In this document: positions 1 to 30,189 of the stretch, piece after piece | Numbering within the stretch: position 1 is the first letter of the stretch | Layout: each line of letters opens with the position of its first letter | Origin: a virus | Direction: 5' to 3' (one strand) | DNA length: 30,189 nucleotides | Virus record (IMG/VR): IMGVR_UViG_3300028829_005869 | Coordinates: 1-30,189 of that record | Translations under genes and position numbers: made by a program | The notes under the pieces: model-generated | What the model was told of the DNA's origin: nothing | Seen by the model: the letters and a program-made list of their open reading frames with translations, nothing else | Database searches by the model: none

Positions 1-1178
1 CCTCTCTTCTTTGATTGATTTGAAAAACTAAAATGTGATAAATTGACTGTTTGCCATTTACCACCAATCGATGAACGAAGTGCGAATAGCAAATCATTCT
101 TACCAAATTTCATATTCTTTTCAACCATTTGACCAAGTAAATCTTTGTCTGCTGTTTGTTGTTTGTCTTTTAGATATCCACGAATTTTTTTGAGAGAACT
201 CTTGACATACTCGGCATGTTTACGGTCTGAAAAGAGTTTATTCGATTGTGATTGACTTTCATTTGAAAATAAAATAAACTTGAGAGCATCAAAGTTTTTC
301 ATTCGTTCTGGTGTAAATGAAATATTGATATGTAATCCACACTGAGCATCTCGTTTATTTTTATCTTTTTGTCCAGTAGTTTCAGAATGATGTGACTTTG
401 TGTTGCCATTTTTCTTGATGTAATCAAACATACCTCTTGTCACTTCAATTGCTTGAGAGGTATTCATAACTGGTGAAATAAATTCAATACCACCTAAGGT
501 CGCAAGAACAGAAAGGTCTGTGCCAATTGTCCATCGAGATGGATCAGAGGTGTCACCTGTTGTGATTTTAGGAGTTTTTACAAAAGATGGGCGATTACTT
601 TCTTGACTATAATACTTTTTGATTTCCGCATTTGGTGTTTCAGTATTGGCAGTATCCATAATCAACATCAAAAATTGTAGAAGTTTTTTACTGTCATTAT
701 TATATGTCTTGAAGATTTCTTTTTTATAGTCACCTTCTGCCATATCTTTCGAAGATTTTTCTAATGATGAATTGACGTAGCGATAAGTTAGGTCAGCTAA
801 TTCTCTTTTGTTGATTCCGTTTTTTGAAAAAAAGGAATAAAGATCCTTCGAATCTTGTCCCTCAAAGTCTCCAAGAATTTGATCAACTGAGACAATTTTC
901 TTTTTTTGACTGGCTTTGCTGACATAATCCCCCGCATTCAGTCTTTTTGATTTGTTTTCTTTAACAATCTTCTTATTTTTTTCTTTGACTTCGTTGATTA
1001 CATCCACATAACGACCAAGAATTAGAACATCAGTAGCACTTGGTCTGTTTGTTGCTTCCAAGAACTTTTCATTATAAAATTCAAACTCAAGACCTACTTT
1101 GAAATCTTCATTTGAAAACAGTGATTTGATTTCTTTTTGTTTTACATCTTCGACAAAGTATGAGTTAAAGCCAAGCAT
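1..1178 (-). CDS. Amidoligase-like protein, 3' end outside window
   Basis: An open frame runs from an ATG at 1178 off the left edge without a stop (392 codons visible). The translation has the spaced motifs of the ATP-grasp-fold amidoligase (COOH-NH2 ligase) family: VGLEFEF near residue 28, WTIGTDLSV near 216, IEFISPVM near 231 and CGLHINIS near 282. In that family such Glu, Asp, Glu-Ser-Pro and His residues bind ATP/Mg and substrate. The insert between the first two motifs is long and Lys-rich. The start follows the stop of the upstream gene by one base (TAATATG), so translation is probably coupled; no good ribosome site is seen. The substrate is unknown; ligation of an amine to a peptide or cell-wall carboxylate is only what the family suggests. 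A second family member lies at 26723-27526. Assignment is by motif pattern. Confidence 0.6.
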   Translation of the reverse strand, partial: MLGFNSYFVEDVKQKEIKSLFSNEDFKVGLEFEFYNEKFLEATNRPSATDVLILGRYVDVINEVKEKNKKIVKENKSKRLNAGDYVSKASQKKKIVSVDQILGDFEGQDSKDLYSFFSKNGINKRELADLTYRYVNSSLEKSSKDMAEGDYKKEIFKTYNNDSKKLLQFLMLIMDTANTETPNAEIKKYYSQESNRPSFVKTPKITTGDTSDPSRWTIGTDLSVLATLGGIEFISPVMNTSQAIEVTRGMFDYIKKNGNTKSHHSETTGQKDKNKRDAQCGLHINISFTPERMKNFDALKFILFSNESQSQSNKLFSDRKHAEYVKSSLKKIRGYLKDKQQTADKDLLGQMVEKNMKFGKNDLLFALRSSIGGKWQTVNLSHFSFSNQSKKR

Positions 1179-1179
1179 A

Positions 1180-1593
1180 TTAGTTTATATATTGAGATAA
1201 AGGTTCTGCGATATATTTTTCTTTAGTATATTGATCAATTGCTTCTTGTCCAAAAAGAAGTCTTTCAAGTTCTCCCTGTTTATTTCTCATTTCAACAAAG
1301 CTTGAAATCAAGTCAACTTTTTGTTCTTCAATAAACTTTTTTGTGAGGACTGCTGATGTTAGAGAATCGCAACTAAACATGTTGAAATATAATCCAATTC
1401 CACCTTCTAAGTATAATTCAACAAGAATTTGTAAGTTGCGAAACATAGCCAAACGAGCAATGATTTTATTTTCATATTCAAATACATTTTCAGGCTTATA
1501 AGTTTTTTCAACACCTTCAATATGTAATTTGTTTTCTTTACAGTAAGCAACAAACTTTTGAATTTTTAAATCAATCTCTTGCTCTTGTGTCAT
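1180..1593 (-). CDS. Hypothetical protein, 137 aa
   Basis: Not recognised. The predicted protein is acidic to neutral, mostly helical, with no membrane segment or clear motif; the C-terminal half has KKFIEEQKVDLISSFVEMR, a probable amphipathic helix. The ATG at 1593 was chosen (MTQEQEIDL) because AAAGAGG lies just upstream. A longer frame from a GTG at 1629 would begin inside the terminator hairpin at 1601-1640 and is unlikely. The gene directly follows that terminator and abuts the partial amidoligase-like gene, so the two are probably co-transcribed. Function unknown. Confidence 0.7.
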   Translation of the reverse strand: MTQEQEIDLKIQKFVAYCKENKLHIEGVEKTYKPENVFEYENKIIARLAMFRNLQILVELYLEGGIGLYFNMFSCDSLTSAVLTKKFIEEQKVDLISSFVEMRNKQGELERLLFGQEAIDQYTKEKYIAEPLSQYIN

Positions 1594-1600
1594 TCTCCTC

Positions 1601-1640
1601 TTTAAAATAAAAATAGGGAGCATATTCACATACGCTCCCT
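1601..1640 (-). terminator. Rho-independent terminator after phoH
   Basis: On the minus strand AGGGAGCGTAT and ATATGCTCCCT pair over 11 bp with one G-T wobble around a GTGA tetraloop (GNRA type), followed by ATTTTTATTTT. It lies 28 bp beyond the phoH stop and before the 137-aa gene, so it should end most phoH transcripts. Confidence 0.85.
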
Positions 1641-1667
1641 GTTATAAGTATGTGCATTATATTTATG

Positions 1668-2465
1668 TTAATTCACAGAGGCTTCCTCTATTTGGTATTC
1701 TCTACCGTTGATGAGTGCGCCATTAACAGAAGTTCGTTCAATTTTATGACCAGAATATATTTGTCTTTCCTTCCTTTCTTTATGATAGGCATTCATTGCG
1801 ATAATATAGTCTTTGATGAAATCGTTTCGCACGATATCTTTTTCTTGAAAACTGACAATTTTGAACCCTGAAACTCGTTTAGCAATTTCATAAAACTCAC
1901 GAAGACCACTTTCTCGGTCGTCTAAGTCTGTTTGCATAAAATCACCAGCAAGGACAAGGCCTGTATTCTTACCAATTCTTGTGACAACTGTATGAAGTTC
2001 TACAGATGAAAGGTTTTGAATCTCATCAACAAAAATGATTGTGTTATCAATTGTTGTTCCTCGTAGGAAGGAAGTTGAACAAAATTCGACTAAACCTTTT
2101 TTCTCAAGAATTTCCCAAGCATCACCTCTTTTAAAAAGTTCATTCACAATTGACTGATAAGGTCTCTTGTAAACAGCAATCTTTTCTTCTTCTGATCCTG
2201 GAAGATATCCAATATCTCTTGAGGGCACACAAGAACGGCAGATTAAAACTTTGTGATAAGGTGATTGCGGGTCAAACACCGCTTCTAAACCTAAGTAAGT
2301 GGATATAAAACTCTTGCCTGTTCCGGCTGATCCCATAAGTATCATGTTAAAGCCGTCATACCAAGCATCAAATGTTTGGTTTTGTGCATGAGTCATTGGT
2401 TCAATCTCTTTCATACTCAAAGAGATTTGTTCAGATCTAGAAACTTGTGCTTTTTTTCTTGACAT
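1668..2465 (-). CDS. phoH: PhoH-like P-loop ATPase
   Basis: 265 aa, a full-length single-domain PhoH-family protein. Walker A is GSAGTGKS at residues 45-52, and Walker B (TIIFVDEIQNLS) is near residue 148. RSCVPSRDIGYLPGSEEEK, near residue 78, is typical of PhoH proteins, and LVLAGDFMQTDLD near 171 matches the conserved GD.QTDL segment. PhoH proteins are ATPases, probably RNA-helicase-related, common in aquatic T4-like phages; their role in infection is unsettled, and the phosphate-starvation link comes from host homologues. The ATG at 2465 has a good site (ACAGGAG). Upstream is a structured leader (2467-2540) and downstream a strong terminator (1601-1640), so phoH looks like its own unit or the end of the FmdB-phoH unit. 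Confidence 0.93.
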   Translation of the reverse strand: MSRKKAQVSRSEQISLSMKEIEPMTHAQNQTFDAWYDGFNMILMGSAGTGKSFISTYLGLEAVFDPQSPYHKVLICRSCVPSRDIGYLPGSEEEKIAVYKRPYQSIVNELFKRGDAWEILEKKGLVEFCSTSFLRGTTIDNTIIFVDEIQNLSSVELHTVVTRIGKNTGLVLAGDFMQTDLDDRESGLREFYEIAKRVSGFKIVSFQEKDIVRNDFIKDYIIAMNAYHKERKERQIYSGHKIERTSVNGALINGREYQIEEASVN

Positions 2466-2466
2466 G

Positions 2467-2540
2467 GTAACTCCTGTAAATGAAATAGGAATTACTCAGG
2501 CCATCTTTCACTCAGGAGCGATGACCTGAGTGACAGTTAC
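2467..2540 (-). promoter_or_regulatory. Structured phoH leader with competing hairpins
   Basis: Read on the minus strand, TCACTCAGG (2533-2525) pairs perfectly with CCTGAGTGA (2516-2508), 9 bp. An overlapping arm ACTCAGGTCATC (2532-2521) also pairs with GATGGCCTGAGT (2504-2493), 12 bp with one U-G, so the two hairpins exclude each other. GTAACT (2540-2535) is complementary to AGTTAC (2472-2467), which lies between the phoH ribosome site and its start codon. Neither hairpin is followed by a U tract on this strand, so simple termination is unlikely. A 19-codon frame (2567-2508, MEVSDPKTK...) ends exactly in the first hairpin and could be a leader peptide, though its ribosome site is poor. Structure is seen; regulatory function is inferred. 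Confidence 0.45.
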
Positions 2541-2575
2541 TTTTGTTTTTGGATCGGATACCTCCATGAATTCTG

Positions 2576-2833
2576 CTAAAGATCCATACCACCTAATTGA
2601 TTGCCATGATAGTTCTTTTTGATCTCACGCAATTTATCTCGAAAGCCTTCCGAAGGCTTCTTACCAGTAAGAGCAAAATTGTCATATCCTATCCGAGGAG
2701 AAGCAACATCGAGTGTCAGCTTACAATCAGACCTATCGCAATCTTCGTTTTCAGGTGTGTGTCTTTTAGCTATGGTTGTATGAATCTCAAAATTTTTGCC
2801 GCACTTAGCGCATGAATATTCATAAAAGGGCAT
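2576..2833 (-). CDS. FmdB-like zinc-ribbon protein
   Basis: 85 aa. It opens with MPFYEYSCAKCGKNFE, the hallmark of the FmdB/CxxC zinc-ribbon family (usually MPxYEYxCxxCG). A second pair of cysteines at DCDRSDCKL, near residues 32-37, likely completes the zinc site. These small proteins are called putative regulators, but no biochemical role is firmly established. ATG 2833 has GGAG five bases upstream. It is the first minus-strand gene after a divergent intergenic region and precedes phoH. Confidence 0.8.
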   Translation of the reverse strand: MPFYEYSCAKCGKNFEIHTTIAKRHTPENEDCDRSDCKLTLDVASPRIGYDNFALTGKKPSEGFRDKLREIKKNYHGNQLGGMDL

Positions 2834-2853
2834 ATAATCTCCATCTAAAATAT

Positions 2854-2861
2854 TATAAATA
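2854..2861 (+). promoter_or_regulatory. Possible T4-type late promoter box TATAAATA
   Basis: An exact match to the T4 late -10 box, 38 bp before the ATG at 2900, in the divergent gap between the FmdB-like gene and the plus-strand head genes. Late genes for packaged proteins would be expected to use such a box. An 8-base AT-only motif occurs by chance in a genome like this, so the support is its position. Confidence 0.5.
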
Positions 2862-2899
2862 AAATCAAGTTCACAACATTATTTATCAAAAAAGAGAAA

Positions 2900-4522
2900 A
2901 TGAAATCATTTAGTCAATTTTTAACAGAAGCAAGAAAAAACCCAGAAAAGAACGTCAAAGAATTTCCAGTGAAGTCATTAGAGAAGTATAAAGATGATGA
3001 TGATGTCTTTATTACTTTTATTGCGAATGCAAAAGATTTCACAGAAACAGGCAAAGATGATTATTTGGCGGCTCAAGTTGGTTTGAATACCAAGTCAAAG
3101 TACAACACACCAAATGGCATCTATACATATCCAATGGTTGAAGTCTATCAACAATATGTTGGAAACTATACAGGGCAACATGATTTTTTTGACAAGCATA
3201 AAGGTCTAAAAAGATTCAATGTTCCCTTTGCTGGTGACCAGCCAAAAATTGGCGTGCTTCGACGTGTTGGTAAAAATCATATTGATGATATTGGTTCTGG
3301 TGAATATTCGCATGCAAAACTTGCGGGTGATACTGAAAAAATTGTCAAGTATACAACTCAAAAACTCATGAAAATTTTGAATGTAAAGAATGAATATCTA
3401 ATGTTTTTGATTGTATGTGCCACATGTCAATACGCTTTCACTCGAGCAGCAAAAGACACACCAGGAATGCAATTCTGGAACGCAACTCGATTATGTGCTG
3501 CTCTCATTGCATTAGCCCATGAGAAAAAGAAACTTACTGGTGATGTTCGATCATCAAAGACAACTGCTCAAAGAAGTTTTCGACTTGGTGAAACCATGCC
3601 AAAAATGTCAGCCTGGTGGCTTCTTGGAAATCGAAAAGACCTTGAAGAGAATTATGATCCAGACAAACCAAGAAAAATTCCACCAAAACTATTAACTAAA
3701 GTATATGATACTGTTCAAAAAATGAAAGGCGATAATAAGGCTTTGACCGCGGCAAATATTTTCAATCCATCTGGTGAAAAGAAAGAACAGGGTAAATCAA
3801 ATCCATATGCGAATGCCTGGGCAGTTTTATTGATTCGAATTGGATATAATTCAATTGCGGATCGAAGTGGTAAGAGAGTGATTCACTCCGCTGAACCAAC
3901 TCAAGCAGTTTTCTTGGCAAGAAGAGGATACAAAGTTCTTGAAATTATTGAGAATAAAACATATGAAGATCGTAAACCAATTCTTCAACAATATAGTGAA
4001 CTCAAAACGGATGAGAAAAGAGCCGACTTTCTTCAGAGAATGGAAAACAATGGTATTGTTCAAGGACAAGAAAATGTTCGACTATGGCGTTTTTTTGAAA
4101 CATTAAAATCAAATAGTATTGTAGTGAATTCGGATGTTCTCGAAATCTTAGTCAAGAAAGAACCACATACAGCGGCAGAATTTCATCGCACAGGACATTC
4201 AGTTCAAGTGATCAATGACCTGATGAAAATTGGTCTCAAAGAAAAAGCCAGTACTCTAACTGTTTATGTAGCAAGAGGACCTGAGTGTAAAATTAAACCA
4301 GAAACAATTGTCTTTGGTCTCAAAGAACTTCTTCGTCAGAAAAAGGATGCGAATCCTAAAAGTATGGATTCACCACTGCTTGATATTCGTCAGTCACTGA
4401 GAATGTATGAAAACAAATGGAACAAACAAACTGAGGATGTGATTCAAGCGTTCCGCAAGGCCAAAGAAAAAGCTCAGGCGGATGCTACAGAATATCTCAA
4501 ATCAGAAAAGAAGGCATCATGA
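2900..4522 (+). CDS. Probable internal head protein, 540 aa, with capsid-targeting-like N-terminus
   Basis: The N-terminus MKSFSQFLTEARK closely resembles the capsid-targeting peptide of T4 internal proteins (MKTYQEFIAEA), which the head protease cleaves after Glu. This suggests packaging in the head and injection with the DNA. The rest is not firmly recognised. Two segments are striking: near residue 60 GLNTKSKYNTPNGIYTYPM, and near residues 312-345 a GYNSIADRSGK stretch followed by VIHSAEPTQAVFL. From memory, a GIYxYP segment plus a Gly-Tyr-Asx-x-Ile-x-Asp...EPxQ segment recalls ADP-ribosyltransferase-like domains of phage polyvalent proteins; this is weak. T4 also packages an ADP-ribosyltransferase (Alt). 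The C-terminus is Lys-rich and helical. Its stop overlaps the next start (ATGA), so the two are coupled. It is one of only three plus-strand genes here. Confidence 0.7.
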   Translation: MKSFSQFLTEARKNPEKNVKEFPVKSLEKYKDDDDVFITFIANAKDFTETGKDDYLAAQVGLNTKSKYNTPNGIYTYPMVEVYQQYVGNYTGQHDFFDKHKGLKRFNVPFAGDQPKIGVLRRVGKNHIDDIGSGEYSHAKLAGDTEKIVKYTTQKLMKILNVKNEYLMFLIVCATCQYAFTRAAKDTPGMQFWNATRLCAALIALAHEKKKLTGDVRSSKTTAQRSFRLGETMPKMSAWWLLGNRKDLEENYDPDKPRKIPPKLLTKVYDTVQKMKGDNKALTAANIFNPSGEKKEQGKSNPYANAWAVLLIRIGYNSIADRSGKRVIHSAEPTQAVFLARRGYKVLEIIENKTYEDRKPILQQYSELKTDEKRADFLQRMENNGIVQGQENVRLWRFFETLKSNSIVVNSDVLEILVKKEPHTAAEFHRTGHSVQVINDLMKIGLKEKASTLTVYVARGPECKIKPETIVFGLKELLRQKKDANPKSMDSPLLDIRQSLRMYENKWNKQTEDVIQAFRKAKEKAQADATEYLKSEKKAS

Positions 4523-4749
4523 AAACTTTCTCAGACTTTTATTCTGATATTCAGAATATGAAAACACCTGCTGGTGAAGCTTCTGAGCCTTCAGAGGGGC
4601 AAATTGAAGAGAAGTGGTCGGACAAGAGAAAACGAACGATAGATTGTGACCGCCCTCGTGGCTTCAGCGAACGTGCCTCATGCCAAGGTAGAGAAAAGCG
4701 AAAACGAGAACGTGAACAACGAAGACGAAGATTTGCGAGGTTATATTGA
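4519..4749 (+). CDS. Small Arg-rich protein with capsid-targeting-like N-terminus
   Basis: 76 aa. MKTFSDFYSDI again resembles the T4 capsid-targeting peptide. A middle segment, DCDRPRGFSERASCQGR (residues 43-59), has two cysteines in a pattern I associate with head-related proteins of T4-like phages. The tail is extremely basic (KRKREREQRRRRFARLY), as expected for a DNA-contacting internal protein. The start overlaps the stop of the 540-aa gene (ATGA), and its own stop overlaps the TTG start of the homing endonuclease. Packaging is inferred from the N-terminus; no enzymatic role is suggested. Confidence 0.75.
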   Translation: MKTFSDFYSDIQNMKTPAGEASEPSEGQIEEKWSDKRKRTIDCDRPRGFSERASCQGREKRKREREQRRRRFARLY

Positions 4750-5453
4750 CACCATACACTTATATTATTGAATGTAAACCAATTAGTAAAAAATATTATG
4801 GAGTAAGATATGCGAAAGGCTGTAAACCAGATGACCTTTGGAAAACATATTTTACCTCATCAAAAATTGTTCGAAACTTAATTGAAACATATGGCAAAGA
4901 ATCTTTTGAGATTCAGATCGATAAAGAATTTGAGACAGTCGAAGAAGCGATTGACTACGAACATCAATTTATAATTACTAACAATCTTTCTAGCAATCCT
5001 AATTGGCTAAACGTACATCGCAGAAAAGCTATCGATTTCAATGATCCTGTTATTAGTGAAAAGTTATCAATAGCACGAAAAGGACGAGTAACTTCAGAAG
5101 AAACAAAAAAGAAGCTAAGTGCGATAGGTAAGGGTAAGAAATTATCAGAAGAAACAAAAAGAAAGATTAGTGAGAGTAGTAAAGGTAAAACAATATCTCA
5201 AGAATCTATCGATAAAGCTAGAGAATCAAAAAAGAAGAGTGGTAAAAATCAAGGTGAAAGTCACTGGACTTATGGCAAGCAGAGAGATGAAGAGACAAGA
5301 AGAAAGATTAGTGAGGCGCTAAAGGGGAAGTCTTACAATGTTGGGTATAAACACGAAAAGAGAGTGTGCCCTCATTGTAATTTAGAGGGCGCTGGAGGAA
5401 ACATGACAAGGTTTCATTTTGATAATTGTAAAAAACGTCAGTCTGGTAAGTAG
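4746..5453 (+). CDS. Free-standing GIY-YIG homing endonuclease with NUMOD3 repeats
   Basis: 235 aa, apparently intact. The N-terminal GIY-YIG nuclease domain has YTYII (4-8) and YYGVRYAKG (17-25) with the probable catalytic Arg21, plus EAIDYEH with candidate metal-binding Glu72. DNA-binding NUMOD3 repeats follow (SEETKKKLS, SEETKRKIS, DEETRRKIS; roughly 106-195). A C-terminal zinc finger has Cys208, Cys211, His224 and Cys228. This is the architecture of T4 Seg-type mobile endonucleases, which cut phage DNA lacking the gene and so spread it. The start is TTG at 4746, supported by GAGG five bases upstream and a TTGA overlap with the preceding stop. Its 3' end overlaps the convergent DUF6433-like gene by 16 bp. 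The cleavage site cannot be told. Confidence 0.88.
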   Translation: MTPYTYIIECKPISKKYYGVRYAKGCKPDDLWKTYFTSSKIVRNLIETYGKESFEIQIDKEFETVEEAIDYEHQFIITNNLSSNPNWLNVHRRKAIDFNDPVISEKLSIARKGRVTSEETKKKLSAIGKGKKLSEETKRKISESSKGKTISQESIDKARESKKKSGKNQGESHWTYGKQRDEETRRKISEALKGKSYNVGYKHEKRVCPHCNLEGAGGNMTRFHFDNCKKRQSGK

Positions 5454-5875
5454 TTCCAATTGGGATAGACTTTCTGAACAACTTTCTTTTTCAGTCCAGG
5501 ATAACTTTTCAGGTTCTTATCTTTGATTTCATTGATCAATTGTGCTTCATGAGGTGAAAGATTCTCAAGCATATCAATCCACACTTGTTCTTTTTTCATT
5601 TCATTCAAATGACTTGCGTTGTGATTGACAAACATTTCAATGGTCCGGCGATTCGCATACAACAAAGTCGAATTATATAAATCAGCTTCCCCTGGACTTT
5701 CATAAGGAGGATCACCTTCTGGCAAATTGATTTTATGATCTGCTGAAAAAGTGAGCAGTAATAAAAAATCAATCATTTCATTACGATTTTCTTTTAAATG
5801 TTTTACTTTTTCTAAATGTGTTTTCTTTTCTGAAATTTCCTGAAACACTAAAGGAATTGATCTTACATTTTGCAT
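5438..5875 (-). CDS. DUF6433-like conserved T4-like phage protein
   Basis: 145 aa. The pattern LPEGDPPYES in the middle, then ENLSPHEAQLINEIKDK and a YPGLKKKVVQKVYP ending, matches a small protein family widespread in T4-like cyanophages and relatives (DUF6433 as I recall it). No enzymatic function is known. ATG 5875 has TAGGT just upstream. It overlaps the 3' end of the convergent homing endonuclease by 16 bp, and the 357-aa gene lies six bases upstream, so it is probably co-transcribed with that gene. Confidence 0.75.
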   Translation of the reverse strand: MQNVRSIPLVFQEISEKKTHLEKVKHLKENRNEMIDFLLLLTFSADHKINLPEGDPPYESPGEADLYNSTLLYANRRTIEMFVNHNASHLNEMKKEQVWIDMLENLSPHEAQLINEIKDKNLKSYPGLKKKVVQKVYPNWNYLPD

Positions 5876-5881
5876 ATTTAC

Positions 5882-6955
5882 CTATAAATCTATAAATGCT
5901 TGAAACACGCAAAACTTATCTGTTGAGCGATATTCATTGTTTTTGAGTTCGATTTCTTCTTTTCTTCGAACAATCACATGTTTTGATAATTTTTTTGCCA
6001 TTAGCTCATGCTTTGATTTTGCCAAATAACGAATGGCACTTTCAAGATTCTTACCATAAACTACAATCTTTTCAGCACGATCTATATTTGTCAAAAAGGC
6101 TGAACGAGTTTCAATTCCTGATTTTGATTCAAGTCGAATCAATGAACGCTTGTCTTGAGAAGCGAGATAGACAACTCTCTTACCAATCAAATATTTCATA
6201 TCAATCTGAGGAAATTCAAAAACAGATGTTGAGAACTTTAGTTTACGAATCAATTCTTCAACGGGCTTCAACCGAACAGCACGTTTCTTTTTCTTTTGTT
6301 CAGTGACAACACTCTTCACTGAAAGAAGTTCTTCCTTGACTTGTTTAAGATTTTTGAAAATTAGATTTTGCTGACGCCTTGTCAGAAAAGAATATGCTTC
6401 TTTGACCTCTTCATCACTTTGAATATGCCTCAAATCATTCAAATGATCTTTCTCGAGCATCTCAGCGATTTCAGTTGATTGAGATTTATTTAGTTCGTAG
6501 ATTGTCAGAATTGATTGTGCTGTGATTTCTTTCTTACCTTTCGAATCAAACAATTCTTCGATTTGATTTTCAAGGTAAGCATAGGCATCATAGGTTCGTT
6601 TCCCATTCCTTTGTTCAGTCGAAACACGAACTACAATTTCAGTCTTTTTTGTAGGACGAACTTCTTTTTGTAATTTTTCAATAAAGGAATCAAGGCGTCG
6701 AACTAATTCTTCAGGTAGAGTGTTACCATTTGAAATCAATCTTGCACACCAGCAGTAGGAGAAAGGAAGATAGCTTTGACTATTGATGTTTTTTCTTTGA
6801 CTTTCGGTTCTCGCATAGTTAATCAAGAATTGTTTTGCATCTTTATCAGTAAAATTTTGCCGATACCAGTTATACTTATGAAGAACATCAAATTCACTGA
6901 GAACAAGTGATTCGGGTTCACGAATACTCATCTCTTGTTTTCTTCTTCGTTTCAT
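5882..6955 (-). CDS. Conserved hypothetical protein, 357 aa
   Basis: Not recognised with certainty. It is a Lys/Arg- and Glu-rich soluble protein with no signal peptide or membrane segment. The N-terminal part (residues 20-70) has aromatic helices (LHKYNWYRQNFTDKDAKQF), the middle is strongly helical and basic (VVTEQKKKKRAVRLKPVEE), and the C-terminal third contains alternating hydrophobic strands. Its place directly before a DUF6433-like gene suggests a T4-like core gene rather than cargo. ATG 6955 has GGAG seven bases upstream and was preferred over Met9. Confidence 0.75.
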   Translation of the reverse strand: MKRRRKQEMSIREPESLVLSEFDVLHKYNWYRQNFTDKDAKQFLINYARTESQRKNINSQSYLPFSYCWCARLISNGNTLPEELVRRLDSFIEKLQKEVRPTKKTEIVVRVSTEQRNGKRTYDAYAYLENQIEELFDSKGKKEITAQSILTIYELNKSQSTEIAEMLEKDHLNDLRHIQSDEEVKEAYSFLTRRQQNLIFKNLKQVKEELLSVKSVVTEQKKKKRAVRLKPVEELIRKLKFSTSVFEFPQIDMKYLIGKRVVYLASQDKRSLIRLESKSGIETRSAFLTNIDRAEKIVVYGKNLESAIRYLAKSKHELMAKKLSKHVIVRRKEEIELKNNEYRSTDKFCVFQAFIDL

Positions 6956-6973
6956 CTCAAAACTCCAATAATG

Positions 6974-7189
6974 TTAAGCAATGGCAGTGAGTGATTCTTT
7001 CCAATTAGATGTTGAACAATTTTTAGCAAGAAGCATAAAGTTGTCTCTTGTTTCAAAAATACCTTCACCCACAATTTCATCAACTAAAAAAGGTTGTGTT
7101 TCAAACACGCAAAAATCACCATTTTCATCAATCGCATGATATTTTGCCCAGTCAGGCATTTCAAATAGTAGGTCCACTTTGTTTTTCAT
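6974..7189 (-). CDS. Small phage protein, 71 aa
   Basis: Not recognised functionally. The segment MPDWAKYHAIDENGDFCVFE (from residue 11) follows a pattern seen in many small phage proteins (W-A-x-x-H-A-x-D-x-x-G), which have no known role. The ATG has GGAG seven bases upstream. The gene overlaps the end of the 106-aa gene by 29 bp in another frame; both frames have plausible start signals, so both are kept. Confidence 0.65.
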   Translation of the reverse strand: MKNKVDLLFEMPDWAKYHAIDENGDFCVFETQPFLVDEIVGEGIFETRDNFMLLAKNCSTSNWKESLTAIA

Positions 7190-7481
7190 TTTGAATCTCC
7201 ATAGTATTAAAAATTTCAGTCAACGTATTTTTTTGACCATCAGCAAACATTAACTTTACATCGATTTTTTCACTCAATTCTTCATTCATTGCATTGAACA
7301 TGTGAGTTACTCCTTCTTTTGTTGTATAAGATTGAGTAAATCCCCAAACATCTGGTTCAGAAGCATCACGATTTTTCCATTTAGCAAATAAAATATAAAG
7401 CCCTGAAGTTGATCCTGTACCTGTCGCAGAACCCAAAACAGGCACATTTTCAACCATTTTTTTCAATTCATTATAATTCAT
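7161..7481 (-). CDS. Hypothetical protein, 106 aa
   Basis: Not recognised. A probable small alpha/beta protein: an N-terminal helix, a Gly/Thr/Ser-rich turn (GSATGTGSTSG) near residue 18, then alternating strands. No signal peptide or membrane segment. It follows the 246-aa gene by seven bases and overlaps the 71-aa gene, so the three probably form one transcript. Confidence 0.65.
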   Translation of the reverse strand: MNYNELKKMVENVPVLGSATGTGSTSGLYILFAKWKNRDASEPDVWGFTQSYTTKEGVTHMFNAMNEELSEKIDVKLMFADGQKNTLTEIFNTMEIQNEKQSGPTI

Positions 7482-7488
7482 AAAAATC

Positions 7489-8229
7489 CTAATATTTTTG
7501 TTGATCGTATGGATGAATTCTCAATTCTTTAATTGGGAATCCATAAAAAACTCTTGGATTTGGATTTACATGATTTGCCTTAAAAATCAATAGAAAATGT
7601 TTTTGAGCAAATCTTCTTATCCAAGTTTTGTCAGCCATCTGTTCCTTTGAAGAAATTAATTGATCCGCATATGAATCAAATATTTCCACCTTTGCTCTTT
7701 CAGCCGCTTGCTTTGTAGCATCAGCATTATCAATCTTAAATGTCGGAGGATGCCCATCAAACGTCGATGCTGAACTTAAAATATCAAATGTCTTTTTATC
7801 TGCTCGAAAAGCTAATTTATCTAATTGAGGATCATATACAAGTTGGTCATTCAAAAAAATATAAGAATTAATTACTTGTTTATTTCCAGAACTATCAAAA
7901 CGATATTCTTGCCATCGAACATCAGGTGCTTGTATATCATTTACTTGACAAAAATAAGGATCAGTAGCAAGGGCACCTGTTTCACGAAAGTCTCTTCTTG
8001 AAAAAAGAATATCATAATTATCTACATAGAATTTTTTCTCAACAGCAGAGTAACTTTTTTCAACATATTTATCCAAACCATCACCAGAAACATGACCTAA
8101 CTTAAAAGAAATTTTATAGATAAATTGTGTTCTTTCATCAAAAAGATACATCTTTGTACCATCTTTGACCACATAACTATTTTGTTCTCTCGCAAATTCG
8201 GTTGGAAAGGTAAGTCTTGTTTTTGACAT
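7489..8229 (-). CDS. Hypothetical protein, 246 aa, possibly structural
   Basis: Not recognised. The composition is rich in Tyr, Phe, Asp and beta-strand-like segments (GTKMYLFDERTQFIYKISF, YSAVEKKFYVDNYDILF), with no enzyme motif, signal peptide or membrane helix. That fits a virion or tail-associated protein, but this is only an impression. It lies downstream of the exported 166-aa protein with a short gap and is likely co-transcribed with it. Confidence 0.7.
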   Translation of the reverse strand: MSKTRLTFPTEFAREQNSYVVKDGTKMYLFDERTQFIYKISFKLGHVSGDGLDKYVEKSYSAVEKKFYVDNYDILFSRRDFRETGALATDPYFCQVNDIQAPDVRWQEYRFDSSGNKQVINSYIFLNDQLVYDPQLDKLAFRADKKTFDILSSASTFDGHPPTFKIDNADATKQAAERAKVEIFDSYADQLISSKEQMADKTWIRRFAQKHFLLIFKANHVNPNPRVFYGFPIKELRIHPYDQQKY

Positions 8230-8246
8230 CTCTATCTCTTTTTATA

Positions 8247-8747
8247 TTAAAATGAAGTTTGTTGGTTCGGCCTTTTAAATAGCGACAATGTTTGAGCATT
8301 CATTGCCGAACATTTGTTCAAATAATCTGTAAACAAAGGAACATCTTTTGCTGTGGCTCTTGTAAACTCATACTGAAATTCGGCTTGGTCGTTGTTTTCA
8401 CGATAGCTATCCATGACACATGAACAAACAAAGCCGGATGATGCTTGAGCAATTTGTGGTTGAACATTCTCATATTGAAATCTTTGCATCATAATTGTAC
8501 CACAGAAGTTCATAAATTGACCAATCATTGCAGTAGGATACTTAACTTTTGGATAATCATCTGGAAGAATTTTTAGCCATTCAAAAGGATTTTTTCCTTT
8601 AAATCGGTTTGAATTAGGAACTTGTTTTTGCTCTTGCTTAGGTGTTGGTGTGTAATCATAATCAAAATCTGGTCCCTTGTGGGTATCCGCATAAGTCAAT
8701 GAAACTGTCATCAGAATACAAGAAATAGCGATAATAAACTTTTTCAT
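8247..8747 (-). CDS. Exported hypothetical protein, 166 aa
   Basis: Starting at ATG 8747 the protein begins with a classic Sec signal peptide (MKKFIIAISCILMTVSLTYA, then cleavage before Asp). AAAGGA is placed eight bases upstream, whereas the longer frame from 8771 adds a charged stretch with no ribosome site. The mature part has a Pro/Gln-rich linker and then a Cys-containing domain (FCGTIMM and FVCSCVMD near residues 81 and 106, and a last Cys near 145). This suggests disulfides in the periplasm. The function is unknown; a role at the envelope, such as exclusion of other phages or lysis, is possible but not shown. Confidence 0.75.
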   Translation of the reverse strand: MKKFIIAISCILMTVSLTYADTHKGPDFDYDYTPTPKQEQKQVPNSNRFKGKNPFEWLKILPDDYPKVKYPTAMIGQFMNFCGTIMMQRFQYENVQPQIAQASSGFVCSCVMDSYRENNDQAEFQYEFTRATAKDVPLFTDYLNKCSAMNAQTLSLFKRPNQQTSF

Positions 8748-8767
8748 AAAGATTGTCCTTTGTTTAT

Positions 8768-8783
8768 GCACTCTGCGGAGTGC
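8768..8783 (-). repeat. Small hairpin in 5' leader of exported protein
   Basis: GCACTC and GAGTGC pair over 6 bp around a four-base loop, 20 bp before the start of the exported protein. No U tract follows on the minus strand. It could be a transcript-stabilising leader or a weak end signal for the helicase transcript. Confidence 0.4.
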
Positions 8784-8821
8784 CGATTGTTAATTGTATT
8801 TATTCAACTTTTTAAAAAAAG

Positions 8822-10363
8822 TTAAGCTGCAACTGACATTTCGGTATTGGCAGTTTCTTCATCTACACTTGGGAACAATCGTGAACATGGTCCGAGTTCC
8901 AAGACTCTTTTTGCTCGAGTTACAGCAACGTAAAACAGGTTTTTCTCCATCAATGGAGCCTCGGAAAAAGAGATAGGTATACGAACTTTTCTTCCTGATT
9001 CATCCATATCTGAACGATAGAAAACATTCTCAGCATCGTCAGCTATAGTCACATGGTTCCATTCTTTACCTTTAGACTTGTGCATTGTTGTGATCATGGT
9101 AGCATTGGCAGGAATGTTTTTCTGAGCATCTTTGATACGCTTGAGATTATCAAGAGCCATTTCAAATCCACCAATCTTATCAATCACTCGCAAGGCAGTT
9201 TTCCATTCATTATTTAGCAAATCCTCTTCTAGTTCTTTGTGAAACTGCTCAATGTTTCTCAGACCTTTCAGGTCAGGGTGTGAAACATTGTAGGTATCAC
9301 CAGCATTGAGGGATACAAGGTTCTCAATCATCTTGAATCCTTCATTGTCAACGCCACCCTCAAGAGCAAAGGTCTTTTCATCTTCAAGCATTTGAAATGC
9401 CTCAGTCAGACAACCCATGTTGGTGCGGCAGAGAACAGCAGAGGTGTCTTCTTCTTCAACACCTTCAAAGCCTTTCATTCGTAGGTCAGTCATATGCTCA
9501 AGCAACAGATTTGCCTTGTCAGCAATCTCTGGCAAAAAGCGGAAAGATTGTGTCAAGGTGTAGGTAGCTTCTGCTGGCATATCTTTCAAGAAGTCCTGTG
9601 CGCCACGAAATTGATAGATGGCTTGATTCGAATCACCCACAGCAATCAATCGTGCTTGAATGTGTGAAGCAATGTCAGAGAACACAGGATTGATATCTTG
9701 TGCCTCATCAAGCAACACAACGTCTTCAGCAATCTGAATATCATTGTAGTGGAGTTGAACGAGCTTAACATACATGTCATGTAACATCAAATCACTTGAA
9801 AAGCCAAACGAAGAAAATAGAGTTTTAGCGATCTCAAGTGCACGTTTCTTCTTCTTGTCAACTGCCTGAAGGATCTTTTCTGCTGGCATGTTGGTGAATC
9901 TCAGCAATTGAGAATGAAAGCGATCTTCAACTGATTTAGGAACGTGACGGAGTGTCATTTCAGTGTCATCAGAAATCATGAATTGGCGCATGATTTGAAA
10001 TGCGGGATTTGCCAAGAACTTGTCATCACCGCTCAATCGCAAACGGTCAATTGTGTCTTTGACAGACATGTAGCCTTTGATGTTGCGGCTGTTACAGCCA
10101 GCACCTCGGGCCAATTCAAGGCAGAAGCCATTTTGAGTTTTAACTTTGATGTTGTCAAGACCACGACTTTTGGCCTTCTGCTGAACTTCTTCTTTGATTG
10201 CGGTGTTGAAGGCGAGGTAGAGGAAAGAAGTCTCAGGATGCTGCTTCACAAGCTCAAGCAGAGTGCTTGTCTTGCCAGTGCCGGCGAGTGCGAGGACTTT
10301 GATGTTGTTGCGAATTGCTTCGAAAGCGTCGAGGATAGCTTGTTGTTCTGAAGTAGGATTCAT
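8822..10363 (-). CDS. UvrD/Rep-type superfamily 1 DNA helicase
   Basis: 513 aa with the SF1A motif series: Q-motif glutamines at 7-8, Walker A AGTGKT at 27-32, Walker B LLDEAQDINP near residue 216, GDSNQAIYQFRGA near 240 (motif III), LTQSFRF near 270 (motif IV), a TMHKSKGKEWNHV stretch near 430 (motif V) and YVAVTRAK near 477 (motif VI). It is shorter than bacterial UvrD (about 720 aa), with reduced 2B insertions. The probable role is 3'-5' unwinding in phage recombination or replication, perhaps in place of T4 Dda or UvsW. The ATG has GGAG upstream, and an early-type promoter at 10428-10455 lies directly before it, so it is likely an early gene. Confidence 0.92.
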   Translation of the reverse strand: MNPTSEQQAILDAFEAIRNNIKVLALAGTGKTSTLLELVKQHPETSFLYLAFNTAIKEEVQQKAKSRGLDNIKVKTQNGFCLELARGAGCNSRNIKGYMSVKDTIDRLRLSGDDKFLANPAFQIMRQFMISDDTEMTLRHVPKSVEDRFHSQLLRFTNMPAEKILQAVDKKKKRALEIAKTLFSSFGFSSDLMLHDMYVKLVQLHYNDIQIAEDVVLLDEAQDINPVFSDIASHIQARLIAVGDSNQAIYQFRGAQDFLKDMPAEATYTLTQSFRFLPEIADKANLLLEHMTDLRMKGFEGVEEEDTSAVLCRTNMGCLTEAFQMLEDEKTFALEGGVDNEGFKMIENLVSLNAGDTYNVSHPDLKGLRNIEQFHKELEEDLLNNEWKTALRVIDKIGGFEMALDNLKRIKDAQKNIPANATMITTMHKSKGKEWNHVTIADDAENVFYRSDMDESGRKVRIPISFSEAPLMEKNLFYVAVTRAKRVLELGPCSRLFPSVDEETANTEMSVAA

Positions 10364-10427
10364 ATCATCTCCATGATTTAAGTGTCAAGCATTCAGAGCG
10401 AAACGATTTTGCTCAATCAATGATCAG

Positions 10428-10455
10428 ATCATATCAGATCGAATTCAAAAGTCAA
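10428..10455 (-). promoter_or_regulatory. Sigma-70 early promoter for helicase
   Basis: Minus strand TTGACT (10455-10450), 16 bp spacer, extended -10 TGATATGAT with TATGAT at 10433-10428. The start would fall near 10421, about 58 bases before the helicase ATG. An 18-bp block (10421-10438) covering the -10 region is repeated exactly at 11641-11658. Confidence 0.85.
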
Positions 10456-10463
10456 GAACTTTT

Positions 10464-10613
10464 TTAAAAAAATTCGATTGCGGTCACCAAGACAATCCAA
10501 GCGAGATAGGGATAGAAAATCTTGGCGACCAGCGGTTGTTCTTTGTACTTCTCAATAAATGTCATCATTTTACCTTTTTCAGTTCGAATAGGATATCCGT
10601 TTGAATCTCTCAT
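10464..10613 (-). CDS. Small membrane protein, 49 aa
   Basis: A short frame whose ATG at 10613 overlaps the stop of the 118-aa gene (TGATG). An internal start at 10568 (34 aa) has a better ribosome site (AAAAAGGT). Either way the C-terminal half is a single hydrophobic segment (PYLAWIVLVTAIEFF) with a basic, polar N-terminal side. Function unknown; a small holin-like or membrane-associated peptide is possible given the lysis-like genes upstream. The reading frame is supported by its coupling and ribosome site rather than by homology. Confidence 0.5.
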   Translation of the reverse strand: MRDSNGYPIRTEKGKMMTFIEKYKEQPLVAKIFYPYLAWIVLVTAIEFF

Positions 10614-10969
10614 CAGCCGAACATCGGACGAGATTGACGGTCCATGCCAATGCCATAGATATCAGAAGACCTGCGACCCGCACTGATTCTGCGGTCTGTG
10701 CCACCGTCTCTGGGCTTTTCTCTGCGAGGGAATCTTCGTCGAGTGATACCACTGACTTCTGGATCAGTCCTGCGCTCAAGACCATATTTGGCTCTTTGCA
10801 TGTTAAAAGGATATAGAATTTTTAGAAGTTGAATGCGAAGATTGCCCAGAGCCTCTTGCAATTCAGCATTTTCTTCTGGGCATCTCTTGATTTCTTGAAC
10901 GATTGTATTTTCACATCGCTCAATCGATTGAACTGCTTCCATGAGTTGTTTTCTCGGATCTGCCGACAT
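10613..10969 (-). CDS. Hypothetical protein, 118 aa, Arg-rich C-terminus
   Basis: Not recognised. The N-terminal half is helical (KQLMEAVQSIERCENTIVQE onward to about residue 60). The C-terminal half is a low-complexity Arg/Gly/Asp-rich tail (RRRFPRREKPRDGGTDRRIS) likely to be disordered and nucleic-acid binding. ATG 10969 has a strong site (AGGAGGAGC). A competing frame at 10579-10785 in the same strand lacks such a site and is taken as a shadow. Its stop overlaps the start of the 49-aa membrane protein. Confidence 0.7.
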   Translation of the reverse strand: MSADPRKQLMEAVQSIERCENTIVQEIKRCPEENAELQEALGNLRIQLLKILYPFNMQRAKYGLERRTDPEVSGITRRRFPRREKPRDGGTDRRISAGRRSSDIYGIGMDRQSRPMFG

Positions 10970-10985
10970 GCTCCTCCTATATTGA

Positions 10986-11015
10986 TTTCAAATATTTGAG
11001 TAGTTTCAAATATTT
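10986..11015. repeat. Direct and inverted AT-rich repeat
   Basis: TTTCAAATATTT occurs twice (10986-10997 and 11004-11015). Because AAATATTT is its own complement, the copies can also form a 10-bp hairpin on either strand. It lies between the 110-aa gene and the 118-aa gene. No U tract follows, so a terminator is doubtful; a protein-binding site or leader hairpin is possible. Confidence 0.5.
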
Positions 11016-11016
11016 A

Positions 11017-11349
11017 TCAATTATAGATAATCACAGAAGGCAGTTGAGAAATTCGTTCTTGTAGTTCTAATACCTGGTCTTCAGTCAACCAACCAACTAC
11101 AGTGTCATGTTCGCCGGTGATTTCATCAACAGAAACAAACTCATAGTTATCTTCTGAAACGTCATCTGAAGCAATACGAAGTAAACCTAACTCAAATAGT
11201 CCTTGGTCGCCTCCGTAAGAATGGCTGTGACAAATGACAGAAGTGGCGTAGCCATTGTTAAAGTATTTTTGATATTGTGCTCCTGAGCCATCATCAAATT
11301 TATGAGTGCTAGGAATTTCTAACTTTTGACCGAAGGGATGCTCACTCAT
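11017..11349 (-). CDS. Hypothetical protein, 110 aa
   Basis: Function not recognised. The segment ATSVICHSHSYGGDQGLFELG (near residue 35) resembles a small phage protein family seen in many phages (SYGG..GL.E), all of unknown role. The start at 11349 is preferred over the ATG two codons upstream because GGAG lies seven bases before it. It overlaps the end of the 40-aa membrane peptide gene. Transcription most likely comes from the promoter at 11648-11675. Confidence 0.7.
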   Translation of the reverse strand: MSEHPFGQKLEIPSTHKFDDGSGAQYQKYFNNGYATSVICHSHSYGGDQGLFELGLLRIASDDVSEDNYEFVSVDEITGEHDTVVGWLTEDQVLELQERISQLPSVIIYN

Positions 11350-11464
11350 TTTCATTCTCCTCTGGAACTGAAAAGAAAAATCTCAGAAAAACTTCAATAA
11401 AAATAACCATAATAATAATCGGCAAAAATGCGATTATAAACATCCATGTTTCAAAATCAAGCAT
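11342..11464 (-). CDS. 40-aa single-span membrane peptide
   Basis: A short frame beginning MLDFETWMFIIAFLPIIIMV, with one long hydrophobic segment (about residues 7-31) and a charged tail (PEENENE). Its ATG follows the stop of the lipoprotein gene by three bases (TGACCTATG), and its stop overlaps the start of the 110-aa gene, so translational coupling at both ends supports it. Its position next to a lipoprotein and an endolysin suggests a lysis or envelope role, possibly holin or spanin-like; unproven. Confidence 0.55.
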   Translation of the reverse strand: MLDFETWMFIIAFLPIIIMVIFIEVFLRFFFSVPEENENE

Positions 11465-11467
11465 AGG

Positions 11468-11614
11468 TCAGCTTCGGAAAATTGCCAAAACTTCGGCAGT
11501 TGAGGTTGTGTTGTCAGGTTCACAATTGACACATTGATCCGTGCGATATGTTTCACTGTCAGGGAACAAACCGCACGAAGCAACAAATAGACTCAAAGCA
11601 ATCAAAATTCTCAT
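11468..11614 (-). CDS. Small putative lipoprotein, 48 aa
   Basis: The sequence MRILIALSLFVASCGLF is a compact lipoprotein signal with a lipobox-like VASC, so cleavage before Cys14 and lipid attachment are likely. The mature part is about 35 residues with two more cysteines (DQCVNC). ATG 11614 has AAGGAT five bases upstream. It is the first gene after the promoter at 11648-11675. Outer-membrane spanins of phages are often such short lipoproteins, and an M15 endolysin lies just upstream, so an o-spanin role is a reasonable guess. Immunity lipoproteins are also this small. Confidence 0.6.
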   Translation of the reverse strand: MRILIALSLFVASCGLFPDSETYRTDQCVNCEPDNTTSTAEVLAIFRS

Positions 11615-11647
11615 AATTATCCTTGGGTTGGTGTTCATCATGATCAG

Positions 11648-11675
11648 ATCATATCAGACTGGATGAAAATGTCAA
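11648..11675 (-). promoter_or_regulatory. Sigma-70 early promoter
   Basis: Minus strand TTGACA (11675-11670), 16 bp spacer, extended -10 TGATATGAT (TATGAT at 11653-11648). The predicted start is near 11641, 27 bases before the lipoprotein ATG. The -10 block 11641-11658 is identical to 10421-10438. Confidence 0.88.
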
Positions 11676-11686
11676 GAAAAAAAATA

Positions 11687-12148
11687 TCAAGTAATATCAG
11701 TTACTTCGATATGACAGGCATCAATGAAGGGCCGCTTTCCTTGTGACCTTCTCAAGTCAACATATTCGTTCATTGCTTCTTCCATGGTTCCCTCATAATC
11801 TACAATGTTGTTAATATGCCAAGCAGCACCCCAGCGGATCGATACTTCCTTTTCTGCGGCAGCTTGTTTAACAGCATCAATTATATCGTCATAGCACGCC
11901 AACTCCCAACTTGCCCTGCTCCCGATATACGCCATGAGATCCACCGCATCGCCAGTGAGATGTTTTGACTTCATGGTTTTTGAAGCTTTTTTGGCAACAA
12001 GTTCTTTTTGTCTTTCTTCTGTACGAAGACCTTCTGTTACTCCAAAATCAATTGTTGTCAATTCAATTGCTCGTTTGACAACATCCACCAATTCTGGTTT
12101 TACACCTTCTAATCTACCTAAGGAACGTTGTGATAGTTTAAATGCCAT
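11687..12148 (-). CDS. M15-family peptidoglycan peptidase (endolysin)
   Basis: 153 aa, a single catalytic domain of the VanY/M15 zinc peptidase type used as endolysins by phages such as T5. Zinc ligands are visible: His63 and Asp70 in SKHLTGDAVDL (residues 61-71) and His146 in ACHIEV, with Arg42 in GLRT near the substrate site. These enzymes cut the L-Ala-D-Glu or D-Ala bond of the stem peptide. There is no signal peptide, so a holin should be needed for access to the wall. ATG 12148 has AAAGGAG upstream; it overlaps the end of the 71-aa membrane gene by 11 bp. Confidence 0.88.
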   Translation of the reverse strand: MAFKLSQRSLGRLEGVKPELVDVVKRAIELTTIDFGVTEGLRTEERQKELVAKKASKTMKSKHLTGDAVDLMAYIGSRASWELACYDDIIDAVKQAAAEKEVSIRWGAAWHINNIVDYEGTMEEAMNEYVDLRRSQGKRPFIDACHIEVTDIT

Positions 12149-12353
12149 TGTTCTCCTTTACTTGCTTAAAATATTCGCAATTTTTAGCGGCTTCGATTGT
12201 TAGCTTATCATAATTTGTATCACATAACCCACGAAATACACGTTGATGAAACTCAACGTATTTGCGATTATCTGGTGTTGTAAACAATTGAGCGACAAAC
12301 AACCAAAGCACATACAAAATAATCAGTGTTGAAATAGATCTTAGATTCAACAT
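12138..12353 (-). CDS. Small N-terminally anchored membrane protein, 71 aa
   Basis: One N-terminal membrane segment (STLIILYVLWLFVAQLF, residues 8-24) is followed by a polar domain of about 45 residues with two cysteines (GLCDTN and NCEYF). The layout (N-in anchor, outside domain, directly before an endolysin) suits an inner-membrane spanin or holin partner, but the sequence is not recognisable. It starts three bases after the dUTPase stop and overlaps the endolysin start, so dut, this gene and the endolysin form one translational run. Confidence 0.65.
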   Translation of the reverse strand: MLNLRSISTLIILYVLWLFVAQLFTTPDNRKYVEFHQRVFRGLCDTNYDKLTIEAAKNCEYFKQVKENNGI

Positions 12354-12356
12354 TAT

Positions 12357-12893
12357 TTATGTGGTTCCAGTTGAACCAAAACCTCCGGCTCTTGTTGATT
12401 GAGATGGTCGTGTTTTTGTTTCAACTATTGTTGTCGGCACATTTTGAACTAATTCACCCTGACAGATTCGTGTGTGATTCGGTAACTTATAAGGAACATC
12501 AGTGAGATTCTGAATCAAAACAAATGTTTCTTCAACATAATCAGAATCAATCACCGCTTCTTGATTCACCAGAACAATACCATTCTTGAGTGCCAGACCA
12601 GAACGAGGATGTAATCTTACACTGAAACCTTTGGGAATGTTAAAAATGATTCCTGTTGGTATCATCACTCGCAGACCACGATGAATCTCAAGAGAACCAA
12701 ACTCAGGCTTCAATTCAATACTCTGGTCAGAGGATGATTGAAAGGCACGAATGGTTGAAGTTGGTTCAAAATTACAGAAAAGATCGAAACAAGCAGAACC
12801 TTCTGTTGCGAAATAAGGTGCTACCGCTTTTGGATTATGTTTGTAGAAACCAAGAGTTTGTTTAGGAATGAAATCTTCCACGCCAGTTGACAT
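12357..12893 (-). CDS. dut: Trimeric dUTPase
   Basis: 178 aa. All five motifs of the trimeric dUTPase family are present: GSACFDL near residue 35, PRSGLALKNG near 97, AVIDSDYVEE near 114, RICQGELV near 142 and the C-terminal arm RAGGFGSTGTT. It hydrolyses dUTP to dUMP, keeping uracil out of phage DNA and feeding dTMP synthesis. The usual Gly in motif 3 (DSDYxGE) is altered to Glu-Thr, a mild deviation. ATG 12893 has GGAG five bases upstream; an earlier in-frame start at 12917 lies in the U tract of the upstream terminator and is rejected. Confidence 0.93.
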   Translation of the reverse strand: MSTGVEDFIPKQTLGFYKHNPKAVAPYFATEGSACFDLFCNFEPTSTIRAFQSSSDQSIELKPEFGSLEIHRGLRVMIPTGIIFNIPKGFSVRLHPRSGLALKNGIVLVNQEAVIDSDYVEETFVLIQNLTDVPYKLPNHTRICQGELVQNVPTTIVETKTRPSQSTRAGGFGSTGTT

Positions 12894-12914
12894 AATAACT
12901 CCATAATAAAAGAT

Positions 12915-12940
12915 CAAAAAACGGAGTCCGAAGACTCCGT
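12915..12940 (-). terminator. Rho-independent terminator with UUCG loop
   Basis: Minus strand ACGGAGTC and GACTCCGT form a perfect 8-bp stem around a UUCG tetraloop, followed by six T. UUCG-loop terminators are typical of T4-like phages. It closes the transcript of the 370-aa gene and separates it from dut. Confidence 0.95.
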
Positions 12941-12953
12941 GACAAAAATAAAA

Positions 12954-14066
12954 TTACATTACAGCATGATCGCCAGGGTTATCTGCGGGCGGTGGTCCTG
13001 TCCACCATCGATTATATAGATCTTTTTGACCCGTAGCTGTTTTTACGATTAAATGGCATAAGTCTCTACCCGGAATTACTGCAGAACTACCTGATGTTAT
13101 TGATGTTGCGGCGCTCACAGCAGCACCCCATCCAGCATTTCCAGGAGTAATACTACTGTCAATCCAAGAAACTTCATAAGTGCTGGCTGCTCCTGTTGCT
13201 TCATTTATAAAATGCGCTGTATACGATTCATTGTTATCAGCAATAAGAGAATGATGAATAACAGGATATCTTTCCATTTCACGGTAAGTTGCCGGTGTTG
13301 CCAATGGATCATGCCCATATACAAATAATTCAGGATGAACCGCAGGGGCGGCATCTCTAAGAACAAACCAGAATTCTTTTGGTAGTCTACGTGATATAGT
13401 TGTTTCAGAACGTCCACCAACAGTTTCACCAGATTCAATTGTCATCCAAGGATATTTACTCATCAAACCAGCAAGATGATTTGCGTAATCTAGATATTGA
13501 GTATTTGCATCGAAGAATTCATCAATAATTGTATTGATTGAAGCATCATATGAATATGGTGGAGTTGCTGGATATGATAGTCCGCTTGGAATTGGACCAT
13601 CGTAATATGGCCAACCTGATGCTACTTCATACAAGGTAGGATCTACACGATACATGGCAGTATTTGACCAGAAATTTGTTTCAAGGTCTACTGTATGAAT
13701 TGTCAGACCAGCAGAATCTGTATAACCTTCTGTCATTTTATCAAATACTGTATTCAATTCTGTTCGAACATCGTTGATCAAAGCTGTATTTGAAGCGTCC
13801 GCAGCGATTGCTTGAGTAAGTTCATCTGTTGTTCGATATAGATAACCGGCGTAATCAGTTAGTGAAGTTTGTACTGCTTTCATTTCTTCAATCAAAGCAA
13901 CGCCTTCTGTTTGAAAATCAGAATAAATCAAATTCATACAAGCATTCACAGTATTTTGTGTGATGATGTTTTCGACTTCTAATCGATTGAGTCCTCTAGC
14001 AACATCTCGAACTCGCAAGGGCTTTTCAAGAATTTGTGTTGCTGTCAATTTGGTGTAGGAAATCAT
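12954..14066 (-). CDS. Probable structural protein, 370 aa
   Basis: Not recognised. The N-terminal third is helical (RVRDVARGLNRLEVENIITQ, then repeated helix-forming stretches to about residue 120). The rest is rich in Tyr, Pro, Thr, Ser and Gly with beta-like segments, a composition common in tail or neck proteins and decoration proteins. No enzyme motif or signal is seen. It sits 14 bp after the 163-aa gene and directly before a strong terminator, at the end of the regA transcript. A virion role is inferred from composition and from the late-type promoter box before regA. Confidence 0.7.
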   Translation of the reverse strand: MISYTKLTATQILEKPLRVRDVARGLNRLEVENIITQNTVNACMNLIYSDFQTEGVALIEEMKAVQTSLTDYAGYLYRTTDELTQAIAADASNTALINDVRTELNTVFDKMTEGYTDSAGLTIHTVDLETNFWSNTAMYRVDPTLYEVASGWPYYDGPIPSGLSYPATPPYSYDASINTIIDEFFDANTQYLDYANHLAGLMSKYPWMTIESGETVGGRSETTISRRLPKEFWFVLRDAAPAVHPELFVYGHDPLATPATYREMERYPVIHHSLIADNNESYTAHFINEATGAASTYEVSWIDSSITPGNAGWGAAVSAATSITSGSSAVIPGRDLCHLIVKTATGQKDLYNRWWTGPPPADNPGDHAVM

Positions 14067-14080
14067 TGTTGTCTATCCCG

Positions 14081-14572
14081 TTATGTTAGTTGAGTAAGTA
14101 AATTAACAGACTGTTGTTCGAAATATAAATGAGATTGCTCATTCACAACAGCAAATCTTTCTGGTGTATTTATCCAGCAAGTGGGTAAAGTTGTATCTGT
14201 CATTTCTTGGTAATATTCCAAGATATAATACAGTTTATACATATTATCGACTTCTTCAAAATAATCTATACGCTTTCGGTCATCAAATTCACTTACAATT
14301 GTAACTGTTCTACCATTTGTATATAAATCATTTGAATAAGTATTCAAGTCAGTGATTTTTAAGTCATACTTATTTTTTTCAGCATCAATATAGGGCTTAA
14401 CAATAGCTTCAAGAGGAACGAAAGAAGTCTGATATACTTCATCAGCAAGAAGTTTCATTACATCATAATAATAAGGATTTCTTAGAATAAGACCATAAGA
14501 ATGCTCGGTATGTAAATCAATCATCAACTGAGCATACTTATTAAAGTTTGATGTAATGTCTGAATAAGTCAT
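14081..14572 (-). CDS. Hypothetical protein, 163 aa, possibly virion-associated
   Basis: Not recognised. Tyr-rich (YGLILRNPYYYDVMKLLADE, KLYYILEYYQEMTD), helical, soluble, with no known motif. No clear ribosome site is seen before ATG 14572. It is co-oriented and close to regA upstream and to the 370-aa gene downstream, and is probably read with the latter. Confidence 0.65.
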   Translation of the reverse strand: MTYSDITSNFNKYAQLMIDLHTEHSYGLILRNPYYYDVMKLLADEVYQTSFVPLEAIVKPYIDAEKNKYDLKITDLNTYSNDLYTNGRTVTIVSEFDDRKRIDYFEEVDNMYKLYYILEYYQEMTDTTLPTCWINTPERFAVVNEQSHLYFEQQSVNLLTQLT

Positions 14573-14590
14573 CGATTTATTTAAATAAGT

Positions 14591-15019
14591 TTAGTTTTTT
14601 GAACCTACTTGGTATTTAGCTACTAATTCCCATTGAGATTTTTCCTTATGCGGAATGATCTTAATTTGAGAAATAGGAACTACAGGATTTTCAATCGGAT
14701 TTAGGTCTTTGATTTGAACAAGATTCCAATCGTGTAGTAGTTTAGCGATTGTGTTGCGTCTTGCCAAGTCTGATTCGGTGAAATTACTTTCTTTTCCATC
14801 CAGTTTGAAAAGTTCCTTGAAAGAAAGAATCACATATCGTCCACGTTTGTGAAGAATATGACAGGATTGATATAATTTCTTTTCTTTTTTTGAAGCAATT
14901 CCGATTCTTGTCAATGTTTCACGAACTTTCAAAAAGTCATCTTGACTTTTCAAATCAACTTCCACACCAACTCCTCGAAAAATATCACCATCATGATCAA
15001 TTTCATGTTCATTCAACAT
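14591..15019 (-). CDS. regA: RegA translational repressor
   Basis: 142 aa; T4 RegA is 122 aa. The match is strong: DFLKVRETLTRIGIASKKEK followed by LYQSCHILHKRGRYVILSFKE and LARRNTIAKLLHDWNLVQI correspond closely to T4 RegA, including the KETLTRxGIA and LYQSCHIL blocks. The extra length is an N-terminal extension of about 14 residues and an insertion near residues 105-120. RegA binds AU-rich sites over start codons of early mRNAs, including its own and those of genes 44 and 45, and blocks translation. ATG 15019 has AGGAG upstream. As in T4 it follows gene 62, but unlike T4 it is not followed by DNA polymerase gene 43. Confidence 0.94.
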   Translation of the reverse strand: MLNEHEIDHDGDIFRGVGVEVDLKSQDDFLKVRETLTRIGIASKKEKKLYQSCHILHKRGRYVILSFKELFKLDGKESNFTESDLARRNTIAKLLHDWNLVQIKDLNPIENPVVPISQIKIIPHKEKSQWELVAKYQVGSKN

Positions 15020-15071
15020 ACAAATCTCCTAAAATAATTTTATCGTATTACATAAGTATTGTCATTACTCA

Positions 15072-15079
15072 TATTTATA
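15072..15079 (-). promoter_or_regulatory. Possible late promoter box TATAAATA before regA
   Basis: Exact TATAAATA on the minus strand in the short gap between gene 62 and regA, about 50 bases before the regA start. It could drive late expression of regA and the two probable structural genes after it. The motif alone is weak evidence. Confidence 0.4.
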
Positions 15080-15084
15080 CTTTT

Positions 15085-15522
15085 TTATTTTTCTATGACA
15101 CCATAAACCATTGAATGTTCTATCTGTTTTATTTGATCATTCGTTAGAATTTCGAGAAATTCTTCGGCTTTCTTAAAGGAGACATTGTAAAATTTTGAAA
15201 TCATGGATATATTTTCATAGTTGTCTTTCTTGAACCATTCTGAATATCGCTTTTTCTTTGGCACACCATAATAATAAAAATCATAATGCATTCTGTCACT
15301 TAGCGCAGGAACAAGATTGATTTCTTTCGCATAGAAAACTGTATCCGTAAAACCAGCAAAGGATCTTGTGACAAGAAATTGTGAATATCCACTCAGGTCT
15401 TCACCAAGATAAATCTCTTTGGTGTTGATTGACTTCACATAATCGAAGGGACTTCGTTTCTTTTTCTTTTCGAGTTCTGGCTCGACATATTCATTGTTCT
15501 TGAGACCGAAAAAGTTTTCCAT
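15085..15522 (-). CDS. 62: Clamp-loader small subunit gp62
   Basis: 145 aa (T4 gp62 is 187 aa). SPFDYVKSINTKEIYLGEDL near residue 24, YSQFLVTRSFAGFTDTVFYA near 46 and YDFYYYGVPKKKRYSEWFKK near 80 match the conserved order of gp62. With gp44 it forms the ATP-driven loader (four gp44, one gp62) that opens gp45 and places it at primer ends. It is four bases downstream of gene 44, as in T4, so the two are translated together. It is somewhat short, mainly at the C-terminus. Confidence 0.9.
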   Translation of the reverse strand: MENFFGLKNNEYVEPELEKKKKRSPFDYVKSINTKEIYLGEDLSGYSQFLVTRSFAGFTDTVFYAKEINLVPALSDRMHYDFYYYGVPKKKRYSEWFKKDNYENISMISKFYNVSFKKAEEFLEILTNDQIKQIEHSMVYGVIEK

Positions 15523-15526
15523 GGCA

Positions 15527-16477
15527 TTACTTCACTTCAAAGTTAGAAAGTAACATCAACTCAGTCATACAAGCCAATGTGTGAATTTCTTTATCTACCG
15601 CCGATAAAGATTCATAACCATAACGAGAAAGAATCAAAATTACGTCTGGCAGACATTCTGGTTTTGCTCTCTCAAGAAGTTGGTCATAGAGAGAACGATA
15701 AAGTTCTGTTTCAGAACCGTGCCAGTTTTCGAGAATAAACTTGCGAATTGTTTGAAACTTCTTTTCACGAATAGCTTCAACAAGAACATCAATGTTTTCA
15801 TTCTGAACATTCGAAAGAATTTTGTCAGATAAGGTTCCTGCGCCACTGTATCTTTGAATCTCATTGATACATCGTCGAAAGTCAGGAAAGAAATGAACGA
15901 CCGCATGTTGAACTAATTTCTTTTCATAGTTGATACCTTCTCGGTCTAAAATTGTGCACAGCTTTTGAAAGAAGTTCAAAGCTAATTTAGGTTTTTCATC
16001 TTTCGGAAAACGAAACTCAATTACAGCACAACGAGATTGTAGAGGAGGTATAATCTTTTGTGCTTGATTTGCGGTCATCACAAAACAACAATTTGATGAA
16101 AACTTTTCGAAAAAGTTTCTCAATGCATTTTGTGAAATGTCTGTTAGATGATCAGCCTCATCAAGAATCAGCATCTTGCGTCTGCCATCCATGGACATCG
16201 CAGAACAAAAGTCGGTCATCTTTGTTCGTATCGTGTCAATACCTCGTTCTTCAGAAGCATTGATCAACATTGTTTCAAGATTCAGTTGAGCAGCAATTGC
16301 CATGGCAGCAGATGTTTTACCTGTGCCACCTGACTGTGAATGAAATAGAAAGTTTGGAAGGTCACCTTTTTTCACAAAGGCGGTGAGAGTTTCTTTGATA
16401 TCTTCTGAGAGAATCAATTCAGAAACTTCTTGAGGACGGTACTTTTGAACCCATAAAAATTCATCTCTTACAATCAT
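15527..16477 (-). CDS. 44: Clamp-loader ATPase subunit gp44
   Basis: 316 aa (T4 319). An AAA+ ATPase with the opening WVQKYRPQEVSELIL, Walker A SGGTGKTS (49-56), Walker B MLILDEADHL near residue 103 and the sensor-type LQSRC near 146 supplying the arginine finger. It drives loading of gp45 onto DNA during phage replication. The start at 16477 has GAGGT five bases upstream in a context resembling T4 RegA targets. The transcript probably begins at the promoter just before the tRNA gene. Confidence 0.96.
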   Translation of the reverse strand: MIVRDEFLWVQKYRPQEVSELILSEDIKETLTAFVKKGDLPNFLFHSQSGGTGKTSAAMAIAAQLNLETMLINASEERGIDTIRTKMTDFCSAMSMDGRRKMLILDEADHLTDISQNALRNFFEKFSSNCCFVMTANQAQKIIPPLQSRCAVIEFRFPKDEKPKLALNFFQKLCTILDREGINYEKKLVQHAVVHFFPDFRRCINEIQRYSGAGTLSDKILSNVQNENIDVLVEAIREKKFQTIRKFILENWHGSETELYRSLYDQLLERAKPECLPDVILILSRYGYESLSAVDKEIHTLACMTELMLLSNFEVK

Positions 16478-16486
16478 GAATACCTC
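16475..16486 (-). promoter_or_regulatory. Probable RegA operator at gene 44 start
   Basis: The ribosome site and start read GAGGTATTCATG on the minus strand. T4 RegA targets the similar GAGG-AU-rich-AUG context at gene 44. A comparable site, GAGGTAATATTATG, covers the gene 45 start at 18718-18731. Since this phage encodes RegA, repression of both is likely, but it is inferred from T4. Confidence 0.4.
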
Positions 16487-16511
16487 ACATTTGAATTTTC
16501 AATAATATACT

Positions 16512-16588
16512 TGGCGGTCCCAACGGGATTTGAACCCGTAACTTCTATGTGACAGACAGATATTTTTACCAGTTGAAACTATGGGACC
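16512..16588 (-). tRNA. tRNA-Asp (anticodon GTC)
   Basis: 77 bases on the minus strand, cloverleaf folded by hand: acceptor GGTCCCA/TGGGACC (7 bp), anticodon stem TCTGT/ATAGA with one G-T pair, loop CTGTCAC giving anticodon GTC, T arm ACGGG-TTCAAAT-CCCGT, discriminator G and an encoded CCA end. It would read Asp codons GAC and GAU. It is the only tRNA in the window and lies at the head of the gene 44-62 transcript. The promoter at 16595-16623 should start almost exactly at its first base. Confidence 0.93.
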
Positions 16589-16594
16589 TCCTTG

Positions 16595-16623
16595 ATCATA
16601 ACACAATCTCCGAAGAATGTCAA
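16595..16623 (-). promoter_or_regulatory. Strong sigma-70 promoter for tRNA-Asp and genes 44-62
   Basis: Minus strand TTGACA (16623-16618), 17 bp spacer, extended -10 TGTTATGAT (TATGAT at 16600-16595): consensus -35 and spacing. The start is predicted at about 16588, the first base of the tRNA. The TGA in TTGACA is also the stop codon of the 68-aa gene. Confidence 0.92.
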
Positions 16624-16826
16624 CTCTTCTTTAGGGCCTTCATTGTGTTTTCAATCGTCAACTTGTGAGCTTTCAGCTTGCCCTCAAGTTTTTTAATCTC
16701 CTTGACATCGTCCTCATTGGACTTGTTCAAGGCAGGAATCAAGCGATTATACGTCTCAACGTTTCGCTCAATTCGTTCAATGGCGCTTTTGCGGCGCACA
16801 TTCTTTGCGGCAGTGCCACGAATCAT
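16620..16826 (-). CDS. Small helical protein, 68 aa
   Basis: Not recognised. Almost entirely helical with heptad-like spacing (NEDDVKEIKKLEGKLKAHKL), strongly basic at the N-terminus (MIRGTAAKNVRRKSAIERIE), so a coiled-coil DNA- or RNA-binding protein is plausible. ATG 16826 has AGGAG upstream. It lies directly after dsbA; in T4 the neighbours of dsbA include transcription factors such as gp33, but no resemblance to gp33 is seen. Its stop codon lies inside the -35 box of the tRNA promoter. Confidence 0.7.
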   Translation of the reverse strand: MIRGTAAKNVRRKSAIERIERNVETYNRLIPALNKSNEDDVKEIKKLEGKLKAHKLTIENTMKALKKS

Positions 16827-16838
16827 AAGCTCTCCTGC

Positions 16839-17120
16839 TTAAGGTTGACGGAAAATTTCATCGTAGATGTAGAACTCTTCATCGACTTTGGCTCTCTCTT
16901 CTGCGATGTTTCTCTTATGATAAATTTTGACTACTTTATTCAGACTCGCCTTTGGAATCGAATAAGTCTTCGAAAGGTCTGTGATTGCATCTTTGATGAA
17001 ATCTTTCTCACCATCAATGCGAGTGAGTGAATCAGAGACTTCTTTGAGGACTTTTCGAATAGTTGCCTTATCTTCAGTTGAAGAAGGTAGAACTACGGCT
17101 GAGGGTGTATTATTGGACAT
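16839..17120 (-). CDS. dsbA: DsbA-like double-stranded DNA-binding protein
   Basis: 93 aa (T4 DsbA 89). Similarity to T4 DsbA is clear in the C-terminal two thirds: a KEVSD segment, FIKDAITDLSKTYSIPKASL, NKVVKIYHKRN and a final EEFYIYDEIFRQP, corresponding to KEASD, a NELIKDI-type helix, RLLALYHKDN and EEVVELYDTVFSK. In T4 DsbA binds double-stranded DNA near late promoters and enhances late transcription. The gene overlaps the end of the lytic transglycosylase gene by 11 bp. ATG 17120 has AAGGAG upstream. Its presence fits the TATAAATA boxes seen elsewhere. Confidence 0.8.
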   Translation of the reverse strand: MSNNTPSAVVLPSSTEDKATIRKVLKEVSDSLTRIDGEKDFIKDAITDLSKTYSIPKASLNKVVKIYHKRNIAEERAKVDEEFYIYDEIFRQP

Positions 17121-17712
17121 TTTTCACTAACTCCTTATTACTCTTCATCTCATTTATATGCCGAATCATTGCGGCAAATTTGTAAACATAATCTCTTGTT
17201 TCTCTGGGTAATCTTAGCTTTTCAACATCAGTTGTCTTTCTTCTTTTCATCTGTGAACGAACATAGCCAGGTCCAACATTGTAGGCTGCTAAGGCTAATG
17301 TCCAATTAGGAAATCTTTCTTTTAGGAAAAGAAGATATTCAGCAGCCTTAACTGTGGACTTTTTCCAATTGTATCGTTCATCAAGAAAGAAACCTTCTCG
17401 TAGTTCAACATGTTCGGCTGTGATATCATTAATTTGCCACATACCAACAGCACCGGCAGAAGAAACAGCAAACGGGTCATAACAACTTTCAATTATAGGT
17501 AGGTAAATCAAATCTTTAGGTAGACCATACTGACGAAAAACATTTTCAATATGTTCAATATAAAAACGAGTTTTGCCAGTTTTCAAACATCTTTCAACAT
17601 GACGAATAAATCCTTCACTTTGATACCAGCGGTCAACTTTTTCTCTTTTTAGGACAGTTGCATGTGCTTGCTGAAAAGAAAGAAATACTAGACTAAACGC
17701 CAACCACTTCAG
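17110..17712 (-). CDS. Exported lytic transglycosylase (SLT domain)
   Basis: The catalytic domain is clear: IYLPIIESCYDPFAVSSAGA then VGMWQI, with the catalytic Glu in ES (residue 75 from the chosen start), and LALAAYNVGPGYV further on, the usual N-acetylmuramidase SLT motifs. The enzyme cleaves the glycan strand to form 1,6-anhydromuramic acid. The frame extends upstream to 17859 without an ATG that makes sense. A CTG at 17712, preceded by AAGGTGG at the right distance, gives a neat signal peptide (KWLAFSLVFLSFQQAHA) and overlaps the Lsm-like gene by 20 bp. TTG at 17703 is an alternative. Expressed in the host it would reach the periplasm; a role in lysis or DNA entry is possible. Confidence 0.8.
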   Translation of the reverse strand: MKWLAFSLVFLSFQQAHATVLKREKVDRWYQSEGFIRHVERCLKTGKTRFYIEHIENVFRQYGLPKDLIYLPIIESCYDPFAVSSAGAVGMWQINDITAEHVELREGFFLDERYNWKKSTVKAAEYLLFLKERFPNWTLALAAYNVGPGYVRSQMKRRKTTDVEKLRLPRETRDYVYKFAAMIRHINEMKSNKELVKNVQ

Positions 17713-18013
17713 GTTGTTCCACCTTGGTTTGTTGCAAATAAATTGTTTCAATATGAGGTTGTGGAATTTGTATTGAAATAATTTGCTGAGTTGGAATCCA
17801 ATAAATAGGTTCAAATTGAGAAGTAGGGATTTCAGCAGCAGACATATATGGAATAGCACCTTGAATTCCTTTTTCGGGATCTATAATTAAAAGTCTTGGC
17901 CTGGTGAATTTAAGTGTTGCTTCATTAATCCAAGTTTCATCGAGATTATTTTCCTCTGATTGTGCAAGAATTTCTGAACCATCAACTAAACGAACAGCAT
18001 AAACATTACTCAT
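17693..18013 (-). CDS. Lsm-like small phage protein
   Basis: 106 aa. The beginning MSNVYAVRLVDGSEILAQ, a middle FTRPRLLIID and the later FEPIYWIPTQQIISIQIPQP fit an Sm/Lsm-like beta-barrel pattern (G-E-x-I-A, then 'P' strand, then 'W.P' and 'V..I..P') seen in small proteins of T4-like cyanophages. In cells Lsm proteins bind RNA; the phage proteins are uncharacterised. It is five bases downstream of gene 45, so probably co-expressed with the clamp. Confidence 0.55.
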   Translation of the reverse strand: MSNVYAVRLVDGSEILAQSEENNLDETWINEATLKFTRPRLLIIDPEKGIQGAIPYMSAAEIPTSQFEPIYWIPTQQIISIQIPQPHIETIYLQQTKVEQPEVVGV

Positions 18014-18018
18014 AGTTT

Positions 18019-18720
18019 TTATCCAAATGTTACAGGTTGTTGTAATGCTACAAAGAAAGTGTATTCACGATTTTTTGAAGTGAACTGAGCGCCACCTTTA
18101 GCAGCAATACGAACTTCGTAATCATCGTTCAGCATTTTGAGTTTTGAAACTTCAAATACTGCTGAGAATCTTTTTTCTGTAGTATTTTTTTGATCAAGTT
18201 TTCTTCGATGTCTTTCAGAAATCGTTGAACCATTTTGTGAAATATTTTCTGATACCATATAGATATCATTTTCATCACCTTCAAACACAAGGTTTTGAAA
18301 GCCATTTACAGCGGCAGACTTTTTACCATACTCGAGCATATTTTCAGACAAGGTGAACTCGATGTCTGGCTTTTCAATCACATACTTTTTTGAACGGTCT
18401 AATTCTTCAACAAGTTTAGGATCACAAAAACGAATATCCTGACTGGTTTTATCCGACTGAATCACAAGATACTGTTCATCTTTTGGAAACTTCAAAACTG
18501 TATCACCTGTTGAAGACACAAGTGAATAGACAGAAATGAAATGATTCAGATCGAAGATACAGAATTCTTTTGGAAATTCTTCTTCAAAGGTTGCGAAAGC
18601 AAAAGAATTACCTGAATTACTGACAGTGCTTTGTTGTGAGCCAGGATAGAAGTGAATTGATTCATTGATAGAGGCAAAGTTTGAGAGAAAGAGAAGGTCA
18701 GACTTTGACAAATTTAGCAT
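18019..18720 (-). CDS. 45: DNA polymerase sliding clamp gp45
   Basis: 233 aa (T4 gp45 228). The position before genes 44 and 62 and the sequence fit: an opening LNLSKSDLLFLSNFASINES, FCIFDLNHFISVYSL near residue 53, GDTVLKFPKDEQYLVIQS near 72 and the C-terminal DDYEVRIAAKGGAQF then FFVALQQ match the clamp fold's repeated strands. The trimer encircles DNA, tethers the polymerase, and in T4 also activates late transcription. The start has GAGGT in a RegA-target-like context. It is the second gene after the promoter at 18961-18989. Confidence 0.92.
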   Translation of the reverse strand: MLNLSKSDLLFLSNFASINESIHFYPGSQQSTVSNSGNSFAFATFEEEFPKEFCIFDLNHFISVYSLVSSTGDTVLKFPKDEQYLVIQSDKTSQDIRFCDPKLVEELDRSKKYVIEKPDIEFTLSENMLEYGKKSAAVNGFQNLVFEGDENDIYMVSENISQNGSTISERHRRKLDQKNTTEKRFSAVFEVSKLKMLNDDYEVRIAAKGGAQFTSKNREYTFFVALQQPVTFG

Positions 18721-18724
18721 AATA

Positions 18725-18970
18725 TTACCTCGTTGTTAAAATTTCAATTGTAATTCCAATGGAACTAAGAGACATCTCATACGTATTCCACCGATTATCT
18801 ACACGAATACCAAAGTTTTCAAAACGAAACAAACAATATTCACGATTTTCGTAATAACCAGTGATGTCATTTGTAGCATAATCAATTCCAGCATTATACA
18901 TATGATTCAGCATGTGAGGATTATCCCTCACACACTGTTCGCATTCATTTGTTGTAATGAATAATAACAT
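18725..18970 (-). CDS. Hypothetical protein, 81 aa
   Basis: Not recognised. The N-terminus has CEQC (residues 10-13), then many Tyr, Asn and Glu residues with beta-like segments. Its first ATG at 18970 has no ribosome site and lies in the spacer of an early-type promoter whose -10 box is inside the frame. Transcripts from that promoter could use only a later start, such as the ATG at 18913, which directly follows a 7-bp hairpin (18913-18932, TGTGAGG/CCTCACA). Transcripts from upstream genes could use the first ATG. The start is therefore uncertain. Confidence 0.55.
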   Translation of the reverse strand: MLLFITTNECEQCVRDNPHMLNHMYNAGIDYATNDITGYYENREYCLFRFENFGIRVDNRWNTYEMSLSSIGITIEILTTR

Positions 18971-18989
18971 ATTTTGAATTGTTTGTCAA
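18961..18989 (-). promoter_or_regulatory. Sigma-70 early promoter before gene 45
   Basis: Minus strand TTGACA (18989-18984), 17 bp spacer, extended -10 TGTTATTAT (TATTAT at 18966-18961). The TGA of TTGACA is the stop codon of the glycosyltransferase gene. The likely target is gene 45 and its followers, because the start point lies inside the 81-aa frame. Confidence 0.75.
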
Positions 18990-19918
18990 GAGGCTTTATT
19001 CAATCCTGTCAAATCAATATCAGGAACATCGGATTGAGTTGTAGCAATTGATGGTCCTTGTTGACTAAATTGTTCCATAGCAGCAAGTGCCTGAACTGAA
19101 CCACGATAGACATAGGTGCCAACATGACTCAACTGCATCCAAGGACATGCCCAAATTTTTGTGCCTGCTTTGCGAGACATTTGACAGAAGAAATAATCTT
19201 CAGATAACAAACGATTAGTTGATCCACCAGTTGTTTCTGGTCGGTCAAAATCAACATGGAAATATGCGGTGATATTTTTTGAGCCGTTGAAATCTTTTGA
19301 GTGATTATGGTCTGGCTTATATTCGTAATTAGGATAAGCTTCTTTGTAGGCGTTCAAGGCGGTTTTGTTCAACATCATGAAACCGGTTCCGATCTCAAGA
19401 ACTTCAACTGGTTTGAAAATCTCAATCTCACCACGGCTTGCTGGATTGAAAACGAAATCACCACCAAAATCTGCTAGTTTAGCAGGTGAATCTAAGAAGC
19501 CATCCATCTTGGCAGCTTTATCAACTCTTGGCCAGAGAATATGTTTTTTAGGATATAAACCTCCAATGATTGAATGCTCATCATCAGAAAGATATAGAAG
19601 ATGTAGAACATCACGAGGATCAAACACAACATCAGCATCAATGAACATACCATGTGTAAATTCACTGATTTCGAAATAATGTGCAAGATAGTTTCTGGCT
19701 CGTTGAATCAAACTTTCGTTCATGATGAACTTACATTGTAGTTTGATACCAAAATAGGAACAAAGAGTGTTGAGGTCAATCAGGCGAGATGCTGTTTCGG
19801 CAATCATTTGACCACCATAACACGGCATCATAATCATCAATGATTTGCCTTCAAAATCTTTAGGTTCGAGTTGAGTTTTTAAATCACCATCGGTAGGTTG
19901 TACAGGTCGTTCTGACAT
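18986..19918 (-). CDS. Glycosyltransferase, GT-A-like
   Basis: 310 aa. After a polar N-terminus, LMIMMPCYGGQMIAETASRL (from residue 27) begins a Rossmann-like nucleotide-binding domain, ARNYLAHYFE near 73 precedes the strand MFIDADVVFDPRD (near 91) with a DAD metal-binding motif of the DxD type, and RLLSEDYFFCQMSRKAG near 235 resembles the ED motif that carries the catalytic acid. The substrate is unknown; phage enzymes of this kind may modify DNA bases, host surface glycans or virion proteins. There is no signal peptide. Its stop lies in the -35 box of the next promoter. Confidence 0.78.
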   Translation of the reverse strand: MSERPVQPTDGDLKTQLEPKDFEGKSLMIMMPCYGGQMIAETASRLIDLNTLCSYFGIKLQCKFIMNESLIQRARNYLAHYFEISEFTHGMFIDADVVFDPRDVLHLLYLSDDEHSIIGGLYPKKHILWPRVDKAAKMDGFLDSPAKLADFGGDFVFNPASRGEIEIFKPVEVLEIGTGFMMLNKTALNAYKEAYPNYEYKPDHNHSKDFNGSKNITAYFHVDFDRPETTGGSTNRLLSEDYFFCQMSRKAGTKIWACPWMQLSHVGTYVYRGSVQALAAMEQFSQQGPSIATTQSDVPDIDLTGLNKAS

Positions 19919-19934
19919 TTATAACTCCATAAAA

Positions 19935-19977
19935 TAGTAAAAAATAAAGAGAATCATTCAATCTCATTTCTCTATTT
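19935..19977 (-). terminator. Possible Rho-independent terminator after cobS
   Basis: Minus strand AATAGAGAA and TTCTCTTTATT can pair over the AGAGAA/TTCTCT core with a bulge, followed by TTTTTTAC. The stem is AT-rich and the loop about 14 bases, so it is weaker than the other terminators. Confidence 0.4.
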
Positions 19978-19997
19978 AGTCTGTTTAAATTTCAATA

Positions 19998-21422
19998 TTA
20001 TTCACCCGAAAGGTCTTTCATCAATCGGTCAAGAGTGGTTCCTTCGGTTGGTTCATTTTCATCTTCATGTGAATCTCTTACACGAACAAGGTCACTATAC
20101 TTTGAATTCAACCAGTTTCGCATATCACTTAACTCTTCTAAATCTGATTGTGAATTCGAATCATATGCTTGTTTCCAATTTTGTAGCTCATCTACTGATA
20201 TTTGAATCAATTCTTTTTTGATTTCATCACGTTCATCTGAGGTGGTAGATGAGGTAAACTGATTGGCAACTTGTTCAAGCACTGTATCGAAAGTCACCAT
20301 GTTCTCAGGATTTACAGGCTGATGATTCGGATCTTGAATTGTCTCATCAAGTTTTTTGTAGAGTGAAACGAATGAATCACGGACTTCTTCATCAAATCGA
20401 GCAATTGCATATTGAAGAGCCTTTTCTTTGTCACCCAGAATTGAATAGATATCCAGGATGTGAAACAGACGTCGAGTGGTGATCATCTCATCAATCGCCT
20501 CATCTTTGTAGGACTTTCGAGTAACTTCTGCCCACTGACAAAGTTTCTCTGTGAACTTTACATCTTCAACATCAATGTTGTGAATTTCAAGATACTTATC
20601 CAACATCTTGATTTCTTTTGCCTTTGATGGATAATCATGCTCAATACACATTACAAATCGCTCAAGGAAAGCGGTATTCTGAATGTTTGTACCAATGTAA
20701 CGACCAGATTCAGAACCATTACCTTTTGTGTTATCTGTCGCAATGATGTTAAATCCTTTGGCAGGAATGATACGCTCACCCGTCTTCTTGATGAGGAATG
20801 GCTTGCCCTCAAGAATACCCTGAAGACACAACATTCTCGCAGGATTCCCCGCAAAGATTTCATCAAGTAGTACAACACCACCAACTTTAGCGGCTTCAAC
20901 AAGTGGTGAATCTTCCCATACAGTCTCGCCATTCACAAGATTGTAGTGACCAAGAATGTCCATCTCATCTGTCTCAATGGTCACGTTCATGCGATAGAAG
21001 TGCCGCCTGTTCTTGGCGCAGGCTTGTTCTACCATCTTTGTCTTACCATTACCAGAATCACCAGTGATGACAGTAGGACAGAATTTCTTTGAAGCAATCA
21101 CAGCATCAATCACACTGTAATCACCAAAGGGAACGAAACAAGGATCTTTCTCAGGAATGTATCCTTTTTGAATATCTTCTTTCGAGAGAATCTTGCGTTC
21201 TTGTCGAAAGGGGACAACTTTGGCGGGTTGGGCAACATTTAATTCAGGAGTTTCATTCTTTTCAGCCAACTCAAGATTGTAGACACCATAATCAACTTTC
21301 TTTGCTACACGAAGGATTTTATTGTGTTTCAATCCAAGTTCAGCCGCAGCTTGAACAATTTCTTTACGAGTGGCTACATCTTTATCAAGATATTCACGAA
21401 CTTTCGCAACATCAATACTCAT
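19998..21422 (-). CDS. cobS: Phage CobS-like AAA+ ATPase (MoxR group)
   Basis: 474 aa. It matches the CobS proteins of T4-like cyanophages: a stretch KGYIPEKDPCFVPFGDYSVI, Walker A GDSGNGKT near residue 121, ETDEMDILGHYNLVNGETVW near 152, Walker B VVLLDEIFAG near 185 and an ATDNTKGNG segment near 230. The first 60 residues are an extra helical domain. Bacterial CobS powers cobalt insertion into B12, but MoxR-type ATPases in general act as chaperone motors for a VWA partner. The VWA gene directly upstream supports the latter. The ATG has GGAG upstream and a promoter of its own at 21475-21503. Confidence 0.88.
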   Translation of the reverse strand: MSIDVAKVREYLDKDVATRKEIVQAAAELGLKHNKILRVAKKVDYGVYNLELAEKNETPELNVAQPAKVVPFRQERKILSKEDIQKGYIPEKDPCFVPFGDYSVIDAVIASKKFCPTVITGDSGNGKTKMVEQACAKNRRHFYRMNVTIETDEMDILGHYNLVNGETVWEDSPLVEAAKVGGVVLLDEIFAGNPARMLCLQGILEGKPFLIKKTGERIIPAKGFNIIATDNTKGNGSESGRYIGTNIQNTAFLERFVMCIEHDYPSKAKEIKMLDKYLEIHNIDVEDVKFTEKLCQWAEVTRKSYKDEAIDEMITTRRLFHILDIYSILGDKEKALQYAIARFDEEVRDSFVSLYKKLDETIQDPNHQPVNPENMVTFDTVLEQVANQFTSSTTSDERDEIKKELIQISVDELQNWKQAYDSNSQSDLEELSDMRNWLNSKYSDLVRVRDSHEDENEPTEGTTLDRLMKDLSGE

Positions 21423-21459
21423 AATTATTCTCCATGAGAGTTGGTAAAAAAATCAGTTC

Positions 21460-24045
21460 TCAAACTGTTTCTTGATCATAGCAGAGATTTTCAGGAATGT
21501 CAAGAACTATTTTTTGTTTTTTCTCTTCTTTTAGTTGTTTCTCTGAAATCACATCGACAACTCGAGTCGCCAAAAATTTTCTGCGATTCTTTTGTGACAC
21601 GTTCTTTTCAAGAGCAACAGCCAATTGTCTTGTGGTAAAAGTGCCTTTTGAATTTTCTTTCATATTATCAAAAGCATTCTCTTGTTTTGCATCGTCATCA
21701 TCTTCCCAGCCGTAATAATAACCATTGTAACGAGAATTACCAATCACATTTGTATTCACACAAAAGATTTGATCGTAACCGTTACGATTGATTACACCAA
21801 AACCATTCTTGCGATAATCATTGATTACTTGTTCTGTTTCATTTAGTTCAGTGACATTATAATAGGCTGACAGATATCGTCGAAGAGCAGTTGACTTATA
21901 TGTCAAAAGTTCAATACAAATTACATTCGCACCAGTTTCTTCTTTGACAAGTGCCGCTAATCGTCGAGTAAATTCACGATTGCTATTATTCACATAACTG
22001 TTGAATTTTCTTGTCATCAACTCATTGATACAAACTACACGATTTGATTGTCTTAGACGGCAATAAAATTTTGACTCATCACCACGGTAACTATAACGGC
22101 TTTGTGTGCCATTGTGATAAAAGGTGTCAAGAACATCATCCCAATCACCTTTTTGTCTTCTCAATTCGGGTTTGCCCCAAGTATTCAGAACTTCAGAAAA
22201 ATGAGCGGTTGCTTTGAGTGTTTCTGTTTCTTTTCGAGTTGCCATCATCTGCATACCATCACTGTCACCATCTGTGATTACAATCAGATTCATTACATCA
22301 ACAACCATATTCTGTTTCAAATCTGGTAAAATATAATTCATCAGAATCAAACCATCATTCAGTGGTGTGGAACCGAGTTCAAAGATATCACTCAAGACCA
22401 TTATATGATTAGTACCATCATAGTCATAGCGACCAATCTTATTTTCTTTTTTTCTTTTATCGAGTCTCGCCGCATATTTTTCAAATTCAAGAATTCCCAT
22501 TTTTGTTTGATGAACGTTCAAAAATGAATAAGCAACGTAATACAGATTGCGAAGTTGCTCTTCATAGTTTGATTTTGTCGAATCAATCAATTCAACTAAT
22601 TTGAATTTAGGATTTAATCTTATACTGTCAACATCAACACCATGAGTACAGATACCTATTTGCTCTGTCGCATCATAAGTATCTGTTGCGTCTGTTGAAA
22701 AAGCATATGCTACGAAAGGAACTTGAATGCTTTTACAAAAGATTACATTGACAATCAATTGAAGAATCGCATTGGTCATGATGTTGTTCATCGAACCAGA
22801 CCAGTCAAGCATCAAGGCGAAGCCATGATTCTTTTCTTCTGTTGTCACTGCTTTGTTCAAAAATAGATTCGATTCATACTTATAGTGAACTAACTTATGT
22901 AAATCAAGGTTACCTGTTTTCGATTCTTTAGTTCTTCGAAAATCTTCGGCAGCTTTCTTTCTCATGAATTCACGAACCATGTGAGCAATCACAGGTGCCA
23001 TTTCGACACGATGTTCAGTCATGAATTTTTCAAACTCTTCAATTTTCTCAGAACTCACTAAAGAAATACTTTTACGAATCTGCTCAGTGACAAGTGAATT
23101 CGGGACAACAAAATCTTTCCAGTTGAGATAGCGAGAAAGATTTGCGTTAAGAATGGATGAAAACTTATCTTCATTATTATTTTGCATTCTTTCTTGATTT
23201 CTTTCCCATTCAGTGTCTGTTTGAGCAGAATTCTTTTCTTCAAAATCTGGGAGAAGACCATTATTGATGGATTCTTTAATTACCTCTTTTGCTTTTTGTT
23301 CATTATGTTCTTCGAGAGCTTCTTGTAACTTCTCAAAAGATTCTTCATCAAGCATTTTCTCAAGGTCTTCCATTGTCAAGTGTTCAGTTTCTCCACCATC
23401 ACCTTCATAATCATCATACTCATCTCCATCGACAAACTCAACTTCTTCCCAATTGATCTTAGCGTTTTCAAGAACTTCTTTTGCGTAGTTTTCTTTTAGA
23501 TGTTCTAAGAGATCAACCGCATTATCATAAACATCTTCGAAAGTTTTATTGTTTGCCGCTCGGTCTACCCAAACCTGTTCTTCTTCAGTGAATTCACAAT
23601 CAAAATAATAATCACCTTTGAAGTAAAGATTCATTCGATCGAGCAAACTTGTATTATTCATATCATCTTCGAAATGAATTCCGAAAAGATTTGAATTTAC
23701 AAGTTCATAAAAGCCACGAATGAAGGTAGATTTTGCGCCAGGAAACTTTGCTTTCATCATGTCTTCAATTCTTTTATCTTCAAGAATATTCAGAATGTTG
23801 CGAAAGACTGTTTCGTATTCTTTTGCACTTTCATGGGTGCCAAACTTGGGTGTGTGAAGAGCGTGACTTGCCTCATGTAGCATGAGCAATTCACGGGAAG
23901 CAATTGGCAGGGAAAGAATCCATTGAGGGAAGACCATTGATCTTGTTTCTGGATTAAAATATGCCGTGTTGGCATTCTTGATGCTGATGTTGATATTCTC
24001 GGCAGCAAACAGTTTGGCCAGAACATCACTGTATATTTCACTCAT
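21460..24045 (-). CDS. VWA-domain protein with N-terminal zincin motif (CobT-like)
   Basis: 861 aa. The N-terminal region has LLMLHEASHALHT with HEASH at residues 57-61, a zinc-metallopeptidase HExxH motif. A long acidic, low-complexity stretch follows (about 195-300, rich in Glu and Asp). A VWA domain begins near 410 with LMLDWSGSMNN, a perfect DxSxS metal site, and VITDGDSDG near 592 supplies another conserved loop. The ATPase downstream is its expected partner, as in CobS-CobT and MoxR-VWA pairs. Together they may remodel or cleave a protein target; cobalt chelation is unlikely without the third subunit. The start has AGGAG upstream. The next promoter lies within the last codons of this gene. 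Confidence 0.87.
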   Translation of the reverse strand: MSEIYSDVLAKLFAAENINISIKNANTAYFNPETRSMVFPQWILSLPIASRELLMLHEASHALHTPKFGTHESAKEYETVFRNILNILEDKRIEDMMKAKFPGAKSTFIRGFYELVNSNLFGIHFEDDMNNTSLLDRMNLYFKGDYYFDCEFTEEEQVWVDRAANNKTFEDVYDNAVDLLEHLKENYAKEVLENAKINWEEVEFVDGDEYDDYEGDGGETEHLTMEDLEKMLDEESFEKLQEALEEHNEQKAKEVIKESINNGLLPDFEEKNSAQTDTEWERNQERMQNNNEDKFSSILNANLSRYLNWKDFVVPNSLVTEQIRKSISLVSSEKIEEFEKFMTEHRVEMAPVIAHMVREFMRKKAAEDFRRTKESKTGNLDLHKLVHYKYESNLFLNKAVTTEEKNHGFALMLDWSGSMNNIMTNAILQLIVNVIFCKSIQVPFVAYAFSTDATDTYDATEQIGICTHGVDVDSIRLNPKFKLVELIDSTKSNYEEQLRNLYYVAYSFLNVHQTKMGILEFEKYAARLDKRKKENKIGRYDYDGTNHIMVLSDIFELGSTPLNDGLILMNYILPDLKQNMVVDVMNLIVITDGDSDGMQMMATRKETETLKATAHFSEVLNTWGKPELRRQKGDWDDVLDTFYHNGTQSRYSYRGDESKFYCRLRQSNRVVCINELMTRKFNSYVNNSNREFTRRLAALVKEETGANVICIELLTYKSTALRRYLSAYYNVTELNETEQVINDYRKNGFGVINRNGYDQIFCVNTNVIGNSRYNGYYYGWEDDDDAKQENAFDNMKENSKGTFTTRQLAVALEKNVSQKNRRKFLATRVVDVISEKQLKEEKKQKIVLDIPENLCYDQETV
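21475..21503 (-). promoter_or_regulatory. Sigma-70 early promoter for cobS, inside upstream coding sequence
   Basis: Minus strand TTGACA (21503-21498), 17 bp spacer, extended -10 TGCTATGAT (TATGAT at 21480-21475). It lies wholly within the last codons of the VWA gene, encoding LDIPENLCYD. The start would be near 21468, about 45 bases before the cobS ATG. Confidence 0.9.
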
Positions 24046-24081
24046 TCGGTTCTCCTGTAGAGAGTTGCGATTTATGAGACT

Positions 24082-24110
24082 AGTATATCAGAGAGAATCG
24101 AAAATGTCAA
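24082..24110 (-). promoter_or_regulatory. Sigma-70 early promoter for the VWA gene
   Basis: Minus strand TTGACA (24110-24105), 17 bp spacer, extended -10 TGATATACT (TATACT at 24087-24082). The TGA of TTGACA is the stop codon of the 74-aa gene. The start would be near 24075, 30 bases before the VWA ATG. Confidence 0.9.
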
Positions 24111-24331
24111 GACTTTTTTAAAAAAACTTTAATTCTTTTGCTTTTTCGTCCAAAAAATAACTCTTGAAGAAGAGCAACCGAAAGTGGGAAATCCGGTATT
24201 TCGATTTTTGGAAGTTTTCCTGTGATGAGCAATTGGTCAATGATTTGATATTGCTCATCAATTTCAAACATCTCACGTCTCAGATGAGGGGGATATATCT
24301 GATAATTGTCATAATCTATTTTCTGATGCAT
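24107..24331 (-). CDS. Hypothetical protein, 74 aa
   Basis: Not recognised. It has a Tyr-rich N-terminus (MHQKIDYDNYQIYPPHLRRE), a central helix and a basic end (GRKSKRIKVFLKKS). The ATG at 24331, just after the preceding stop, was chosen over a TTG at 24361 inside that gene; no strong ribosome site is visible for either. It is the last of five small genes read from the promoter at 25451-25479. Confidence 0.6.
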   Translation of the reverse strand: MHQKIDYDNYQIYPPHLRREMFEIDEQYQIIDQLLITGKLPKIEIPDFPLSVALLQELFFGRKSKRIKVFLKKS

Positions 24332-24332
24332 T

Positions 24333-24506
24333 TTATAGTTTATCTGAACTAATCTTATCAAATCGTTTTGTTCTTTTATTAAAACGATTCACATTAATTT
24401 TTGTGTATTGAGAAACTGAAACAGTTTTGTTATCTGCACAAAAATCTTTTAGTTCTTGTTCATCTTCGAAAACAAATAAATCATTTCCTTTTTTTCTTAT
24501 AATCAT
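24333..24506 (-). CDS. Hypothetical protein, 57 aa
   Basis: Not recognised. It is a small basic protein beginning MIIRKKGNDLFVFEDEQEL and ending in a Lys/Arg-rich strand (RFNKRTKRFDKISSDKL). ATG 24506 has AGAGGA six bases upstream; the longer frame from 24554 overlaps the previous gene and has no site. A nucleic-acid or host-protein-binding early product is possible. Confidence 0.6.
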   Translation of the reverse strand: MIIRKKGNDLFVFEDEQELKDFCADNKTVSVSQYTKINVNRFNKRTKRFDKISSDKL

Positions 24507-24513
24507 AGTTCCT

Positions 24514-24729
24514 CTATAACATGCTTTTGATTTCTTTGTAAATTTCAGCATCACTTGTCATACGACAAACATAAAATACTTTTTTTGTAACAGGATCTGT
24601 TACGGTTTGTCTTTTATCAACAACAAAATCAGGTTTTTGTTTTTTCTGAACACCCTTTTCAGAAGCACAAAAAGCAGACCATTGAGGTGTGCTAGGTAAA
24701 AAATCTGTAGAGTTAGTCTTTTGCGGCAT
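24514..24729 (-). CDS. Hypothetical protein, 71 aa
   Basis: Not recognised. It starts MPQKTNSTDFLPSTPQW and ends with two short helices; a single VFYVCRM strand lies near residue 50. ATG 24729 has AGGAT upstream and overlaps the end of the 156-aa gene by 17 bp, so the two are coupled. The longer frame from 24837 lies inside that gene and is rejected. Confidence 0.65.
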   Translation of the reverse strand: MPQKTNSTDFLPSTPQWSAFCASEKGVQKKQKPDFVVDKRQTVTDPVTKKVFYVCRMTSDAEIYKEIKSML

Positions 24730-25183
24730 CTTTATCCTGTAATAAATAAGTTTCAAGAACTTCAAGTCTGTATTTTTCTGGTAAACGGTCTTCCATATAT
24801 GTATAATACACCTTTCGTATACATTCACAAAGTTCATATGCTAATTCATCTCTTGTGATTTGATGCCTTATTCCTGCGCTTTTATGAGTATACCAACCTT
24901 GAAGTTTAATAAACTCATCATATTGATCATTAAATTGATTCATAATCGCTGTGCATTTTAACTCAAGCACTTCAAATACTCTTCTACGAATACGATTTGT
25001 TTCATCAATAATTTCTTGTTTAATTTTACCTTCAAATTGACCATCAAATTTGATTAAAAATTCGTCAACAAGCGGATCAGTAAGGACTCTTAATTGCCTT
25101 GTAATATTTGGCTCTAAGTTAAGCGTATTTGGTTTTTCTCTTGCTTCACGCTTAGCCTTTTCTAATTCCGCAATTGAGGTCAT
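24713..25183 (-). CDS. Hypothetical protein, 156 aa
   Basis: Not recognised. It is all-helical and charged, with several Arg/Glu-rich segments (ELEKAKREAREKPNTLN, EIIDETNRIRRRVFEVLELK) and aromatic residues in the second half. No membrane segment or catalytic motif is seen. It begins two bases after the stop of the 67-aa gene and belongs to the same early run. Confidence 0.65.
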   Translation of the reverse strand: MTSIAELEKAKREAREKPNTLNLEPNITRQLRVLTDPLVDEFLIKFDGQFEGKIKQEIIDETNRIRRRVFEVLELKCTAIMNQFNDQYDEFIKLQGWYTHKSAGIRHQITRDELAYELCECIRKVYYTYMEDRLPEKYRLEVLETYLLQDKDAAKD

Positions 25184-25185
25184 AC

Positions 25186-25389
25186 TTAATACTCGTCCTC
25201 AAAGCCAAGACCATCTTCTAAATCCTCAAGTTCTTCTTCAGTCAAATTATTAAAATCAATTTGATTTAACTTATTTGAATTCTTTGAACCTTTTTGTGGA
25301 TTCTTAAACTTATCTCTTTTCATTTCAGAAACAAATTTTTTGTAAGATTTTTTCTGTTCTTGTTGTTTACGATACTGCTTATCACGCAT
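25186..25389 (-). CDS. Small charged protein, 67 aa
   Basis: Not recognised. The N-terminal two thirds are very rich in Lys, Arg and Gln (MRDKQYRKQQEQKKSYKKF), and the C-terminus is strongly acidic (NLTEEELEDLEDGLGFEDEY). This split charge is typical of small disordered phage proteins that bind nucleic acid or host enzymes. AAGGAG lies 12 bases before the ATG. It is the first gene after the promoter at 25451-25479. Confidence 0.65.
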   Translation of the reverse strand: MRDKQYRKQQEQKKSYKKFVSEMKRDKFKNPQKGSKNSNKLNQIDFNNLTEEELEDLEDGLGFEDEY

Positions 25390-25414
25390 ATATAATTTTT
25401 TCTCCTTCTTCGAT

Positions 25415-25454
25415 AAAAAAACAAATGTCTTCCGATTTTACTCGAAAGACATTT
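25415..25454 (-). terminator. Rho-independent terminator overlapping a promoter
   Basis: Minus strand AAATGTCTT and AAGACATTT form a perfect 9-bp stem (25454-25446 and 25431-25423), extended inside by CGA/TCG after one mismatch, then G and seven T (25421-25415). It should end transcripts of the 240-aa gene. Its upstream arm overlaps the -10 box of the next promoter. Confidence 0.75.
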
Positions 25455-25479
25455 TAACACGGCTTAACATAAATGTCAA
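25451..25479 (-). promoter_or_regulatory. Sigma-70 early promoter for a run of five small genes
   Basis: Minus strand TTGACA (25479-25474), 17 bp spacer, extended -10 TGTTAAAAT (TAAAAT at 25456-25451). The start falls near 25444, inside the terminator hairpin and past its first arm, so transcripts begun here cannot form the terminator stem. Confidence 0.85.
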
Positions 25480-25485
25480 GTTATA

Positions 25486-26208
25486 TTATCTTGGTGTTTC
25501 TGGATCATCAGGTGCTACGATTTCAATCTCGTAATTTTTATAGTCTCCGCTCATTCTTACCGAGGATGAAATCATTTCTCGAGACATATCAGCATCTGCA
25601 TAAACTGATGATGTTGGCCAGGTATTCGTATTGTCAACTGAAGCAGATTCAACCTTAAAGTCAGTAACAGTTACTTTTAGTTCACCAGGATCAGCACTAA
25701 AAGTAGGAATATCAAAAGTCAAAGAACCGACTCGCAAAAGTTCTGTTGCTGCAGCTGGATTGGCTACATTTAAGTCAAGGAAGGTTATTCCAGTAATTGC
25801 ATTTGATCCAGTATCTTGCAATGGACTACCATCTTTAGCTGTAGCTGTTGTGAAATTTGTATGTAGTCTAAAGTTAACGTCAATACCTACTCCTAGATAT
25901 ATCGCTTCTTGGAAAGCTACATTCAAAGAATATCGTCTTCGGCTTCTTCGTGTGAAACCTACATCTGTTTTATTGATAACAAATGCTGCAGCCTGAGTAA
26001 CTCCTGCTGTATCTAAATCAAGAATTTTTGATAACCCTGGAATTGCTACTAAAAGTTCTGTTTGATGATTAGCGTAACGTTCACCGGTAAATTGTGCTGG
26101 GCGATACTCCCAACCTCTCAAAGTGGCGAAAGTTCTTGCTTTTTCCGATGGTGTCAACCAATCTGGTTTTTCTGCAATTTTTGCTAAAAAGTCTGCTGAA
26201 TATGCCAT
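25486..26208 (-). CDS. Probable structural protein, 240 aa
   Basis: Not recognised. It has Ala/Thr/Asp-rich beta-type composition, an Arg cluster (FTRRSRRRYSLNVAFQEAIY) near residue 83 and a repeated-strand C-terminus (GELKVTVTDFKVESASV), with no enzyme motif. This resembles virion proteins such as tail or collar components. It starts two bases after the deformylase stop and has AAGGA upstream of its ATG. It is closed by the terminator at 25415-25454. Confidence 0.65.
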   Translation of the reverse strand: MAYSADFLAKIAEKPDWLTPSEKARTFATLRGWEYRPAQFTGERYANHQTELLVAIPGLSKILDLDTAGVTQAAAFVINKTDVGFTRRSRRRYSLNVAFQEAIYLGVGIDVNFRLHTNFTTATAKDGSPLQDTGSNAITGITFLDLNVANPAAATELLRVGSLTFDIPTFSADPGELKVTVTDFKVESASVDNTNTWPTSSVYADADMSREMISSSVRMSGDYKNYEIEIVAPDDPETPR

Positions 26209-26210
26209 TG

Positions 26211-26723
26211 TTATTTCCTTTTTCTTTTATTAAGTTTTTGCACTTTCTTTCTCGCCATTTTGAGAGCAAGTTTGCCAACATAATCAGTAAAAACAACACC
26301 ATTCAAATGATCTAATTCATGCAAAAAACCTCTCGCATAATAATCTTTTAACTCTACAGTATTTAGTTTACCTGTAGTGTTTTGGTATTTGACACAAATT
26401 TCTTTTGGTCTATTTATATTTAGAAACAAATCAGGAAAACTCAGGCATCCTTCAGTTTCAACTATTTTTTTCTGTTCATTTGCTAAAAGTAATTCTGGAT
26501 TATACATCACTTGAAACTTACCTTCTTCGACATAAACACCAAACACACGATATGGCATTGACAACTGAACACCCGCTACACCAAATGCCTTTGCTTTTGT
26601 AACATAATCAGCAATACCTTTTGCCAAATCATCAGCATCACATTGAGGTTGTTCAAAATTAAAAGGTGTTGATTTTTGACGGAGATAATCTAAATTGTCT
26701 TCAGTCACAAGTTGAAAGTCCAT
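26211..26723 (-). CDS. def: Peptide deformylase
   Basis: 170 aa. The three deformylase motifs are present: GVAGVQ (48-53, variant of GxGxAAxQ with the glutamine kept), EGCLS (91-95, with the metal-binding Cys93) and HELDH (135-139, two metal histidines and catalytic Glu136). It removes the formyl group from new N-terminal methionine. Aquatic phages often carry one, as a supply for phage proteins or to speed turnover of host proteins. ATG 26723 overlaps the preceding stop (TAATG) and has AAAGGA upstream; an ATG 13 codons earlier inside the amidoligase-like gene is rejected. The C-terminus is a Lys/Arg-rich helix (KMARKKVQKLNKRKRK) not found in the minimal enzyme. Confidence 0.92.
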   Translation of the reverse strand: MDFQLVTEDNLDYLRQKSTPFNFEQPQCDADDLAKGIADYVTKAKAFGVAGVQLSMPYRVFGVYVEEGKFQVMYNPELLLANEQKKIVETEGCLSFPDLFLNINRPKEICVKYQNTTGKLNTVELKDYYARGFLHELDHLNGVVFTDYVGKLALKMARKKVQKLNKRKRK

Positions 26724-27526
26724 TAGTATCCTTTCTGAATTTTCTTTTGATATATTTTCCAATATACACTTTCTTCACTATACTCAATACCTACACCATT
26801 GCAAGCATTCCGAAGAATCGGTATTATACTAAACAAAAACTTCATAAAACGAAACAGTCGAGTATGATATGATTTCAAGTCATGATTACAGAACACAATA
26901 GGATTCGCATCCAGAAAGCCTCTAGGTCCTCGCCATTCAAGAGTTCCTGTCTCATGTATGTGAAACAATCCTCGTTTTCTTTTTGTTGAAAGTTTCTTCG
27001 AATCATTGTCAATTGTTTTTTTCAGATATTCATATTCTTCAAGCATACTCTTTTCATCCGACCAAAAACTATGTGACATTTTTTCATGTTCAAAGGTCAG
27101 AAATGATTCATATTTTTTTGTTTCGACAAGATAAGCCAACATCATTGCAGATGTATATAAGGCACTTTGAGACTTCAACTTTTCATCGACTCTTTTCACA
27201 TGAAGATGTAAAGCACAAGTATCATTTGTCACTAGACCTTCATAGTATAAGTCTTCAAAAAACTTATAAACTTTGAGAATGTTTTTTGGTGTAATCGTTA
27301 CACATCTTGTGTTGATCTCAAATGGTATCACTTCCTCATGTTCATAGATTTCATCATCTTCATAAATGCCAACATCCCACATTTCTTGATCAACTACAAT
27401 TGATGAATCACCGGTCCAAAAAACAATGCCAAATTCTTTCGCTTTCTTTTTGATAAAAGAATAATTTGATTCAAGAGACATTCCTTCAATTTCAAAACCA
27501 ACATCCAAATTGGACATCAACATCAT
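26723..27526 (-). CDS. Amidoligase-like protein, 267 aa
   Basis: Amidoligase-family motif order: DVGFEIEGM near residue 8, WTGDSSIVVD near 37, PFEINTRCVTITPKN near 68 and a CALHLHVK stretch near 103. In this ATP-grasp-fold family these carry the Glu, Asp, Glu and His residues for ATP, metal and substrate. A further conserved-looking TLEWRGPRGF near 199 matches the family's late E-x-R segment. The substrate is not known. The start overlaps the gp46 stop (ATGA) and the stop overlaps the deformylase start (TAATG), so the three are coupled. It is shorter than the partial relative at the left end and lacks the long insert. Confidence 0.6.
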   Translation of the reverse strand: MMLMSNLDVGFEIEGMSLESNYSFIKKKAKEFGIVFWTGDSSIVVDQEMWDVGIYEDDEIYEHEEVIPFEINTRCVTITPKNILKVYKFFEDLYYEGLVTNDTCALHLHVKRVDEKLKSQSALYTSAMMLAYLVETKKYESFLTFEHEKMSHSFWSDEKSMLEEYEYLKKTIDNDSKKLSTKRKRGLFHIHETGTLEWRGPRGFLDANPIVFCNHDLKSYHTRLFRFMKFLFSIIPILRNACNGVGIEYSEESVYWKIYQKKIQKGY

Positions 27527-29259
27527 AAAAGATTCTCCTCAATCATTGAAAAGCCTGTGTTGCGAGAAACATGTAGATTACGGTCAAACTTATCCTGTAA
27601 TCCATCAGTTCGGTGAGAAATCACAAAGAAATTTGTACCTTTCATATCATTCAATAAGTGAACGAGTTCTTGTTGTAGAAATTGGTCGGCAGCACCATCC
27701 ATCACTTCATCCATAATCAGTAGATTTGTTTTCATCTTTGCTCGTTTGGCAGCTAGATTACGCCAACTGAACATCATTGCTAAGTCAACTCTCAGTTTCT
27801 CACCTTCACTCAATGAGAAATAACTGAATGTATGTCCTGAAAAGTTTGTGATATTTTCATCAAAGGTTGATTCGAGTTGAAAGTTCAGTTTCAAACCAAA
27901 TCGTTTCAGATATCCGCTCATGTTTTGATTCAACAATTTCAGATACTTGTTCATGATTGTCGCTTTGATACCTGTATCTTTTAATAGAAATGAACAATTC
28001 TTTTGAACATCCACTTCTTCTGCTAACTCAATATTTCTTTTGTTCAAAATTTCAATTTCATCCTCAAGGTCAGAAATTTCTTTTTTTGTTCGATCAATTT
28101 TTGTTTCATCCAGGCTGGCAGGATTTTGTAGAATCTCAACCTTTTCGATGCGACTTGAAATCTTATATTGAATGTTCTCAAGTTCAGTTTCAAGTTCTCT
28201 CTTGTATATTTTCTTCTTCCTTTTTTCAGAATTTTCTTCTTCAATCAAGGATTGATTTTTCTTCAGGTCACTGATACGAATCAATAATTTCTCAATACCA
28301 TCTCTCTTCTCCATCATTTTCGTTTTCAAAGTTTCGATCTGAGAATTGCGAAAGTCTTCAGCAATTTCTTGATGGCAGGTAGGACATTCAGAATTGTCTA
28401 AGAAAAAGTCATAGGTTTTCTTTTGACTCTCAACACCATACATAATTTTGTTTTTAACTTTCTCATATTTCTTGATTTCTTTTTCAATGCTTTCAGTGCT
28501 GACTTCTTCTTCAATCACAATTTCATCTTTTTCTTTATCCTTTTCTTCCCACAACTCAACACAATTACGAATCTCTGCCTTGATTTCACGAATCTTTTTT
28601 TCATCAACTGTTGAAACATTCACGTTTGAAAGAGCCTCTAAATGTTCTCTCTTTGAATTCAGCAACTCTTCTTTAAGAAACAATTGATTTTCAGTAGTTT
28701 GTAGTTCAGCTTTTGTCTCAGCAACTTCAGTTTTTAAATGATCAGACATCTTTGTGAAGACATGTAGATTCAAAATGTCATCGACAATCAATCGTCTTTC
28801 TTGAGGTTTCAATCTCATGAAAGGTACATAGTTTGCTGAACCAAGAACTACAATTTGCTGAAAGGTTTGATAGGAGAAATTGAGAACAGTTTTCTCAAAC
28901 TCTGTCTGTTGATCTTTTGCGGATGAAAGAATGTCAAGTTTATTTCCATCACGATAGATTTCAAAGATGTTTGGTTTGATTCCTCTGCGAACAAGATAGC
29001 TCACATTGTTTTTACGAAAGGTCAACTCAACAAGACAATCTTTACCATTATACATGTTGGTCAGTTGTGGCTTGTTGATTGAGCGAAAGGCTCTGCCGAA
29101 CAATGCGAATGTCACAGTGTCAAGAATCGCTGAGGATTTGCCTGAAAAGTTTGTGCCAGTGACCAATGTTGATTTGTAAGCATTGAGTTGAATTTCAGTA
29201 GGATGCGCTCCGAACGAGAGAAAGTTCGTGAAGCGCACTTTTTCGAATTGAATCTGCAT
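27523..29259 (-). CDS. 46: Recombination nuclease subunit gp46 (Rad50/SbcC-like)
   Basis: 578 aa (T4 gp46 560). Walker A is GTNFSGKS (35-42). Two long coiled-coil arms flank a zinc hook with CPTCH near residue 291. Near the C-terminus are an ABC signature (FSLSEGEKLRVDLAM) and Walker B with its D-loop (LLIMDEVMDGAAD). With gp47 it forms the Mre11-Rad50-like complex that resects DNA ends for recombination-dependent replication. In T4 gene 47 lies directly upstream; here the GMP reductase half does, and gp47 is not in the window. AGGTGA is the ribosome site, but it overlaps a promoter-like -10 box. Confidence 0.95.
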   Translation of the reverse strand: MQIQFEKVRFTNFLSFGAHPTEIQLNAYKSTLVTGTNFSGKSSAILDTVTFALFGRAFRSINKPQLTNMYNGKDCLVELTFRKNNVSYLVRRGIKPNIFEIYRDGNKLDILSSAKDQQTEFEKTVLNFSYQTFQQIVVLGSANYVPFMRLKPQERRLIVDDILNLHVFTKMSDHLKTEVAETKAELQTTENQLFLKEELLNSKREHLEALSNVNVSTVDEKKIREIKAEIRNCVELWEEKDKEKDEIVIEEEVSTESIEKEIKKYEKVKNKIMYGVESQKKTYDFFLDNSECPTCHQEIAEDFRNSQIETLKTKMMEKRDGIEKLLIRISDLKKNQSLIEEENSEKRKKKIYKRELETELENIQYKISSRIEKVEILQNPASLDETKIDRTKKEISDLEDEIEILNKRNIELAEEVDVQKNCSFLLKDTGIKATIMNKYLKLLNQNMSGYLKRFGLKLNFQLESTFDENITNFSGHTFSYFSLSEGEKLRVDLAMMFSWRNLAAKRAKMKTNLLIMDEVMDGAADQFLQQELVHLLNDMKGTNFFVISHRTDGLQDKFDRNLHVSRNTGFSMIEENLL

Positions 29260-29287
29260 ATTATATCACCTCTGAGGAAAATGTCAA
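29260..29287 (-). promoter_or_regulatory. Sigma-70 promoter abutting the gp46 start codon
   Basis: Minus strand TTGACA (29287-29282), 16 bp spacer, extended -10 TGATATAAT (TATAAT at 29265-29260), which touches the gp46 ATG. The TGA of TTGACA is the guaC stop codon. Transcripts would begin inside gp46, so it would serve the following genes (amidoligase, def) rather than gp46. Confidence 0.65.
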
Positions 29288-29955
29288 GAGAAAATTTCAT
29301 TATATTGATTTGATACTCGAATCATTGTAGCACACTTTGGTAAATTTTTCAAGTTTTGAGCGCCAATATATGTGCAAGCACTTCGCAATCCACCCAGTAA
29401 TTCTTGAATTGTATTCGCAATTGGACCACGATAGGGCACCAGCACCTCACGACCTTCAGCGGCACGATAGTTTTTCAGACCACCAAAGTGAATGTCATTG
29501 GCTTTCTTGCTGCTCATGCCGTAGAACTCAACAAACTTCTTTGTCTCACGAACTAATTCATACTGAGGATAATCTTCAGAGGTGTATTCAATTTCGTTTG
29601 TGACATAATGTTTTTCAATCACTTGACCACCACCTTCATCATGACCAGCAAACATACCACCAAGCATCACGAAATCGGCACCACCCGCAAATGCTTTGGC
29701 TACATCACCAGGGCACGTACAACCGCCGTCAGCGATGATTAAACCACCAAGACCATGTGCAGCATCTGCACATTCAATTACGGCACTTAATTGAGGATAT
29801 CCTACACCTGTCTGAATGCGAGTTGTACATGCACTATTATGAACTACAACACCATCAATATTATAAGAATGGTCGTCTTCAACTTCTAAATCGTATGTCA
29901 AACCATTATAATCTTCAGTTTCTATTTTTTCAATCTCTACTAGCTGATATTTCAT
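29284..29955 (-). CDS. guaC: Split-intein C half fused to GMP reductase C-terminal part
   Basis: 223 aa. Residues 1-40 are a C-terminal split intein ending VVVHN, followed by Ser41 as the +1 residue. From there the protein is the C-terminal part of GMP reductase: SACTTR with the catalytic Cys43, [20 protein letters not shown], a DGGC segment, [23 protein letters not shown] and YRAAEG (near residue 163) with the catalytic Glu, and it ends like E. coli GuaC. IMP dehydrogenase is ruled out by these GuaC-type blocks. After protein splicing with the N-half it should reduce GMP to IMP, using NADPH, in purine salvage. The ATG at 29955 has GGAG eight bases upstream; the TTG before it is less likely. 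The N-terminal half and Int-N lie beyond the window. The stop TGA lies in the next promoter's -35. Confidence 0.93.
29836..29955 (-). other. C-terminal split intein (Int-C), 40 residues
   Basis: Residues 1-40 of the GMP reductase fragment. Block F is [15 protein letters not shown] (21-35) and block G is VVVHN with the terminal His39-Asn40, followed by Ser41. Asn cyclisation and a Ser +1 nucleophile are expected. The length, the start [13 protein letters not shown] and the insertion before the catalytic-Cys loop closely match the published IMPDH-1 split intein from marine metagenomes (recalled from memory). Confidence 0.92.
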
Positions 29956-30189
29956 CAATCTTACTCCAATTATTATTTTTTATATCATTTTCCCAAATTA
30001 CAAAATATTTGTAACCATTATCAATTGCTAATTTTTCTTTTTCAATATCTCTAATTCTTTTATATTCCTGTCTCCCATTTAATGTTGAATAAAATACAGG
30101 ATTTCCATGCCAATAATCCCCATGAACCTCAAGAATTATGTTATCATTTATCAAAAAATCATACTGTGCTTTACCATTTAATATAAAAT
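29930..30189 (-). CDS. Vsr-like endonuclease fragment, 5' end outside window
   Basis: The frame is open to the right edge and its last 85 residues are visible. [20 protein letters not shown] followed by WHGNP and a C-terminal [13 protein letters not shown] match the core of very-short-patch-repair (Vsr) and related PD-(D/E)XK-type nucleases: the Asp of YDF, Glu of LEVHGD, the following His and the W-x-x-D-I ending. Such genes lie between the two halves of genes broken by split inteins in phage-like metagenomic contigs and are thought to act as homing endonucleases. The stop overlaps the Int-C start by 26 bp. The TTG at 30154 is not the true start, since the motif continues upstream of it. Confidence 0.85.

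What the first reader, a model, noticed from the sequence alone, without database searches (positions are those of the whole stretch)
2900..4749. Two adjacent plus-strand genes with T4-like capsid-targeting N-termini
MKSFSQFLTEA and MKTFSDFYSDI resemble the MKTYQEFIAEA targeting peptide of T4 internal proteins. Two coupled genes sharing this, on the opposite strand to all others and behind a late-type box, look like cargo for injection into the host. T4 internal proteins include anti-restriction factors, so these may be host-takeover or anti-defence proteins.
Basis: partly seen in the sequence, partly recalled or inferred. Interest (0 to 1): 0.65.

Follow-up and report, generated by a model that had tools for sequence, protein, structure and literature searches.

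The report
Capsid-tagged ADP-ribosyltransferase-like phage cargo
A T4-like aquatic phage carries two linked late genes whose proteins begin with a short address tag of the kind that loads proteins into the T4 head; the larger has a predicted ADP-ribosyltransferase fold, so it is probably a host-modifying cargo injected with the DNA, like T4's Alt.

Summary
ORF1 (2900-4522, 540 aa, MKSFSQFLTEA) and ORF2 (4519-4749, 76 aa, MKTFSDFYSDI) lie on the + strand behind TATAAATA, in a T4-like phage fragment. T4-pattern N-termini occur 3 times in the window against 0.07 expected; the third is an amidoligase-like gene. Relatives of ORF1 in uncultivated phages sit in strings of co-directional genes with the same leader, on kinases, a CCA-adding enzyme, cytidylyltransferases and a DnaJ. 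Leaders co-vary within each phage between unrelated neighbours (permutation p 5e-5; controls null). A cyanophage cytidylyltransferase with this leader (MKKFSAFLNEA, T4-GC190) was found in virions by published mass spectrometry. ORF1 fits all positions of the T4 capsid-targeting sequence; ORF2 has Asp10, which in T4 allows targeting but blocks cleavage. ORF1 matches no Pfam or PHROG family; a model of a minimal homologue (pLDDT 88) matches ART-PolyVal proteins, the cyanophage A4 pre-ejectosome and, weakly, PARP/RES/diphtheria-toxin folds. Best reading: ORF1 is a head-packaged ART-like effector comparable to T4 Alt; ORF2 a small basic internal protein with a homing endonuclease inserted in its 3' end. 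Packaging in this phage, enzymatic activity and any anti-defence role are unproven.

The parts
2854..2861 (+). TATAAATA, T4-type late promoter -10 box
   Evidence: same place in L003 and 46-53 nt upstream in L021; the same box precedes gp22 and gp23 in relative L060
2900..4522 (+). ORF1, 540 aa, pI 9.5; leader plus ART-like domain plus helical C-terminal region
2900..2932 (+). ORF1 leader MKSFSQFLTE^A: F4, F7, L8, E10, A11
   Evidence: T4 rules from PMC9026906
2957..3973 (+). ORF1 conserved domain (aa ~20-358), predicted ADP-ribosyltransferase fold
3974..4522 (+). ORF1 C-terminal helical region (aa 359-540), not conserved in distant relatives
4519..4749 (+). ORF2, 76 aa, pI 9.9; leader MKTFSDFYSD plus a CDRPRGFSERASCQGR motif shared with Kyanoviridae proteins
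4519..4551 (+). ORF2 leader: F4, F7, Y8, D10; resembles T4 IPI (MKTFKEFTS...)
4746..5453 (+). GIY-YIG/NUMOD3 homing endonuclease; the inserted DNA runs from about 4701 to 5437 inside the 3' end of ORF2
   Evidence: absent from L003
3..1178 (-). Amidoligase-like gene with leader MLGFNSYFVED (MKAFHEFLLEG in L005, MLPFKSFLTEG in L021), cut by the window end

Best explanation
ORF1 and ORF2 are late genes for proteins loaded into the phage head by a T4-type N-terminal capsid-targeting sequence. ORF1 is bound to the prohead core through residues 1-10, cut after Glu10 (LTE^A) by the phage's gp21-type protease, packaged with the DNA and ejected into the host. Its body is a divergent ADP-ribosyltransferase-fold domain that most likely modifies a host macromolecule at the start of infection, as T4 Alt does. 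ORF2 is a small basic internal protein targeted by the same signal, probably retained uncut or cut later (only IxE site at residue 31). Shown: leader, statistics, late-type box, family, predicted fold. Inferred: targeting, cleavage, ejection, enzymatic activity.
For: Leader enrichment 3 vs 0.07. All T4 determinants met in ORF1 (positions 4, 7 target; 8, 10 process: PMC9026906). Strings of leader genes around ORF1 homologues. Leader co-variation between unrelated neighbours p 5e-5, controls at offset 30 and 40 not significant. The leader-bearing T4-GC190 cytidylyltransferase was detected in purified S-SM1 virions (PMC3037559); a cytidylyltransferase-like gene with a related leader sits beside the ORF1 homologue in L010. 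gp21-type protease and gp23 found together in all 4 of 18 relative contigs where either was found. TATAAATA. Fold: homologue model pLDDT 88 matches 9k3a_B E 5.9e-4, two ART-PolyVal-like phage proteins at E 5.6e-5 and 1.2e-4, and a run of ART-superfamily chains. Neighbours of homologues in L030 include ART-PolyVal (E 1.9e-25) and PARP (E 5e-9) domains.
Against: No virion data for this phage; the window and its nearest relatives are fragments without the head genes, so its protease and capsid were not seen. Fold evidence comes mainly from a predicted model of a distant homologue (35% identical to ORF1's domain); individual PARP/RES/DT matches are weak (Z 3.6-4.8). No Pfam ART family matches any of 27 members and a profile comparison with the L030 ART-PolyVal protein was not significant. 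The strand-1 position that aligns by eye with the catalytic His is Ser/Thr throughout the family. ORF2 lacks Glu10. Not every homologue has the T4 pattern (L009, L029, L030, L032, L036 have other leaders).
Confidence: 0.72

Rival explanations
1. The leader is a real head-targeting signal, but ORF1 is a structural or ejection-apparatus protein with a catalytically dead ART-like fold, not an enzyme acting in the host.
For: Best solved match is a pre-ejectosome protein of cyanophage A4. The position that fits the catalytic His is Ser/Thr in all members.
Against: Tyr75, His329, Glu332 and Gln335 are invariant or nearly so across very divergent members, which suggests a preserved active site; the family is patchy, with several copies in some phages, unlike a core structural protein; homologues neighbour bona fide ART-PolyVal and PARP-type proteins.
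Confidence: 0.2
2. The shared N-terminus is not a capsid address but some other shared N-terminal element, such as a translation-enhancing start region, a membrane or replisome anchor, or a chaperone-recognition tag.
For: Direct packaging was never measured for these proteins. Leaders differ between phages. Some leader genes (DnaJ, CCA-adding enzyme) look like cytoplasmic functions.
Against: The pattern fits the residues mapped by mutagenesis in T4; T4-GC190 with the same leader is in virions; the conservation is in amino acids while codons vary.
Confidence: 0.12
3. The similarity of the two N-termini is a chance or duplication artefact limited to this pair.
For: The motif is short, and only two genes are adjacent here.
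Against: ORF1 and ORF2 show no similarity beyond the leader; enrichment, co-variation and strings in relatives; ORF2's Kyanoviridae homologue Bellamy gp122 also starts MKSFKQFQES.
Confidence: 0.03

Closest known systems
T4 internal proteins IPI, IPII, IPIII (capsid-targeting sequence MKTYQEFIAEA / MKTFKEFTS)
   Same: Leader with aromatic residues at 4 and 7, hydrophobic 8 and Glu10 in ORF1; basic proteins; ORF2 is small and close to IPI in its first residues.
   Different: No similarity beyond the leader; ORF1 is a 540-aa protein with a predicted enzyme-type domain; ORF2 has Asp10.
T4 Alt (head-packaged, injected ADP-ribosyltransferase)
   Same: Predicted ART-type fold in a head-targeted protein of a T4-like phage.
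   Different: No detected sequence similarity (no Pfam match); Alt's N-terminus (MELITELFDED) is not the MKTF type, and Alt is acidic (pI 6.0) while ORF1 is basic.
ART-PolyVal domains of phage polyvalent proteins; cyanophage A4 pre-ejectosome protein (PDB 9k3a)
   Same: Nearest predicted or solved folds to the ORF1 domain; virion-associated or predicted to be injected (PMC9503650).
   Different: Those polyvalent domains are usually parts of large multidomain proteins; ORF1 is a stand-alone gene with a capsid address; no profile match to PF18760.
Cyanophage T4-GC190 cytidylyltransferase (S-SM1, Syn19)
   Same: Same leader (MKKFSAFLNEA) on an enzyme, in Kyanoviridae; detected in S-SM1 virions.
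   Different: Unrelated body.

Membership tests
T4 capsid-targeting sequence (CTS) | Aromatic residues at positions 4 and 7 (targeting) | tested here: met
   F4, F7 in ORF1 and in ORF2; rule from PMC9026906
T4 capsid-targeting sequence (CTS) | Processing determinants in ORF1: hydrophobic residue 8, Glu10, (L/I)xE cleavage | tested here: met
   L8, E10, LTE^A
T4 capsid-targeting sequence (CTS) | Processing determinants in ORF2: hydrophobic residue 8, Glu10 | tested here: not met
   Y8, D10; only (L/I)xE is IEE-31. In T4 Asp10 permits targeting but inhibits processing, so ORF2 may still be targeted
T4 capsid-targeting sequence (CTS) | gp21-type prohead protease encoded by the same phage | tested here: inconclusive
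   Window and nearest relatives are fragments; PF03420 and PF07068 both present in 4 of 18 relative contigs
T4 capsid-targeting sequence (CTS) | Protein present inside the virion | not testable with these tools
   Only indirect: leader-bearing T4-GC190 in S-SM1 virions
ADP-ribosyltransferase superfamily | ART fold | tested here: met
   Predicted model of homologue L032: ART-PolyVal-like and 9k3a matches significant, PARP/RES/DT matches weak but nearly exclusive. Window's own model aligns aa 26-357 to 9k3a at Z 6.6. Rests on prediction
ADP-ribosyltransferase superfamily | H-Y-E or R-S-E active-site triad | tested here: inconclusive
   By alignment: Y75 and E332 nearly invariant, but Ser/Thr at the His-like position 39; assignment by eye
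Known Pfam ART families (incl. ART-PolyVal PF18760, PARP PF00644) | Profile match | tested here: not met
   None of 27 members matches; hhalign with the L030 ART-PolyVal protein not significant
T4 internal protein families IPI-IPIII | Sequence homology outside the leader | tested here: not met
   No internal-protein PHROG match for ORF1 or ORF2; in L014 only residues 1-19 of one gene match the internal head protein family (E 0.013)

The most novel reading that the evidence does not exclude
Large T4-like and jumbo phages each use their own short, interchangeable N-terminal address tag, placed on whole strings of unrelated proteins (ARTs, kinases, nucleotidyltransferases, chaperones, metalloprotease-like proteins), to load a customised effector payload into the head. 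The tag changes between phage lineages (MKTFxxFLxEA, MINFKDFLLE, MLSYKEYLxE, MRKVVIA) but is common to the cargo within one, so the cargo can be read from sequence.
Probability: 0.5. Interest if true: 0.82.

Novelty: new variant of a known kind. Interest (0 to 1): 0.62.

Why it matters
Only a handful of packaged effectors are known, mostly from T4 itself. If the leader is a general address, the injected proteome of uncultivated T4-like phages can be predicted from genome sequence, which makes a new set of early host-takeover and counter-defence enzymes testable. The ORF1 family itself was not found in Pfam, in PHROGs, or (apart from one 735-kb uncultured phage) in the 50,697 phage records searched.

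Tried and rejected
Pfam and PHROGs on ORF1 and ORF2: nothing; on all 27 domain members: only scattered chance-level matches. tblastn of ORF1 and three homologues in phage records: only a 735-kb uncultured phage at E 3e-5. Bacterial genomes: none. PDB by sequence: none significant. The full-length ORF1 model against PDB gave only helical-repeat matches to the C-terminal half, so the minimal homologue was modelled instead. Profile comparison of the family with the L030 ART-PolyVal protein: not significant. A T7-exonuclease-like tblastn match of ORF1 (E 1-6) was rejected as chance. HTVC008M, a marine relative, has few leader genes and only weak enrichment, so strings are not universal. The anti-restriction idea: no evidence either way.

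Full report
Observation. ORF1 (2900-4522) and ORF2 (4519-4749) are open, start with ATG and overlap by four bases. A TATAAATA box ends 38 nt before the ORF1 start, is kept in L003 (85% identical ORF1) and, at a slightly larger distance, in L021 (about 40% identical), but is degenerate in L005. In the relative L060 the same box precedes gp22 and gp23. All other likely genes of the window run on the minus strand except a homing endonuclease directly behind ORF2.

More than chance. With the T4 pattern (aromatic at 4 and 7, E/D at 10) and internal positions of the same proteins as the null, the window has 3 N-terminal hits against 0.07 expected. The third is an amidoligase-like protein at the left end, minus strand, whose relatives carry clearer leaders (MKAFHEFLLEG, MLPFKSFLTEG). 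In about 160 ORFs of the two largest close contigs the strict N-terminal pattern is found only at this locus. T4 as positive control returns IPII and IPIII among five first-ATG hits.

Phage. The window is a 30-kb uncultivated virus record. Its clamp loader is nearest to S-CRM01 (46%), Methylophilales phage Melnitz (45%) and Pelagibacter phage HTVC008M (43%), so it is a T4-like phage near Kyanoviridae.

Relatives. Scans of IMG/VR gave three close relatives and, with alignments, some 25 further loci. A profile finds the family in all of them, with two or three copies in L028, L029, L030 and L031. The conserved part is ORF1 residues ~1-355. In several distant loci the ORF1 homologue sits in strings of co-directional genes with the same kind of leader: L014 (MKTFNEFLFEARRNP, MKTFEEFLNES, MKTYVEFITEA, MKSFNEYLNEM, MKTFKQYITEA), L010, L026, L028, L031. 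Cargo types by Pfam and PHROGs: P-loop kinase/zeta-toxin-like, cytidylyltransferase, CCA-adding enzyme, NT5C, DnaJ, HAD phosphatase. In L005 and L021 the gene after ORF1 differs (a 365-aa protein with cyanophage relatives; a HAD protein), but both carry a leader.

Leaders are phage-specific. Similarity between the ORF1-family leader and N-termini of its unrelated neighbours is higher within a locus than between loci (17 loci; permutation p 5e-5, the floor of the test), and the effect is gone at offsets 30 and 40 of the neighbours; a weak residual signal at offsets 14 and 20 may reflect start-codon uncertainty. In the 295-kb phage of L030 a different leader, MR[KH][IV][IV][IL]A, begins nine ORFs in two clusters, with no match of the reversed control pattern; one is an ART-PolyVal protein (E 1.9e-25), and neighbours include a PARP-type and an NAD-dependent ligase protein. 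No gp21-type protease was found in that genome, so that leader may work differently.

Function of the leader. In T4, residues 4 and 7 of the IPIII leader direct packaging, residues 8 and 10 govern cleavage, and Asp at 10 inhibits processing while still allowing targeting (PMC9026906). ORF1 has F4, F7, L8, E10, A11. ORF2 has F4, F7, Y8, D10, so by the same rule it would be packaged but not cut at residue 10; its only (L/I)xE site is IEE-31. Its start resembles T4 IPI, MKTFKEFTS. Published proteomics of cyanophage S-SM1 found the cytidylyltransferase T4-GC190 in purified virions (PMC3037559); its gene SSM1_190 starts MKKFSAFLNEAERSF, a perfect match to the pattern. This is the strongest outside support, though in another phage. 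All four relative contigs where a head module was seen have both the gp21-type protease and gp23.

Body of ORF1. No Pfam or PHROG match. The model of ORF1 has mean pLDDT 72; its N-terminal domain aligns, among the rows listed, only with the cyanophage A4 pre-ejectosome protein 9k3a (Z 6.6). The 223-aa minimal homologue in L032, whose gene lies a few kilobases from gp23 in its contig, was modelled at pLDDT 88, pTM 0.83. Foldseek: 9k3a E 5.9e-4, nothing else significant in the PDB. The second aligner puts 9k3a at Z 8.1 and then almost only ART-superfamily chains: MbcT, a diphtheria toxin homologue, an anti-CRISPR protein (6kyf; its ART nature is from my own knowledge), RES toxins, PARP1/2, tankyrase (Z 3.6-4.8). 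In viral predicted structures nine matches have E below 1e-3, two of them named ART-PolyVal-like. Each weak match alone would not count; their agreement does. By eye, strand 1 (VFITFI) takes the place of the ART LYHGT strand with Ser/Thr for His; Tyr75 and Glu332 would be the other triad members. Activity is therefore uncertain.

ORF2. Its body (CDRPRGFSERASCQGRKKR) matches segments of Kyanoviridae proteins (E down to 6e-9). Bellamy gp122 (51 aa, MKSFKQFQESWSNKYKKSIDCSNPKGFSQKAHCAGRKKR...) has both leader and motif; in other phages the motif is embedded in larger proteins. In L003 ORF2 ends ...CQGRKKRQSGK; in the window a GIY-YIG/NUMOD3 homing endonuclease gene is inserted there, giving ORF2 a new Arg-rich tail and the endonuclease the old ending KKRQSGK.

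Comparison with what is known. Head-packaged ARTs in myoviruses are an established theme (Alt; polyvalent proteins; PMC9503650), and T4 reviewers have suggested that the leader lets T4-like phages load varied proteins (PMC9026906). New here, as far as the searched library shows, are the ORF1 family, the enzyme strings with a shared leader in uncultivated phages, and the within-phage co-variation of the leader. I found no paper on capsid-targeting sequences in cyanophages or marine phages beyond T4 reviews, but most subscription papers were not searchable.

Verdict. Observation confirmed; capsid-cargo reading likely (about 0.85 for the leader being a head address); ART fold likely (about 0.8); ART activity open (about 0.5); anti-defence role untested.

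Noticed in passing
window 4701-5437: Homing endonuclease gene (GIY-YIG, NUMOD3, C-terminal zinc-finger-like end) inserted in the 3' end of ORF2; precise empty site in L003.
   Followed up: yes
window 29284-30187 (-): Intein-like end ([23 protein letters not shown]) in a GMP reductase/IMPDH-like gene, with an endonuclease-like piece at 29930-30187.
   Followed up: no
L015 2586-3671 (-) and L059 3636-4979 (+): Two related leader-type proteins; the L015 one has an HEWAH zincin-like motif, so a metalloprotease-like cargo is possible.
   Followed up: no
L030 3371-16792: Jumbo-phage stretch with NAD-dependent DNA ligase, ART-PolyVal, PARP-type and three ORF1-family proteins together, several with the MRKVVIA-type leader.
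   Followed up: partly
L005 7670-8767: 365-aa protein with leader MITNFKTFLLES, in the place of ORF2; its cyanophage relative Syn19_172 lacks the leader; the motif DIALVFDG...ISLKTKGGEQF looks nuclease-like by eye.
   Followed up: partly
L026 6404-14422: Leader on a DnaJ, a CCA-adding nucleotidyltransferase, an NT5C-like and a zeta-toxin-like kinase protein.
   Followed up: partly
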